The position numbers and the translations under genes are program-made. Positions 1-52,259 of a stretch of DNA of 52,259 nt are shown piece after piece. The stretch is from IMG/VR virus record IMGVR_UViG_3300030106_001108, positions 1-52,259 of that record. One strand, 5' to 3'. The DNA comes from a virus. The number at the start of each line of letters is the position of its first letter. Within the stretch, counting starts at the first letter, position 1. The notes under the pieces are model-generated. The model searched no databases and was not told where the DNA came from. It saw only the letters and a program-made list of their open reading frames with translations.

Positions 1-1
1 A

Positions 2-337
2 TTGTATGCGCAGTATGGCGAGGAGACAGGTGCTAGTTTAGTACTTGAACTTACTGCTGAACAGCGTAATTTACTTAGTCCTGAAGTAGCTAATACTATA
101 CTGGGTGAACACTATAAACTGTGGGAAGATGGCGTAGTTTATTTGCTCATGGACCATGAATACTATTCTGACGTAGCTGGTTTTAAAGTTTTTCAACAGT
201 TTGATCCTACTAGCGGGGGTGTAGAAGAAGCTATAAAGTTTCTTTCTTCCGCCATGGGTATTACTTTTTATACTGTTGACAACCCCTACGCTGGTCTTGA
301 CTATCATCTTAATATGATGAATCAAACAGATGAGTAA
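2..337 (+). CDS. C-terminal part of an unidentified early-region protein (cut by left edge)
   Basis: The reading frame is open to the left edge, so the gene is probably truncated by the window; the first in-frame TTG at position 2 is not a convincing start. The visible 111 residues are acidic, with a helical-looking first half and aromatic residues around YYSDVAGFKVFQQF. I do not recognise a family. It is the last rightward gene before a strong terminator 87 bases downstream. This suggests it ends an operon, perhaps the early operon that leaves the right edge of this window if the genome is circular or circularly permuted. That link is inference. Confidence 0.6.
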   Translation: MYAQYGEETGASLVLELTAEQRNLLSPEVANTILGEHYKLWEDGVVYLLMDHEYYSDVAGFKVFQQFDPTSGGVEEAIKFLSSAMGITFYTVDNPYAGLDYHLNMMNQTDE

Positions 338-423
338 AAGCTGTTACTTATATACTCTGGTGGAAAAAAGAAAAAGCAAAAATTAATTTTCTAGACATTT
401 AGCCAATAGGGTAATAGGGCAAC

Positions 424-455
424 GACCGTGGAGCATCTCCACTGGTCCTTTTTTT
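424..455 (+). terminator. Rho-independent terminator after the leftmost gene
   Basis: GACC-GTGGAG pairs with CTCCAC-(T)-GGTC around a CAT loop: ten base pairs with one bulged T. Seven T residues follow at 449-455. This is a classic intrinsic terminator and lies 87 bases after the stop codon of the first gene. Confidence 0.8.
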
Positions 456-590
456 GGGGTTATTGGCTGGGCTATTACGGGGCTATTACCACCGAACAGG
501 TAATAGGGTTTAAAATGGGTGGTTTATGGTAATAGTTATGCTAAAACATGTATTAGTATTTAGCGAAGCTATAGACATCTCCACTGGTCC
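434..590 (+). repeat. 15-bp direct repeat, copies at 434-448 and 576-590
   Basis: CATCTCCACTGGTCC occurs exactly twice. The first copy is the loop and 3' arm of the terminator. The second copy lacks the 5' arm and T-run, so it looks like a remnant of a duplicated terminator. Confidence 0.75.
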
Positions 591-599
591 CTTATAGTA

Positions 600-830
600 A
601 ACAACTTACGAACCACGGACAAAGACACACGAACAAAAATATATTGACCCGCACAAAGACACATGGTCCATGGTACATGATCCCTAAACCAAAGACATGG
701 CCAATACGATCAATAGTGCACAGATCACGATCTTGATCTCAAAGACAAAGACATCACGATCAGGATCCGCATCCCAAAGACACCGAACCATGGACCATGG
801 CACATGGCATCACGATCATGATCTCTTTAT
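600..830. repeat. Low-complexity block of CAAAGAC, GATC and CCATGG words
   Basis: CAAAGAC occurs at about 619, 653, 689, 739 and 774. Nine GATC sites fall between about 678 and 823. CATGGTCCATGG at 662-673 is inverted at 788-799. The same vocabulary (CAAAGAC runs, ATCATGATCACGATCG) returns at 1326-1407 and in part at 2110-2170. No protein-coding character is seen. Confidence 0.7.
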
Positions 831-838
831 AAACGCAC

Positions 839-861
839 AAAAAAAGGGGGCTTACGCCCCC
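839..861 (-). terminator. Leftward terminator of the first small gene
   Basis: On the minus strand GGGGGC-GTAA-GCCCCC forms a perfect six-pair stem with a GNRA-type tetraloop, followed by seven T residues (A-run 839-845 on the plus strand). It ends transcription of the gene at 869-1096. A very similar hairpin lies after the paralogous gene (1548-1565). Confidence 0.88.
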
Positions 862-868
862 CAGCCCG

Positions 869-1096
869 TTAGCCTAACACTAAACTTTTGATTTTATTTA
901 AATCGTAGTTTAGGTCAGTTTTACCGTAGCCCAACGTTTTATAGTGAGCTAACGCATTTTCGTAGGACATACCATTAACCGCTTTAGCACGGCTAACGTT
1001 ATGATCTGAACGAGCTTTACCGCTTACGAAAGTAAGCTTACCCTGACCGACTTTAGGGGCGACCGACCCTTTAACAGCTTTATTTAATTTAGCCAT
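869..1096 (-). CDS. Small basic protein, paralogue of the 1574-1807 product
   Basis: A 75-residue basic protein. Its C-terminal half (YENALAHYKTLGYGKTDLNY) is nearly identical to that of the second leftward gene, and both begin MAKLN. Size, charge and a gene-proximal divergent promoter with a palindrome suggest a DNA-binding regulator or chromatin-like protein. I recognise no named family, so that role is inference. It has its own leftward promoter (1163-1191) and terminator (839-861), a monocistronic unit. Its leader contains half-sites resembling the AGTAAGTACTTACT palindrome (TTAGTAAGTT at 1115-1124), which would fit autoregulation. Confidence 0.85.
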   Translation of the reverse strand: MAKLNKAVKGSVAPKVGQGKLTFVSGKARSDHNVSRAKAVNGMSYENALAHYKTLGYGKTDLNYDLNKIKSLVLG

Positions 1097-1162
1097 TTTT
1101 ATTTTACCCAGCGGTTAGTAAGTTAACATTAAGTAGCACCGCTTTACTAACTTAATATACTA

Positions 1163-1191
1163 ATATTAGGTCTGATCGCTAAATAAGTAAA
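1163..1191 (-). promoter_or_regulatory. Leftward promoter for the 869-1096 gene
   Basis: Minus strand -35 TTTACT (1186-1191), 17-base spacer, -10 TAATAT (1163-1168). The -35 lies in the AAGTAAAGT element shared by the other phage promoters in this window. The expected start is about 60 bases upstream of the gene. Confidence 0.6.
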
Positions 1192-1218
1192 GTAAAATAT
1201 TTACTTTTTTTTACTGAT

Positions 1219-1247
1219 TTTACTTTACTTTTTAACGGATTTATAGT
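1219..1247 (+). promoter_or_regulatory. Rightward promoter divergent from the 869-1096 gene
   Basis: -35 TTTACT (1219-1224), 17-base spacer, -10 TATAGT (1242-1247). It points into a region without an ORF. The palindrome at 1257-1270 would lie just after the transcription start, where a repressor could block it. Confidence 0.55.
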
Positions 1248-1256
1248 AAGGGAAAA

Positions 1257-1270
1257 AGTAAGTACTTACT
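1257..1270. promoter_or_regulatory. Perfect 14-bp palindrome, candidate operator
   Basis: AGTAAGTACTTACT is fully self-complementary. The same 14-mer occurs at 1996-2009 and 2041-2054, each time just downstream of a rightward TTTACT-type promoter. This placement fits an operator for a dimeric phage regulator. Confidence 0.6.
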
Positions 1271-1325
1271 ATCACTGAAACGCGAGCAGAGCTCGCGATC
1301 CAGATCGTCGTCGCCTACGGCGACG

Positions 1326-1380
1326 ACACAAAGACATTAAGACAAAGACACAAAGACAAAGACAAAGAACCAAAGACAAG
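1326..1380 (+). repeat. CAAAGACA short tandem repeat tract
   Basis: About six imperfect copies of (C)AAAGACA occur in 55 bases. The same word is scattered through 600-780. One strand is A/G/C only, so the tract is strongly strand-asymmetric. Confidence 0.75.
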
Positions 1381-1416
1381 GAACTATGCATCATGATCAC
1401 GATCGCTTTAGGTAAA

Positions 1417-1443
1417 TAAAAAAATCCCCCGTTACCGAGGGAT
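1417..1443 (-). terminator. Leftward terminator after the 22-residue peptide gene
   Basis: Minus strand ATCCCTCG-GTAA-CGGGGGAT forms an eight-pair stem (one G-U) with a GNRA tetraloop and a run of seven or eight T residues. It lies six bases past the stop codon of the mini-gene at 1449-1517. Confidence 0.8.
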
Positions 1444-1448
1444 GAGGT

Positions 1449-1517
1449 TTAACTACCTAAGTAACAGATACTTAGAGCTATACCGAACATTACTAGAAAG
1501 TATAATATAATTTCCAT
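1449..1517 (-). CDS. 22-residue single-pass membrane peptide
   Basis: The minus-strand ORF encodes MEIILYFLVMFGIALSICYL followed by GS and a TAA stop. A good ribosome-binding site (AGGTAGG, about four bases before ATG) precedes it, and a strong terminator follows directly. Nearly the whole peptide is one hydrophobic helix with a Glu at position 2. It would be read from the promoter of the 1574-1807 gene through a leaky hairpin. Families of this size include type I toxin peptides, small phage membrane effectors and leader peptides; which applies here is unknown. The flanking signals are the main reason to call it real. Confidence 0.5.
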   Translation of the reverse strand: MEIILYFLVMFGIALSICYLGS

Positions 1518-1540
1518 TTTACCTACCTATTTATTAATTA

Positions 1541-1566
1541 ATATAAAGGGGGGCATACGCCCCCCC
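1541..1566 (-). terminator. GC-rich hairpin after the 1574-1807 gene (terminator or attenuator)
   Basis: Minus strand GGGGGGC-GTAT-GCCCCCC is a perfect seven-pair stem. It is followed by TTTATATTAATT, a poor T-run. It matches the terminator of the paralogous gene. The weak tail may allow partial read-through into the 22-residue peptide gene. Confidence 0.6.
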
Positions 1567-1573
1567 GCCTAGC

Positions 1574-1807
1574 CTAGCTTACTAGTAACCTACCGCCCCT
1601 AATATCGTAATTAAGGTCAGTTTTACCGTAGCCGATACTTTTATAATACGCTAGGGCGTTAGCGTAGGTATAACCGCCTACTTTTTTAGCCCTATTAATA
1701 TTATGAGACGCCCCGTTTTTATTAACGTAAGTTAATTTAGCGGTAGCGTTAATATTAGCTACGTTTACTTTAACGCTAGGTTTTTTATTACTATTTAATT
1801 TAGCCAT
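1574..1807 (-). CDS. Small basic protein, paralogue of the 869-1096 product
   Basis: A 77-residue Lys/Asn-rich protein. It shares the N-terminal MAKLN, a central pattern HN(I/V)xRAKxVxG, and the C-terminal block YxNALAxYKxxGYGKTDLNYD with the product of 869-1096. The two genes have matching promoters, terminators and downstream hairpins, so they arose by duplication of a whole cassette. The start is supported by AGGT upstream of ATG. The function is unknown; a DNA-binding regulator acting on the AGTAAGTACTTACT sites is a hypothesis. Confidence 0.85.
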   Translation of the reverse strand: MAKLNSNKKPSVKVNVANINATAKLTYVNKNGASHNINRAKKVGGYTYANALAYYKSIGYGKTDLNYDIRGGRLLVS

Positions 1808-1864
1808 AATTTTACCTATTTATTAGGGGGCTATTTTTAACGTAAGCCCCTTTAACGTAAGTAT

Positions 1865-1894
1865 ATTATAACCTTATTTAGTAAGTAAAGTAAA
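1865..1894 (-). promoter_or_regulatory. Leftward promoter for the 1574-1807 gene
   Basis: Minus strand -35 TTTACT (1889-1894), 18-base spacer, perfect -10 TATAAT (1865-1870). The -35 is embedded in a doubled ACTTTACTT element. Confidence 0.65.
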
Positions 1895-1953
1895 GTATTT
1901 ATTTAATTATTTATAAAATAAAGTATATAAAATTTATATACTTTTTTATTTAA

Positions 1954-1982
1954 TTTACTTTACTTTTTACTAAAAATATGAT
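1954..1982 (+). promoter_or_regulatory. Rightward promoter divergent from the 1574-1807 gene
   Basis: -35 TTTACT (1954-1959), 17-base spacer, -10 TATGAT (1977-1982). Two copies of the 14-bp palindrome follow 14 and 59 bases after the -10 box. It could give a long leader for the late operon or a separate small RNA. Confidence 0.6.
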
Positions 1983-1986
1983 ACGT

Positions 1987-2070
1987 AAAAAAGTTAGTAA
2001 GTACTTACTTTTTTCCCTGCGGGGCACACACAAAAAAGTTAGTAAGTACTTACTTTTTTCCCTGCGGGGC
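1987..2070 (+). repeat. Tandem 39-bp direct repeat carrying two palindromic sites
   Basis: Copies at 1987-2025 and 2032-2070 are identical and separated by ACACAC. Each contains the palindrome AGTAAGTACTTACT (1996-2009, 2041-2054) followed by CCCTGCGGGG. A GCGAGC-AGA-GCTCGC hairpin (2077-2091) follows, the same one that follows the single palindrome at 1257. Confidence 0.85.
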
Positions 2071-2244
2071 TAGTCGGCGAGCAGAGCTCGCACACACAGG
2101 CACCAGAGTCGCGACATGATCGCGACAGACGCGACAGACGCGACACATGATCTACGGATCTACTGATCACCCCCCTCCCCCCTTATGAGAGTACGACAGT
2201 GACAAAAGCTCTAGCTAAGATTTAAGCACTCATAACAGTAAAAC

Positions 2245-2272
2245 TTTACTTTTCGACTCAGTAGGCTAGAAT
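2245..2272 (+). promoter_or_regulatory. Probable late-operon promoter
   Basis: -35 TTTACT (2245-2250) within AAAACTTTACTTTT, 16-base spacer, -10 TAGAAT (2267-2272). It lies about 43 bases before the first late gene, and no other gene intervenes. Confidence 0.6.
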
Positions 2273-2314
2273 TAGGGACTCCTACTAAAAATTTTTTGCA
2301 AAATTTGCAGGGCT

Positions 2315-2662
2315 ATGAGAGAATACTTTGAATACATAAAACCCGTATGTCCGTACTCACTAGAGTCATACGATAATAACAAACTACTAGTATTAGACTA
2401 TGATCCACGTTCCTTAGAGCATTACTATAATATTATAGACCGTTATGATGCTATTTTATTTAAGTGTCACCCCTCAACCGATCGCGACTGCCTTATATCC
2501 ATAGTCGAGGATCTAGCCGACGAACGCCCATGTGCCATGTGGTTTTGGTCACATCCCGACGACAAACATTATTCTACTCCTATGCCTAGTATAATTATGC
2601 AGAATAAAGTAAACTTAAAAAAAGCTCGTAAGGAATATTTCAAAAAATTAAATGGAAAATAA
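2315..2662 (+). CDS. First gene of the late operon, function unknown
   Basis: A 115-residue protein, rich in Tyr and Asp at the N-terminus and basic at the C-terminus (KKARKEYFKKLNGK). No family is recognised. Its position directly before the large virion protein and terminase would suit a small terminase subunit, but I see no helix-turn-helix or other supporting motif. The upstream ribosome-binding site (GCAGGGCT) is weak. It overlaps the next gene by 11 bases, which suggests coupled translation. Confidence 0.75.
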   Translation: MREYFEYIKPVCPYSLESYDNNKLLVLDYDPRSLEHYYNIIDRYDAILFKCHPSTDRDCLISIVEDLADERPCAMWFWSHPDDKHYSTPMPSIIMQNKVNLKKARKEYFKKLNGK

Positions 2663-4904
2663 ATATAAACCTTTAGGTTATCAAGATTTACTAGATCGGT
2701 TAGAGTATAAAGAAATGTTGGAACGCATGAGCTCAACCACGGACCCTGAGTTTGCTAGACCACCAACGAGAATGGGGGATATTTATCCTAGGGAACCTGG
2801 ACCTACAGAAAAGTTTGGCAACCTTATTGGTAAAGGTTTATTAAAACTGCCTTACGTATTTGAAGATGAACGCTCAGCTATGTCAACTGGACAAGACACA
2901 GCTAATGTATTAGCTTTTACCCCTGGAATAGGAAACGTACTCGGTTACCTTGAAGGACAAAAAATGACTGATGAGGGCAGTCCTTTATTAGGTAGCGTTA
3001 TAACAGGGCTTTCAGCTGGTTTTGGACCAGTGGCTAAAGGATCAGGGTCAATACCTACGCCTCCAGTAAAAGCCTCCCCTACACCTAAAGGTTTAGAACA
3101 CAAAGTACTGCACACCGCTGACCGTCCTAAAGAAATAAAAAATGCGGCAAAATGGGACGCTGAATCACAAGCTGAAGATACAACAGAAGTCTTAGATATT
3201 TTCACTGGAGCAAGTCCATACATAAACCGTAAAGGTTTAATGCCTTTAAGGTACGGGGACAATGATACACAAATGACTAGCCAAATAGCTTTATTTGAAT
3301 CAGATTTATATACGCCTAAAAATAGAAATAAATTATTCCCTATAGAAAACATATTTCAAGCTATGAGGCGTTATGGGGTAACGGGTAAAGGTAGCGTAAA
3401 CCAAAACGTAAAAAGACAAATAGAAGATTTTATATCTCCTGAATTTATAGCTAACAACCCTAAAGCAACCCCAGCTTCAGTGATGCAGGAACTACAGAAA
3501 AATGCACCTAAAATACACGAAACACATGCATATTACAATCCTCAAAGTACAATGGGAGAATATGACCCAAGAGGTGATTCACTAGGTTATTCGCAGCAAA
3601 CAACTAGAAGACCACGTAACGACCTTGATGATCCTACTCTCACACCCGAGGAGTCTGTAGAACAAACGGATTATGCTTACGGTGAGCGTGCATTTAGTAT
3701 GTTTGATGACGGACGTATTTACGGTAAAAAACCCACCCTTGATGAGCCTGAACCTAAAGTAAGTTTTGTTACAGGTGAATATCACGGTGATGTAGCAAGA
3801 GGCAGGTTAGATATACACGGAACAAAACAATCTGGTGGCGAAAATAGATATATGCACTCAAGATATACACTAGAAGATATAGGTGATGACGCTAACGTAT
3901 ATGTAAAACAAGAATCTCAAAGTGACGCTTATAGTTTAAGTAGAGATCAAGACGCGATAGCTGCGAGGGTATCAGGTAATAAAGACGGTGTAGGTATGAG
4001 CGATATGGAGAGTATCCAGTATGAATATTCTTATCCTGTTCTTGAAGGGGACGAAGTTTTATTCGATAGAATAAAAAGTGGAGATTTTACAGCGGTAGGT
4101 CAACTGTTAAAATCTAGAGACCACACAAGTGGCTCTGGAGCTACATTATACAATTATTTAAAAAATACTGGTAAACTTGACGATTTCAATAATGAATTTG
4201 GTATGTTATTAAAAGTCAATAGTGATGAACTAGATGAAGCAAAACGTATTTTAAGGGCTAAAAATGAAGGAGACCCTGGATACTACCAAGCTTTGGACGA
4301 TTTTAATGAAATTACTGATAGAAACAGACAACAAGAACTTAGATTATTAACTAAATACAGTAAAGAATTAGAAAAAAATATAAAAACTTTAAACTTACCC
4401 AGAAGCGCAGACTGGTTCACTGACGATTTTAAATTAGATTTACAAACTGCGGTAAAAAATGATTCACCGTACGCATTATTTCCTATAAATGCTAGAGCGT
4501 TAGCCCCTCCTTCTGGTAACACACAAGTAATACCACCTAAATTGGTTCCTTTTACAATAAGAAAATTCAAAGATAAAAAGAACGTTAGGCTCGACTTTGA
4601 CGAAGATGGTAAATTTTTAGGTGTATCACAAAACATAGACGGAAAATTTAGAAGAGTATTATTCGCTGAACCTAACCCTACTGATGTTAATCGAGCTCGT
4701 AGCTATACTGATTTATATAAAAGAGCTATAAAACAAACCGAACAAGACTATGGAGTAAAACTTAACCCTACTAAGTACACTGACGAGTTCGATCAAGAGT
4801 ATTTAAAAATAATACTCACCCCAGAATTAAAATCATCTTTTCAAACGTTTAGAATGAAAGATGGTGGAGCAGCAAGCATACTGCCTTTAAAATATGGATT
4901 CTAA
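2652..4904 (+). CDS. Large virion-associated or polyvalent protein
   Basis: A 750-residue protein. Its N-terminal third has a Gly/Ala-rich segment (GIGNVLGYLEGQ to SGFGPVAKG, about residues 95-130), as in many phage internal proteins. Around residues 375-430 the pattern HSRYTLEDI...VKQESQSD resembles the HxR...EEIQSD motif of large polyvalent phage and plasmid proteins. The C-terminus ends DGGAASILPLKYGF, matching the end of the 35041-37269 product (GGEAERPLMALKYD). It may be carried in the virion. Overlaps of 11 bases on both sides place it in the same operon as terminase. Function unproven. Confidence 0.8.
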   Translation: MENKYKPLGYQDLLDRLEYKEMLERMSSTTDPEFARPPTRMGDIYPREPGPTEKFGNLIGKGLLKLPYVFEDERSAMSTGQDTANVLAFTPGIGNVLGYLEGQKMTDEGSPLLGSVITGLSAGFGPVAKGSGSIPTPPVKASPTPKGLEHKVLHTADRPKEIKNAAKWDAESQAEDTTEVLDIFTGASPYINRKGLMPLRYGDNDTQMTSQIALFESDLYTPKNRNKLFPIENIFQAMRRYGVTGKGSVNQNVKRQIEDFISPEFIANNPKATPASVMQELQKNAPKIHETHAYYNPQSTMGEYDPRGDSLGYSQQTTRRPRNDLDDPTLTPEESVEQTDYAYGERAFSMFDDGRIYGKKPTLDEPEPKVSFVTGEYHGDVARGRLDIHGTKQSGGENRYMHSRYTLEDIGDDANVYVKQESQSDAYSLSRDQDAIAARVSGNKDGVGMSDMESIQYEYSYPVLEGDEVLFDRIKSGDFTAVGQLLKSRDHTSGSGATLYNYLKNTGKLDDFNNEFGMLLKVNSDELDEAKRILRAKNEGDPGYYQALDDFNEITDRNRQQELRLLTKYSKELEKNIKTLNLPRSADWFTDDFKLDLQTAVKNDSPYALFPINARALAPPSGNTQVIPPKLVPFTIRKFKDKKNVRLDFDEDGKFLGVSQNIDGKFRRVLFAEPNPTDVNRARSYTDLYKRAIKQTEQDYGVKLNPTKYTDEFDQEYLKIILTPELKSSFQTFRMKDGGAASILPLKYGF

Positions 4905-6408
4905 TCTAAAAGATTTACCTGAATCAATACTACGTGAACACCTTGAACTAACCGAAAGGTTAGAACAACTTGAAAAAGTAGAACGTTGTCAAACTGGTTT
5001 TATGGATTTTGTAAAAGACCAGTGGCCACAGTTCATAGCTGGTGCACATCACAAAAAAATGGCTGACGCTTTTGACCGTATAGCAACAGGTAAAATAAAA
5101 CGACTCATTATTAATATGCCTCCACGTCATACTAAAAGTGAGTTTGCTAGTCATTACTTTCCCGCTTATTTAGTAGGACGTAACCCAAACTTAAAAATAC
5201 TACAAGCTACACACACCGCAGATTTAGCAGTAAAGTTTGGACGTAAAATTAGGGACTTGATGTTAACGGATGATTATCAAAACGTATTCCCTGATGTACT
5301 TATAAACCCAGACTCAAAAGCAGCAGGTAAATGGGAAACTCAAGATAAACGTAACCCTAAACTAAAAGGTGAATATTATGCTGCTGGTGTGGGCGGTGCA
5401 CTAGCGGGTAGAGGTGCGGACTTATTTATTATTGACGACCCACACAGTGAACAAGATGCCATGAATCCTAAAAGCATGGATGACACGTACGACTGGTACA
5501 CTAGCGGACCGCGTCAAAGGTTACAGCCAGGAGGGGCTATAGTAATAGTGATGACCCGCTGGAATATTAACGACCTCACGGGTAGATTACTTAGAGACGC
5601 AGCACGTGACCCTAAAGCTGACCAGTGGGAAGTTATAGAACTACCCGCTATACTGCCTAGTGGTAAGCCCTTATGGCCAGAGTATTGGTCATTAGAAGAA
5701 ATAGAAAGTGTAAAAGCTAGTTTACGTGGTGGACCAAAATGGCACGCACAATACATGCAGAATCCTACCAGTGAAGAAGGAGCATTAATAAAACGTGAGT
5801 GGTGGATGGAGTGGAAAAAAGAAAAGCCACCAGTGTGTGATTATTTAATACAAAGTTATGACACAGCGTTTTTAAAAAGTTCTAGTGCGGACTACTCAGC
5901 TATTACTACGTGGGGAGTTTTTTACCCAGAGGGAACTATAGGCGATGAAATATACGACGGTACAGTAGCACACATAATTTTACTAGACTGTATAAAAGGT
6001 AAATATTCATTCCCTGAATTAAAAGGCGTAGCCCTAGAACAGTATCATGAGTGGACACCTGACACAGTAATTATAGAGAGTAAAGCTAGTGGCATACCGC
6101 TTACACAAGAATTACGCAATATAGGAATACCCGTACAAAACTTTACACCCAGTAAAGGAAATGATAAGATTGCTAGAGTTAACGCTAGTACACCTTTGTT
6201 TGAGTCAGGTCTAGTATGGGCACCTGACACTAAATGGGCTAACGAGGTTATTGAGGAGTGTGCGATTTTTCCTGCTGGAGAAAACGATGACTTAGTCGAC
6301 TCTACTACTCAAGCCATGTTACGTTTTAGACAAGGTGGGTTTGTAAAATTACCTAGCGATTGGGAAGAAGATGAACTATACTACAAACGTAAAGTAAGTT
6401 ATTATTAA
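4894..6408 (+). CDS. terL: Terminase large subunit
   Basis: The 504-residue ATPase/nuclease motor pumps DNA into the prohead and cuts it. The N-terminal ATPase has a Walker A variant PPRHTKSE (about residues 76-83) and Walker B LFIIDDP (about 177-183), followed by the coupling segment MTRWNINDLTGRL. The C-terminal RNase H-like nuclease starts at SYDTAFLKSSSADYS (about 321-335), with the first catalytic Asp, and ends with acidic residues at AGENDDLVDS. The length is normal. It starts inside the preceding gene (11-base overlap) and is followed three bases later by the portal gene, the usual packaging order. Confidence 0.97.
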   Translation: MDSNLKDLPESILREHLELTERLEQLEKVERCQTGFMDFVKDQWPQFIAGAHHKKMADAFDRIATGKIKRLIINMPPRHTKSEFASHYFPAYLVGRNPNLKILQATHTADLAVKFGRKIRDLMLTDDYQNVFPDVLINPDSKAAGKWETQDKRNPKLKGEYYAAGVGGALAGRGADLFIIDDPHSEQDAMNPKSMDDTYDWYTSGPRQRLQPGGAIVIVMTRWNINDLTGRLLRDAARDPKADQWEVIELPAILPSGKPLWPEYWSLEEIESVKASLRGGPKWHAQYMQNPTSEEGALIKREWWMEWKKEKPPVCDYLIQSYDTAFLKSSSADYSAITTWGVFYPEGTIGDEIYDGTVAHIILLDCIKGKYSFPELKGVALEQYHEWTPDTVIIESKASGIPLTQELRNIGIPVQNFTPSKGNDKIARVNASTPLFESGLVWAPDTKWANEVIEECAIFPAGENDDLVDSTTQAMLRFRQGGFVKLPSDWEEDELYYKRKVSYY

Positions 6409-6410
6409 CC

Positions 6411-8831
6411 ATGGCTGTAGAAAAAGAATTACTTAATATCGATAAAGACGGTTCAATAGATATAGAAATAGCAGAAGCTATGGCAGGTGCAGCACCAGAA
6501 CCTATGAGTACGGAAGTTCAATTACCAGAAGAAATGAACGTACAAGGTGAGCTTACTTCAGCTTTTGAAATAGATCAAGACGGTAACGTAGTTCCCATGT
6601 TTGAACAAGAAGAAGTTACGGTATCCGATCATCAAGCTAATCTTGCTGAGTCACTAGACTCCTCCGACTTATCCACATTAGCTAGTGAACTTTTAGAAGC
6701 ATACGATTCAGATAAAGATTCTCGACAAGATTGGCTTGATACTTTTAGTAAAGGTTTAGAACTATTAGGTATAAAAACAGAAGAAAGAGAAGAACCATTC
6801 CCAGGTGCAACAGGCGTACATCACCCATTATTAAGTGAAGCCGTAACACAATTTCAAGCTCAATCCTATAAAGAGTTGTTACCTCCTGGTGGACCAGTAA
6901 AAACTAGAGTGATGGGTAACGAAACACCTGAAGTAGCAGGTCAAAATCAACGTGTAAAAGAATTTATGAACTATCAAATCACTGAAGTCATGAAAGAATA
7001 TGACCCAGAGATGGATAGTTTACTGTTTTACCTACCGTTAGCAGGCAGTGCATTTAAAAAAGTGTATTACGATAACCTTTTAGGTAGAGCTACTAGCCGA
7101 TTAGTCAAAGCTGAGAACTTAGTAGTAGCTTATGAGACCGTTGATTTAGAAACTAGCCCACGTTTTACCCACGTAATGACTATGACAGGCAACGATTTAA
7201 AGAAATTACAGCTAAACGGGACATATAAAAACATAGAAATAGGTGATGCGTCACCAGATATTGACATAAATGAAGCAAAAGAGAAGATGGATGAGCTACA
7301 AGGCATATCTCCATCAATGACAGACTACGATGAGTACACAGTTTTAGAGATGCATGTCAATTTAGAGCTATCAGATGAGGATAATTATGGTTTTGCGGTG
7401 CCTTATGTAGTCACAATACTAGAAGAACAGGGCGAAATACTGTCAATTAGGCGTAATTGGGAAGCAGAAGACGAATTATTCAATAAAAAAGAGTATTTTG
7501 TACATTATAAGTTCCTTCCAGGACTAGGATTTTACGGTTTTGGGCTAATTCACATGATTGGAGGGCTAACTAAGTCCGCAACAGCTATTTTACGTCAATT
7601 AGTTGACGCTGGTACGCTTAGTAACCTGCCTGCAGGCTTTAAAGCACGTGGAATGAGAGTACAAGGCGAAGATGAGCCTCTCAGACCAGGAGAATTTAGA
7701 GATGTTGACGTTCCAGGGGGCGTAATACGTGATGCATTGATGCCTTTACCTTATAAAGAGCCTAGTGCCGTGTTAAGTCAGTTATTAGGCATAATTATTG
7801 ACTCTGGAAGACGTTTTGCTTCAATTGCTGACATGAATGTAGGTGATATAGGCTCACAACAGCTACCAGTAGGCACAACAGTAGCTATGTTAGAACGTGG
7901 CAGTAAAGTCATGAGTGCTATACATAAACGTATGCATTATGCACAGAAAAAAGAATTTAAACTGTTAGCTAGTATTTTTAGTAGAAGCTTACCCCCGATT
8001 TACCCCTATGAAGTACCAGGAGCATCAAAAGAAATAAAAGCTTCTGATTTTGACTCAAAAATTGATATAATTCCTGTAAGTGACCCTAATATCTTTAGTA
8101 TGGCACAAAGAGTGATGTTAGCTCAACAAGAGTTAGAAATGGCACGAGCAGCACCAGAAATACACGATTTACGAGAAGCGTACAAACGCATGTACGAAGC
8201 TTTAGAGGTAAAAAACATAGATATGCTTTTACCACCTCCACCCGATATTCCTGCACGTGACCCTATAACCGAGCAACAAGTAGTACTAACTGGTCAACCT
8301 ATAAAGGCTTATCCTTTCCAAAATCACGATGCATATATTGCTAGTCATAGTGCGTTTTTACAAAACCCAATGGTACAACAAAATCAAAACGCTACTATTG
8401 CGATTCAAGCCAATATACAAGAACATCAAGCTATGAAGTATAAACAGCAGATTGAACAAGTACTAGGTCAGCAGTTACCAGAAATGGGTGAAGGTCAAAT
8501 GCCACCTGAGGTTATGAATGAAATAGCAAACATGGCAGCACAAGCTACTCAAGTAGTAACAGGTCAAGAGCAAGCCTTAATACAAGCACAGCAAAACGCA
8601 CAAGTACAACCGCTAGTAGAATTAAAACAAGCAGAAATACAACAAAAAGCACAGAGTGACCAAATAAAAGCTGAGGTAGATTTACGTAGACAACAATCAG
8701 CAGAAGCGATAGCTGAAATGAAAATAGCACAACAAAGAGAAGAAGCTCAAATGAAAGAGAACGAAAATGTACGTAAAGAATATAGAGAACTATTAAAAGA
8801 CGTAAGGGACGCAGATAACAGTGTTGAATAG
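6411..8831 (+). CDS. Portal protein (P22-like family)
   Basis: The 806-residue portal forms the dodecameric ring at the head vertex. Family features are the acidic N-terminus, the FPGATGVHHPLLSEAV segment (about residues 127-145) and the strongly conserved core GLIHMIGGLTKSATAILRQL to GTTVAMLERGSKVMSAIHKR (about 380-510). A Gln/Glu/Ala-rich coiled coil (about 650-806) would form the crown or barrel inside the head. It is longer than P22 gp1 because of that tail. It lies directly downstream of terminase, as expected. Confidence 0.93.
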   Translation: MAVEKELLNIDKDGSIDIEIAEAMAGAAPEPMSTEVQLPEEMNVQGELTSAFEIDQDGNVVPMFEQEEVTVSDHQANLAESLDSSDLSTLASELLEAYDSDKDSRQDWLDTFSKGLELLGIKTEEREEPFPGATGVHHPLLSEAVTQFQAQSYKELLPPGGPVKTRVMGNETPEVAGQNQRVKEFMNYQITEVMKEYDPEMDSLLFYLPLAGSAFKKVYYDNLLGRATSRLVKAENLVVAYETVDLETSPRFTHVMTMTGNDLKKLQLNGTYKNIEIGDASPDIDINEAKEKMDELQGISPSMTDYDEYTVLEMHVNLELSDEDNYGFAVPYVVTILEEQGEILSIRRNWEAEDELFNKKEYFVHYKFLPGLGFYGFGLIHMIGGLTKSATAILRQLVDAGTLSNLPAGFKARGMRVQGEDEPLRPGEFRDVDVPGGVIRDALMPLPYKEPSAVLSQLLGIIIDSGRRFASIADMNVGDIGSQQLPVGTTVAMLERGSKVMSAIHKRMHYAQKKEFKLLASIFSRSLPPIYPYEVPGASKEIKASDFDSKIDIIPVSDPNIFSMAQRVMLAQQELEMARAAPEIHDLREAYKRMYEALEVKNIDMLLPPPPDIPARDPITEQQVVLTGQPIKAYPFQNHDAYIASHSAFLQNPMVQQNQNATIAIQANIQEHQAMKYKQQIEQVLGQQLPEMGEGQMPPEVMNEIANMAAQATQVVTGQEQALIQAQQNAQVQPLVELKQAEIQQKAQSDQIKAEVDLRRQQSAEAIAEMKIAQQREEAQMKENENVRKEYRELLKDVRDADNSVE

Positions 8832-9009
8832 AGCTAATTTTGAAGAATTGATGGGCGGTAACGCTAATCGTAGAAGACTCAGAAACGGTGGAGTGCCAAA
8901 GGGCTATCATAGAATGCCAGATGGTACTATAATGAAAGATTCTGATATGAAAAAGAAAACTAATGGCGGGTCAATGACTAACGCCAAAAAACATTTAAGG
9001 AGACCATAA
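8821..9009 (+). CDS. Small basic head-module protein
   Basis: Up to 62 residues, starting at GTG 8821 inside the portal 3' end. ATG 8851 (MGGNANRRR) is an alternative start and neither has a strong ribosome-binding site. It is Arg/Lys/Gly-rich with GNANRRRLRNGG near the N-terminus. The same GNANRRR word recurs at the C-terminus of the 9175-9504 product. First of five tiny genes between portal and co-chaperonin; probably virion-associated, function unknown. Confidence 0.7.
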   Translation: MLNRANFEELMGGNANRRRLRNGGVPKGYHRMPDGTIMKDSDMKKKTNGGSMTNAKKHLRRP

Positions 9010-9010
9010 A

Positions 9011-9175
9011 ATGCCAGGAAATAGAGGTAAAAAGAAAAAAGTAAAAAAAGTAATGATGAATCGAGGTGGCGGTGGCGACAAGCTCAAACTCAAAAGGGGC
9101 GGTGGAGCTAAAAAGAAACGAGGTATGGCTAGAGGTTGCGGTAAAGCAACTAAAGGCAGGGGGTATAATAAATAA
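9011..9175 (+). CDS. 54-residue basic Gly-rich CxC-type phage protein
   Basis: The ORF from ATG 9011 to TAA 9173-9175 encodes a very basic peptide, starting MPGNRGKKKKVKK and ending RGMARGCGKATKGRGYNK. The ARGCG ending is one I recognise from small proteins in the head modules of marine phages. Its stop overlaps the next start (TAATG). The charge suggests contact with packaged DNA, which is inference. A single Cys is present. Confidence 0.75.
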   Translation: MPGNRGKKKKVKKVMMNRGGGGDKLKLKRGGGAKKKRGMARGCGKATKGRGYNK

Positions 9176-9504
9176 TGGCTAAACCAGGATTATACGCAAA
9201 CATACACGCTAAACGTAGAAGAATAAAAGCAGGCTCAGGCGAGAAAATGAGAAAACCTGGATCTAAAGGTGCACCTACAGCACAAAATTTTAAAGATGCT
9301 GCTAAAACTGCTAAAAAAGAGCATGGCGGAATAGTTAAAATGACTCATGGTGGTGACGGTAAAACACACGGTGGTCAGAAAAAACTTGATAAAAATAAAG
9401 ACGGTAAAATAACTGGTGCAGATTTTAAAATGATGAAGCACGGTGGACATGTCGTAGCAGGTAACGCAAACCGTAGGAGAAATAGACAAAGTGCCAAGAG
9501 CTAA
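9175..9504 (+). CDS. Basic head-module protein with an EF-hand-like loop
   Basis: A 109-residue protein, rich in Lys, Gly and His. Around residues 71-83 the sequence DKNKDGKITGADF matches a calcium-binding EF-hand loop: ligand positions 1, 3, 5, 9 and 12 are D, N, D, T and D, with Gly 6 and Ile 8. Only one loop is present and no clear flanking helix pair. MTHGG, KTHGG and KHGGH repeats surround it. The C-terminus GNANRRRNRQSAKS echoes the 8821-9009 product. It may bind DNA or metal in the capsid; function unknown. Confidence 0.8.
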   Translation: MAKPGLYANIHAKRRRIKAGSGEKMRKPGSKGAPTAQNFKDAAKTAKKEHGGIVKMTHGGDGKTHGGQKKLDKNKDGKITGADFKMMKHGGHVVAGNANRRRNRQSAKS

Positions 9505-9754
9505 ACCTAGGAGAGGAAAAGCTAGGGTAAAAGTAACTAAATCAGGTAAAAGGGTAAGTTACGGTCAAGCAGGTAAAGCCAAAGGTGGTGGTCCTAGAGT
9601 AAAACCAGGAACATCAAAAGGTGACTCTTACTGCGCAAGAAGTTACGGTATTAAAAAAAGATTATCAAAAAAGAAAAGAAATAATCCTAACACTCCTAAC
9701 AATTTATCCAGAAAAAGATGGAAGTGTGTAGGTAAAAAATCTAGAAGAAAATAA
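9491..9754 (+). CDS. Conserved basic phage protein with paired cysteines
   Basis: 87 residues from a GTG start that overlaps the previous gene by 14 bases. The C-terminal part GDSYCARSYGI...NNPNTPNNLSRKRWKC is a block I recognise from many marine phage head modules, where it has no assigned function. Cys residues near 48 and 79 could pair or bind metal. The N-terminus is an Arg/Lys-rich tail (PRAKPRRGKARVKVTKSGKR), consistent with nucleic-acid contact. Its stop overlaps the next ATG by one base. Confidence 0.82.
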   Translation: MPRAKPRRGKARVKVTKSGKRVSYGQAGKAKGGGPRVKPGTSKGDSYCARSYGIKKRLSKKKRNNPNTPNNLSRKRWKCVGKKSRRK

Positions 9755-9924
9755 TGTTAGATAAACTGCGTAAACAGATTATAGAACGACAAGAGGAACT
9801 AAAAAATACTCTTGCAGGTGGTGGAGTACAAAACTTTGAAAGTTACCACAGGATAGTAGGCGAAATAACAAGTCTGTCGTTTACTCTCTCACTTATACAA
9901 GACTTGCACAAGGACGATGATTAA
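9754..9924 (+). CDS. 56-residue coiled-coil protein
   Basis: ATG 9754 overlaps the preceding TAA, and TAA lies at 9922-9924. The product (MLDKLRKQIIERQEELKNTL..., ending LIQDLHKDDD) is almost entirely amphipathic helix with a Gly-rich kink (AGGGV, residues 21-25). No family assignment is possible beyond its place between portal and scaffold. A small assembly factor is plausible but unproven. Codon phase and exact end-to-start packing with both neighbours support it as a real gene. Confidence 0.75.
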   Translation: MLDKLRKQIIERQEELKNTLAGGGVQNFESYHRIVGEITSLSFTLSLIQDLHKDDD

Positions 9925-9926
9925 AA

Positions 9927-10388
9927 ATGTCAAAAAACATAAATGCCTTTGGTTCAGGCGGAGAACCAATACCCGATAAAGTAGAACGATTTACTGAACC
10001 TGTAGAGCCTGCACCTAGTGTGACTCCAGAATCAGTACATGAAGATGGTGACTTACAATCTAAGTTACCTAAACCCACAGGTTATAGAATTTTAATACTA
10101 CCTTTTAGTCCTAAACAAAAAACTAAAGGTGGTATTTATTTACATGATTCAGTGTTAGAAAAAGAACGTATAGGTACTAACGTTGGATATGTAGTAGCAC
10201 TCGGTCCAGATGCATACCGTGACTCAGGTAAATTTCCTGAAGGAGCTTGGTGTAAACCTAAAGACTGGGTGATATTTGGTAGGTATGCAGGAGCCAGACT
10301 CAAAATAGAGGGTGGTGAACTGCGTTTATTAAACGATGATGAAGTTTTAGCTGTTATCTCAGATCCTGAAGATATACAATCAGTTTAA
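9927..10388 (+). CDS. GroES-like co-chaperonin
   Basis: A 153-residue protein whose residues from about 50 onward match the chaperonin-10 fold: GYRILILPF start strand, mobile loop KTKGGIYLHDSV (about 64-76), GYVVALGPDAY, then KPKDWVIFGRYAGARLKIEGG and LLNDDEVLAVI at the end. The first 50 residues are an acidic, Pro-rich extension not found in bacterial GroES. Like T4 gp31 and the co-chaperonins of other phages, it probably caps the host GroEL to fold the capsid protein. That fits its place just before the scaffold and capsid genes. Confidence 0.9.
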   Translation: MSKNINAFGSGGEPIPDKVERFTEPVEPAPSVTPESVHEDGDLQSKLPKPTGYRILILPFSPKQKTKGGIYLHDSVLEKERIGTNVGYVVALGPDAYRDSGKFPEGAWCKPKDWVIFGRYAGARLKIEGGELRLLNDDEVLAVISDPEDIQSV

Positions 10389-10416
10389 ATGAATCACGCA
10401 CATAAGGAGAAATAAC

Positions 10417-11325
10417 ATGGCAGAAGAGGCTATGCAAGTAGAAGAAAATCAGGACGGTGCAGAAGTTGAGATCCCAGAGGTCGAAACTGAAGAAACTGAA
10501 TCTGAAGTAAAGATAGAAGAGACTGAAACCGAAACTGTTGAAGCTAAATCAGAGCAAGAAAGTGAGATAGAAGATTACAGTGAAGGAGTAAAAAAACGTA
10601 TAAATAAATTAACCTATAAGGTTAGAGAATCAGAAAGAAGAGAACAAGCAGCCATTGATTATGCTAAGTCTATTCAGGAAGAATTAAATAAAACTAAAAA
10701 TAAACTTTCAAAATCTGACGAAAACCTTTATAGTGAATACAGTACACGAGTAACTTCAGAGTTAAACTCGGCACAAGAGAGATATAAGAAAGCTCATGAG
10801 TCAGGTGACACAGACGCTTTGTTAGAGGCTCAAAAAGATTTAGCCAAGTTAGCAGTAGAAGAAGAAAGCTTAAAAAGGGTAAAACCTAAAAAAGCTGAAA
10901 CTGAAGAAGTTGTTCAAGATGAGCAGGATGCTAAACCAATATGGGAAAAGCAACCAGTACAAGAGGCTCCAGAGCCAGACCCTAAAGCACAGGCTTGGGC
11001 AAAAAAGAACGAATGGTTTGGAGACGACCTCGCTATGACAACTGCAGCATTTGCGTTTCATAGACAGCTCACAGAAGCAGAGGGTTATGATCCTACTTCT
11101 GATGAATATTATACAGAAGTAGATAAAAGGCTTGCTGAGGCTTTTCCTCATAAATTAGGAAAGTCTCAAAAAGAAGTGAAAGAGACGGTAGCAGGTTCTA
11201 GCAAAGGAGTTGGAACTACTAAAGCTCGATCACGTAGAACTATAAAACTCACACCGAGTCAAGTAGCGATAGCAAAAAGATTAGGTGTGCCACTAGAAGA
11301 ATATGCTAAGCATATTAAGGAGTAA
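10417..11325 (+). CDS. Probable scaffolding/capsid assembly protein
   Basis: 302 residues. The first ~60 are extremely acidic (repeats of ETEE and ETET). A long coiled coil follows (about 70-150), and a basic C-terminus (TTKARSRRTIKLTPSQVAIA). An acidic head, coiled coil and basic C-terminal helix are typical of scaffolding proteins, whose last helix binds the capsid. AAGGAGAAATAAC gives a strong ribosome-binding site. The position between co-chaperonin and capsid supports the call. Confidence 0.75.
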   Translation: MAEEAMQVEENQDGAEVEIPEVETEETESEVKIEETETETVEAKSEQESEIEDYSEGVKKRINKLTYKVRESERREQAAIDYAKSIQEELNKTKNKLSKSDENLYSEYSTRVTSELNSAQERYKKAHESGDTDALLEAQKDLAKLAVEEESLKRVKPKKAETEEVVQDEQDAKPIWEKQPVQEAPEPDPKAQAWAKKNEWFGDDLAMTTAAFAFHRQLTEAEGYDPTSDEYYTEVDKRLAEAFPHKLGKSQKEVKETVAGSSKGVGTTKARSRRTIKLTPSQVAIAKRLGVPLEEYAKHIKE

Positions 11326-11328
11326 AAA

Positions 11329-11805
11329 ATGGTAGATAAAGATAAAACTACTGAACCAGATCGTTCTCCACGATCTGCTGAAAGTCGAGATAAAGAATCT
11401 CGCCGTAAACCTTGGCAACCCCCGTCTTTGTTAGACGCACCTCCCCCACCACAGGGATATGTCTACAGGTGGATACGTGAATCAATGATTGGTCAAAATG
11501 ACCCAGCGAATATGTCTAAACGTATTCGTGAGGGTTGGGAACCAGTAAGGGCAGAAGATCATCCAGATTTTGAAGCTCCTACCGTTGATGATGGTAAACA
11601 TGCTGGAGTCATAGGAGTTGGTGGCTTAATTCTCGCTAAGATCCCCAAGGAAACTGTTGATGAAAGAAGAGAGTATTATCAAAATCTCTCTGACTCTCAA
11701 ATACAAGCAGTCGATAATGATCTTATGAGAGAAAGTAACCAAGTAATGCCTATTAGTAATCCTAATAGAACTACTAAAGTTACATTTGGTAAAGGTGGTT
11801 CTTAA
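11329..11805 (+). CDS. Conserved head-module protein of unknown role
   Basis: 158 residues. The N-terminus is charged and Pro-rich (KPWQPPSLLDAPPPPQGY). It is followed by the conserved block YRWIRESMIGQNDPANMSKR and REGWEPVRAEDHPD, which I recognise from marine phage head modules without a known function. It always seems to sit beside the scaffold and capsid genes, so a role in capsid assembly is likely. It starts three bases after the scaffold gene. Confidence 0.75.
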   Translation: MVDKDKTTEPDRSPRSAESRDKESRRKPWQPPSLLDAPPPPQGYVYRWIRESMIGQNDPANMSKRIREGWEPVRAEDHPDFEAPTVDDGKHAGVIGVGGLILAKIPKETVDERREYYQNLSDSQIQAVDNDLMRESNQVMPISNPNRTTKVTFGKGGS

Positions 11806-11854
11806 TTTTATGTTAAGGGCTTAATAAAATTTATTTTTTATAAGGTGAATTAAA

Positions 11855-12394
11855 ATGGCAAATACAAATGCCCCAGACGGATTCACACCAGCTTATCATA
11901 TGTCAGGTGGCGTAATCAGACCTTCAGAATTTGCGATAGCAAGTGCTACTAATGCCTCGATTTTTTCAGGCGATGTAGTAAATCTCTCTAGTGGTTACGT
12001 TATACAGGGTACTGCAACAGGTACTCCACTCGGCGTATTTTACGGTGTAGAATTTACAGCAACCGATGGTTCAATTGTTTTCTCAAACATGTGGACTGCC
12101 GACACTGCTACATTAGGTTCTGCGGATGCTAAAGCTTTTGTATATGTTGATCCTGATATTGTTTACGAGGCTCAGTCTACTGGTACTCCTACACAAGCAT
12201 CTATAGGTACAACTAATACTATAAGCACAACCGCAGGTAATACTTCAACAGGTCGATCAAAAGAGGGTGTGACTACAACAACTTCTAGTGGTATTGCGAC
12301 AGTAGTAGGCTTCCCAGATAAGCCAAATAATTCTATTGGTCAATACGCTAGAGTGTATGTAACATTCCCAGCTTCTGTATTCGGCAATAGCTAA
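11855..12394 (+). CDS. Putative capsid decoration or head protein
   Basis: 179 residues, Thr/Ser/Ala-rich and predicted all-beta. It begins MANTNAPDGFTPAYHMSGG, a start I associate with small head proteins encoded directly upstream of the capsid gene in podovirus-like marine phages. The middle holds a Thr/Ser tract (about 112-145). AAGGTGAATTAAA is a good ribosome-binding site. High expression with the capsid is expected. The exact role (cement protein or minor head protein) is inferred from position. Confidence 0.65.
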   Translation: MANTNAPDGFTPAYHMSGGVIRPSEFAIASATNASIFSGDVVNLSSGYVIQGTATGTPLGVFYGVEFTATDGSIVFSNMWTADTATLGSADAKAFVYVDPDIVYEAQSTGTPTQASIGTTNTISTTAGNTSTGRSKEGVTTTTSSGIATVVGFPDKPNNSIGQYARVYVTFPASVFGNS

Positions 12395-12407
12395 AAGGTG
12401 ATTTAAA

Positions 12408-13316
12408 ATGGCAATAAATAGAGCTCAATTAGTAAAAGAACTCGAACCAGGACTAAATGCACTTTTTGGTCTTGAGTACGACAGATACGAAAACGAACAT
12501 ACTGAAATTTTTGATACTGAAAATTCAGAAAGAGCGTTTGAAGAAGAAGTCATGCTATCAGGTTTCGGTCAAGCTCCCGTCAAAGGCGAGGGTGCAGCTG
12601 TGACTTATGATACAGCACAAGAAACTTTCACAGCAAGGTACAGCCATGAAACTGTAGCTTTAGCTTTCTCGTTGACAGAAGAAGCTATAGAGGACAACCT
12701 CTATGACAGCTTATCTTCAAGATACACTAAAGCTTTAGCTAGATCAATGGCTACTACTAAGCAAGTGAAAGCAGCAAATGTACTTAATAATGGTTTCTCA
12801 ACTTCCTTCCCAGGAGGCGACGGTAAACCTCTTATGACAACTGACCATCCTACCTTATCAGGTGGTGATCAGTCAAATGAGCCAAGCACCGCAGCTGACT
12901 TGAATGAAACTTCATTAGAAAACGCAATGATTGATATTTCACAGTTTGTTGATGAAAGAGGCATTAAAATTAATGTTCAAGCTAGAAAACTTATTATTCC
13001 ACCTCAACTACAGTTCGTAGCTGAGAGAGTGTTAAAAACTCCAGGAAGAGTAGGTACTTCTGATAATGATATTAACGCACTAAGCAACATGGGTATGCTC
13101 CCTGAGGGTTATGTGGTAAATCATTACTTGACAGATACTGATGCATTCTTCATTAAAACAGATGCACCTAACGGATTAAAACACTTCGTTAGATCTCCTA
13201 TGTCTACAGGCATGGAGGGTGATTTTGAAACTGGAAACGTTAGATACAAAGCAAGAGAGAGATACTCTTTCGGGTTTAGTGACTGGCGTGGAATCTACGG
13301 ATCTCCAGGAGCATAA
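12408..13316 (+). CDS. Major capsid protein
   Basis: 302 residues, probably an HK97-fold shell protein of the Mu gpT-like type. Supporting features are the N-terminal MAINRAQLVKELEPGLNALFG, a helical AFSLTEEAIEDNLYDSLSSRYTKAL spine segment (about 86-110), the DHPTLSGGDQSN loop, and the C-terminal KARERYSFGFSDWRGIYGSPGA. It is preceded by AAAAGGTG and followed by a strong terminator, as expected for the most heavily expressed gene. No N-terminal propeptide is obvious, so the scaffold is probably the separate upstream gene. Confidence 0.88.
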   Translation: MAINRAQLVKELEPGLNALFGLEYDRYENEHTEIFDTENSERAFEEEVMLSGFGQAPVKGEGAAVTYDTAQETFTARYSHETVALAFSLTEEAIEDNLYDSLSSRYTKALARSMATTKQVKAANVLNNGFSTSFPGGDGKPLMTTDHPTLSGGDQSNEPSTAADLNETSLENAMIDISQFVDERGIKINVQARKLIIPPQLQFVAERVLKTPGRVGTSDNDINALSNMGMLPEGYVVNHYLTDTDAFFIKTDAPNGLKHFVRSPMSTGMEGDFETGNVRYKARERYSFGFSDWRGIYGSPGA

Positions 13317-13361
13317 TTCGTTTTTCGAATTTAAAGGGAGTTTCGGCTCCCTTTCTTTTTT
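13316..13361 (+). terminator. Intrinsic terminator after the capsid gene
   Basis: AAAGGGAG (13333-13340) pairs perfectly with CTCCCTTT (13347-13354) around TTTCGG, followed by six T residues. A small ATTCG-TTTTT-CGAAT hairpin (13316-13330) precedes it and covers the end of the capsid stop codon. Partial termination here would set capsid-heavy stoichiometry. Confidence 0.88.
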
Positions 13362-13403
13362 ATACAATACAGTATATCATTCAATTCTAGGGTTTATTAA
13401 CTT

Positions 13404-13445
13404 GTTCTATTAACTGACCTAGCAGACAAGCCAAGATAATAGAAC
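13404..13445 (+). promoter_or_regulatory. Inverted repeat in the leader of the 13468 gene
   Basis: GTTCTATTA (13404-13412) and TAATAGAAC (13437-13445) are perfect nine-base arms in the gap between the capsid terminator and the next gene. It could be an operator or an mRNA leader stem. A very strong ribosome-binding site (TCAGGAGGGAAATT) follows. No clear promoter pair is seen. Confidence 0.4.
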
Positions 13446-13467
13446 TTATTTCCTCAGGAGGGAAATT

Positions 13468-13974
13468 ATGGCACAATCGACATTCTCAGGTCCAGTAAAA
13501 TCTTTAGCTGGATTTATATCAGCAGGTAATGCAGTAGTTGTTAGTTTAACAGCTGACACATCTCTTACAGTTGCAGCACACGCAGGTAAAATTCTTACTT
13601 GTAACGACGCAGACGGTAAGTTCACTTTACCTAGTATAGTAGCAACCGATCCAGGTGATAACTCAGATCCTAATCAATTAAATAACTTAGGGGCTTCTTT
13701 CTATTTCGTAGTAGAAACTGCAGCAACCGATATGGATATTTTAACTGATGGAACTGATAAATTCGTAGGCGGGTTATATACAGGTAAAGACGACGCTACT
13801 GGTAAAACATTTATATCAGGTGCATCTAACGATGTTATCACTATGAATGGTTCTACTAAAGGCGGACTAGCTGGTAGTATAGTAAAAGTTACAGCTATAG
13901 GATCAGCGAAATACGCAGTAGAGGGTATTATCTTAGGATCAGGAACTATAGTAACACCATTCGCTGACGCGTAG
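13468..13974 (+). CDS. Putative head decoration/fibre protein
   Basis: 168 residues, Gly/Thr/Asp-rich and predicted beta-sandwich, starting MAQSTFSGPVKSLAGFISAG. Similar short all-beta proteins follow the capsid gene in related phage head modules and often decorate the shell. No catalytic motif or signal peptide is present. An unusually strong ribosome-binding site suggests a high copy number. The assignment rests on position and composition. Confidence 0.6.
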   Translation: MAQSTFSGPVKSLAGFISAGNAVVVSLTADTSLTVAAHAGKILTCNDADGKFTLPSIVATDPGDNSDPNQLNNLGASFYFVVETAATDMDILTDGTDKFVGGLYTGKDDATGKTFISGASNDVITMNGSTKGGLAGSIVKVTAIGSAKYAVEGIILGSGTIVTPFADA

Positions 13975-13983
13975 GAGTAAATT

Positions 13984-14391
13984 ATGGCAGACGCAGTAAC
14001 CTCAACTACTATTGTTGATGATGATAGAAAAGCTATTATACAGCTCACTAACACATCAGACGGAACAGGTGAGTCAGCCGTAACAAAGGTTGATGTAAGT
14101 GCTTTAGCAACTAGAAAAGGTGATGGTGCAACTTGCACTGGATGCAAACTTGCTAAAATTACTTACTCAACTTTTGGTATGAGTGTTAAACTGCTATGGG
14201 ACGCTACTACAGACACTATATGTTGGGATTTAAATTCTGACTATAGTGATGATATAGATTTCTCAGAGTTTGGTGGTTTACAAAACACAGCAGCAGCAAG
14301 TGGTAAAACAGGTGATATAAAACTAACTACCACTGGACATGCTAGCGGTGACTCTTACGTCATAGTATTAACAATTATTAAAGAGTTTTAA
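13984..14391 (+). CDS. Conserved small structural protein
   Basis: 135 residues, predicted mostly beta, with a CTGCKL pair of cysteines (about 47-50) and a further Cys in TICWDLN (about 80). The TKVDVSALA and MSVKLLWDATTD segments are, to my recollection, typical of a conserved marine-phage family placed between capsid and connector genes. GTAGGAGTAAATT precedes the ATG. It is probably part of the head or connector surface; no biochemical role is known to me. Confidence 0.65.
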   Translation: MADAVTSTTIVDDDRKAIIQLTNTSDGTGESAVTKVDVSALATRKGDGATCTGCKLAKITYSTFGMSVKLLWDATTDTICWDLNSDYSDDIDFSEFGGLQNTAAASGKTGDIKLTTTGHASGDSYVIVLTIIKEF

Positions 14392-14393
14392 TA

Positions 14394-15071
14394 ATGGCTA
14401 CTTCAGGTAGTAAAACATTCTCTTTAAGTATATCTGACACTATTGAAGAAGCATTTGAGTTAGCGGGTATCGAACTTAGAACGGGGTATGATGCAGAAAC
14501 TGCTAGACGGTCACTTAACATTATGTTTGCAGATTGGTCTAACAGGGGTGTTAATCTTTGGACTATAGAACAAGTTACAACTACTTTAACTTCAGGTACT
14601 TCAAGTTATACACTTAATTCTTATGATATTGATATAGTGTCAGCTGTTATACAACAGACTGATGGTAATTCAAACACCACAGATTTAAACATAGAACGTA
14701 TAGGTAGAACAGAGTATCTACAAATACCTGACAAAACTATAACTGGTAGACCAACTCAACTATTTTTAGATAGACAAACTACTCCTGTAGTAAAATTATG
14801 GCCAGTTCCTGATGACACATACACATATAAATTAATAGCGAACACTATCCAGCGTATAGATGATGTAACAGCTTCTAACGAAGATCCAGAAGTGCCGTCA
14901 AGATTTATACCTTGTATGGTCAGTGGGTTAGCTTATTATATAGCTATGAAGAAAAACCCAGAAAGAGTGGGGTTATTAAAACAACAATATGAACAGGATT
15001 TTAAACTAGCTGCAGATGAGGATCGTAATAGAGCTTCTTTGAGGCTCGTACCATCTAGGAGTTCTTATTAA
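14394..15071 (+). CDS. Head-tail adaptor, P22 gp4-like
   Basis: 225 residues, mixed alpha/beta. The pattern SISDTIEEAFELAGIELRTG, followed by RRSLNIMFADWSNRGVNLW, matches the N-terminal helices of gp4-type adaptors that dock under the portal. The C-terminal part ends with helical LLKQQYEQDFKLAADEDRNR. Such adaptors close the packaged head and bind the tail nozzle. It is the first of two adaptor-like genes (see 15434-16084). Its stop overlaps the next start by one base. Confidence 0.8.
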   Translation: MATSGSKTFSLSISDTIEEAFELAGIELRTGYDAETARRSLNIMFADWSNRGVNLWTIEQVTTTLTSGTSSYTLNSYDIDIVSAVIQQTDGNSNTTDLNIERIGRTEYLQIPDKTITGRPTQLFLDRQTTPVVKLWPVPDDTYTYKLIANTIQRIDDVTASNEDPEVPSRFIPCMVSGLAYYIAMKKNPERVGLLKQQYEQDFKLAADEDRNRASLRLVPSRSSY

Positions 15072-15430
15072 TGGCGTATGCTTCTGGTAAAAAATCTTTA
15101 GCTAGATGCGACAGATGCGGATTCGTAGAAAAATATCTTGATTTAAAAGAAGAATGGAATGGACTAAGGGTGTGTTCTGAATGTTATGAACCCAAACACC
15201 CACAACTTGACCCACAACCACATAGGGTAGACCCAGAGGCTATACGTAACCCTAGACCAACAGAACCAGCACCGACTTTGAGTTTAGGTAAAATAATAAT
15301 TTCAAACCCTAAAGATATAAACGGTGTAAGCTCACCTATAATGTGGGCTAAAAACAGTAACACCATAGGGACTCAGTTTGACGGTTATAAAGCTACAACT
15401 AGTCTTGGAACAGTAAATATAGTAACATAA
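15071..15430 (+). CDS. Zinc-ribbon connector-module protein
   Basis: 119 residues. CDRCGF at residues 14-19 and CSECYEPKHPQLDPQPH from about residue 36 give a CxxC...CxxC zinc ribbon, followed by a Pro-rich linker with RNPRPTEPAP. This arrangement occurs in a small protein conserved in many marine phages, including myoviruses, always among neck/tail genes. The rest is predicted beta. Function is unknown; a zinc-stabilised structural role is likely. Confidence 0.78.
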   Translation: MAYASGKKSLARCDRCGFVEKYLDLKEEWNGLRVCSECYEPKHPQLDPQPHRVDPEAIRNPRPTEPAPTLSLGKIIISNPKDINGVSSPIMWAKNSNTIGTQFDGYKATTSLGTVNIVT

Positions 15431-15433
15431 ATT

Positions 15434-16084
15434 ATGAGCTGGACATATTCAACATTAAAAACTGCCATACAAGATTATATTGAAAGCACTGAAAGTAGTT
15501 TAGTAACAAACTTACCCAATTTTATTGAAAGTACAGAAGAAAGAATATTAAAATCTGTACAGTTAGATGTTTTTAGAAAAAACGTTACAGGCACAGCATC
15601 AAGTAGTAATTCTTATTTAGCTATGCCTAGTGACTTTTTAGCACCCTTTAGTTTAGCTGTTATAGACAGTAGTAGTAATTACAATTACCTAAAATTAAAA
15701 CATGTTTCTTTTATACGTGATTATCAGCCTGCTACAGCTACGACAGGCACGCCTAAGTACTATGCTGAATTTGATGAAAGTAGATTTATATTAGCACCTA
15801 CACCTAACAGTAGTTTTACATTTGAATTACATTATTTTTACAGACCAGCTTCACTTACGGCTGGAGCTGACAGCGGTACAACTTGGTTGTCTACTAACGC
15901 AATGAATGCTATGTTGTATGGTTGTTTAGTAGAAGCTTGTACTTACTTAAAAATGTTTGAAAGTATTCCTATATACGAACAAAAATATCAAGAAGCATTA
16001 GCTATGTTGAAAAATCTTGGTGAAGGAAAAGATACTAGAGATCAATATAGATATGATGAAATAAGGAGACAACCACAAGCATGA
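15434..16084 (+). CDS. Second head-tail adaptor/tail connector protein
   Basis: 216 residues with an alpha/beta pattern typical of neck proteins: SWTYSTLKTAIQDYIES at the start, NLPNFIESTEERIL, then a beta domain containing YLAMPSDFLAPFSLAV and C-terminal helices ending RDQYRYDEIRRQ. Together with the gp4-like gene it probably bridges portal and nozzle. It overlaps the next gene by four bases. Confidence 0.75.
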   Translation: MSWTYSTLKTAIQDYIESTESSLVTNLPNFIESTEERILKSVQLDVFRKNVTGTASSSNSYLAMPSDFLAPFSLAVIDSSSNYNYLKLKHVSFIRDYQPATATTGTPKYYAEFDESRFILAPTPNSSFTFELHYFYRPASLTAGADSGTTWLSTNAMNAMLYGCLVEACTYLKMFESIPIYEQKYQEALAMLKNLGEGKDTRDQYRYDEIRRQPQA

Positions 16085-16371
16085 TAGAGGTAGATACAGA
16101 GGTAGCTTTAGGCAGTATAGGTGTAGCGACTACTAATAATAGTGGACACACTCCAGAGTTTTGGGCACAACGTTGCACCGATCGTATTTGTGGTATATCA
16201 GAAAATGCTGCACCACATATACGACAACAAGCAGAAGCATATAAACTAGCTATTTATGAACAAGTACTATATCATATTAAACAGGCAATAAACAGCCATG
16301 TAGTTACTTTGAATAGTAAATTAACTAAACAAGGTCACGAGGACATGGCTAAAATTTTGAAGGAGCTATAA
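16081..16371 (+). CDS. Small conserved helical protein
   Basis: 96 residues, with a Thr/Asn-rich N-terminus and then a long helix (FWAQRCTDRICGISENAAPHIRQQ...). Two Cys lie close together (about 37 and 42). Similar short ORFs occur beside connector genes in marine phages. It overlaps both neighbours (ATGA-type junction upstream, one base downstream). No function can be assigned. Confidence 0.7.
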   Translation: MIEVDTEVALGSIGVATTNNSGHTPEFWAQRCTDRICGISENAAPHIRQQAEAYKLAIYEQVLYHIKQAINSHVVTLNSKLTKQGHEDMAKILKEL

Positions 16372-16802
16372 TGGCAATTGATTCAACTTTAACAACTAGT
16401 TTTAAAAAAGAATTATTAGAGGCTAAACATAATTTTTTAGCCTCTGGTGGTAACAGTTTTAAACTAGCTTTATACACCAGCTCAGCATCAATAGGTGCAA
16501 CAACTACAGCATACACTACTTCTAATGAAGCTAGTGGAACCAACTACACAGCAGGAGGTGCAGCACTCACTAATGTCGACCCTACTTCAAGTGGTACAAC
16601 TGGTTTTACAGATTTTAATGATTTAACTTTTAGTAACGCTACAGTCACTGCTAGAGGTTGTATGATATATAACGACACGGCATCTGGTGACCCATCAGTA
16701 GCATGTATCGATTTTGGTGGCGATAAAACATCTACAGCAGGTGATTTTACAATAGTTTTTCCCTCAGCAGCAGCAAGTACAGCGATTATACGTATAGCGT
16801 AA
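16371..16802 (+). CDS. Conserved beta-rich structural protein
   Basis: 143 residues, beginning with a short helical KKELLEAKHNFLASGGNSFKL and continuing as Thr/Ala/Gly-rich strands (ALYTSSASIGATTTAYTTSN). This is the pattern of a phage protein family frequently found near tail fibre genes. It is probably a virion surface or tail component. No enzymatic motif is visible. Confidence 0.65.
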   Translation: MAIDSTLTTSFKKELLEAKHNFLASGGNSFKLALYTSSASIGATTTAYTTSNEASGTNYTAGGAALTNVDPTSSGTTGFTDFNDLTFSNATVTARGCMIYNDTASGDPSVACIDFGGDKTSTAGDFTIVFPSAAASTAIIRIA

Positions 16803-16803
16803 A

Positions 16804-17508
16804 ATGGCTGAGATCCTAAACGGTTGGGGTCGAGCAGGTTGGGGCGAACTTGCTTTCGGTCAGGGCACTGTACCAGTCACACTTACAGCACCAGCAGCAG
16901 CAACTGCAGGTGCACCAACAGCTGGAGTAAACGCCCAAGCAATAGCAACAGTTTCAGGAGTCACGGCTAGTGTTGGTTCTGTTGTAGTAGAAATACAAGC
17001 AGATGCTAATGTTACGCCCTCAGGACAAGCAGGAACCTCAGCTTTAGCTAACCCTAGTTTAGTAACTAACAATAATTTATCTGTATCTGGTTTAGTAGGA
17101 ACTTCAGCATTAGGTACAGCAACATTATCTACTAATAATAATCTTTCTGTGTCTGGTTTAGCTGGTACTTCAGCGTTAGGCACTATAACTTTAGTAACTA
17201 ATAATAATATTTCTGTATCTGGTTTAGCTGGTACTTCAGCGTTAGGTACACCTACACTCACTCTTCAAAATAATATTTCGGTTGATGGGTTTGGCGCAGA
17301 GTCAAGTTTAGGTCAAGTAAGTCTCACGGGCACGGCTAATGTATCAGTAACTCTTAATGCAGCAACAGGTGGTGTCGGGGTTATACTTGTATGGTCAATT
17401 ATAGATCCAGCACAGGATCCATCTTGGAGCGATATAAATACTACTAATACTCCTAGTTGGACTGCAGTTACTACTACTAATGATCCTGATTGGGAACAAG
17501 TAGCTTAA
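16804..17508 (+). CDS. Repetitive Trp-anchored structural protein
   Basis: 234 residues in three parts: a Trp/Gly start (LNGWGRAGWGELAFGQG), a repeat region, and a C-terminal tail with spaced tryptophans (DPSWSDI, TPSWTAV, DPDWEQV). The repeats are 22 residues long, with consensus NNNLSVSGLAGTSALGTxTL. Three near-identical copies are at residues 89-154, with diverged copies on each side. The layout suggests an extended beta-structured fibre whose Trp-rich ends anchor to other virion proteins. It lies right before the tail fibre gene. Confidence 0.75.
   Translation: MAEILNGWGRAGWGELAFGQGTVPVTLTAPAAATAGAPTAGVNAQAIATVSGVTASVGSVVVEIQADANVTPSGQAGTSALANPSLVTNNNLSVSGLVGTSALGTATLSTNNNLSVSGLAGTSALGTITLVTNNNISVSGLAGTSALGTPTLTLQNNISVDGFGAESSLGQVSLTGTANVSVTLNAATGGVGVILVWSIIDPAQDPSWSDINTTNTPSWTAVTTTNDPDWEQVA
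17068..17265 (+). repeat. Three tandem 66-bp coding repeats
   Basis: Units start at 17068, 17134 and 17200. DNA identity is high between the last two, which points to recent duplication. Diverged units extend to about 17002 and 17331. Confidence 0.8.
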
Positions 17509-17533
17509 CTTTTATGAAAAAACAACTTATAAT
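17505..17533 (+). promoter_or_regulatory. Promoter of the tail fibre gene
   Basis: -35 TTAACT (17505-17510), overlapping the stop codon of the preceding gene, a 17-base spacer, and a perfect -10 TATAAT (17528-17533). Transcription would begin about 15 bases before the ATG at 17555, leaving just the CGGAGATAAACA ribosome-binding site. Confidence 0.6.
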
Positions 17534-17554
17534 AAATTTGCACGGAGATAAACA

Positions 17555-20500
17555 ATGGCAACTTATGTAAATAATCTCAGGTTAAAAGAAATATCCACAG
17601 GAGATGAGTCGGGTACTTGGGGCACTAGCACTAATACTAACTTAACTTTAGTAGGTGAAGCATTCGGTTACGCAACTAAAGCTGTAGCTAACGCTTCAAC
17701 AGATACACTCACTATACCAGACGGCAGTGAAACCGACAGCGAACCTAGAAGAATGTACCTCAAACTCACAGGTGGAGGTCAAGCTTGTACTGTGACTTTA
17801 GCACCAAACACAGTTTCTAAAGTTTGGTTAATTGAAAACGCAACAAGTTATACACTCACAATGTCACAAGGTAGTGGTGCCAATGTAGCAATATTAGCAG
17901 GTCAGGTAAAAATGATAGCTACAGACGGAGCAGGTTCTGGTGCAGCAGTTTACGACTTACTTCAAGACTTAGCTATACCAGATTTATTTATAGACGATGA
18001 TTTAAAATTACAATCAGATGGAGCTATTATAAGTTTTGGTGCAGACGGAGATATAACACTTACACACACAGCCGATACAGGTTTAACTACTAACGGCACT
18101 TTTCAAGCCACAACCATCACTGCAACTACAGCTTTTGTACCAGATGCTAGTGACGGAGCTGCATTAGGTACAAGTTCGCTTGAGTTTAGCGATTTATTTT
18201 TAGCAGACGGTGCAGTTATAAATTTAGGTGCTGATCAAGACACCACTTTAACTCACGTAGCTGACACAGGTATATTACTTAACAGTACAAGACAATTACA
18301 GTTTGGTGATTCTGGTACATATATACACCAATCAGCAGATGGAGTACTAGACCTAGTTTCAGACACTGAAATAGAAATAAACGCTACTACTATTGATATA
18401 AACGGTAATGCAGACGTATCAGGAACAGTTACCGCTACTGGTACTTCTGTTTTTGCTAGTCTTGACATTTCAGGAGATATAGATGTAGACGGAACTACTA
18501 ACTTAGATGCAGTAGATATTGATGGAGCTGTAGATGTAGCAGGTATTATTACTACAAGCACACCTGGAAGTAACAATGTAAGATTAGGTGATGGTGCTGG
18601 TGCTGCAATAGAAAGTGGCGGAACTAGAAATGTTGCCATAGGCTCTAATGCTGGTGCTGCAATAACTACTGGTGATTATAATGTAGCTATTGGATATAAT
18701 GCTCTTAATGCAGAAGATACAGGAACTAGGTCAACGGCTGTAGGTTATTTTGCTTTAGATACACAAAACAATGATGACGCTAACCATAATACAGCATTAG
18801 GCTTTACTGCGTTAGAAAAAACAACAACTGGTCAATATAATACAGGTTTAGGTTCACAAGCACTTAATGCTAATACAACTGCTAATAACAATACAGCAGT
18901 TGGATATAATTCTTTAGTGTTAAACACTACAGGTAGACAAAATGTAGCAGTAGGTTCTACGAGCCTTGATGCAAACACAACTGGAGAAAACAATACTGCT
19001 GTAGGATACGATGCCCTTTCTGCTAATACAACAGCAGATGAAAATACAGGAGTCGGAGGTTTTGCTCTTAATGCAAATACTACAGGTGATAAAAATACAG
19101 CAGTTGGTTTATATTCTTTACTTAGCAATACTGAAGGCACACACAATGTTGCTATTGGTAGAAGTGCTTTACAGAGCAACACTACAGCAAGTCATAATGT
19201 AGCAGTAGGCTCTACTTGCCTTGATGCTAATACCACAGGTGCTCAAAATGTTGGTATAGGCAGAGATACTTTATCAGCTAATACAACTGGTCAAGATAAC
19301 GTAGGTGTTGGTTATGCATCACTTCAAGCAGCCACTACAGCAAGTAACAATACAGGGCTTGGCTCTAAATCATTAAGGTCAAACACTACGGGGGCTCAAA
19401 ACACAGCAATAGGTGCTGAGTGTGCAGACGCAATTACTACAGGCTCTAACAATACAGCTGTTGGTTATGAAGCTATGGGTAAGCTAACAACTGGTACTGA
19501 TAATGTTGCTATGGGTAGAGCAGCTTTACTAGACACTACATCAGGAGCAGGTAATGTTGCTATAGGTGTTGAATCGTTAGAAAACAATACAGGTAATGAA
19601 AACACAGCAATAGGTAAACATGCTTTAAGAGGTAATACGACTGGTGGTAGTAATGTTGCTATCGGTATTAATGCTCTAAATACTGATGATACAGGAAGTT
19701 ATACTGTAGCTATAGGTAGAAACGCTTTATTAAATCAAAATGCTGGAGATAATTCTGCAAACGTAGCTGTTGGTTATAATACAGGTTCAGCTATTACAAC
19801 AGGAACAAGTAATACTTTAATCGGTTATATTGTTGGTGATGCAATAACAACTGCTGGTGGTAATACAGCAATGGGATATGCAGCATTAACTAACTGTACC
19901 ACAGGCGACTCTCATACTATTATGGGTTTTGAAGCTGGTGAAGATTTAAGTACGGGAGCACACGCTGTTTTCTTAGGTTATAGAGCAGCCATGAACTCAA
20001 CCACAGGTAATTATAATGTTGTTATAGGTAGTAATTCTGCCGCACAAATGACTACAGGTAGTAGTAACACAGTACTAGGTTATGGTGCTGGTACTTCAAT
20101 AGTAGATTCATCTAGTAATATATTAATAGGTTATGATGCTGAAAGTAGTAGTGGTGGTTCTAGTGAATTAGTCATAGGTGTTTCTGTAGTTGGTAAAGGC
20201 GATAACACAGGTTTTATATCTGCGAATGGAAGTATATATCAAGGTAATAATTCATCATCTTGGGCAACAACTTCTGACAGAAGAATTAAAAAGAATATAG
20301 AAGATAATAACATAGGTTTAGAAGCTATAAATAAAATACAAGTTAAAAACTTTGAATATAGAACTAAAGATGAAATAACTGATTTTGATAATGTTGATTC
20401 AGTAACAGTTAATAAAGAAGGAGTGCAAGTAGGAGTTATAGCACAAGAAATAGAAAATGTTTTACCAGATGTAGTCAAAGAAGAATCAACAGGAGTAAAA

Positions 20501-20602
20501 ACTGTTGACCCAGATAATATTACTTGGTATCTTGTAAACGCAGTAAAAGAACTTTCTGCACAAGTAGAAGAATTAAAAGCTAAATTAAACGAAGGAGAAT
20601 GA
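17555..20602 (+). CDS. Tail fibre with YadA-like 17-residue repeats and S74 self-cleaving chaperone
   Basis: A 1015-residue host-recognition fibre. Residues 1-130 (MATYVNNLRLKEISTGDESG...) form the virion-attachment part. Residues about 130-340 are beta-strand repeats. About 340-875 comprise roughly 30 repeats of 17 residues with consensus NTTGxxNxAVGxxALxA, like the left-handed beta-roll of YadA-type adhesins. From about 906, SDRRIKKNI opens a Peptidase S74-type intramolecular chaperone (Ser-Lys autocleavage), followed by VGVIAQEIENVLPDVV and a C-terminal coiled coil (VNAVKELSAQVEELKAKL). The chaperone trimerises the fibre and is then cut off. Confidence 0.92.
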   Translation: MATYVNNLRLKEISTGDESGTWGTSTNTNLTLVGEAFGYATKAVANASTDTLTIPDGSETDSEPRRMYLKLTGGGQACTVTLAPNTVSKVWLIENATSYTLTMSQGSGANVAILAGQVKMIATDGAGSGAAVYDLLQDLAIPDLFIDDDLKLQSDGAIISFGADGDITLTHTADTGLTTNGTFQATTITATTAFVPDASDGAALGTSSLEFSDLFLADGAVINLGADQDTTLTHVADTGILLNSTRQLQFGDSGTYIHQSADGVLDLVSDTEIEINATTIDINGNADVSGTVTATGTSVFASLDISGDIDVDGTTNLDAVDIDGAVDVAGIITTSTPGSNNVRLGDGAGAAIESGGTRNVAIGSNAGAAITTGDYNVAIGYNALNAEDTGTRSTAVGYFALDTQNNDDANHNTALGFTALEKTTTGQYNTGLGSQALNANTTANNNTAVGYNSLVLNTTGRQNVAVGSTSLDANTTGENNTAVGYDALSANTTADENTGVGGFALNANTTGDKNTAVGLYSLLSNTEGTHNVAIGRSALQSNTTASHNVAVGSTCLDANTTGAQNVGIGRDTLSANTTGQDNVGVGYASLQAATTASNNTGLGSKSLRSNTTGAQNTAIGAECADAITTGSNNTAVGYEAMGKLTTGTDNVAMGRAALLDTTSGAGNVAIGVESLENNTGNENTAIGKHALRGNTTGGSNVAIGINALNTDDTGSYTVAIGRNALLNQNAGDNSANVAVGYNTGSAITTGTSNTLIGYIVGDAITTAGGNTAMGYAALTNCTTGDSHTIMGFEAGEDLSTGAHAVFLGYRAAMNSTTGNYNVVIGSNSAAQMTTGSSNTVLGYGAGTSIVDSSSNILIGYDAESSSGGSSELVIGVSVVGKGDNTGFISANGSIYQGNNSSSWATTSDRRIKKNIEDNNIGLEAINKIQVKNFEYRTKDEITDFDNVDSVTVNKEGVQVGVIAQEIENVLPDVVKEESTGVKTVDPDNITWYLVNAVKELSAQVEELKAKLNEGE
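18589..20185 (+). repeat. 51-bp coding repeat array in the tail fibre
   Basis: About 30 units encode the 17-residue AVGxxAL/TTGxxN motif. Units differ from each other but keep the period, with occasional insertions of one to several codons. Recombination within this array could change fibre length. Confidence 0.85.
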
Positions 20603-20603
20603 T

Positions 20604-20882
20604 ATGGCACAAACAGTAACAGAATGTTTAAATGTGGCTACTGACAGCGTAAATCTTATAAATGGTGTAAAAGCTGGAAGTTGGGATGTTGAAGGTATGA
20701 CACAAGCTGAAATAAATTCAATGGTACAAAGAAATGTTGACCATTTAGAAACTATTTTAGAATATGCACCTGTTGATAGTGATGATGAAACGCCTAATGT
20801 AAAAGGCTCATCTAGTAGTAAAAAAACTGATTGTACTAACGCTATCACTGTAGGTAAAGCGTACATAACTTCAAATAGTTAA
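20604..20882 (+). CDS. Small protein downstream of the tail fibre
   Basis: 92 residues. The N-terminal half is helical (TECLNVATDSVNLINGV...MTQAEINSMVQRNVDHLETIL) and the C-terminal part is Ser/Asp-rich. Cys residues lie at about 8 and 77. No family is recognised with certainty. It follows the fibre gene after one base, so it may be a fibre assembly factor or an accessory protein; that is inference from position only. Confidence 0.7.
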   Translation: MAQTVTECLNVATDSVNLINGVKAGSWDVEGMTQAEINSMVQRNVDHLETILEYAPVDSDDETPNVKGSSSSKKTDCTNAITVGKAYITSNS

Positions 20883-20911
20883 CAAGACTAAACACTTGAG
20901 GAGGTGTAATT

Positions 20912-21157
20912 ATGTCAAATGTGGATAATGGTATCGTTATAGATGGTACTGAAATTAAAGAGTCAGATATGACTCAAAAACAAATTTATTTAACAAATCA
21001 ATGTAAAGATTTATTAAATAAAAAAGGTAGGCTTGAATTTGAATTAGATCAAGTACAAGCTAGTTTAAACGTGTTTCAGCAAGCTTTGGTACAGGAAACT
21101 AAAAAAGAAGCAGATGAAATACTTGACTCAGAGAAATCTGAAGGAGAGAAAAAATGA
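20912..21157 (+). CDS. Acidic coiled-coil protein (DUF6447-like)
   Basis: 81 residues. A short beta start, IVIDGTEIKESDMTQKQ, is followed by one long coiled coil (residues about 25-75). The pattern 'V-I-DG-x-x + Gln/Leu heptads' resembles the DUF6447-type phage protein, but I cannot confirm membership. GAGGAGGTG gives a strong ribosome-binding site. The gene ends inside the start of the next one. Confidence 0.7.
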   Translation: MSNVDNGIVIDGTEIKESDMTQKQIYLTNQCKDLLNKKGRLEFELDQVQASLNVFQQALVQETKKEADEILDSEKSEGEKK

Positions 21158-21282
21158 TGTGGGCTAATATTATAGTTTGGATTACAGCAATTATATCTAT
21201 AGCTTCAGTTATAGCAGCAATAACTCCAACCCCTAAAGATGACCATTGGTTTAGCTATTTAAAAGCTAAGGACAAAGGATGA
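21154..21282 (+). CDS. 42-residue single-pass membrane protein
   Basis: ATGATG at 21154 opens an ORF ending at TGA 21280-21282. Residues 3-24 form one hydrophobic helix (WANIIVWITAIISIASVIAA), followed by a polar tail TPTPKDDHWFSYLKAKDKG. AAGGAGAG lies just upstream, and the stop overlaps both neighbours. In this lysis-associated block it could be a small holin, pinholin or spanin-like subunit. Nothing in the sequence decides between them. Confidence 0.65.
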   Translation: MMWANIIVWITAIISIASVIAAITPTPKDDHWFSYLKAKDKG

Positions 21283-21440
21283 GTTGGTTAGAAAAAATGT
21301 GGAGCAAAGTTACTGGTACTGAAAAAGTAAAAGTAAGAGCTAGAAACAAAAAAGGACACTACGTAGCTGATGATAAATCTACACCTGATGTGGATGAAGC
21401 TTGGACTACTAAAAGAGTGAAAAAATCTGAAAAATCCTAA
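21279..21440 (+). CDS. 53-residue basic protein
   Basis: The ATG at 21279 overlaps the previous TGA, and TAA 21438-21440 overlaps the next ATG. The product starts MSWLEKMWSKVTGTEKVKVR and is Lys-rich throughout, with an amphipathic Trp-containing N-terminal helix. The length, overlap phase and clean frame support it as real. No known family. Confidence 0.6.
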   Translation: MSWLEKMWSKVTGTEKVKVRARNKKGHYVADDKSTPDVDEAWTTKRVKKSEKS

Positions 21441-21820
21441 TGGCTAAATCACCTGATGCGTTTGTTTATAACGCTACATTAGAACGTATAGTAGATGGCG
21501 ATACTTTTGATTGTTGTCTAGATTTAGGTTTTGATGTAAAGCTACACAAACAACGCGTCAGACTTGCAGGTATAGATACACCTGAAAGTAGAACTAGAGA
21601 TTTAGCAGAAAAGAAACTAGGTCTAGCAGCAAAAGCACGATTAAAAGAATTGTGTATAGGCACTTTAAAAGTTAAGTCTTTAGGTAAAGGAAAGTATGGT
21701 CGTATATTAGGCATACCTTATACAGAAGATGGCAGAGATATATGTCAAGTGTTAATAAAAGAGGGTCATGCCGTAGCATACGACGGAGGCAAAAAGAAAA
21801 AAGTTTGGGGTGATTACTAA
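21440..21820 (+). CDS. Thermonuclease (staphylococcal nuclease-like)
   Basis: A 126-residue OB-fold nuclease. Active-site residues by comparison with the family are Asp21 in RIVDGDTF, Arg41, Asp46, Thr47 and Glu49 in VRLAGIDTPE, and Arg88 in KGKYGRILG, so the catalytic set is complete. No signal peptide is seen, so it would act in the cytoplasm or after lysis, degrading DNA or RNA with calcium. It may break down host nucleic acid for nucleotide reuse. One-base overlaps join it to both neighbours. Confidence 0.9.
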   Translation: MAKSPDAFVYNATLERIVDGDTFDCCLDLGFDVKLHKQRVRLAGIDTPESRTRDLAEKKLGLAAKARLKELCIGTLKVKSLGKGKYGRILGIPYTEDGRDICQVLIKEGHAVAYDGGKKKKVWGDY

Positions 21821-22170
21821 TGGAATCAGTCGTCACTTTAATTCAAGAAGTAGGGTTTCCTATCGCTGCAGCTCTTGGGCTTGGGTGGTTTATTTATAAA
21901 CTTATCATGCGTATAGTTGACGGCATGGAAACTAAACTAGACACCGTTGATGAAAAAGTAGAAGGACAGATAGCAGCAATAGAAGAAAGGTTAGGAACTA
22001 AATTAGATACACAACACGGTATATTAGTAGCCCTAATAGATAGAGTACGTAGTTTAGATAATGAAATTATAAGGCAAGATACGTTAGTAAAAACTATACT
22101 AGGTGTACCACAACTTATAGACAGTAATAAAATAGCTAAAGCGAGTAGAGATGACCAAAGAAAAGACTGA
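21820..22170 (+). CDS. Membrane-anchored coiled-coil protein, possible holin
   Basis: 116 residues. The N-terminus is a membrane segment (GFPIAAALGLGWFIYKLIM, about 12-30). A coiled coil follows (ETKLDTVDEKVEGQIAAIEERLG, about 37-85), with a polar tail. The layout is known from small phage membrane proteins related to YvrJ/holin-like sequences near lysis genes. It starts one base inside the nuclease gene, and its 3' end overlaps csgF by 20 bases. Confidence 0.7.
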   Translation: MESVVTLIQEVGFPIAAALGLGWFIYKLIMRIVDGMETKLDTVDEKVEGQIAAIEERLGTKLDTQHGILVALIDRVRSLDNEIIRQDTLVKTILGVPQLIDSNKIAKASRDDQRKD

Positions 22171-22636
22171 TAATACTTGGATTTATAGGGTAGCAGGATT
22201 GCTATGTATTTTCTTTTTTCTTGTAGTTTTAACAAAACCTTTATTGGCAGACACTATAACTTTTAAATTTAAAAATCCTAGTTTTAGTGGCATAGGCACG
22301 TCAAGTCACTACCTGACTATAGAAAACCAAGAGTTTAACCGTAAAGAAGCATTGAAAGCAGAAATCAAAGCTTTACAAGAACAAATAGAAAGAGATAAAG
22401 AAAATACCACTCTAGCTCGTTTTATCAGGAACCTCGAGAGTCGTATTTATGCACAACTTTCTAGACAATTAGTAGAAAATTTATTTGGGGAAACTCCCAG
22501 TACAGAGGGTACTTTAACCCTTGAAGGCAACACTATTAAATACAGCGTTGTTGATGGAATAATTACTTTAACTATAACAGATGCAGATGGGAATGTTACG
22601 ACTATATCTTTACCCGTTGGTAATTTTACTTTCTAG
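22151..22636 (+). CDS. csgF: CsgF-like curli assembly factor
   Basis: 161 residues. Residues 11-33 are a hydrophobic signal sequence with likely cleavage after LLA. The mature start DTITFKFKNPSFSGI closely parallels the E. coli CsgF start GTMTFQFRNPNFGG. In E. coli this segment inserts into the CsgG channel and forms a second constriction. A helical neck follows (FIRNLESRIYAQLSRQLVENLFG), then the C-terminal beta head (IKYSVVDGIITLTITDADGN). The central 25-residue helix EIKALQEQIERDK is longer than usual. It is directly upstream of csgG and overlaps it. Confidence 0.85.
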   Translation: MTKEKTDNTWIYRVAGLLCIFFFLVVLTKPLLADTITFKFKNPSFSGIGTSSHYLTIENQEFNRKEALKAEIKALQEQIERDKENTTLARFIRNLESRIYAQLSRQLVENLFGETPSTEGTLTLEGNTIKYSVVDGIITLTITDADGNVTTISLPVGNFTF

Positions 22637-23450
22637 TTGTAGCCTTACACCTGTAGATAAAAGTCTTACAACTACTGAAACTTTACCAAACGTTTTACAA
22701 GCACAGTCTGAGGAGCTGTTTAATGTAGCTCAACCTAAAGTACCCATAGTAGTAGCAGTTTACCCTAATAGTTTCACTGATCAAACAGGTCAACGTAAAA
22801 GTAATAGTGAGTTTGCTCTATTCAGTACAGCTTTAACACAAGCACCCAATCATTTACTAATACGTTCACTTAAAAACGCTTCTAACGGTAAGTTTTTTAG
22901 AGTAGCAGAAAGGGTAGGTTTAGATAATTTAACTAAAGAAAGACAACTTATACGTTCAGCAAGAGAGCAAAATGAAGATAAAGATGGGGCTAAACCACTT
23001 ATGCCTTTATTATTTGCTGGTGTTTTAGTTGAAGGTGCAGTTATAGGTTATGACACTAATATAAAAAGTGGTGGCATTGGAGCTAGATATTTAGGTATAG
23101 GTTCTAGTAAACAGTATAGAATAGATAATATTACTATCTCCCTACGTATGGTGAGTGTAGCTACAGGTGAAGTTTTAATTGATGTATTAATAACTAAAGA
23201 AATATACAGTTATGGTCAATCACAAGACGTATTTAAGTTTATTGAAGCAGGTACAGAGCTAGTAGAAATAGAGATGGGTGACTCACAAAACGAAGTCACA
23301 ACACTAGCACTTTTAAGGGCTATAGAGTCAGGAGTTTTAGAAATCATAAAAATAGGTTATAGTAAAGGTTTCTGGGAGGAAAAATATGAAACAATTGATA
23401 TTGATAAGCCTGATTGTGGCGACGAGTGTAACGAAGCTATACGGGGCTGA
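22593..23450 (+). CDS. csgG: CsgG-like outer-membrane curli export pore lipoprotein
   Basis: About 285 residues from ATG 22593. ATGs at 22581 and 22587 are in frame, but 22593 gives a compact lipoprotein signal MLRLYLYPLVILLSSC with the lipid-bearing Cys at 16. The core EGAVIGYDTNIKSGGIGARY, then LGIGSSKQYRIDNITISLRM and VATGEVLIDVLITKEI, aligns almost without gaps to E. coli CsgG. In the constriction region the FST(A) phenylalanine is kept, but the Tyr and Asn of the E. coli eyelet (Tyr51, Asn55) are replaced. Nine such subunits should form an ungated pore in the outer membrane. The signal peptide is encoded inside the csgF 3' end. Confidence 0.9.
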   Translation: MLRLYLYPLVILLSSCSLTPVDKSLTTTETLPNVLQAQSEELFNVAQPKVPIVVAVYPNSFTDQTGQRKSNSEFALFSTALTQAPNHLLIRSLKNASNGKFFRVAERVGLDNLTKERQLIRSAREQNEDKDGAKPLMPLLFAGVLVEGAVIGYDTNIKSGGIGARYLGIGSSKQYRIDNITISLRMVSVATGEVLIDVLITKEIYSYGQSQDVFKFIEAGTELVEIEMGDSQNEVTTLALLRAIESGVLEIIKIGYSKGFWEEKYETIDIDKPDCGDECNEAIRG

Positions 23451-24102
23451 TAATGAAATATATGTTGACCAGAGTGGTGCAACAGCTAATATAGATTTAG
23501 AACAACTTGGTTCTGGAAATATAATAGGTGGTTTAAATTCTGCAGCAGGTAGTTTAACTGCTTTAGATTTAGATGGGCTTAGTTTAACGTTAGATATAAA
23601 TCAATTAGGTGACACTAATAAATTTTTAGGCGATATATTAGGTGATAGTATCACAGGTTTTTTTGAGTTTGACGGTGATAGTAATACTTTTACTATACAA
23701 GGTGACCCAACAAATACTTATGGTATAGACAGTTCTAATTACAACGTAAGCGTAACAGGTACTACTAATACTTTTACTTTAGATCACGGCACAAGTGCTC
23801 TTGCTGCTACGTTAGATTTAGATTGGATTATACAAGGCGATGGCAACACTTTTGATTTTGACATAAATTATGATGGTGGTACTTCTTATGTTGATGTTGA
23901 TGGAGATAGTAATACTCTGAACTTTACAGGTTCTGGTTATGCTGGTGGATATTTTTATTTAGACCAGACAGGTAATTCTAGAACATTTAATATACAACAA
24001 TTAAGTACACAAGATAATGACTGGCTTAAGATTATTTCTAACGGTAATAACGGTACTGTTTGCGTCATTCAAAACGACCAAGGTACAAGCACAAGCTGTT
24101 GA
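23386..24102 (+). CDS. Secreted curlin-like repeat protein
   Basis: 238 residues. A signal peptide occupies residues 1-20 (cleavage near LYGA). About eight strand-turn-strand units with core xxGxxNTFxI follow: EQLGSGNII, NQLGDTNKF, DGDSNTFTI, TGTTNTFTL, QGDGNTFDF, DGDSNTLNF, TGNSRTFNI and a last NGNNGTVCV. The Gln/Asn/Gly placement resembles curlin repeats (QxGxxN) of CsgA and CsgB but is more Asp-rich. Two Cys near the end could form a disulphide. Its position directly after csgG, with a strong GGAGG ribosome-binding site inside csgG, makes it the probable substrate. Confidence 0.75.
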   Translation: MKQLILISLIVATSVTKLYGADNEIYVDQSGATANIDLEQLGSGNIIGGLNSAAGSLTALDLDGLSLTLDINQLGDTNKFLGDILGDSITGFFEFDGDSNTFTIQGDPTNTYGIDSSNYNVSVTGTTNTFTLDHGTSALAATLDLDWIIQGDGNTFDFDINYDGGTSYVDVDGDSNTLNFTGSGYAGGYFYLDQTGNSRTFNIQQLSTQDNDWLKIISNGNNGTVCVIQNDQGTSTSC

Positions 24103-25129
24103 TATAGGTGATATTTCTGAATTAAGGGGTAACGCCCAAATACTAAGGGATAAACCTTATCAAGCTGATTTAGAATTTGCTATACAAAGCAATGATGAAG
24201 CTATAACTACTAACGGTAGAATGGCCATAACTTTTCTTGACGAGTCGGTAGTCAAACTTACTGAACACTCACAACTACTCATTGATGAGTATATTTACGA
24301 CCCTGACCCTAGTAAATCAAAAATGTCACTTAATTTTGCTTTAGGTACAGCTAGATTTATAACAGGTAATTTAAACCGTATAGATAAACAGAATATAAAA
24401 CTTAGTACACCTACAGCGAATATCGCCATACGTGGTACAGATTTCACGGCTACCGTAGATGAGTTAGGTAGAAGTTTAATTATACTATTACCAGACGCTC
24501 TAGGACTCTCCAGCGGTGAAATAGAAGTAGTTACGGCTATGGGTACGGTTATATTAAATAAGCCCTATGAAGCTACTACAGTTAATGTGTTTGAATCAGC
24601 ACCTAGTAAACCTGTTGTATTAGATTTAAGTTTAGATATTATTGATAATATGTTAATAGTTACCCCGCCTAAAGAGGAACAAGTTTTAACAGAAGAGTCT
24701 AACGTAGTAAAAACTAATAATTTTTTAGACTTTAATGATTTAGATATTGATTATTTAGCAGAAGATTTTTTAGATGATAACAGTTTAGAATTTACAGAAC
24801 TAGATATAAATTATTTAGATGTAAATTTTTTAGAAGATTTACTAGACATACTTGACGTACTTGCTATTAAAGAAGAGGAGGATCAATTAGCGTTGGCTAC
24901 AGGTATCAACATAAGCGGAACTTTGATAGGTCAAGATGCTAATACACAAATTACAACAATTATTACAGGTCAAACTATAAGTTTACGCAGAAAAGTAAGC
25001 GAAAACGCTAGGGTTGACTTAAACGTAGAGGGCAGTTATACAGTAATCTTTATTCAAGATGGGGTTTCAAATACAGTAAAAATAAACGGTGGCGGTGATT
25101 CTGTTATAACTATAAAACAGAGCAGTTAA
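24017..25129 (+). CDS. Periplasmic FecR-domain protein
   Basis: 370 residues. A signal peptide occupies 1-25 (cleavage near VQAQA), encoded within the last 86 bases of the curlin-like gene. Residues about 36-160 form a FecR domain (GNAQIL, MAITFLDESVVKLTEHSQL, STPTANIAIRGTDFTATV). A very acidic linker with two repeats (LDIDYLAEDFLDD, LDINYLDVNFLED, about 245-280) and a C-terminal beta domain follow. Unlike FecR of iron uptake there is no cytoplasmic anti-sigma part, so it is a purely exported domain. It is likely to bind a periplasmic partner such as the CHASE2 sensor encoded next. Confidence 0.85.
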   Translation: MTGLRLFLTVITVLFASFKTTKVQAQAVDIGDISELRGNAQILRDKPYQADLEFAIQSNDEAITTNGRMAITFLDESVVKLTEHSQLLIDEYIYDPDPSKSKMSLNFALGTARFITGNLNRIDKQNIKLSTPTANIAIRGTDFTATVDELGRSLIILLPDALGLSSGEIEVVTAMGTVILNKPYEATTVNVFESAPSKPVVLDLSLDIIDNMLIVTPPKEEQVLTEESNVVKTNNFLDFNDLDIDYLAEDFLDDNSLEFTELDINYLDVNFLEDLLDILDVLAIKEEEDQLALATGINISGTLIGQDANTQITTIITGQTISLRRKVSENARVDLNVEGSYTVIFIQDGVSNTVKINGGGDSVITIKQSS

Positions 25130-25130
25130 A

Positions 25131-26864
25131 ATGAAACGATACATAATACCATTATTAATATTATTAGCATTACCTTTATTATTTCAAAGTACACCTACTG
25201 AAATAATTAAATTAAAAACATTTGATGCTTTGATAAAAACTCCAGAGCCATCAGGTAATTTTGTTATACTTAATATTACAGAGGACGATGTAGAACGTGA
25301 GGGCGGTTATCCATTACCTAGAGATCGTTTAGCAAACATACAACTTGAATTACTGGGCAAAGGTGCATTAGGTGTAGGTTGGGTCATATCATTCCCACAA
25401 GCAGATAGAATGGGCGGTGATAGTAGGTTCGTTAGCAGTTTAGGTTATGCACCTAGTGTTTTGGCTACGTTTGAAAACGGTAAAGGTGTGTACCCTAAAA
25501 CAACAGGAACTGTCATAAGAGGACCAGATGCTGGCGGTATACAATCTACAGGCATAAAAGAAAACTATTATGTGTATGAAAATATTTTGCAGGGTGTTGC
25601 TACAGCTCCTACTGAGGTTGACCAACTTGTAAGGCGTATTCCTCTCTTACTTAAGAGCCCGAATGGTTGGTCAGCTTCTTTCGGCACACAAGTTTTAAAA
25701 ATTTTAACCAACACTCCAACATACATAATCACAACCAATGATAACGGGGTACAAGAAATAGCAGTTAGGGGTTTACCACCAGTTAAAACAGATAGTTTTG
25801 GTCGTAAATGGATAAGTTGGGTTGATACGCCACAAACAGATTTACAAGAAATGAACGTAAATGGTAAATTTGTGTTTGTAGGTGTTACCGCTAACGGTGT
25901 CATGCCACAAGTTGCTACTCCTGTAGGTTTACTAGAGCCACACAAAATACAGGCAGCACTCGCTGAATCTATACTGATACAAAATAGTCCTTACATACCT
26001 GATTGGTCACTAGCTGTTGAATTAACTGTATTTTTATTTGGTGTAGTGTTAATATGGTTTTTACTTCAATATTTAGGTATAACTTTAGGGATAGTTACTG
26101 CGTCAGGTGTAATGATACTTACTGGTTTTTTAGGTTATTATTCTATAACTAAAGGAATATTGATTGATGTAACTTGGACATTAATTTCTGAATTTATAAC
26201 TGCTTCTACTGCATTTTACCTACGTTTTAGACAACAATATAAATTACGTCAATTAATTAAAAAACAGTTTGAACATTATCTCGATCCACGACAGGTAAAA
26301 TTACTACAGAAAAATCCTGATTTATTAAAATTAGGTGGTGAAAAAAGAAACTGTACTTTTTTATTCACCGACGTAAGAGGTTTTACATCTTTATCAGAAA
26401 AATTAGAACCAGAACAGGTTACTGAAATTATGAACAAAGCCTTAACTATACAATCAAATGCTGTAAAAGAGTATGGAGGTATGGTTGATAAGTATATTGG
26501 TGATGCAATGATGGCTATATTTAATGCTCCTATAGATTTACCTAACCATGAAGATAGAGCTATAAAAACAGCATTAAAAATAATAGAAGATATGAAAAAA
26601 GCAGATATAGGAGTAGCAATAGGAATAGGAATTAATACGGGTAAAGCAGTAGTAGGCAACATGGGAAGCGAAACTAGGTTTGATTATTCAGCGATAGGAG
26701 ACCCTGTTAACACTGCTGCTAGGCTTGAATCAGCAACTAAAGAAGTAGGTGTAGATTTAATAATAGGTGAAAATACTAAAAAAAGTTGCGATTTTAAGTT
26801 AAAATTGTTAAAACCAATTAAAGTTAAGGGTAAAAAAGAATCATTAACTATATATACGGTATGA
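25131..26864 (+). CDS. CHASE2 sensor-class III adenylate cyclase
   Basis: 577 residues. A membrane segment (4-19) is followed by an extracytoplasmic CHASE2 domain (about 22-290), three membrane helices (about 294-313, 316-335, 342-361) and a cytoplasmic cyclase (about 400-577). Catalytic residues are intact: metal-binding Asp414 (FTDVRGFT) and Asp458, ATP-selecting Lys454 (DKYIGD) and Asp518 (FDYSAIGD), transition-state Asn527 and Arg531 (VNTAARLE). It should make cAMP on sensing a periplasmic signal. A full receptor cyclase is unusual for a phage. The FecR partner gene ends one base before it. Confidence 0.93.
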   Translation: MKRYIIPLLILLALPLLFQSTPTEIIKLKTFDALIKTPEPSGNFVILNITEDDVEREGGYPLPRDRLANIQLELLGKGALGVGWVISFPQADRMGGDSRFVSSLGYAPSVLATFENGKGVYPKTTGTVIRGPDAGGIQSTGIKENYYVYENILQGVATAPTEVDQLVRRIPLLLKSPNGWSASFGTQVLKILTNTPTYIITTNDNGVQEIAVRGLPPVKTDSFGRKWISWVDTPQTDLQEMNVNGKFVFVGVTANGVMPQVATPVGLLEPHKIQAALAESILIQNSPYIPDWSLAVELTVFLFGVVLIWFLLQYLGITLGIVTASGVMILTGFLGYYSITKGILIDVTWTLISEFITASTAFYLRFRQQYKLRQLIKKQFEHYLDPRQVKLLQKNPDLLKLGGEKRNCTFLFTDVRGFTSLSEKLEPEQVTEIMNKALTIQSNAVKEYGGMVDKYIGDAMMAIFNAPIDLPNHEDRAIKTALKIIEDMKKADIGVAIGIGINTGKAVVGNMGSETRFDYSAIGDPVNTAARLESATKEVGVDLIIGENTKKSCDFKLKLLKPIKVKGKKESLTIYTV

Positions 26865-27076
26865 ATATGAATAAAACATTAAGTGTTCAAGACGTGGCTG
26901 CAGATCTTGCAGTTTCTAAAAAAGAAAACGCAGAACGTTGGAAAACTGCATTCAATGAGTTTGCTGATATTAAACAAGAAATAACCTCTATAAACAATAC
27001 TATAAAAATGGCTACGTTTGGCGTATTTAGTTTTATAGGTGCATTAACTATAGCGGTCGTAACGGTGATTATATGA
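26861..27076 (+). CDS. XhlA-like coiled-coil membrane protein
   Basis: 71 residues. A cytoplasmic helix/coiled coil (ERWKTAFNEFADIKQEITSINN) is followed by one C-terminal membrane segment (FGVFSFIGALTIAVVTVII). This matches the layout of XhlA-type proteins, which work with holins in cell lysis. It overlaps the cyclase gene by four bases and the next holin-like gene by four, so it belongs to the lysis end of this block. Confidence 0.7.
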   Translation: MNMNKTLSVQDVAADLAVSKKENAERWKTAFNEFADIKQEITSINNTIKMATFGVFSFIGALTIAVVTVII

Positions 27077-27552
27077 AAGGAATATTAAAAAACATAGTAG
27101 GAGCAGTAGCTCCAACAATAGGTACAGCATTAGGTGGACCAATGGGTAATATGGCTATGGGTAAAATAGCTGAAGTATTAGGCGTATCTAATGACCAAAA
27201 ATCTATACAACAAGCTATACAAAACGCTACACCAGAACAAATGTTAGAGTTGAAAAAAGCTGAGCAAGAGTTTGAAGTACAGATGAAAGAACTTGACGTA
27301 GACGTTTTTAAACTTGAAGTAGCTGACAAACAAAATGCTAGAGGCATGTTCAGTAAAGATTGGACTGCTAGAATAATAGGTTTATTTACTATAGGTGGAT
27401 TTTTAGGATACATATTTTTAGTTACCTTACAACCACCAGAACAAAACAGTGAAGCACTGATTAACTTAGTGCTAGGTTACTTAGGAGGGTTAGCAAGTGC
27501 AATTATTTCGTTCTATTTTGGGGCGTCTCACACCAGCGATAAAGGAGAGTAG
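27073..27552 (+). CDS. Holin, three-transmembrane (GTA-holin type)
   Basis: 159 residues. It begins with a Gly-rich amphipathic segment (IVGAVAPTIGTALGGPMGNM), then a helical QxxxNATPEQMLELKKAEQEFE, then two clear membrane helices (ARIIGLFTIGGFLGYIFLV and LVLGYLGGLASAIISFYFG). This is the arrangement of the 3-TM holins linked to gene-transfer agents. It would permeabilise the inner membrane to release the lysozyme encoded immediately downstream. Confidence 0.82.
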   Translation: MKGILKNIVGAVAPTIGTALGGPMGNMAMGKIAEVLGVSNDQKSIQQAIQNATPEQMLELKKAEQEFEVQMKELDVDVFKLEVADKQNARGMFSKDWTARIIGLFTIGGFLGYIFLVTLQPPEQNSEALINLVLGYLGGLASAIISFYFGASHTSDKGE

Positions 27553-27553
27553 T

Positions 27554-27997
27554 ATGAAAATATCACAAGAGGGCTTGTCCCTTATAAAAAAATTTGAGGG
27601 TTGTGAGCTTGAAGCCTATAAATGTGCTGCGGGCGTATGGACAATAGGTTACGGTTCAACAAAAGGAGTAGAAGAGGGCAATACCATCACACAAGAAGAA
27701 GCTGATAAACTTCTACTGGATGAGATGGAAGAGTACGAAGGATACATAAACGATATGGTTAAAGTAGATTTAAAACAAAATGAGTTTGATGCTTTAGTTT
27801 CGTGGGTATATAATTTAGGTTCTTCTAATCTTAGTTCTTCTACTTTATTACAAAAATTAAATACTAAAGAATGGGACGATGTACCTAATCAAATAAAAAG
27901 ATGGAATAAAGCGGGTGGTAAAGTTTTACAAGGCTTAATAAGAAGAAGAGAAGCAGAAGCTTTATTATTCGAGGGTAAAGAGTGGCACGAGGTTTAA
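27554..27997 (+). CDS. Lysozyme endolysin (GH24)
   Basis: 147 residues from ATG 27554, supported by AAAGGAGAG. An upstream in-frame ATG at 27497 would overlap the holin by 56 bases and is less likely. The catalytic triad is Glu15 (FEG), Cys24 (YKCAAG) and Thr30 (WTIGYG), the E-8-(D/C)-5-T spacing of phage T4-type muramidases. Here it is the Cys variant common in many phages. No signal-arrest sequence is present, so release depends on the holin. NxxxFDALVSWVYNLG and RRREAEALLFEG complete the fold. Confidence 0.94.
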   Translation: MKISQEGLSLIKKFEGCELEAYKCAAGVWTIGYGSTKGVEEGNTITQEEADKLLLDEMEEYEGYINDMVKVDLKQNEFDALVSWVYNLGSSNLSSSTLLQKLNTKEWDDVPNQIKRWNKAGGKVLQGLIRRREAEALLFEGKEWHEV

Positions 27998-27998
27998 T

Positions 27999-29864
27999 AT
28001 GCCGTTAAATAAATTTGTATTCAAACCTGGAATAATGCGTGAGGGCACAGCCTATGATAATGAGGGCGGGTGGTTTGATACAAACTTAGTACGTTTTAAC
28101 GCAGGCAGACCAGAAAAAATAGGCGGTTGGCGTAAAGATACACCAAATAGTTTTTTAGGAACTTGTCGAGCTTTACACTCTTGGGTATCTTTAAACGGTA
28201 GCAAATTTTTAGGTTTAGGCACACATTTAAAATATTACATAAATGAAGGAGATAATTTTAATGATGTTACCCCCATACGAGCCACGACTACTGATGGCAT
28301 TACTTTTTCTGCTACTGATGGTAGCTCTACTATAACAGCGACTGACTCAAGTCATGGAGCAGTACAGGGTGATTTTGTTACTATAAGCGGAGCATCTAGT
28401 TTAGGCGGTAATATAACCGCAGCAGTTTTAAATCAGGAATATCAAATAGTTAGTGTTCCTACTTCTAATACATATACATTTACCGCTAAAGATACTGACA
28501 GCAATACAGTTACAGCTAATAGTAGTGATAGCGGAAACGGTGGTAGTGGGGTAGACGGTGCATATCAAATAAACGTAGGTCTTGATACTTACGTACAATC
28601 AACAGGCTGGGGTGTAAGCACTTGGGGAGCAGGTGGTTACGGTTCAGTTACAGCTTTATCAGACACTAACCAATTACGTTTATGGTCACATGACCACTTT
28701 GGTGAGGACTTGTTATTAGCTGTACGTAACGGGGCTATATATTATCATGATACTAGCGACGGATTGTCTGCTAGAGCTGAAGCACTTACAGCACAAACTG
28801 GTGCTAATTTAGTGCCTACTAAATGTTTAGGTGTTACAGTATCAGAAACAGACAGGCATATTATAGTTTTAGGTGCTGACCCTATATCAGGAACAAGTAG
28901 AACTGGTACTATTGATCCTATGTTAGTAGCGTTTGGTGACCAAGAAAGTTTATTAGAGTTTGAGCCAAAAGAAACTAATACAGCTGGTAGTTTAAGATTA
29001 TCTGAGGGTAGTTTAATAGTTGGTTCAGTAAAAGCTAGACAAGAAACACTTATATGGACAGATACTGCTTTATACAGTATGCAGTTTATAGGACCACCAT
29101 TTACTTTTAGTATAAATTTAATTAACAATAATACTGGGCTCATATCTCCTAACGGGGCTATTACTTCACCTAGTGGTGTTTATTGGATGGGTTATGATAA
29201 TTTCTATATTTATAACGGTAGTGTAAAAAAAGTACCCTGTAGTGTACTGAGTTACGTTTTTGATGATTTAAATGCAGGACAAGCATATAAAATATTTGCG
29301 TTTACTAATAATGCACATGATGAAGTAGGTTGGTTTTATCCTTCAGCTGACTCAGAAGAAATTGATAGATACGTAGTTTATGACTTTAATGACAATGTTT
29401 GGACTTACGGTCAGTTAAGCAGAACTGCATGGCTCGACGAGGGTACTGTTAGTTATCCTAGAGCTACTAGCAATAATTATTTATATGAACATGAGTTTGG
29501 TTATAACGATGACGGTAACCCTATGACTAATGTATTTATTGAGAGCAGTGATTTTGATATAGGCGACGGTGAACAGTTTGCTTTTATCAATAGAATTATA
29601 CCAGACATAAAATTTTTAAATAACAGTTCGGCTGGTAAAGTAAACATAGTTTTAAAAACTAGAGATTTTCCTGGAGATACACTCACTACTAATAGCACTA
29701 ATGCGGTAGGTAGTACAACACAACAAACACACGTAAGAGGCAGAGCTAGACAAGTCGTACTCAGGCTTGAATCTTATGACGGTAACACTAATTCTGGTAA
29801 TGATGATACTGGGTGGAGACTAGGTGCAACTAGGATCGATACAAGGAATGACGGTAGAAGATGA
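27999..29864 (+). CDS. Tail nozzle/tail hub protein, P22 gp10-like
   Basis: 621 residues, predicted beta-propeller. The N-terminal block FKPGIMREGTAYDNEGGWFDTNLVRF, then GRPEKIGGWR, is the signature of gp10-type DNA-stabilisation proteins. The middle has an inserted Thr/Ser-rich Ig-like domain (about 95-190). The C-terminal part includes VYWMGYDNFYIYNG and ends RLGATRIDTRNDGRR, also typical. It forms the hexameric tail nozzle below the adaptor ring. Confidence 0.85.
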   Translation: MPLNKFVFKPGIMREGTAYDNEGGWFDTNLVRFNAGRPEKIGGWRKDTPNSFLGTCRALHSWVSLNGSKFLGLGTHLKYYINEGDNFNDVTPIRATTTDGITFSATDGSSTITATDSSHGAVQGDFVTISGASSLGGNITAAVLNQEYQIVSVPTSNTYTFTAKDTDSNTVTANSSDSGNGGSGVDGAYQINVGLDTYVQSTGWGVSTWGAGGYGSVTALSDTNQLRLWSHDHFGEDLLLAVRNGAIYYHDTSDGLSARAEALTAQTGANLVPTKCLGVTVSETDRHIIVLGADPISGTSRTGTIDPMLVAFGDQESLLEFEPKETNTAGSLRLSEGSLIVGSVKARQETLIWTDTALYSMQFIGPPFTFSINLINNNTGLISPNGAITSPSGVYWMGYDNFYIYNGSVKKVPCSVLSYVFDDLNAGQAYKIFAFTNNAHDEVGWFYPSADSEEIDRYVVYDFNDNVWTYGQLSRTAWLDEGTVSYPRATSNNYLYEHEFGYNDDGNPMTNVFIESSDFDIGDGEQFAFINRIIPDIKFLNNSSAGKVNIVLKTRDFPGDTLTTNSTNAVGSTTQQTHVRGRARQVVLRLESYDGNTNSGNDDTGWRLGATRIDTRNDGRR

Positions 29865-30202
29865 GTAAACTTTTAGCTACTAGGCTACCTATATCTATGG
29901 GTGATGTAGTAACTCCTGATATCTATAATAGGTTAGTTAGGATATTAGAGATTAATTTAGGCACATTCGACCCTGACAATACTAGACAAATAACAACAGC
30001 AGAACGTGATACACTCAAATTTAACGTAGGTAGTTTAATATGGAATACAGACGTAGAAGTATTACAAGTATGGAACGGTTATAAGTGGTTAGATATAGGA
30101 GAAAGGTTAATAGACCGTGGTTATGAGGCTACAGCGAGTGTAGGTCGAGTTACAGTAGCCCTAGACGGCGATACTTCTATAGAGATTGGTATAAATAATT
30201 AA
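29861..30202 (+). CDS. Small tail-module protein
   Basis: 113 residues. A helical N-terminal part (MGDVVTPDIYNRLVRILEINLG) is followed by a beta C-terminus including SLIWNTDVEVLQVWNGYKWLD, a motif seen in short phage tail proteins that decorate the nozzle or fibre base. It overlaps the nozzle gene by four bases. Exact role unknown. Confidence 0.68.
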   Translation: MSKLLATRLPISMGDVVTPDIYNRLVRILEINLGTFDPDNTRQITTAERDTLKFNVGSLIWNTDVEVLQVWNGYKWLDIGERLIDRGYEATASVGRVTVALDGDTSIEIGINN

Positions 30203-30209
30203 GTATATG

Positions 30210-30252
30210 AGTTGTTTATAAACTATACAGCTCGTGAACTTGTATATATAAT
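30210..30252 (+). promoter_or_regulatory. Hairpin and promoter-like element before the internal-protein genes
   Basis: GAGTTGT (30210-30216) pairs with ACAGCTC (30227-30233), with one G-U pair. TATACA (30224-30229), a 17-base spacer and TATAAT (30247-30252) form a possible promoter that would start transcription at or next to the ATG at 30259. There is no Shine-Dalgarno sequence in front of that ATG. Confidence 0.4.
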
Positions 30253-30258
30253 AGATTT

Positions 30259-31218
30259 ATGGGCGGATTGAAGAGCGCATTTAAAAGTATTAAAAGGTTC
30301 GTTAAAAAGAACACGAGAGACATCGCTACTGTTATAGGTTTCGCTGTAGGTGGACCGATAGGTGCTGCTATAGGTCAAGGCATAGGTTCTTTAGGTGAGG
30401 GTAGAGATTTAAGTAAATCACTCAGAAGTAGTTTAAAAGTTTATGCTGGAGCTAATATGGCACAAGGTGCTGGACTATCAGGAGGTCAAGATGGTTTTGG
30501 TATTAGTTTCGGTACGCCTGTAGATAACACAGGGGGTCTAGGTGGATTTTTCCAAGACGTAGGGGCTACAGGCAGAGATATGTTTACTGGTAAAGATGCT
30601 GCTAAATTCGGTAGTGGCGACCTAATGGGCAGTTTTAAAGATTTAAATATGTTACAAAAAGCTGGTGTTGGTTTAATAGGTTCTGATATTGCAAGTGGTA
30701 TGATGGGCGATGAGACACCAGCTAGGACTCCTGGACCGATTGACCAAAGCGGATATTTAACTGAGGGTTTAACTCCTGCTATGCTCAGCGATGTATATGG
30801 TACTCAAGGCTCAAGTACAGGTATATCAGGTAGTATGCCTAGTTTAAGTTCAGCTTACGCATATGACCCAGTAAACTCTACTATAGCTGAGTTATTAAAA
30901 GAAAAAGAAAGGTATGAATTAGAGTTTCCTGAGTTCGCTAGAGTTAACGTAAAAGACGGTGGTATAGCGAGGTTGGCTGATGGCGGTGAACTACCAGAAG
31001 TTGATTTAAGAGAACATGGCGGTGAAACACATGACTCTGAAGGCTCAGGTGATGAAGATACCATACCAGCACTACTAGCAGACGGTGAGTTCGTAATGAC
31101 TAAACAGTCTGTTAAAGGTATAGGAGACGGTGATCATGATAAGGGTATAGCTAGACTATACGCTATGATGGATATGAATGAAAACAAAGCTCAAATGATG
31201 GGCTTAGGAAGAGCATAA
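30259..31218 (+). CDS. Virion protein with Gly-zipper N-terminus
   Basis: 319 residues. The start is basic and amphipathic (MGGLKSAFKSIKRFVKKNTR), followed by a Gly-rich hydrophobic stretch (IGFAVGGPIGAAIGQGIGSLG, about 23-45) that could cross a membrane. The C-terminus contains VNVKDGGIARLADGGE and a conserved block DTIPALLADGEFVMTKQSVK, which I recognise from tail/internal proteins of many phages. It probably joins the ejection apparatus. The ATG lacks a ribosome-binding site. Confidence 0.72.
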   Translation: MGGLKSAFKSIKRFVKKNTRDIATVIGFAVGGPIGAAIGQGIGSLGEGRDLSKSLRSSLKVYAGANMAQGAGLSGGQDGFGISFGTPVDNTGGLGGFFQDVGATGRDMFTGKDAAKFGSGDLMGSFKDLNMLQKAGVGLIGSDIASGMMGDETPARTPGPIDQSGYLTEGLTPAMLSDVYGTQGSSTGISGSMPSLSSAYAYDPVNSTIAELLKEKERYELEFPEFARVNVKDGGIARLADGGELPEVDLREHGGETHDSEGSGDEDTIPALLADGEFVMTKQSVKGIGDGDHDKGIARLYAMMDMNENKAQMMGLGRA

Positions 31219-32561
31219 TGGCAGAAGTAACAACAGGACGTAGCGAAACCCTACCTCCGCAGTATTATCAAGACTTAATGAGAGGAATCCCAGGGGCAAA
31301 CGTTCCTGGTATAATGCCTTTATTAAATCAAAACTTAGTAAATCAATTACAAAGTATGGGCGTTCCTGGTGGTACACCCTATACTTATCAAGGTCAAAGG
31401 ATAGCAGATTTTACACCTGCGGAACGTATGGGTATGCGATTAGCTGGTGAAAACGTAGGCTCTTACCAACCGTTTTTTGATCAAGCAGCACAAATGGCTA
31501 GGCAAGGTTATAGTGACGCTAGAGGCAGTGCTATGGAGGGTCAAGATTTTATGCGCCAAGGTGCATTATCAGGTGCACAAGGTATAGGCGAAGCACAAAA
31601 TTTACTCAGAGGCGTTCCAGGATTAGCAAGAGACGCAACTTTTGAAGGGTTGGGGGGAATACGTACAGGTCAAGGTACTTTAGGTCAGGCTACTGATATA
31701 TTAGGCGGTGCTGCTCAAGGTTTTGACCCTAGAGGTATTTCTAGTTTTATGAACCCATATGAAGATGCTGTAGTTGGTAGAGCTATGCAAGACCTTGAAG
31801 AACAAGGAGCAAAAGCAGATATAGCAGGTAGAGCACAAGCTATAGGCTCTGGTGCTTTCGGTGGTAGTAGAGCTAGATTAGGTGCACAAGAAAGAGAAGA
31901 AGCATTACGTAAAGCCCAGCTTGAAACCGCAGCAGGATTAAGAAGACAAGGTTATGAATCAGCAGCAGGTAGGGCACAATCAGCATTTGAAAATCAACAA
32001 GCTAGACAGCTTAATCAGGCTAATGCTATGGCTAATATAGGTCAACGTCAAGCGGGTATGGGTGCACAAGTAGCTGGGTTAGGGCAAAATTTAGCAGGTA
32101 CTATTGGTACTGCTGCTGGAGGACTAGGTAGTTTAGGTACAGGACTAAGTAACATATACGGTGGCACAGGTAGAAACTTAGCTAGTAGCGGACTACAGGC
32201 TGGTCAGTTTGGTTCTAACGTAGGCGGTCAAATGGCTGGGCTAGGTCAAGGGTTATCAGCTTTACGTCAAGGTGATGTTAACACTATGATGAATATAGGT
32301 GGTATGCAACGTGGACAAAACCAAGCTGGTTTAGACTTAGCATATCAAAACTTTGTAGGTCAATATAACTTACCAACACAGTTAATAGGTCAAACCGCAG
32401 GTATAGCACAGGGGTTAGCCCCTACTTTAGGTGGTACAGTTTTACAACGAGGTGAAACTAGTGGCGGTAACAATAACTTAATGAGCAATTTAGGCACCGC
32501 TATAGCTGGGTACGGAGTCTACAAAGATTTAACTTCTCCTAGTGGTGTGAGTGTCACATGA
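31218..32561 (+). CDS. Ala/Gly/Gln-rich internal or tail assembly protein
   Basis: 447 residues. The core FMNPYEDAVVGRAMQDLEEQ, with IGSGAFGGSRARLGAQERE (about 175-230), is a conserved motif of a protein encoded after the nozzle in many marine podo- and siphoviruses. The C-terminal half is low-complexity Gly/Gln/Ala helix. It may be part of the DNA-ejection machinery or a tail needle-like component. One-base and four-base overlaps connect it to its neighbours. Confidence 0.72.
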   Translation: MAEVTTGRSETLPPQYYQDLMRGIPGANVPGIMPLLNQNLVNQLQSMGVPGGTPYTYQGQRIADFTPAERMGMRLAGENVGSYQPFFDQAAQMARQGYSDARGSAMEGQDFMRQGALSGAQGIGEAQNLLRGVPGLARDATFEGLGGIRTGQGTLGQATDILGGAAQGFDPRGISSFMNPYEDAVVGRAMQDLEEQGAKADIAGRAQAIGSGAFGGSRARLGAQEREEALRKAQLETAAGLRRQGYESAAGRAQSAFENQQARQLNQANAMANIGQRQAGMGAQVAGLGQNLAGTIGTAAGGLGSLGTGLSNIYGGTGRNLASSGLQAGQFGSNVGGQMAGLGQGLSALRQGDVNTMMNIGGMQRGQNQAGLDLAYQNFVGQYNLPTQLIGQTAGIAQGLAPTLGGTVLQRGETSGGNNNLMSNLGTAIAGYGVYKDLTSPSGVSVT

Positions 32562-35041
32562 TAAATCAAGAAGACTTAACTAAAAATATTGATAGATCAA
32601 GGCTTTTGAGTCAAGCTAAAACTATGCTAGATCAAAACATACCTATGGAAACTATATCTCAACAGTTAGGTTTAGACAGAAACACATTAAATAATTTATT
32701 ATTACAAAATCAATTAATGCCAGAAACAGTGCTGCAACCAGAAGATTATAGAAGCAGTTACGGTCCAACAGGCATTATGTCTAATCAAATACAAGACGCT
32801 GACACTAATATGGTTATTGACGATATAGTGAAAGGCGGTGAAAAAAGTGAAGATATCATTGAATTTTTAGGTGTCGATTTAGGTGTAGATCTAGGTAACT
32901 TAGGCGGTAATCCTGACGATGATACTACTCAAACTTTAGGTCAAGCTTTGAACTCTGGTAGTGTGGCTGGGTCAATAGGTAGTACGGACGCTATGTCTTC
33001 TTTCCTTGAAAACGCTAGTTTCCTTGAAAATTTAAGTGACCCTGAAAAATTAGAAGTTTATAAAAAAGCAGCAGCAGACATTATAGGTGAACCAGACTAT
33101 GATGCTTTATTAAAAGAACCAGATAAAATTATGCCTTACCTAGCAGCAGGTTTATCTTTAATTCAATCAGGTGAAAAAGGAGACGAGTGGGGAGCAGCAC
33201 TCGGTAAAGCGTTTATAAGTGGTTATGGCACTAAAATAAAAGAAGAAAAAGAATTTACAAAAGGTAAACGAGCTTTAGAACTTGACAGACAAAATAAAAT
33301 TAATTCATTAGTAACTACTTTTGCTGTTCAAGATTTTGCAACTAGAGCATCACTCAATAAAACACTATTAAATTCAAGTTTAAAAGCTCCTATAGAAGTT
33401 GACATAGTTGGTCCAAGTGGCACATACGCTGATAAATCAACACTATATATGGATGAAACAAAATTTGCTGAGTATGCAAGGCTTAATCCAGGCAAAATAA
33501 GAGAAGCTAAAAATTTTAACAAACAACCATACACACTCATTGATAAAAACGGTATAGGGGTAAATGTATGGATGGATAATGATATGATAAATGAATTATC
33601 TAACAATCCTTTATTAGCTGGTAGAATTAAACAAGGTCACGAAGACAGAACTAGCGGTAAATTATATAGATATACTCAAAACGGTGAAACGGTTGAAAAG
33701 TTTTTAACTCAAGAAGCATTCAATGCTTTGCCTAAAGAGGTAAGAGAAAACGCCATACCTATGCCTACTACTGGTGGTACTCCCCAATGGGTACGAGATA
33801 ACGTAAGTGGTGAGGAACTTTGGATAGCCCCTACTGAACTACTTAGAAACTCAAACAAATATACGAAAATTATGAACGGTTGGAGCATGATTACAAATGC
33901 TGATGGTAGTACGGAAATGTCTTATGGATCTAATCAGCAACTAAGAGAAGCAAACAAAAAATACGAAATAGTTAACAATAAACTTTTAGGAGTTGATAGA
34001 GGGTTTGATAATTATTTTATTGCGGCAGACCAACTTGATAAAGCTATCACTGATTTTACATCACAATACCCAGAGCAAGCAGATTTACTTTTTGACAATT
34101 TAGCAGGTAACTTCACTAATTTCGCTGATAATGTAGCTATATCTTTAGGGGCTTTTAACAATATGTTTACTGCACCAGAAGACGAAGGTGGGTATAGATT
34201 TAAAATACAAACAGAAGCAAACGATAAAGGAACTTACGTCGATTACGAGGTAATGAGACAAAGTGTTGTAGGTAGTACCGAGTTTCAAGAATTTAAGAAA
34301 AGCCCTTTCGCTAGAATGTTAGAAGCTTCAGGTATCACGGGGGCTAGACTTGATGCAGCATTATTTGATTTAGCTATGTTGGGTGCTGCTAGTATGAATA
34401 TTGATAAAGGTCTTGACCTAAGAGCTATATCGGATTTTGAAACTAAGCAATTTATGAAATTACAAGGTGGTAACGTTGCCTCACTTAAACAATATCAAGC
34501 AGTAGCAAATGATTTTAGACTCAAACTAGTAAAGAAAAACATAGCTGAAATTGATAGAAATTTGTTAGAGTCTAATTTATTACTTATTACAGATAGATTT
34601 GGACAGCCAGACTTGGTAAAACAAGAAGCGTTAAAAAAGACTGGTTTGAAAATTAGAAAAAAATTAGAAGAAAGGTTAGCAAGTCTTGAAGAAATGGATA
34701 CTAGTGAAAAATTAAATTCTAAAGTAGAAACTTTCGTAATTGACACTGAAGTGGGCGGTGGTGATGAAAATGTAAAAGTTTTCCCCACTATTCAAATAAG
34801 TCCTAATAGTCAATTTGGGCAAAGTATAGGGATTACCGAACCTATAAACACAGAGACTAAACTAGAATTAGTTGACGGTACGTTTAGTTACCGTGATTTA
34901 ATGAATAATTATGCGAGATATGCTAACGAACCACAATTACAACAAAGTTATTATTTATCATTACAAAAACAACTAACCCCAGCACAGTTTCAAATACTTA
35001 ACATACACTTACTAGAAGCTGGATTAATACAGGTACAATAA
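32558..35041 (+). CDS. Large internal virion (ejection) protein
   Basis: 827 residues, mostly helical and polar, without signal peptide or membrane helix. The N-terminus has a helix-turn-helix-like segment (MLDQNIPMETISQQLGLDRN followed by TLNNLLLQ, about 22-50). The central part has AYL-type helices and the C-terminus ends with helical QQSYYLSLQKQLTPAQFQIL. By size and place it is one of three large proteins expected inside the head and ejected with DNA. No enzymatic motif is recognised. Confidence 0.7.
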   Translation: MINQEDLTKNIDRSRLLSQAKTMLDQNIPMETISQQLGLDRNTLNNLLLQNQLMPETVLQPEDYRSSYGPTGIMSNQIQDADTNMVIDDIVKGGEKSEDIIEFLGVDLGVDLGNLGGNPDDDTTQTLGQALNSGSVAGSIGSTDAMSSFLENASFLENLSDPEKLEVYKKAAADIIGEPDYDALLKEPDKIMPYLAAGLSLIQSGEKGDEWGAALGKAFISGYGTKIKEEKEFTKGKRALELDRQNKINSLVTTFAVQDFATRASLNKTLLNSSLKAPIEVDIVGPSGTYADKSTLYMDETKFAEYARLNPGKIREAKNFNKQPYTLIDKNGIGVNVWMDNDMINELSNNPLLAGRIKQGHEDRTSGKLYRYTQNGETVEKFLTQEAFNALPKEVRENAIPMPTTGGTPQWVRDNVSGEELWIAPTELLRNSNKYTKIMNGWSMITNADGSTEMSYGSNQQLREANKKYEIVNNKLLGVDRGFDNYFIAADQLDKAITDFTSQYPEQADLLFDNLAGNFTNFADNVAISLGAFNNMFTAPEDEGGYRFKIQTEANDKGTYVDYEVMRQSVVGSTEFQEFKKSPFARMLEASGITGARLDAALFDLAMLGAASMNIDKGLDLRAISDFETKQFMKLQGGNVASLKQYQAVANDFRLKLVKKNIAEIDRNLLESNLLLITDRFGQPDLVKQEALKKTGLKIRKKLEERLASLEEMDTSEKLNSKVETFVIDTEVGGGDENVKVFPTIQISPNSQFGQSIGITEPINTETKLELVDGTFSYRDLMNNYARYANEPQLQQSYYLSLQKQLTPAQFQILNIHLLEAGLIQVQ

Positions 35042-37269
35042 TGGCACAGAATGATATTATAGACATAGACGAAATTATTGATCAAAACATTGATTATAGT
35101 CAGCCTATACCTACGATGACACAACCTATACCTGACCCAGTTATAGATAAGGTTTACCCTAGTGGTGAAGAAACTCCAGGACAACTTTTCCCTAATGATT
35201 TTAAAAATTACATTCTTGATAAAACTAATATCAGTCCTAGTATATTAGATACTATTTTAGGCAGACCGTACAGTTTTAGAGATAGGTTTGTAAACCTCAA
35301 CCCTAAAGACGCAATAAGAGATTTGTTTAGGTTTACAACTCCTGGAAAACAACCGTTAGATAGAGATACACAACAACCTTTTGGGCTTAATTTTATGGAG
35401 TTAGTAAATCCTACTGACCCAAAAACTAAACGAGCTGAATCTTTAGGTATAGATGTAGATAAAGGTGCACCTTTTCAAGTACAAAAAGACGCTACGTATT
35501 TACCACCTGATAATTATGAAAGAGGTGTAAAAGCTTTATTAGTAGAAGCATATCCAGGTGTACCACTTGAAGCTTTTGAACTAGCTAAAGAACCAAACAC
35601 AAACAGAATAGTATATAAAGATCCTGAAACTGGTCAAAAACAGTTTGTTACTCCTCCTGGTATTGATTGGCCAGATGTTACAGCTATTATGGAACCTCTA
35701 TCATTAGAGATAGGTGCTGGTATAGGTGGGTTTATGGCAGGTAGTTCAGTTGGTCCAGCAGTTGGTGGTGTTGCAGGTGGAACAGGTGGACTCATAGGTA
35801 CGGCAGCACTCACAGACAGTGGTTTTTGGCAAGCTACAGGTGCAGCAGCAGGTGCTACTGCTGGTGCAGTATCAGCGCCAATCACTTTTACTGTTATGGG
35901 TGAGACCATGGCACATTTTATATGGAGATATAATAATTTAAGGGGTATGAAAGATAGAGGCATACTTGATGAAACCTACACTCCAGATAAAATTTTAAAA
36001 ACTGCTATAGATGACAGTAAAATGATTGCTGTGTATAGTGCTGGCGGTAACGCAGCATTCGCAGGGATAGCAAAATTTTTAGGTCGTAACCCTGCTAGTG
36101 CTTTAGGTATTGACGAAGATGAATTTTTAAACGCTTTTGAAGAAGTACAAAAAAGAATAGAAGCAGGTGGTCCAGAATCCACAGTTCTTGCTAATCTTAC
36201 TACACCTCAAGTACTAGGGTCAGTTGATGAAGGACTACCTATACGTAAAGATGCTATGCAACGTGAAATTGATGTTTCAGCAGAAAAAAATCCTGAAGTT
36301 GAACGTAGGATACTTCAACAACAAGAAGATATTGATTTAGGTTACGGGAAAGTATTTGATGATTTAGGTATAGATACAGTTGTATTTCGTGATCAAGACA
36401 TAGCTAGAGTCAAAAAAGATTTCGGTAGAGATATAGGTGGTTTTTTTGACCCTGAAAATGTTAATCCTAGGATAGGTGAAGGATTCGGGGTAGTACAAGC
36501 AGATAGATTAGCTATGTCTAAAAAAGTAAAAAATTTAACACAAGGTGCTGACCCAGAGGGTGTGTTTGATGAAATATGGACTAAGGGTAAGATAACTAGA
36601 GTTGACACATTTTTAGATATGGTGCCAGCGAATAAACAGACACAGTTTAAAAATTTAGTTTATAGAGATTTTTTAGAAAAAACTAAACCTATTAATGGAA
36701 AGTTTGATACTAACGCTGTTTCTAAATATCTAGTTGACCATGGTGATCAGCTTAAAGCTCTTTACGGGGAAGAGTTTGTTAACGGTTTAAGAACGTATAA
36801 TAAACTTATAAAAGATATTACTTTTGATGCTCCTAGAATAGGAATAGCAGATTTAGAGTGGACTAAACTTTTAAACGTTTTAGCTAGATCTTATTTAGGT
36901 ATTTTTACTAGACCTGGAAGAATGATTACTGCTGGTACAAGAACTACTGAAAGATTTAGAAGAGCTTCGTTTGAAGAAATGTTATTAAACCCTGAAGAAT
37001 TAGTCAAACGTTTAAAAACAAAACAATTTTTTGAAAGTCCTGAAGGACAAGCATTTTATACTACAGCTAGAGCCATAGCTAGAGCTTATGAACAAGCAGA
37101 TGGTGACTTAGCTGATTTAGAAAGAGGTGCAGATACAGAGTTAGAAACACAAAAACAAATGGCTGGTGATGATATACTCAGTTTATTTAATTTAGAAGAT
37201 TTAGAGATGAATAGAGGCGGTGAAGCTGAAAGACCGTTGATGGCATTAAAATACGACGTAGGTAATTGA
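35041..37269 (+). CDS. Large internal virion protein with Gly/Ala hydrophobic core
   Basis: 742 residues. Residues about 225-295 form a Gly/Ala-rich hydrophobic hairpin (GAGIGGFMAGSSVGPAVGGV, GTGGLIGTAALTDS, ATGAAAGATAGAVSAPITF) suited to inserting in the cell envelope during DNA ejection. The rest is helical. It ends GGEAERPLMALKYDVGN, sharing the GG...LKY ending with the 2652-4904 product. It overlaps the previous stop by one base. Confidence 0.72.
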   Translation: MAQNDIIDIDEIIDQNIDYSQPIPTMTQPIPDPVIDKVYPSGEETPGQLFPNDFKNYILDKTNISPSILDTILGRPYSFRDRFVNLNPKDAIRDLFRFTTPGKQPLDRDTQQPFGLNFMELVNPTDPKTKRAESLGIDVDKGAPFQVQKDATYLPPDNYERGVKALLVEAYPGVPLEAFELAKEPNTNRIVYKDPETGQKQFVTPPGIDWPDVTAIMEPLSLEIGAGIGGFMAGSSVGPAVGGVAGGTGGLIGTAALTDSGFWQATGAAAGATAGAVSAPITFTVMGETMAHFIWRYNNLRGMKDRGILDETYTPDKILKTAIDDSKMIAVYSAGGNAAFAGIAKFLGRNPASALGIDEDEFLNAFEEVQKRIEAGGPESTVLANLTTPQVLGSVDEGLPIRKDAMQREIDVSAEKNPEVERRILQQQEDIDLGYGKVFDDLGIDTVVFRDQDIARVKKDFGRDIGGFFDPENVNPRIGEGFGVVQADRLAMSKKVKNLTQGADPEGVFDEIWTKGKITRVDTFLDMVPANKQTQFKNLVYRDFLEKTKPINGKFDTNAVSKYLVDHGDQLKALYGEEFVNGLRTYNKLIKDITFDAPRIGIADLEWTKLLNVLARSYLGIFTRPGRMITAGTRTTERFRRASFEEMLLNPEELVKRLKTKQFFESPEGQAFYTTARAIARAYEQADGDLADLERGADTELETQKQMAGDDILSLFNLEDLEMNRGGEAERPLMALKYDVGN

Positions 37270-37270
37270 T

Positions 37271-38527
37271 ATGAGTTTTTTAAAAAAATTAGGACAAATG
37301 TTAAGTAACAGACCTGATAGAGATGGTCCAAGTCACGGGGGCGGTAGTCCAGATATAATAAAACCGCCAGACAACAGAGTTATGGGTGACCAAGGTTTAG
37401 GTGGTTATCTTAACCCTAATCAATTAGAAATGTTTACCAACCCACCTGTACCAAATAACCAAGCTGGTCTTATGAATATGGCTAACTTATTACAGCAGCA
37501 ACAAGATACGTTTGGTGGTATGCTCACTTATCCCTCTCCCCCTAGTGATGATGGTACAGGCGGTGGTGGTACTGGTGGCGGTGGTGGCACTGGTGGTGGC
37601 ACTGGTGGTGGCACTGGTGGCGGTGGTGGCACTGGTGGCGGTGGAGGTACTGGTGGCGGTGGTGGCACTGGTGGCGGTGGAAGTAGAGATGAAAGAGATC
37701 GTCAGGAAATTATAGATGAAATTAGAAGGAGAAGAGAAGAGGAAGAAAGGAGAAGAAGAGAAGTTCCACCAGAAGATTTTAAATTTCCACCAGAGGGTAT
37801 CCCAGGCATACCTGTCGATATCCCAGGAGTACCGCCTATGACACCGCCTATGACACCGCCTATGACACCGCCTATGACACCGCCTATGACACCGCCTATG
37901 ACACCGCCTAGAAGAGATGAGCAAATATTTGTACCTCCTAAAGATATAGGTGACGTAGATATGCCGAGATTAAATATGCCTAGGTTTCAAGGTTTACGTG
38001 ATTTACCACAAAATTTTGATATACCTGTTCCTAGATTACCAACAGGTATGGAAACTTTAGTATCTCCAGATATTTTTATGAATAGAAGAAATACAGAAAG
38101 GCAAAACTTCGTGGCTGGTGGTGCACCAGCAAAAATACTCAACGCTATAGCAAGAGCAGGTAAAGGAGTAAAGAAAAAACTTGGCGAAGCAGACAGAAAA
38201 TTTGAAGAAGCAAGACAGAGAAGCGGAATTTTTCCTGGCACATCAGACCCAGTCAATAATCCATTTACATATTTAGATGCTAAGATAATGGGGGGTCTTA
38301 TGACACCGCCTGTTGTATTAGCAGGTATAAATGAAAAACGAAAAAGAGATGATTTAAGTTTGGCTAACTCTTATGGTCAAAAAGCTGCAGCAGAAGGCAA
38401 AACTTTAGAAGAGGCTATTAGACAATATACTGAAGATGCAAAAGTTCAAGGTCTCCCTACAGTTCAATATTATTTAATGGAAATAGAAAACGGTTACAAT
38501 CAAGCAATGCAAAATACTTCACGTTAA
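37271..38527 (+). CDS. Virion protein with Gly-rich and MTPP tandem repeats
   Basis: 418 residues. The N-terminal 90 residues are Pro/Gly/Asn-rich. A (GGGTGGG)n linker follows (about 97-137), then a highly charged helix (RDERDRQEIIDEIRRRREEE), six PPMT repeats (about 189-213), and a C-terminal helical domain with basic residues (GKGVKKKLGEADRKFEEARQ). The long flexible linkers suggest an extended scaffold-like or ejected protein. It is the last gene of the late operon; its final nine bases overlap the convergent helicase gene. Confidence 0.7.
   Translation: MSFLKKLGQMLSNRPDRDGPSHGGGSPDIIKPPDNRVMGDQGLGGYLNPNQLEMFTNPPVPNNQAGLMNMANLLQQQQDTFGGMLTYPSPPSDDGTGGGGTGGGGGTGGGTGGGTGGGGGTGGGGGTGGGGGTGGGGSRDERDRQEIIDEIRRRREEEERRRREVPPEDFKFPPEGIPGIPVDIPGVPPMTPPMTPPMTPPMTPPMTPPMTPPRRDEQIFVPPKDIGDVDMPRLNMPRFQGLRDLPQNFDIPVPRLPTGMETLVSPDIFMNRRNTERQNFVAGGAPAKILNAIARAGKGVKKKLGEADRKFEEARQRSGIFPGTSDPVNNPFTYLDAKIMGGLMTPPVVLAGINEKRKRDDLSLANSYGQKAAAEGKTLEEAIRQYTEDAKVQGLPTVQYYLMEIENGYNQAMQNTSR
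37555..37685 (+). repeat. Gly/Thr-coding GGTGG(C/T) microsatellite
   Basis: Repeats of GGTGGCGGTGG and ACTGGTGG encode the (GGGTGG)n linker. Such tracts expand and contract by slippage, in steps that keep the frame only if multiples of three are gained. Confidence 0.85.
37831..37909 (+). repeat. 12-bp tandem repeat ACCGCCTATGAC, six copies
   Basis: Perfect 12-base units encode PPMT. Copy number changes would keep the reading frame. Confidence 0.88.
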
Positions 38528-39964
38528 CCAGTCTTTTAATTTATCTTCACCTAATATAGTACTAGCTATTGATTGTTTTTTACGTAAAGCTTTAACTATT
38601 TTTTCATCAACAGTACGTTCACACACTATATCAATATATGTTACCTTGTTAGTTTGACCTATACGGTGGGCACGGTCTTCTGATTGTAAACGTTTTTCTA
38701 AATCATAGTTATTACTAAAGTAAATAACAGTTTTAGCAGCAGTCAAAGTTATGCCGTAACCACCAGTTTGAGTATTACCTACAAAAAATCTCATAGGACT
38801 GTCTGGGTTTTGAAACTCATTTATAACATACTCTCTACGTTCTTGTGGCACATCACCATAGTATGTACCTACAGAATTTTCACCATAGATATCTATTAAT
38901 AGTTTTTCTATCCTTTTTATATCGTGACGGTAATTAGCCCAAATGATCACTTTACCGTCAGTTTCTTCTAAAATAGAGGACAATTCTGAGACTCTATTAT
39001 TAGGTAACTCGGTAATACTACCGTCATCCGTCCCTATGAATCCGCATGAAATTTGATGTAAACGTATTATTTGAGTCATTATGTGATTTATGGTCACTAA
39101 CTTTTTATTAGCTAATTGAGTAGCAGCAAATTTTTGTAATTCTCTATACGCTTTAGTTTGTTCAGGTGTCATCTCTATTTCTCTACGTATATAAATTTTT
39201 TCTGGTAAATCTAAACAGTCTTTTTTCAAAACCCTGTGGCTAAACTTACCTAAAGTTTCATTTAACTCATCTAAATTTTTGTAACCTGTAACAAATTTAA
39301 AAGTTCTGCCTTGACCAGTCATTTCTTTCATGTCTGCATATCTAGCACGGAATGCGTAATAACTGCTAAACCCTAATAAAGCTGGATCTAAAAACATGCA
39401 CTGACTATACAAATCAAGTGGACTTTTAGTTATAGGTGACCCAGTTAAAATTCTTCTATAATGTGCATACTTACCTAAACGCACACAACTCTGTGTTCTT
39501 TTAGCTGATGGATTTTTTATAGTAGTACTTTCATCTATGATAAACATAGTTCGGTTAGCCTGTATAAATTTATTTGCATATTGACAACCTTTTTTAGTGC
39601 TAAAAGCTTCTATATTCATAACTAGTATTTTTAATTTTTTATCATATTGAAATAAATTTTCTAATTGTTTTAGAAACTTTTTAGTATGGCTACTGCTCCA
39701 TTTTACAACTTCATATTCTACTTCGTCTGGTATGTGTGCTAGTAGTTCTTTATTTACCCATGTACTATATACACCTTTAGGTGCAACAATCAAAACGTTG
39801 TTTAATTTATTGTTATTATATAAATAAACAAAATTATCAATAACTACTTTTGATTTACCACAACCCATCTCCATAAACAAAGCGTATTGATTTCTATCAC
39901 AAGATTCGTTAAGTGCTTCTAGTTGATGGTCGTAGGGTTTAGTTTTGAATTTATACTTATCCAT
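38519..39964 (-). CDS. SNF2-family DNA helicase/translocase
   Basis: 481 residues, the only large leftward gene. Superfamily 2 motifs: Q-motif/I region KPYDHQ and MEMGCGKSK (about 10-39), motif II FIIDEST (about 139), motif III LTGSP, motif V-like GYGITLTAAKTVIYF and motif VI EDRAHRIGQTNKV, the typical SNF2 ending. Phage relatives remodel or translocate on DNA during replication or recombination. It is transcribed against the late genes from its own promoter in 39965-40332 and converges, overlapping by nine bases, with the 37271-38527 gene. Confidence 0.92.
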   Translation of the reverse strand: MDKYKFKTKPYDHQLEALNESCDRNQYALFMEMGCGKSKVVIDNFVYLYNNNKLNNVLIVAPKGVYSTWVNKELLAHIPDEVEYEVVKWSSSHTKKFLKQLENLFQYDKKLKILVMNIEAFSTKKGCQYANKFIQANRTMFIIDESTTIKNPSAKRTQSCVRLGKYAHYRRILTGSPITKSPLDLYSQCMFLDPALLGFSSYYAFRARYADMKEMTGQGRTFKFVTGYKNLDELNETLGKFSHRVLKKDCLDLPEKIYIRREIEMTPEQTKAYRELQKFAATQLANKKLVTINHIMTQIIRLHQISCGFIGTDDGSITELPNNRVSELSSILEETDGKVIIWANYRHDIKRIEKLLIDIYGENSVGTYYGDVPQERREYVINEFQNPDSPMRFFVGNTQTGGYGITLTAAKTVIYFSNNYDLEKRLQSEDRAHRIGQTNKVTYIDIVCERTVDEKIVKALRKKQSIASTILGEDKLKDWLT

Positions 39965-40332
39965 ATCTCGTCTCTTATATAGTTATATAATAAACTAGGT
40001 CATAAAAAATAAAAAGGATATTGCATGTTTTAGCTTAATAGCCTACTAATAGCTTTTGCTAATAGCCCTTAAACCCTCTATTCTACGATGTTTTTTACCA
40101 CCCCTATTACTGATATTACCTTTTTTTAATATTTTTATTGATTATGCTTTACTTATTTTATTTTCCCTTTATAGTAATAGGTAATTAAATTTAGCCGTTT
40201 AATTAATACCCAAAACCGTATTCGTCATAGGTACGGTTTTTACTAAAACAGGGCAATGTAATTATGCACCCCCTGTTTTTAAGTGGGGGGTAATAACCAT
40301 ACCCCTCACTATTTTAAGATAAGAGAGACAAG
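39965..40332. other. Divergent control region between helicase and early operon
   Basis: No gene. It contains several AATAG words (TTAATAGCC, CTAATAGC, CCCTATTACTG, AGTAATAGG) like those at 400-540 but mostly in the opposite orientation. It also has a nine-pair hairpin AAAACCGTA (40212-40220)/TACGGTTTT (40232-40240), a C/G hairpin ACCCCC (40268-40273)/GGGGGT (40286-40291) and the early promoter. The leftward helicase leader holds AGAGACGAGAT before its ATG, nearly the same ribosome-binding sequence as AGAGAGACAAG before 40333. Confidence 0.6.
40148..40175 (+). promoter_or_regulatory. Early-operon promoter candidate
   Basis: -35 TTTACT (40148-40153), 16-base spacer, -10 TATAGT (40170-40175). 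Same -35 class and same -10 as the rightward promoter at 1219-1247. It leaves a leader of about 155 bases with two hairpins before the first early gene. Confidence 0.55.
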
Positions 40333-40644
40333 ATGAGTGTGTATGTAGTAGAAAAGCCAAGCGACAATAAAAACATTTCTTCGGCTTTAGATTATGGTAA
40401 GTTTGAATTTATATTAGACAGTCGTTCTAATATGATTTACAGTCCTGTACCTACCGTCAATAGAATACGTTACAAATTACAAAACTTTAACGACAATGAT
40501 TACCTATTATTAATTGGTGATCCTGTTGCTATTGGCGTTTGTATGCATCATGCTTTACTTTCTAATAGAGGTAGGGCTAAATTATTAAAGTGGGATAACC
40601 GTGATTATAAATATAATATCGTAGAGGTAGATATAAATGTTTGA
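40333..40644 (+). CDS. Conserved early phage protein
   Basis: 103 residues. It begins MSVYVVEKP and carries RYKLQNFNDNDYLLLIGDPVAIGVCMHHALL (about 47-77), the hallmark block of a small family that I recognise from many phages beside primase and helicase genes. No function is known to me. First gene of the early operon, with an AGAGAGAC ribosome-binding site; it overlaps the next gene by eight bases. Confidence 0.8.
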   Translation: MSVYVVEKPSDNKNISSALDYGKFEFILDSRSNMIYSPVPTVNRIRYKLQNFNDNDYLLLIGDPVAIGVCMHHALLSNRGRAKLLKWDNRDYKYNIVEVDINV

Positions 40645-41170
40645 TGATATAAATAAAGAGGTTAGTGAGGTCTCTCTAAAAACGCTCACCGATAAAGCAA
40701 ATAAAATGGTAGAGCTTGAAGAATTAGTAGAAGAAAAACAAGCTAGTCTAAAAGCTACACAAAAAGAATTAAAAACTTTAAGTGAAGAAGAAATACCTGC
40801 TTTACTAAGTGAAGTAGGATTAAGTGAAATAACTTTAACTAATGGTCATAAGATAAGCACTAAAGCTTATTATTATGGACGTATAACTGAACATAACCAA
40901 CAAGAAGCATTTGAGTGGTTACAAAACAATGGTCATGGAGATATTATAAAAAATGTAGTATCTGTAAATTTTGGCAGGGACGAAGACGTTAATGCCGAAC
41001 AGCTCTTAGAAACCCTTAAAGATAGTGGGTACTCTACCAGCGGTAAAAAGTGGGTAGAGCCTATGACTCTTAAAGCGTTTATAAGGGAACAAGTTGAAAG
41101 TGGTAATGACCTCCCACTTGAAACTTTTAATGTTTACGTAGGTCAAAAAACAAGGATAAATAAAAAATGA
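40637..41170 (+). CDS. Conserved early protein with coiled coil
   Basis: 177 residues. A coiled coil (LEELVEEKQASLKATQKELK, about 27-50) precedes an alpha/beta domain with YYYGRITEHNQQEAFEWLQN, NGHGDIIKNVVSVNFGR and KKWVEPMTLKAFIREQVESG (about 75-160). This is a phage replication-module family without an assigned function, to my knowledge. It overlaps its neighbours by eight and four bases. Interaction with the primase or single-stranded DNA is possible but unsupported by a motif. Confidence 0.72.
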   Translation: MFDDINKEVSEVSLKTLTDKANKMVELEELVEEKQASLKATQKELKTLSEEEIPALLSEVGLSEITLTNGHKISTKAYYYGRITEHNQQEAFEWLQNNGHGDIIKNVVSVNFGRDEDVNAEQLLETLKDSGYSTSGKKWVEPMTLKAFIREQVESGNDLPLETFNVYVGQKTRINKK

Positions 41171-41934
41171 AAAATGAAATAAGTGAAAAGAAAAATACTG
41201 ATATAGCCGTACCGTCAGAGTTTTACGATGACGCAGGTAGTGGGCTTGAAAATATTGGTGCTGAAGACGTTACTATACCACGTTTAAAAATCTTACAGGC
41301 TATGAGCCCAGAGGTTAATAAACATGACGGTAAGTATGTTGACGGTGCTAGTACAGGCGACATTATCAATACGGTAACAAGTACACTTTATAACGAAAGT
41401 AACCCACTAATAGTATTACCTGTGGCGTATAAACGTTTGTTTTTAGAGTGGACACCTAGAGAGTCTGGGGGAGGGCTAGTAGCTCAACACGATGACCCTG
41501 CTGTTTTAGAAAAAACTACTAAAAATGAGCAGTATCAAGACGTTCTAGAAAACGGTAACTATATCCAAACTTCAGCTACACATTTTGTATTAGTTATTAA
41601 TGCAGACGGTAGCTATGACACAGCTATGATATCTATGGCGGGTACACAACTTAAAAGGTCTCGTACATGGAACTCAATGATGGCTAGTGTAAAGATGAAG
41701 TCTGGCGATAAAGTATTTACACCACCTACTTTTAGCCATAAGTATGGTTTAAATTGTGTACAAGAGTCTAACGACCGTGGTACATGGTTTGGTTGGGGTA
41801 TTACTGCTAAAGGTCAGGTTACTGGAGATGAGATGACTTACTATGAAGCTGCAAAAACTTTTGCTGAACAAGTAGGGGGAATAAATTTATCTCAAACTAG
41901 TGCTAACGCTGAGACGGGCGAAGCACCGTTTTAA
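41167..41934 (+). CDS. Conserved early protein, possible ssDNA-binding role
   Basis: 255 residues. Features include ENIGAEDVTIPRLKILQAMSP (about 27-48), LFLEWTPRESGGG and the aromatic-rich FGWGITAKGQVTGDEMTYYE, plus a flexible polar C-terminus. The family is common just before primase/helicase genes in marine phages. An OB-like single-strand-binding function is often suspected there, but I see no decisive motif. It is followed by a terminator-like hairpin, so it may be made in excess over downstream genes, as expected of a binding protein. Confidence 0.65.
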   Translation: MKNEISEKKNTDIAVPSEFYDDAGSGLENIGAEDVTIPRLKILQAMSPEVNKHDGKYVDGASTGDIINTVTSTLYNESNPLIVLPVAYKRLFLEWTPRESGGGLVAQHDDPAVLEKTTKNEQYQDVLENGNYIQTSATHFVLVINADGSYDTAMISMAGTQLKRSRTWNSMMASVKMKSGDKVFTPPTFSHKYGLNCVQESNDRGTWFGWGITAKGQVTGDEMTYYEAAKTFAEQVGGINLSQTSANAETGEAPF

Positions 41935-41941
41935 TTAACGT

Positions 41942-41969
41942 GGGGGAGTAATATCCCCCTTTTATTTTT
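41942..41969 (+). terminator. Terminator-like attenuator inside the early operon
   Basis: GGGGG (41942-41946) and CCCCC (41955-41959) enclose AGTAATAT and are followed by TTTTATTTTT. It lies between the putative binding protein and the primase, and may lower expression of the genes beyond. Confidence 0.75.
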
Positions 41970-41978
41970 GGAGAGTGT

Positions 41979-43484
41979 GTGGAGTTACACAAGAGTTTTT
42001 ACGACATTTTTGAGGGATCACGTAGAGCTCACGGTGTATTCAATATAGATCAAAACGGCACAGGATTAAAACAACAAGGCGTAGCTAAAACAATTAAAAC
42101 CGCTGGTCCAACTTCAGAAAATTGGAGGGCACATCTAGACGGTAAAGCTGGGCTAGGCATAATTCCTATCAATGAAGATAACCAAGTACGTTGGGGGGCT
42201 ATAGATATAGATACCTATTCCCTCGACATACCAGAACTAGTATTAAAAATACAATCATTTAATCTACCTTTAGTAGTATGTAGGTCAAAAAGTGGCGGTG
42301 CCCATGTATTTTGTTTTGTAAAAGAATTTATACCTGCTGGAGATATGCAAGATAAACTAAGAGAATTAGCAGCAGGATTGGGCTATGGCGGAGTAGAAAT
42401 ATTTCCTAAGCAAAGAGAAGTTTTAGTTGATAGAGGAGATATAGGAAGCTGGTTAAACATGCCATATTTTGAGGGTGAAAATTCTGTAAGGTATGGGTAT
42501 AACCCTAAAGGTGTAGCATTAAGTCCAGAAGAGTTTGTAGCTTATGTACGTAGTCAAACTATAACTCATCAAGAAGTATTAGATTTAAAAGTACCTGAGA
42601 TAGATGATATAGAGGGTGGACCACCGTGTTTAAAAATATTATTAAAGCAAGGATTCCCCGAGGGTACACGAAACAATGGCTTGTTTAACGTAGGTGTTTA
42701 TTTAAAACAAGCTACACCCGATAAATGGGAAAATCAAATAGAAGAATATAACCGTAAATATGTAAGTCCGCCTTTACCAGCACAAGAAGTATTAACTTTA
42801 ATAAGTACGTTAAAGAAAAAAGAATACAATTATAAATGCAGTGATGAACCTATACGTTCCTACTGCGATGTACAAAAGTGCAGAACGTGTAAGTTTGGTG
42901 TAGGTAAAGGCAATACAGCACCAACTTTTTCTAGTTTATCTAAGCTTGATTCTAAACCACCGCTGTGGTTTTTATCTATAGACGATAAACGTTTAGAGCT
43001 AACTACAGAAGAATTACAAAATCAAACTAAATTTCAAAGGGTGTGTATGGAAACGTTAAACCTTATGCCTCCTAAAACTAATGAACGTGCATGGCAAGCA
43101 CAGATACAATCTCTTATGGATAACGGTATGGAAATTATAGAAGTAACTTCTGACGTATCAACACATGGTCAGTTTTTAGAATTACTAGAATCATTTACTA
43201 CCGACTTAGCACAAGCTAGTACACGAGAAGAAGTATTACTAGGTAAACCTTATAGTGAGGGTGGTTTTACGTATTTTAGAATAAAAGATTTTAGAGAGTT
43301 TTTAGTTAAACATAAATTCACAGAGTTAGAAACTAATAAAATAGCTAGTAAGTTAAGGGATATGAAAGCACAAACTAAGTTTTGGAATTTAAAAGGTAGA
43401 GGAACTAACGTTTGGTTTATAAAAGAATTTGAGTATAAAGATAATACTTTAGAGGGGCATAACTTTGAGGACGATTTACTATGA
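41979..43484 (+). CDS. Archaeo-eukaryotic-type primase (AEP/PrimPol)
   Basis: 501 residues from a GTG start (TTTTGGAGAGTGT upstream). AEP motifs are WGAIDIDTY (Asp76, Asp78; metal site) and CRSKSGGAHVFCF (about 101-113, motif II with His109), followed by VEIFPKQ and the third acidic region LVDRGD. A Cys cluster (CSDEPIRSYCDVQKCRTC) forms a probable zinc-binding segment around 287-305. The C-terminal third is helical and may be a primase C-terminal or helicase-loading part; no Walker A is present. It overlaps the helicase gene by four bases. Confidence 0.88.
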   Translation: MELHKSFYDIFEGSRRAHGVFNIDQNGTGLKQQGVAKTIKTAGPTSENWRAHLDGKAGLGIIPINEDNQVRWGAIDIDTYSLDIPELVLKIQSFNLPLVVCRSKSGGAHVFCFVKEFIPAGDMQDKLRELAAGLGYGGVEIFPKQREVLVDRGDIGSWLNMPYFEGENSVRYGYNPKGVALSPEEFVAYVRSQTITHQEVLDLKVPEIDDIEGGPPCLKILLKQGFPEGTRNNGLFNVGVYLKQATPDKWENQIEEYNRKYVSPPLPAQEVLTLISTLKKKEYNYKCSDEPIRSYCDVQKCRTCKFGVGKGNTAPTFSSLSKLDSKPPLWFLSIDDKRLELTTEELQNQTKFQRVCMETLNLMPPKTNERAWQAQIQSLMDNGMEIIEVTSDVSTHGQFLELLESFTTDLAQASTREEVLLGKPYSEGGFTYFRIKDFREFLVKHKFTELETNKIASKLRDMKAQTKFWNLKGRGTNVWFIKEFEYKDNTLEGHNFEDDLL

Positions 43485-44983
43485 AAGAGTGGAATATTGT
43501 TCTTGGACCTCCAGGCACAGGTAAAACTACATATTTATTAAATACCGTAGAGAATTTATTTGATAAGGGTATAGCCCCGTATGAGTTAGCATACGTTGCT
43601 TTTACTAAAAAAGCTGCAACAGAAGCTCTATCAAGAGCCATAGTTAAGTTTGACTATGCTGAAGACTCATACACATATTTTAGAACTATACACTCGCTGT
43701 GTTATTTTTGGCAGGGTTTAACTAAAACAGATATTCTTGACCGTAAAGATTTACGCACGTTTAGTAAGTTGATAGGAGAAAAAATAAGTAGTGCATGGGA
43801 CGGTGAAAATTTAATGGCGTTAAACTCAAAAGGTGATAACATGTTATTTTTAGAAAACATGGCACGTAATACCTGTTCTGATTATAAAAGGACATGGATG
43901 TTATCTAACTCTGATATAAGTTGGATGCATTTTGATTGGTTTGTACAAAGTTATAACAATTTTAAAGAGAGTAATTTCTTATTAGATTATACAGATATGC
44001 TTTCTGGTTTTTTAAATATGGACACTAGCCCTATGTTAAAAGCTTTGATAGTAGATGAAGCTCAAGACTTATCAGCTTTACAATGGAAGTGTGTACATAA
44101 GTTAGCTAAAGAAACTGAGCATGTTTACATAGCAGGTGATGATGACCAAGCTATTTATAAATGGGCAGGTGCAGATACAGAGCATTTTATAAATTTACAT
44201 GGTAAAGAAATATACCTTGATCAATCTTATAGAGTACCTAGAAAAATACATGACGTAGCTTTGAACATAGTTAGTAGAATAAAACGCAGAAGAGATAAAA
44301 CTTGGATACCTAAAAAAGAAGAGGGTACAGTTACTTATCACAAAAGTTTTGAACACATAGACATATCAAAAGGTGAGTGGTTGATACTAGCTAGGAACAA
44401 TTACCTACTAGGTAAAGTAGAAGAGCACGTAAAAAATTCTGGATATTTCTATACTAAAAGTGGTAAGCCTAGTGTTACAGATAATTTAATACAGGCTATT
44501 AAAGATTGGGAAAGTTTACGTAAGGGTAAAAGTTTAGAGGGATATAAAATTAAAAAGATTTACGGTTATATGAAGGCAGGCAGAGGTGTGAAAGTAGGAT
44601 ATAAAACTATGAAAAAAGCTGACCCTGAAGCTTTCTACTCAATCAATGATCTTAAAAAAGATTATGGTTTGATGGTAGATGGTATATGGCACAAGTGTTT
44701 TGATTTATTAGGCAATATCAATACTCAATATATAATCAATGGTTTAAAGAAAGGTGAAAAAGTAAATGCTTCAAGAATTAAAATGAATACCATACACGCT
44801 ACTAAGGGCGGTGAATGTGATAACGTTATACTTTTAACCGACGTAGCTACTAAAACGTATGACGAGCTTATACGTAGCCCTGACAATGAGTGTAGGGCTT
44901 TTTATGTAGGCGTAACTAGAGCTAAGCAAAACCTACACATAGTACAAGGGAGAACTAGGAAAGAATTTAAAATTATGATTTAA
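43481..44983 (+). CDS. UvrD/Rep-like superfamily 1 helicase
   Basis: 500 residues. All motifs are visible: I GPPGTGKTT (9-17), Ia AYVAFTKKAA, II LIVDEAQDLSALQW, III IAGDDDQAIYKWAGAD, IV LDQSYRVP, V TIHATKGGECDNVILL and VI FYVGVTRAKQNLHIV. It is shorter than bacterial UvrD (about 720), as is usual for compact phage 3'-5' helicases. Together with the primase directly upstream it likely unwinds the fork. It ends just before a separate promoter at 44986. Confidence 0.94.
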   Translation: MKEWNIVLGPPGTGKTTYLLNTVENLFDKGIAPYELAYVAFTKKAATEALSRAIVKFDYAEDSYTYFRTIHSLCYFWQGLTKTDILDRKDLRTFSKLIGEKISSAWDGENLMALNSKGDNMLFLENMARNTCSDYKRTWMLSNSDISWMHFDWFVQSYNNFKESNFLLDYTDMLSGFLNMDTSPMLKALIVDEAQDLSALQWKCVHKLAKETEHVYIAGDDDQAIYKWAGADTEHFINLHGKEIYLDQSYRVPRKIHDVALNIVSRIKRRRDKTWIPKKEEGTVTYHKSFEHIDISKGEWLILARNNYLLGKVEEHVKNSGYFYTKSGKPSVTDNLIQAIKDWESLRKGKSLEGYKIKKIYGYMKAGRGVKVGYKTMKKADPEAFYSINDLKKDYGLMVDGIWHKCFDLLGNINTQYIINGLKKGEKVNASRIKMNTIHATKGGECDNVILLTDVATKTYDELIRSPDNECRAFYVGVTRAKQNLHIVQGRTRKEFKIMI

Positions 44984-45014
44984 CTTTACTTTTTATACTG
45001 AAGTAAAGTAAAAT
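44983..45014 (+). promoter_or_regulatory. Internal early promoter within a 9-bp inverted repeat
   Basis: ACTTTACTT (44983-44991) and AAGTAAAGT (45001-45009) are perfect inverted arms. They hold -35 TTTACT (44986-44991), a 17-base spacer and -10 TAAAAT (45009-45014). Same class as the promoters at 1163-1247 and 1865-1982. It drives the nuclease and DNA-modification genes. Confidence 0.6.
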
Positions 45015-45034
45015 TATACATAGGATAAGTTAGT

Positions 45035-45529
45035 ATGAATATATTTTACGTAGATAAAGACCCAGCAAATGCTGCTATGTGTTTACCAGATAAACTAGTA
45101 GTAAAAATGCCTTTAGAATCAGCTCAAATGCTAAGTACAGCACACCGTTTATTAAGTGGCGATGACTACTGTGATGAGCGTGGTATTTACTTAAAGGCTT
45201 ACATGAATCATCCATGTACTATATGGGCTAGGGAAACTAGTCAAAATTACTTATGGTTATATTATCACTTTTATTTTTTATGTAGAGAGTATGAAACTAG
45301 GTATGATAGACAGCATTTAAGTTTTACAAAACTTAACGATGCATTATCTCAATTACCGCTCAATATACCTGATGCAGGTTTAACTACTATGCCTCAAGCT
45401 ATGCCTGACGAGTACAAAAACAATGACCCAGTACAAGCTTACCGTGATTACGTAGTCAATGAAAAAACTTACGCACAGTGGAATAAAATACCTAGCAGAC
45501 AACCAGAGTGGTGGCAAATTGCGTCCTAG
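45035..45529 (+). CDS. Conserved phage protein of unknown function
   Basis: 164 residues. MNIFYVDKDPANAAMCLPDK, VVKMPLESAQMLSTAHRLL, NHPCTIWARETSQNYLWLY and PDAGLTTMPQAMPDEYK form a sequence family I recognise from many T4-like and marine phages. Some relatives are labelled pyrimidine-dimer glycosylase-like, which I cannot verify here. Conserved His, Cys and Trp residues suggest an enzyme. First gene after the internal promoter. Confidence 0.75.
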   Translation: MNIFYVDKDPANAAMCLPDKLVVKMPLESAQMLSTAHRLLSGDDYCDERGIYLKAYMNHPCTIWARETSQNYLWLYYHFYFLCREYETRYDRQHLSFTKLNDALSQLPLNIPDAGLTTMPQAMPDEYKNNDPVQAYRDYVVNEKTYAQWNKIPSRQPEWWQIAS

Positions 45530-45863
45530 TAGTGCTAAGGCTAAAGGACGTAAGCTACAGCAGTGGTTTACTAATAAATTAGTAGAGATACTTAAACTTG
45601 ATGCAGAAGATTTAGAAAGCAGACCTATGGGTAGTCAAGGTGAAGATATAATTATGGGTAAACAGTCACGTGATAAGTTTCCTTATAGTATAGAGTGTAA
45701 AAATCAAGAAGCAGTTAACTTGTGGAAAGCGTATGCACAAGCAGAAGAAAACTGTAAAGGTTACGAGCCTTTAGTAGTGCTTAAACGTAATAGAAGTAAA
45801 CCACTAGTATTACTTGAAGCTGAATATTTTATTAAATTACATGAGGAGAAAAATGAGAGCTGA
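45519..45863 (+). CDS. PD-(D/E)XK-type nuclease (Holliday-junction or DNA-repair endonuclease)
   Basis: About 114 residues from TTG 45519 (LRPSSAKAKGRK). An in-frame ATG at 45459 would add 20 residues and overlap the previous gene by 71 bases. The core is GRKLQQWFTNKL, then SRPMGSQGEDIIM with the catalytic Asp, then FPYSIECKNQE with the E-x-K pair, then helix WKAYAQAEENC. This is the compact alpha-beta-beta-beta-alpha nuclease fold of phage resolvase-like enzymes. It likely processes branched DNA before packaging. Confidence 0.82.
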   Translation: MRPSSAKAKGRKLQQWFTNKLVEILKLDAEDLESRPMGSQGEDIIMGKQSRDKFPYSIECKNQEAVNLWKAYAQAEENCKGYEPLVVLKRNRSKPLVLLEAEYFIKLHEEKNES

Positions 45864-46701
45864 TTTAAATTTAAAAAGGGTAGATGATTTTAATAGGTTT
45901 ATGGTAGAAAGACATAATATATTTATACGTAAAGAGTTATCAAAACTACCATACCCATGGAGTCAAGACCCTATACTAACCGAGTTTAGTTTTTGTAACG
46001 TGTATCGTGAGTTAGACAAGGTAACTATATGGATAAGGGAAAACTGGAGAGAGCCACACGCTGACAACCCTAACCTACCTTTTGCTATGGCTATGGCTAG
46101 GCAAATAAATTGGCCAGACACTCTTGAGGAAATAGGTTTTCCTCATACGTTTGACCCTGAAAAAGTAAAAGCCATAATGCAGGCTAGAAAAGATAGGGGC
46201 GAAAAGGTATATACAGGGGCATACATGTTAACTGGTACGTTGGGTGGCACTAAGATAGAGCAAACCGTAGATAAAATACTGTTGCCTTTATATAAAAATT
46301 TTCCTAATGACTATAGTAGTTTAGAAAATTGTTGGAAAAGTTTTTTACCATACGCTGGGTTTAGTGATTTTATGTCTTACGAAGTAGTAACAGATTTACG
46401 ACACACTAAATGGTTAGCGGGAGCACCAGATATCATGACTTGGGCTAATCCTGGACCAGGAGCTATGAGAGGACTAAATAGAATATTTGGCAGGGAATTA
46501 AATAGTAAACAAAAGAAACCTTTATTTATACAAGAAATGAGAGATTTACTAGCCTTACTTAATAATGAGCCACTACCACTAGAGATGAGAGATATAGAAC
46601 ATTGTCTATGTGAGTTTGATAAATACGAGAGGGTACGTCTAGGTCAAGGTAGACCACGTGCTAAATATAAACCACGTGAATATACGGAGGATCTACTATA
46701 A
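45853..46701 (+). CDS. 5-hmdU-DNA-kinase-helical / thymine-pyrophosphorylase-like protein
   Basis: 282 residues from ATG 45853 (GAGGAGAAAA upstream); the in-frame ATG at 45814 lacks such a site. The blocks FMVERHNIFIRKELSK, PWSQDPILTEFSFCNVYREL, NLPFAMAMARQINWPDTL, GLGRP-like KYERVRLGQGRPRAKY and PYAGFSDFMSYEVVTDLR match a helical family linked to hypermodified thymine synthesis (5-hmdU DNA kinase helical domain or alpha-glutamyl/putrescinyl-thymine pyrophosphorylase). No P-loop is present, so any kinase domain would be a separate protein. It sits directly before a glycosyltransferase and a thymidylate-synthase homologue. Confidence 0.75.
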   Translation: MRADLNLKRVDDFNRFMVERHNIFIRKELSKLPYPWSQDPILTEFSFCNVYRELDKVTIWIRENWREPHADNPNLPFAMAMARQINWPDTLEEIGFPHTFDPEKVKAIMQARKDRGEKVYTGAYMLTGTLGGTKIEQTVDKILLPLYKNFPNDYSSLENCWKSFLPYAGFSDFMSYEVVTDLRHTKWLAGAPDIMTWANPGPGAMRGLNRIFGRELNSKQKKPLFIQEMRDLLALLNNEPLPLEMRDIEHCLCEFDKYERVRLGQGRPRAKYKPREYTEDLL

Positions 46702-47483
46702 TGATTATTTATATTCCAACTAGAGGCAGGGCAGACAACCAAGTTACCTTGTCATTTTTTCCAGAAGACATGCGTAAAGACGTAGTGTTAGTTATCGATG
46801 AAGATGAAAAACATTTATACGAAAATAAATACGATTGTAAATACATGGTTATACCTGAAGATATAAAAGGTATAGCTAAAAAACGTCAGTACATACATAA
46901 ACATACTGAGGATAAAAAGATAGTAATGTTAGATGATGATTTACGTTTTTATATACGTAAGTCTCCTACAGACTGGCATTTAAGATACTTAGAGCCTGAA
47001 GAGTATAAAGCTTTATTTGGTTTACTTGATAAGTGGCTAGACGATTATGCCCATGTAGGCGTAAGTGCTAGGGAGGGTAATAATAGAGTAGAACACCTAG
47101 CGGTAGAAAATACAAGATATATGAGGGTACTAGGCTATAACTTAGATATGTTTGATGGTATAGAGTTAGGCAGAGTTGATGTTATGGAAGACTTTGACAT
47201 AAATCTGCAATTATTGCGTCAAGGTAAGCCGAGTAAAATTAGCTACTATTACGCACAAGGTCAAAAAAGCTCTAACGCAGAGGGTGGCTGTAGTGAGTGG
47301 CGTACTATAGAAGTACATAACGCTGGGGCAGAAAAGCTACACGCCCTACACCCAGATTTTGTTAAGGTAGTAGAAAAAGAAACTAAAACTGCTTGGAATG
47401 GTTTGCCTCGTAAAGATGTAAATGTACAGTGGAAAAGAGCTTTTAAAAGTGGTCAGCAGGTAAAACAAGGAGGGCTGTGGTAA
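46701..47483 (+). CDS. TET-associated-type glycosyltransferase (DNA base glycosylation)
   Basis: 260 residues. The N-terminus IYIPTRGRADNQVTLSFF, the Asp-rich MLDDDLRFY (about 76-84, nucleotide-sugar/metal site), YAHVGVSAREGNNR, RVDVMEDFDINLQLLRQGK, YYYAQGQKSSNAEGGCSEWR and VEKETKTAWNG are the conserved blocks of the TAGT family, a GT-A-like fold. Members add sugars to hydroxymethylated bases in phage DNA. Overlaps of one base on each side join it to the two neighbouring modification genes. Confidence 0.85.
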   Translation: MIIYIPTRGRADNQVTLSFFPEDMRKDVVLVIDEDEKHLYENKYDCKYMVIPEDIKGIAKKRQYIHKHTEDKKIVMLDDDLRFYIRKSPTDWHLRYLEPEEYKALFGLLDKWLDDYAHVGVSAREGNNRVEHLAVENTRYMRVLGYNLDMFDGIELGRVDVMEDFDINLQLLRQGKPSKISYYYAQGQKSSNAEGGCSEWRTIEVHNAGAEKLHALHPDFVKVVEKETKTAWNGLPRKDVNVQWKRAFKSGQQVKQGGLW

Positions 47484-48490
47484 TGGATGTTATAAACTGT
47501 AGAAATGTAAATGATGGGTTTATAAAAGCTATGGATATGCTATCTTTTGATCAACAAGATATAAGAGAAAGTAGAGCAGGTCAAGTAATAGAGCATGATA
47601 CACCAGTAGCTACGGTATTTAGTAAACCTTATGAAAGAGTTTTATTTGAAGAAGTAAGAGACGCTAATCCTTTCTTTCACTTTATGGAGGGGCTATGGAT
47701 GTTAGCGGGTCGTAATGATTTAGGGTTTGTAAGAAAGTACAATAAACGTATGTCTGAGTATAGTGACGACGGTATAAGTTTACATGGTGCATACGGCTAT
47801 AGATGGATAAAACATTTTAACGTTAATCAAATAGATGTAATAATTAAAAGATTGAAAAAAGATCCTACCGATAGACGTTGTGTTTTACAAATGTGGGACG
47901 CTAAGTCTGACCTCAACCGTGCTGGAGTAGATGTGCCTTGTAATACGTGTATATATTTTAAGATACGTAATAACGAGTTATTGATGACTGTAAGTAATAG
48001 GTCTAACGATGTTATATGGGGCACATTCGGGGCTAATATAGTACATATGTCTATGTTACAGGAATATGTGGCTAGTGCCTTAGATGTTAGTATCGGGGCG
48101 TATACTCAGGTTAGTGATAGTTTCCATGCTTATACCAATGTGTTTGATGAGATGCATGCTAGGCTTGAAGAGTTAGAATTATTTGATTTTTATTTTATGA
48201 AACATATAGAAAACCCATATGAAAATAGAGCTATAAACTATTACCCAATGGTAAACCAGACTAGTATAGTAGACTGGAATAAAGATTTAGATAAATTTTT
48301 AGAACGTAAACCTTTTGAAGATATGGACTTTGAAGATATATTCTTCAGTCATGTAGCTGTACCATTACAAGATGCTTGGGCATTACATAAACTAGGCGAA
48401 ACTGATGACGCTATGTCAGAAGTACAAGAGTGTATAGCTACTGACTGGGCAACAGCAGGCTTTGACTGGCTTATGAGGAGAGCTAAATGA
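47483..48490 (+). CDS. Thymidylate synthase homologue, probable dUMP hydroxymethylase
   Basis: 335 residues from ATG 47483 (AAGGAGGG eight bases upstream); GTG 47477 is also in frame. The TS fold is shown by FFHFMEGLWMLAGRND, phosphate-binding DRRCVLQMWD (Arg131-Arg132), nucleophile Cys153 in VPCNTCIYF, and SNRSNDVIWGTFGANIVHM. The Asn of GANIV (185) aligns with the Asn that selects dUMP, so it should act on dUMP rather than dCMP. The Trp/Phe-rich WGTFGAN differs from the LGLPFN of true TS. In this cluster, 5-hydroxymethyl-dUMP synthesis is more likely than plain dTMP synthesis; that is inference. Confidence 0.8.
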   Translation: MDVINCRNVNDGFIKAMDMLSFDQQDIRESRAGQVIEHDTPVATVFSKPYERVLFEEVRDANPFFHFMEGLWMLAGRNDLGFVRKYNKRMSEYSDDGISLHGAYGYRWIKHFNVNQIDVIIKRLKKDPTDRRCVLQMWDAKSDLNRAGVDVPCNTCIYFKIRNNELLMTVSNRSNDVIWGTFGANIVHMSMLQEYVASALDVSIGAYTQVSDSFHAYTNVFDEMHARLEELELFDFYFMKHIENPYENRAINYYPMVNQTSIVDWNKDLDKFLERKPFEDMDFEDIFFSHVAVPLQDAWALHKLGETDDAMSEVQECIATDWATAGFDWLMRRAK

Positions 48491-49173
48491 GTGATAAAAT
48501 TTATCAATGGTCGTATAGTAGACTTAGCACGTTTGAGAGCTGTCCTAAAAAAGCATACTATGCTTATGTTAAACGTATTAAAGAGCCTGGAAATAAATAC
48601 ATGGAACGTGGTAAAACTATGCACAGCATGTGTGAGGATTATATAAGGGGCAGATACGAAGACATACCTAAAGAGTTAGCTGATTTTGAAGAAGCTTTTG
48701 ATAATTTAAAAGAGCTACATTTAAAAGGTTATGTAACTTGTGAGGGTGATTGGGCTTTTGATAAAGACTGGAAACCTGCTCCTTGGTTTGGTGACACAAC
48801 TTGGGGCAGAGCTAAAGTAGATGCTTTTGTATACATAGACGGTCAACCTAACGCTAGAGTTATAGATTTTAAAACAGGTAGGTATGACGGTAATCAAGAA
48901 ACACACAGAGAGCAGTGTGAGTTATATGGAGCCGTTGTGTTAGAACGTATGCCAGAAGTAGAAACTATAACTACAGAGCTGTGGTATTTAGACCATGGTA
49001 AAATAGATAGATATGAATATAGTGAAGATAACATTACCTATAAAAGAGAAAAGCTTAATAATAGAGCCGTAGCTATGACAGAAGCTACAGAGTTTCCAGC
49101 TAAACCGAGTACATTCGGTTGTAAGTGGTGTTATTTTGGTAAGGAGAAAATTTGTGAAGACAGGTATGAATGA
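48487..49173 (+). CDS. RecB/Cas4-like PD-(D/E)XK nuclease with Fe-S-type cysteines
   Basis: 228 residues. It begins WSYSRLSTFESCPKKAYYAY, the usual RecB-family start. The catalytic core includes RGKTMHSMCEDYIRG (His), WGRAKVDAFVY (Asp), RVIDFKTGRYDG (D-x-K) and EQCELYGAVV. One Cys near the N-terminus (Cys19) and three at the end (CKWCYFGKEKIC) match the four-Cys iron-sulphur arrangement of AddB/Cas4 enzymes. It is probably a 5' or 3' exonuclease acting in phage recombination or host DNA breakdown. Confidence 0.85.
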   Translation: MSDKIYQWSYSRLSTFESCPKKAYYAYVKRIKEPGNKYMERGKTMHSMCEDYIRGRYEDIPKELADFEEAFDNLKELHLKGYVTCEGDWAFDKDWKPAPWFGDTTWGRAKVDAFVYIDGQPNARVIDFKTGRYDGNQETHREQCELYGAVVLERMPEVETITTELWYLDHGKIDRYEYSEDNITYKREKLNNRAVAMTEATEFPAKPSTFGCKWCYFGKEKICEDRYE

Positions 49174-49657
49174 TTTATTTAATATGATACGTGGTGGGGC
49201 TATAAAACGCTACCACACCTTAGAGATTATAGGTGAGCAGTCAGTCGCTTCTCACTCTTGGGGCGTAGCTATTATCCTACAGTTTTTAGAACCTAACGTA
49301 AGTAAACAAGCTATATTAAGAGCCTTAACTCATGACGTAGCAGAACTTTTTACTGGTGACGTGCCTGCTCCTGTAAAATGGGATAACCCTGATTTAGTAG
49401 AAGTATTAAAAAGGATAGAGGATAAGTATGAGAGTGACATAGGTATAGAGTATGAACTTACCCCACAAGAAATAGCGTTAGGTAAACAGGCTGACATGTT
49501 TGAGTTATTGGTTTTTTGTGTACGTCAAAGGCGTTTAGGCAATACTAATATGAATGAAGTTTTTAGCAACGGTGTTGAGTATTTAGCATCAATTAATTTA
49601 AATAGTAGAGGTAAAGAGTTGCTAGGTTATCTCACTAAAATTTATGGAGGAATATAA
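49154..49657 (+). CDS. HD-domain nucleotidase (YfbR-like)
   Basis: 167 residues from GTG 49154, chosen because AAGGAGAAAATTT precedes it; an ATG at 49136 is also in frame. Metal-binding residues are His in RYHTLEIIGEQSVASHSWG, the HD pair in LRALTHDVAELFTGDVPAPVKW and a distal Asp in LGKQADMFELL. The PAPVKW motif is typical of 5'-deoxynucleotidases. It would trim deoxynucleoside monophosphates, perhaps to shape the dNMP pool for modified-base synthesis. It overlaps the nuclease gene by 20 bases. Confidence 0.85.
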   Translation: MKTGMNDLFNMIRGGAIKRYHTLEIIGEQSVASHSWGVAIILQFLEPNVSKQAILRALTHDVAELFTGDVPAPVKWDNPDLVEVLKRIEDKYESDIGIEYELTPQEIALGKQADMFELLVFCVRQRRLGNTNMNEVFSNGVEYLASINLNSRGKELLGYLTKIYGGI

Positions 49658-49956
49658 TGGAAGGAAGTGACTTTAACATTATAAGAAAACTAGCTAACTT
49701 AGACGTTAGTAAACTAGAACAAGCTGAACGTAGCTACGGCGACAGTTGGCGTAAACGTGGTGGCATAGGTGCTTTTATGATGCTAGCACGTAAGTGGGAT
49801 AGGATAGAGAATCAAGTAACTAAAGACGGTTATGACATATTTGAGTCTATCTATAATGACCCTAGTGATACAGGTATATTAGATGATATACGTGATTTAC
49901 GTAGATATTTACTATTAGTTGAGGGGTTTATGAGTAACGGTGAAAACTTTGACTAG
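49657..49956 (+). CDS. Nucleotide-modification-associated (Nmad1/DUF1599-like) protein
   Basis: 99 residues, helical. YGDSWRKRGGIGAFMMLARKWDRIE and IYNDPSDTGILDDIRDLRRYLLLVE carry the WRKRGGxGAFMMLARKxDR and DDIxDLRRYLLL blocks of DUF1599/Nmad1. Such proteins are found near phage base-modification enzymes, without a proven activity. It overlaps the HD gene by one base and the next gene by 17. Confidence 0.78.
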   Translation: MEGSDFNIIRKLANLDVSKLEQAERSYGDSWRKRGGIGAFMMLARKWDRIENQVTKDGYDIFESIYNDPSDTGILDDIRDLRRYLLLVEGFMSNGENFD

Positions 49957-50368
49957 AGGCATAACGTTTAGTGCTTTTGATTTATTTCATGCTGGTCATG
50001 TGGCTATGTTATCTGAGGCTAAAGGTCAGTGTGATTATTTAGTTGCTTGTATCCACGCTGACCCCAGTAAAGAAAACCCAGATAAAAATAAACCTGTACA
50101 AAGTTTATTAGAACGTCAAATACAAGTAAACGGCTGTCGTTATGTAGACGAAACTATAGTTTACGAAAGCGAAGAAGACTTACGTAATATATTAAGAACT
50201 ATACCTTGGGACGTTAGAATTATAGGTGAAGAATATATGAATAAACATTTTACAGGTAAAGAGGAATTTAATTTACCTAGTAAAAAAGTTTACTACAATT
50301 ACAGACAACATACATTCAGTAGTAGCGAGTTAAGAAGTAGAATACAATGCAAGACACAAGACAAATAA
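49940..50368 (+). CDS. Cytidylyltransferase-like nucleotidyltransferase
   Basis: 142 residues from a GTG start. FDLFHAGHVAML (about 13-24) holds the HxGH nucleotide-binding motif, and FSSSELRSRI (about 126-135) the C-terminal (I/S)SSxxRxxI motif. YDLV-type strands lie between them. It should transfer CMP or AMP to a phosphorylated small molecule, as in glycerol-3-phosphate cytidylyltransferases. In this context it may make an activated donor for the glycosyltransferase, which is inference. It overlaps both neighbours (17 and 22 bases). Confidence 0.82.
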   Translation: MKTLTRGITFSAFDLFHAGHVAMLSEAKGQCDYLVACIHADPSKENPDKNKPVQSLLERQIQVNGCRYVDETIVYESEEDLRNILRTIPWDVRIIGEEYMNKHFTGKEEFNLPSKKVYYNYRQHTFSSSELRSRIQCKTQDK

Positions 50369-52239
50369 GTTTGTTTACGCCCGAGGTGGACTGGACTCCA
50401 CCCAGTAGTTTACCAGAGTTGAGTGGATACAACGAAGTAGCTATTGATCTAGAGACATACGATCCATTACTAATGTCTCATGGTCCATCTTGGGCATTCC
50501 CAGACGCTGGGTATATAACTGGTGTAGCTATAGCCACTAAAGATTTTAGTTTGTATTTTCCTATACAACATAAAGGCGGTGGTAATTTAGATAAAGAATT
50601 AGTTTTGAGGTGGTTAGGTAAACAAATGTTACACAATAACGATAAGATATTTCATAATTCTTTATATGATATGGGTTGGCTAAAACGCTACGGTATAACT
50701 GTAAACGGCAAAATACAAGACACAATGTTTGCTGCTCCTTTAATAGATGAAAACCAATATAGTTACTCACTAAATAGTCTGGGAGAAAAATATTGTGGGG
50801 AGAAAAAAGACGAAACTTTACTTTACAATGCAGCTCGTGCTTATGGTGTTGATGCTAAAAGCGAGATGTATCTACTACCTGCTAAATATGTTGGTCCCTA
50901 CGGTGAGCAAGATGCAGCATTAACTTTAAAATTATGGGGCGTGTTTAAAAAATTAATAGAGTTAGAAAACGTAGGAAAAATATACGAGCTTGAAACTGGC
51001 TTAATACCTATATTACTTGACATGAGGTATAAAGGAGTACCAGTTGATTTAGGCGTAGCTGAGCAGGTAAGTAAAAGGTTACAAAAAGAGGAAAACGATA
51101 TACTAAATAATATACATAAAGAGTTCGGTATGAAACCAGAACTCTGGGCAGCACAGTCAGTAGCTACGGTATTTGATAGAGCTGGTCTAAGTTACCCACG
51201 AACACCTAAAACTAACGCCCCATCATTTGCTGGAGACTGGCTAGAAACACACGACCATAAGTTAGCTAATAACATAGCACGAGCACGTAAGTTAAATAAA
51301 GCTAGGACTACATTCATAGATAAAATGATATTAGAGCATAACGTAAACGGTAGAATACATGGAGAGTTACACCCTTTACGTAGTGACCGTGGAGGCACAG
51401 TGACAGGTAGGTTTAGTAGTAGCAACCCTAATTTACAACAAGTACCAGCACGTAATGAAGATATTGGTCCTCTTATACGTAGTATTTTTGTACCTGAAAA
51501 AGATCATTACTGGGGCGTGTTTGATTATTCTCAACAAGAACCTAGACTTACAGTTCACTATGCTTCGGCTACCGAACAAGAGGGTGCAAGCGAGGCAGTA
51601 GATGCTTACCGTAATCAAGACGCTGATTTTCATCAAGTAGTAGCAGATATGGCTAACATAAGTCGTAAAGAAGCTAAGATTATTAATTTAGGATTAAGCT
51701 ACGGTATGGGTAAAGAAAAATTAGTAAAACAATTAGATTTATCAATGCAGGAAGCAGAGGTTTTATTTGACACATACCATAAAAGAGTTCCTTTTATAAA
51801 AGGGCTACGTGATCAATGTGCTAGGCTCGGTGCTAATCGTGGATACATTACAACTATAGCTGGTCGTAAATGCAGGTTTAATTTATACGAGCCTAAAAAT
51901 GAAAGAAAGACACCGTACCCTTATGAAAAAGCAATAACAGAATATGGTAGTCAAGTTAAAAGGGCATACACTTACAAAGCTATGAATAGACTTATACAAG
52001 GCTCAGCAGCAGACATGACTAAACAAGCCATGCTTGAGCTGTATAAAGAGGGCATACTGCCCCACACACAAGTTCACGATGAGTTAGATATATCTGTAAC
52101 TGACTCAAAACAATGTGAAGTCATTATGAAAATAATGTCTGAATGCACACCTTTATGTGTTCCCAATAAAGTTGATGCAGAGATAGGTAGAAGTTGGGGA
52201 GAAGCAACCGTACACTACAAGGAGTTTTTTAATGAGTAA
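50347..52239 (+). CDS. Family A DNA polymerase with 3'-5' exonuclease
   Basis: 630 residues. Proofreading domain: AIDLETYD (Asp34, Glu36), NSLYDMGW (Asp108), YGEQDAALT (Asp189). Polymerase: TGRFSSSNPNLQQVP, motif A VFDYSQQEPR (Asp393, Glu398), motif B RKEAKIINLGLSYGMG (Arg440, Lys444, Leu448, Tyr452) and motif C QVHDELD. Leu448 sits at the position of E. coli Pol I Phe762. No DnaJ-like insertion is seen, unlike some marine podoviruses. It replicates the phage genome with the upstream primase and helicase. Confidence 0.96.
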   Translation: MQDTRQISLFTPEVDWTPPSSLPELSGYNEVAIDLETYDPLLMSHGPSWAFPDAGYITGVAIATKDFSLYFPIQHKGGGNLDKELVLRWLGKQMLHNNDKIFHNSLYDMGWLKRYGITVNGKIQDTMFAAPLIDENQYSYSLNSLGEKYCGEKKDETLLYNAARAYGVDAKSEMYLLPAKYVGPYGEQDAALTLKLWGVFKKLIELENVGKIYELETGLIPILLDMRYKGVPVDLGVAEQVSKRLQKEENDILNNIHKEFGMKPELWAAQSVATVFDRAGLSYPRTPKTNAPSFAGDWLETHDHKLANNIARARKLNKARTTFIDKMILEHNVNGRIHGELHPLRSDRGGTVTGRFSSSNPNLQQVPARNEDIGPLIRSIFVPEKDHYWGVFDYSQQEPRLTVHYASATEQEGASEAVDAYRNQDADFHQVVADMANISRKEAKIINLGLSYGMGKEKLVKQLDLSMQEAEVLFDTYHKRVPFIKGLRDQCARLGANRGYITTIAGRKCRFNLYEPKNERKTPYPYEKAITEYGSQVKRAYTYKAMNRLIQGSAADMTKQAMLELYKEGILPHTQVHDELDISVTDSKQCEVIMKIMSECTPLCVPNKVDAEIGRSWGEATVHYKEFFNE

Positions 52240-52259
52240 ACGTACAGAGAAAGATCAGA
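52232..52259 (+). CDS. Start of the next early gene (cut by right edge)
   Basis: ATG 52232 overlaps the last eight bases of the polymerase gene and is preceded by AAGGAGTTTTTTA, a good ribosome-binding site. Only MSKRTEKDQ is visible. Unidentifiable. Confidence 0.6.

Follow-up and report, generated by a model that had tools for sequence, protein, structure and literature searches.

The thymidine hypermodification operons of Pseudomonas phages M6 and PaMx11, which we take to lead to 5-NedU and N-glycyl-T/5-NmdU, carry an HMUDK_hel gene next to a P-loop 5hmdU DNA kinase, together with an amino acid:DNA transferase (ADDT). A glycosylated 5hmU is found in kinetoplastids as base J (beta-D-glucosyl-5hmU), for which T in DNA is oxidised by JBP dioxygenases and then modified by an unrelated glycosyltransferase. 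In the T-even phages T2/T6, the TAGT enzyme (beta-glucosyl-HMC-alpha-glucosyltransferase; PF20691, GT-A fold) transfers a second glucose onto glucosylated 5hmC and requires a first glucosyltransferase; 'solitary' TAGTs have been regarded as potentially novel transferases of undefined function (PMC13216743). The co-location of HMUDK_hel-, TAGT- and TS-type genes in pelagiphages was already published in 2022, with the suggestion that the extra genes of the HTVC023P-type cluster may broaden its function (PMC9599517). The available part of that paper does not describe kinase absence, partner exchange, fold or mechanism for this AMG cluster.

Here we analysed such a cluster in a window of 52,259 nt, the whole of one virus record, whose capsid DNA is 75% identical to that of HTVC023P (HMUDK_hel was not found in HTVC023P itself). 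This marine phage, whose type infects bacteria abundant in the ocean, appears to disguise its DNA with sugar-bearing hydroxymethyl-uracil in place of thymine. The genes of the locus are as follows:

45853..46701, + strand: HMUDK_hel (aGPT-Pplase1) protein, 282 aa (PF18723)
46701..47483, + strand: TAGT-family glycosyltransferase, 260 aa (PF20691, phrog_842)
47477..48490, + strand: thymidylate synthase (TS) homologue, 337 aa, predicted dUMP 5-hydroxymethylase (phrog_5131)
48487..49173, + strand: PD-(D/E)XK / Cas4-like exonuclease, conserved neighbour (PF12705, 77 bits)
49136..49657, + strand: HD-domain YfbR-like 5'-deoxynucleotidase (PF12917, 62 bits; phrog_6047)
49940..50368, + strand: HldE-C/CTP_transf-like nucleotidyltransferase (PF01467, 50 bits; TIGR02199, 57 bits, below its cut-off)
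50347..52239, + strand: family A DNA polymerase, which closes the conserved block as in M6 (PF00476, 208 bits)

The first three ORFs are contiguous on the + strand with overlaps of 1-7 bp; the 282 aa of HMUDK_hel are counted from the ATG at 45853, and an alternative TTG start at 45814 is possible. HMUDK_hel, the dUMP-type TS homologue, the HD nucleotidase and polA stand in the same order as in M6/PaMx11, and a homologue of the nucleotidase also follows TS in M6 (gp059), phrog_6047 being present in both. The HD protein is probably a nucleotide-pool enzyme, the nucleotidyltransferase might, speculatively, supply an activated sugar, and a role in modification is not indicated for the exonuclease. 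In contrast to M6/PaMx11, the window has neither the kinase nor the ADDT, its cluster has no PLP, radical-SAM or FAD genes, and the gene between HMUDK_hel and TS encodes TAGT, a position taken in M6 by Nmad5 (gp056). For this reason the idea that TAGT sits at exactly the kinase's locus was rejected: the M6 kinase is gp054 (annotated 'terminase small subunit'), upstream of HMUDK_hel. A chance origin of the three-gene cluster is excluded by the profile scores and by synteny conserved in dozens of independent contigs.

In Pfam searches HMUDK_hel matches PF18723 over residues 9-263 (E=4.5e-48, 164 bits; curated cut-off 25 bits) and is 41% identical to the M6 gp055 type, TAGT matches PF20691 (E=5.8e-26, 92 bits; curated cut-off 27.5 bits) and phrog_842 (208 bits), and the TS homologue matches Thymidylat_synt PF00303 (E=2.7e-21, 76 bits) and the PHROG thymidylate synthase family phrog_5131 (375 bits). 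These scores and the residue alignment bear out an earlier note on this DNA, which had seen three adjoining genes for a helical protein, a TAGT and a TS homologue with a dUMP-type Asn; its wording 'thymine pyrophosphorylase-like' for the helical protein goes back to the old family name (aGPT-Pplase1) and is dropped. Aligned with E. coli ThyA, the TS homologue shows Asn in the N177 column, and M6 and PaMx11 share this Asn. In a second alignment, with the CMP hydroxymethylase 5b6d, its Asn stands opposite an Asp. The catalytic Cys (PCN) and the Asn177-equivalent (GAN) are kept, and the protein is 43-46% identical to M6/PaMx11-group enzymes, some of which are annotated as deoxyuridylate hydroxymethyltransferase. 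With its Asn it falls into the M6 TS clade (dUMP 5-hydroxymethylase) and not with dCMP hydroxymethylases of the T4 gp42 / CMP hydroxymethylase type, which have Asp at the N177 position. TAGT has an invariant Asp-Asp at residues 78-79 plus a near-invariant Asp80 (DxD-like), and its AF2 model (pLDDT 91.4) matched GT-A/GT2-like UDP-sugar transferases at Z 13-14; it has the profile, the GT-A fold and the DxD-type metal/nucleotide-sugar motif of the family. Gene context supports a hydroxymethylated pyrimidine in DNA as its predicted acceptor.

The partners of HMUDK_hel differ among phages. A set of 96 non-redundant HMUDK_hel loci divides into 36 with TAGT alone, 32 with the kinase alone, one with both and 27 with neither. 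The alternation of kinase and TAGT is significant by Fisher's test when kinship is left uncorrected (p=3.7e-8); kinship-corrected sign tests lean the expected way without reaching significance (0 vs 4, p=0.125). A GT-B glycosyltransferase lies near HMUDK_hel in 7 of the 27 loci that have neither TAGT nor kinase, and ADDT occurs solely in kinase-bearing loci (82 loci, first survey). The tree of HMUDK_hel implies 11 partner switches; one GT-B locus (L238), with its glycosyltransferase between HMUDK_hel and TS, is nested within the TAGT clade of the window. A separate scan with TAGT as query found HMUDK_hel in 58 of 64 loci, the other six being cut just upstream of TAGT. The linkage recurs in unrelated actinophages, and Brevibacterium phage LuckyBarnes has a contiguous TS-TAGT-TAGT-HMUDK_hel arrangement with a TS of the Asn type. 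No HMUDK_hel-TAGT fusion was found among the HMUDK_hel loci, and the sole fusion seen joins kinase and HMUDK_hel (Bacillus phage SBSphiC). We concluded that HMUDK_hel does not mark a kinase; it is an element common to both types of locus, paired with a kinase in some and with a glycosyltransferase in others. We found no published description of this exchange, and an earlier mention in Lee 2018, Lee 2022, Wen 2024, Iyer 2013 or Pyle 2024 is possible.

We propose that the phage makes 5hmdUMP and replaces T, or part of it, with 5hmU, and that TAGT adds a sugar to 5hmU in DNA with HMUDK_hel as a DNA-binding base presenter. The cluster would then be an M6/PaMx11-type 5hmdU hypermodification operon in which a glycosyltransferase has taken over from the kinase. 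We give this reading a probability of roughly 0.63. It builds on what was computed here: the family assignments, the intact residues, the M6 synteny, the absence of kinase and amino acid transferase, and the kinase/glycosyltransferase alternation. From its homology and the residues of its active site, the TS homologue is predicted to convert dUMP to 5-hydroxymethyl-dUMP. Further phosphorylation would give the triphosphate for the phage polymerase to build into DNA, and the HD nucleotidase probably adjusts the dNMP pool. After replication, HMUDK_hel would bind the DNA and present the 5hmU base, and TAGT would use a nucleotide sugar as donor to glycosylate the oxygen of the 5-hydroxymethyl group, giving glycosyl-5hmU. 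Glycosylation would stand in for the phosphorylation and amino-acid replacement of M6-type phages. The predicted product, a glycosylated 5hmU in DNA, would be chemically like base J, but its hmU is predicted to arise at the mononucleotide level; the TET/JBP dioxygenase PF12851 was not found in the window, and the locus does not qualify as a TET/JBP-dependent system.

The top structural match of the HMUDK_hel AF2 model (pLDDT 93.9) is 8z2n, a 5-PmdU (5-phosphomethyl-dU) glycinyltransferase (Z 11.7 over 216 residues), followed by helix-hairpin-helix (HhH) glycosylases at Z 9-10.5 (MjOgg Z 10.5, EndoIII Z 9.1). An HhH DNA-glycosylase fold is predicted from these matches on moderate evidence, because Foldseek alone gave weak matches; neither HMUDK_hel nor TAGT matched the PDB in sequence searches. 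The glycinyltransferase match and invariant residues such as Cys253-Glu254, Asp256 and Lys257 would also suit an HMUDK_hel that is itself the catalyst, an ADDT-like transferase modifying or displacing the sugar on 5hmU, so that the end product would be more than glycosyl-5hmU. We consider this unlikely: the ADDT signature PF18724 is matched neither by HMUDK_hel nor by any other window protein, the HMUDK_hel-ADDT profile-profile alignment covers just 45 columns (probability 74%), and kinase-type phages use a separate ADDT yet keep HMUDK_hel, usually beside the kinase. The invariant residues are kept across all partner classes and partner-specific residues come down to a single weakly discriminating column, Trp against Ile at about domain residue 63; retention with a kinase, a GT-A or a GT-B enzyme better fits a shared, partner-independent role. 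We prefer to propose HMUDK_hel as a putative 5hmU-DNA-binding, base-presenting partner. Counting against the presenter explanation, a 5-HMUDK preparation phosphorylates 5hmU DNA in vitro with no partner stated (PMC6457204). Likewise, MW202897 combines an Asn-type TS with a TAGT 45% identical to that of the window and is without HMUDK_hel, which is thus not needed by every such TAGT.

It is rather improbable that TAGT acts on 5hmC, or adds a second sugar as in T2/T6, and that TS is an ordinary thymidylate synthase or hydroxymethylates dCMP. The T2/T6 enzyme does put a second glucose on glucosyl-hmC (PMC13216743), and Microbacterium phages with HMUDK_hel and TAGT, the type of Hasitha and Morrigan, have Asp at the TS Asn column, so this pair could extend beyond hmU. 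The window TS, however, has the Asn of M6/PaMx11, and TAGT, which adjoins this dUMP-type TS, is the sole glycosyltransferase detected in the window, profile searches for PF00534 and PF00535 giving none besides it. Moreover, HMUDK_hel is absent from four phages that carry TAGT and belong to other types, T-even in two cases, and is present in M6 and PaMx11. MW202897 combines an Asn-type TS with a TAGT 45% identical to that of the window and is without HMUDK_hel, which is thus not needed by every such TAGT.

There is very little chance that the M6 amino-acid pathway operates here with kinase and ADDT encoded in an unsequenced part of the genome or supplied by the host, even though the record is linear and its 52 kb fall short of the 60-63 kb seen in relatives. 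The hmdU kinase PF18748 was not found in the window by profile search, and a Walker A scan of all window ORFs returned a sole motif, that of the UvrD helicase, in agreement with the earlier note, which saw no P-loop kinase or TET enzyme in the window. PF18748 detects the kinase in M6/PaMx11-type controls and misses PhiW-14, so that absence by this profile alone is not proof. With PF18748, a profile built here and the Walker A motif, a scan that does show the kinase in a control genome, no kinase was found in five relatives (59.7-62.8 kb) that share the cluster; ADDT (PF18724) was not found in these five near-complete relatives either. A hidden kinase was thereby rejected for the window and the five relatives, and the helical protein should not be read as pointing to one. 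The earlier note had suggested a kinase search beyond the window, a split pathway, and glycosylation or further alkylation of hmU. Its 5hmdU-based cluster with a dUMP-type TS and a glycosyltransferase stands, while near-complete relatives without kinase and ADDT disfavour the split pathway and further alkylation; glycosylation is favoured over both. Hardly credible is a non-DNA target of TAGT (envelope glycan, tail protein) with an incidental position in the cluster, since, although GT-A/GT2-like folds serve many acceptors, TAGT is almost always linked to HMUDK_hel and TS, whether the search starts from HMUDK_hel or from TAGT, the linkage recurs in unrelated actinophages, and TAGT is exchanged at the same site with GT-B enzymes.

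A wider idea, which we put forward tentatively and would not yet favour, is that HMUDK_hel may be a general plug-in adaptor, a repurposed protein of the HhH DNA-glycosylase fold, binding DNA and presenting hydroxymethylated bases to whichever transferase has been acquired, be it a P-loop kinase, a GT-A enzyme (TAGT), members of at least two GT-B families or perhaps a sulfotransferase. Phages would in that case diversify their DNA decorations by exchanging the partner beside an unchanging core that makes and presents hmU. The glycosylation reading gives part of the 'solitary' TAGTs (PMC13216743) a concrete, testable role and predicts base-J-like glycosylated 5hmU both in cultured actinophages and in phages related to the highly abundant pelagiphages. 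The Pfam family '5-hmdU DNA kinase, helical domain' should be reread as a shared element and not a kinase marker. If HMUDK_hel does present bases to exchangeable transferases, this would explain the diversity of thymine hypermodification, and the protein would be of practical use for attaching groups to 5hmU DNA.

The three adjoining genes described in an earlier note were borne out at their positions as contiguous plus-strand ORFs with profile matches, overlapping by a few bases:

45853-46701, + strand, HMUDK_hel (5-hmdU DNA kinase, helical domain; PF18723, 164 bits)
46701-47483, + strand, TAGT glycosyltransferase (PF20691, 92 bits)
47477-48490, + strand, thymidylate-synthase (TS) homologue (PF00303, 76 bits; phrog_5131, 375 bits)

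Profile matches in the surroundings include a pyrimidine-dimer-glycosylase-like protein, a PD-(D/E)XK/RusA-like nuclease, an exonuclease, an HD 5'-deoxynucleotidase, an HldE-like nucleotidyltransferase and a family A polymerase. The HldE-like gene (49940-50368), found in our first survey only at TAGT-type loci and sometimes in a different position, could be a source of activated sugar or alditol. The record is a linear IMG/VR virus contig of 52,259 bp, related to Pelagibacter phage HTVC023P (capsid gene 75% identical across 380 bp); in both, a GroES-like co-chaperonin gene (phrog_3188; window 9927-10388) lies close to the capsid genes. An ORF at 37271-38527 carries long tandem amino-acid repeats, TGGGG and TPPM.

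The nearest isolate relatives of the window HMUDK_hel and TS are found in Mesyanzhinovviridae (Pseudomonas phage M6/YuA and Stenotrophomonas phage Sonora). Phage M6 has the order ADDT (amino acid:DNA transferase; gp51, PF18724), PLP enzyme (gp52), radical SAM (gp53), P-loop kinase (gp54, PF18748), HMUDK_hel (gp55), Nmad5 (gp56), TS (gp58), HD (gp59) and later polA (gp62); PaMx11 has ADDT, FAD enzyme, acetyltransferase, kinase, HMUDK_hel, TS, HD and polA, its kinase and ADDT being assigned by profile. HMUDK_hel, TS, HD and polA are common to the window and both phages in unchanged order, whereas the window carries TAGT between HMUDK_hel and TS and has neither kinase nor ADDT. In GenBank the kinases M6 gp54 (L003:5686-6249, PF18748) and PaMx11 gp49 (L282:7432-8001, same profile) are labelled 'terminase small subunit', an apparent misannotation.

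The earlier note's statement that the window encodes no P-loop kinase or TET enzyme held: PF18748, ADDT and TET/JBP profiles had no match there, and the only Walker A motif is that of UvrD. PF18748 was also negative in ten large TAGT-type contigs, with both kinase-type controls positive. The profile found no match in PhiW-14 either, a phage whose pathway presumably includes a kinase, so five relatives (59.7-62.8 kb) were searched with our own kinase profile and for Walker A motifs. In each of them UvrD helicase alone was convincing as a P-loop protein and no kinase was found, while the same scan detected the kinase of a control M6-type genome. It returned one large ATPase (804 aa) and nothing else in Brevibacterium phage LuckyBarnes, and a 197 aa protein annotated as thymidylate kinase in Microbacterium phage Hasitha.

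With the window TAGT as query, HMUDK_hel was present in 58 of 64 viral loci; in the remaining six the contig ends within 0.7 kb upstream of TAGT. The pair also occurs in unrelated cultured phages, namely LuckyBarnes (adjacent order TS-TAGT-TAGT-HMUDK_hel) and the Microbacterium phages Hasitha and Morrigan. Four phages with TAGT but of a different type, T-even CC31 and SG1 among them, had no HMUDK_hel, with M6 and PaMx11 positive. A counterexample is MW202897 (L002:9992-12290), whose TAGT shares 45% identity with that of the window; its genome also encodes an Asn-type TS and an HD gene but lacks HMUDK_hel.

In the first survey, 80 viral contigs found by HMUDK_hel alone carried TAGT or kinase, never both once a 26-bit TAGT hit in L080 had been set aside as noise, and ADDT solely alongside kinase. 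The set was then enlarged by M6-led, alignment-led, bacterial-genome and isolate loci. Of its 96 non-redundant HMUDK_hel ORFs, 36 had TAGT only, 32 had kinase only, one had both and 27 had neither, part of these last being contig-edge fragments. The exclusion gives Fisher p = 3.7e-8, uncorrected for kinship; in independent pairs corrected for kinship the trend is as expected (0 against 4, p = 0.125) but not significant with so few pairs. The sole double locus, L080 (9268-11500), has kinase, ADDT and HMUDK_hel plus a distant TAGT-like ORF (74 bits). At 7 of the 27 "neither" loci a GT-B glycosyltransferase lies in the vicinity of HMUDK_hel, of one family in L238, L072, L250, L268 and L270 and of a second in L248 and L241. 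L238 is closely related to the window (62% identity) and reads UvrD, HMUDK_hel, small ORF, FkbM methyltransferase, GT-B, small ORF, TS; with GT-B between HMUDK_hel and TS, the exchange has affected the TAGT site itself. The FkbM and GT-B genes (L238:9128-11172), flanked by HMUDK_hel on one side and TS on the other, suggest an O-methylated sugar on 5hmU in that phage.

Mapping the partners onto a maximum-likelihood tree built from 93 HMUDK_hel domains requires 11 switches between kinase, TAGT and GT-B, or 7 if kinase is set against any glycosyltransferase. Several span well-supported nodes (L250 GT-B with L253 TAGT; L072 GT-B with L069 kinase; L238 within the TAGT clade). At L073:1123-4031, two ORFs separate HMUDK_hel from TS: first one of 127 aa with a P-loop, then one of 206 aa that resembles a sulfotransferase (PF13469, 24 bits, below cut-off), possibly a further partner type. 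HMUDK_hel also adjoins TS in Hyphomicrobium/Hyphomicrobiaceae contigs (L257, L258, L273; 0.5-2.7 Mb), prophage or cellular, and lies beside recA in L258; the defence domains listed by DefensePredictor (PMC13092281) include 5-hmdU kinase and aGPT-Pplase.

The window TS retains the catalytic Cys in alignment and, as the note had read it, the dUMP-type Asn at the Asn177 equivalent, where CMP hydroxymethylase 5b6d has Asp. The Microbacterium phage homologues (L091:4997-5809, L277:5589-6494) have Asp in this column although their genomes carry HMUDK_hel and TAGT; judged from this residue, these phages may use hmC, on which HMUDK_hel and TAGT may act. In the window TAGT, Asp78-Asp79 and Asp164 are invariant and Asp80 near-invariant, and its AF2 model (pLDDT 91.4) matches GT-A UDP-sugar transferases (Z 13-14).

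The AF2 model of HMUDK_hel (pLDDT 93.9) gave as top VIA-align match the PaMx11 5-PmdU glycinyltransferase (8z2n; Z 11.7, 3.7 A, 216 residues), followed by HhH DNA glycosylases (Z 9-10.5); a Z near 12 counts as moderate evidence when proteins are helical, and Foldseek alone gave weak matches. Profile-profile comparison with ADDT gave 74% over 45 columns. Most invariant residues (e.g., Arg20, Phe47, Arg52, Asp55, Phe173, Asp181, Gly-Pro-Gly 201-203, Cys253-Glu254 and Lys257) are retained whether the partner is kinase, TAGT or GT-B. From this modelled fold and the indifference to partner type, HMUDK_hel is most likely a DNA-binding, base-presenting component.

PMC9599517 describes TS, aG/PT-PPlase1, nucleotidase and glucosyltransferase as co-located in pelagiphages, with potentially broadened function, and PMC13216743 (2026) remarks that solitary TAGTs are numerous and may be novel transferases. 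In the papers covered, the pathway's main biochemical ones not among them, we did not find kinase absence, partner exchange or a role of HMUDK_hel described. We propose a constant core of HMUDK_hel and a TS homologue that would make 5hmdUMP, combined with a transferase that can be exchanged. M6-type phages use the kinase in this place, and ADDT then swaps its product for an amino acid; in the window phage the transferase would be the TAGT, predicted from family membership and gene context to glycosylate 5hmU, so that the phage DNA would carry glycosyl-5hmU.
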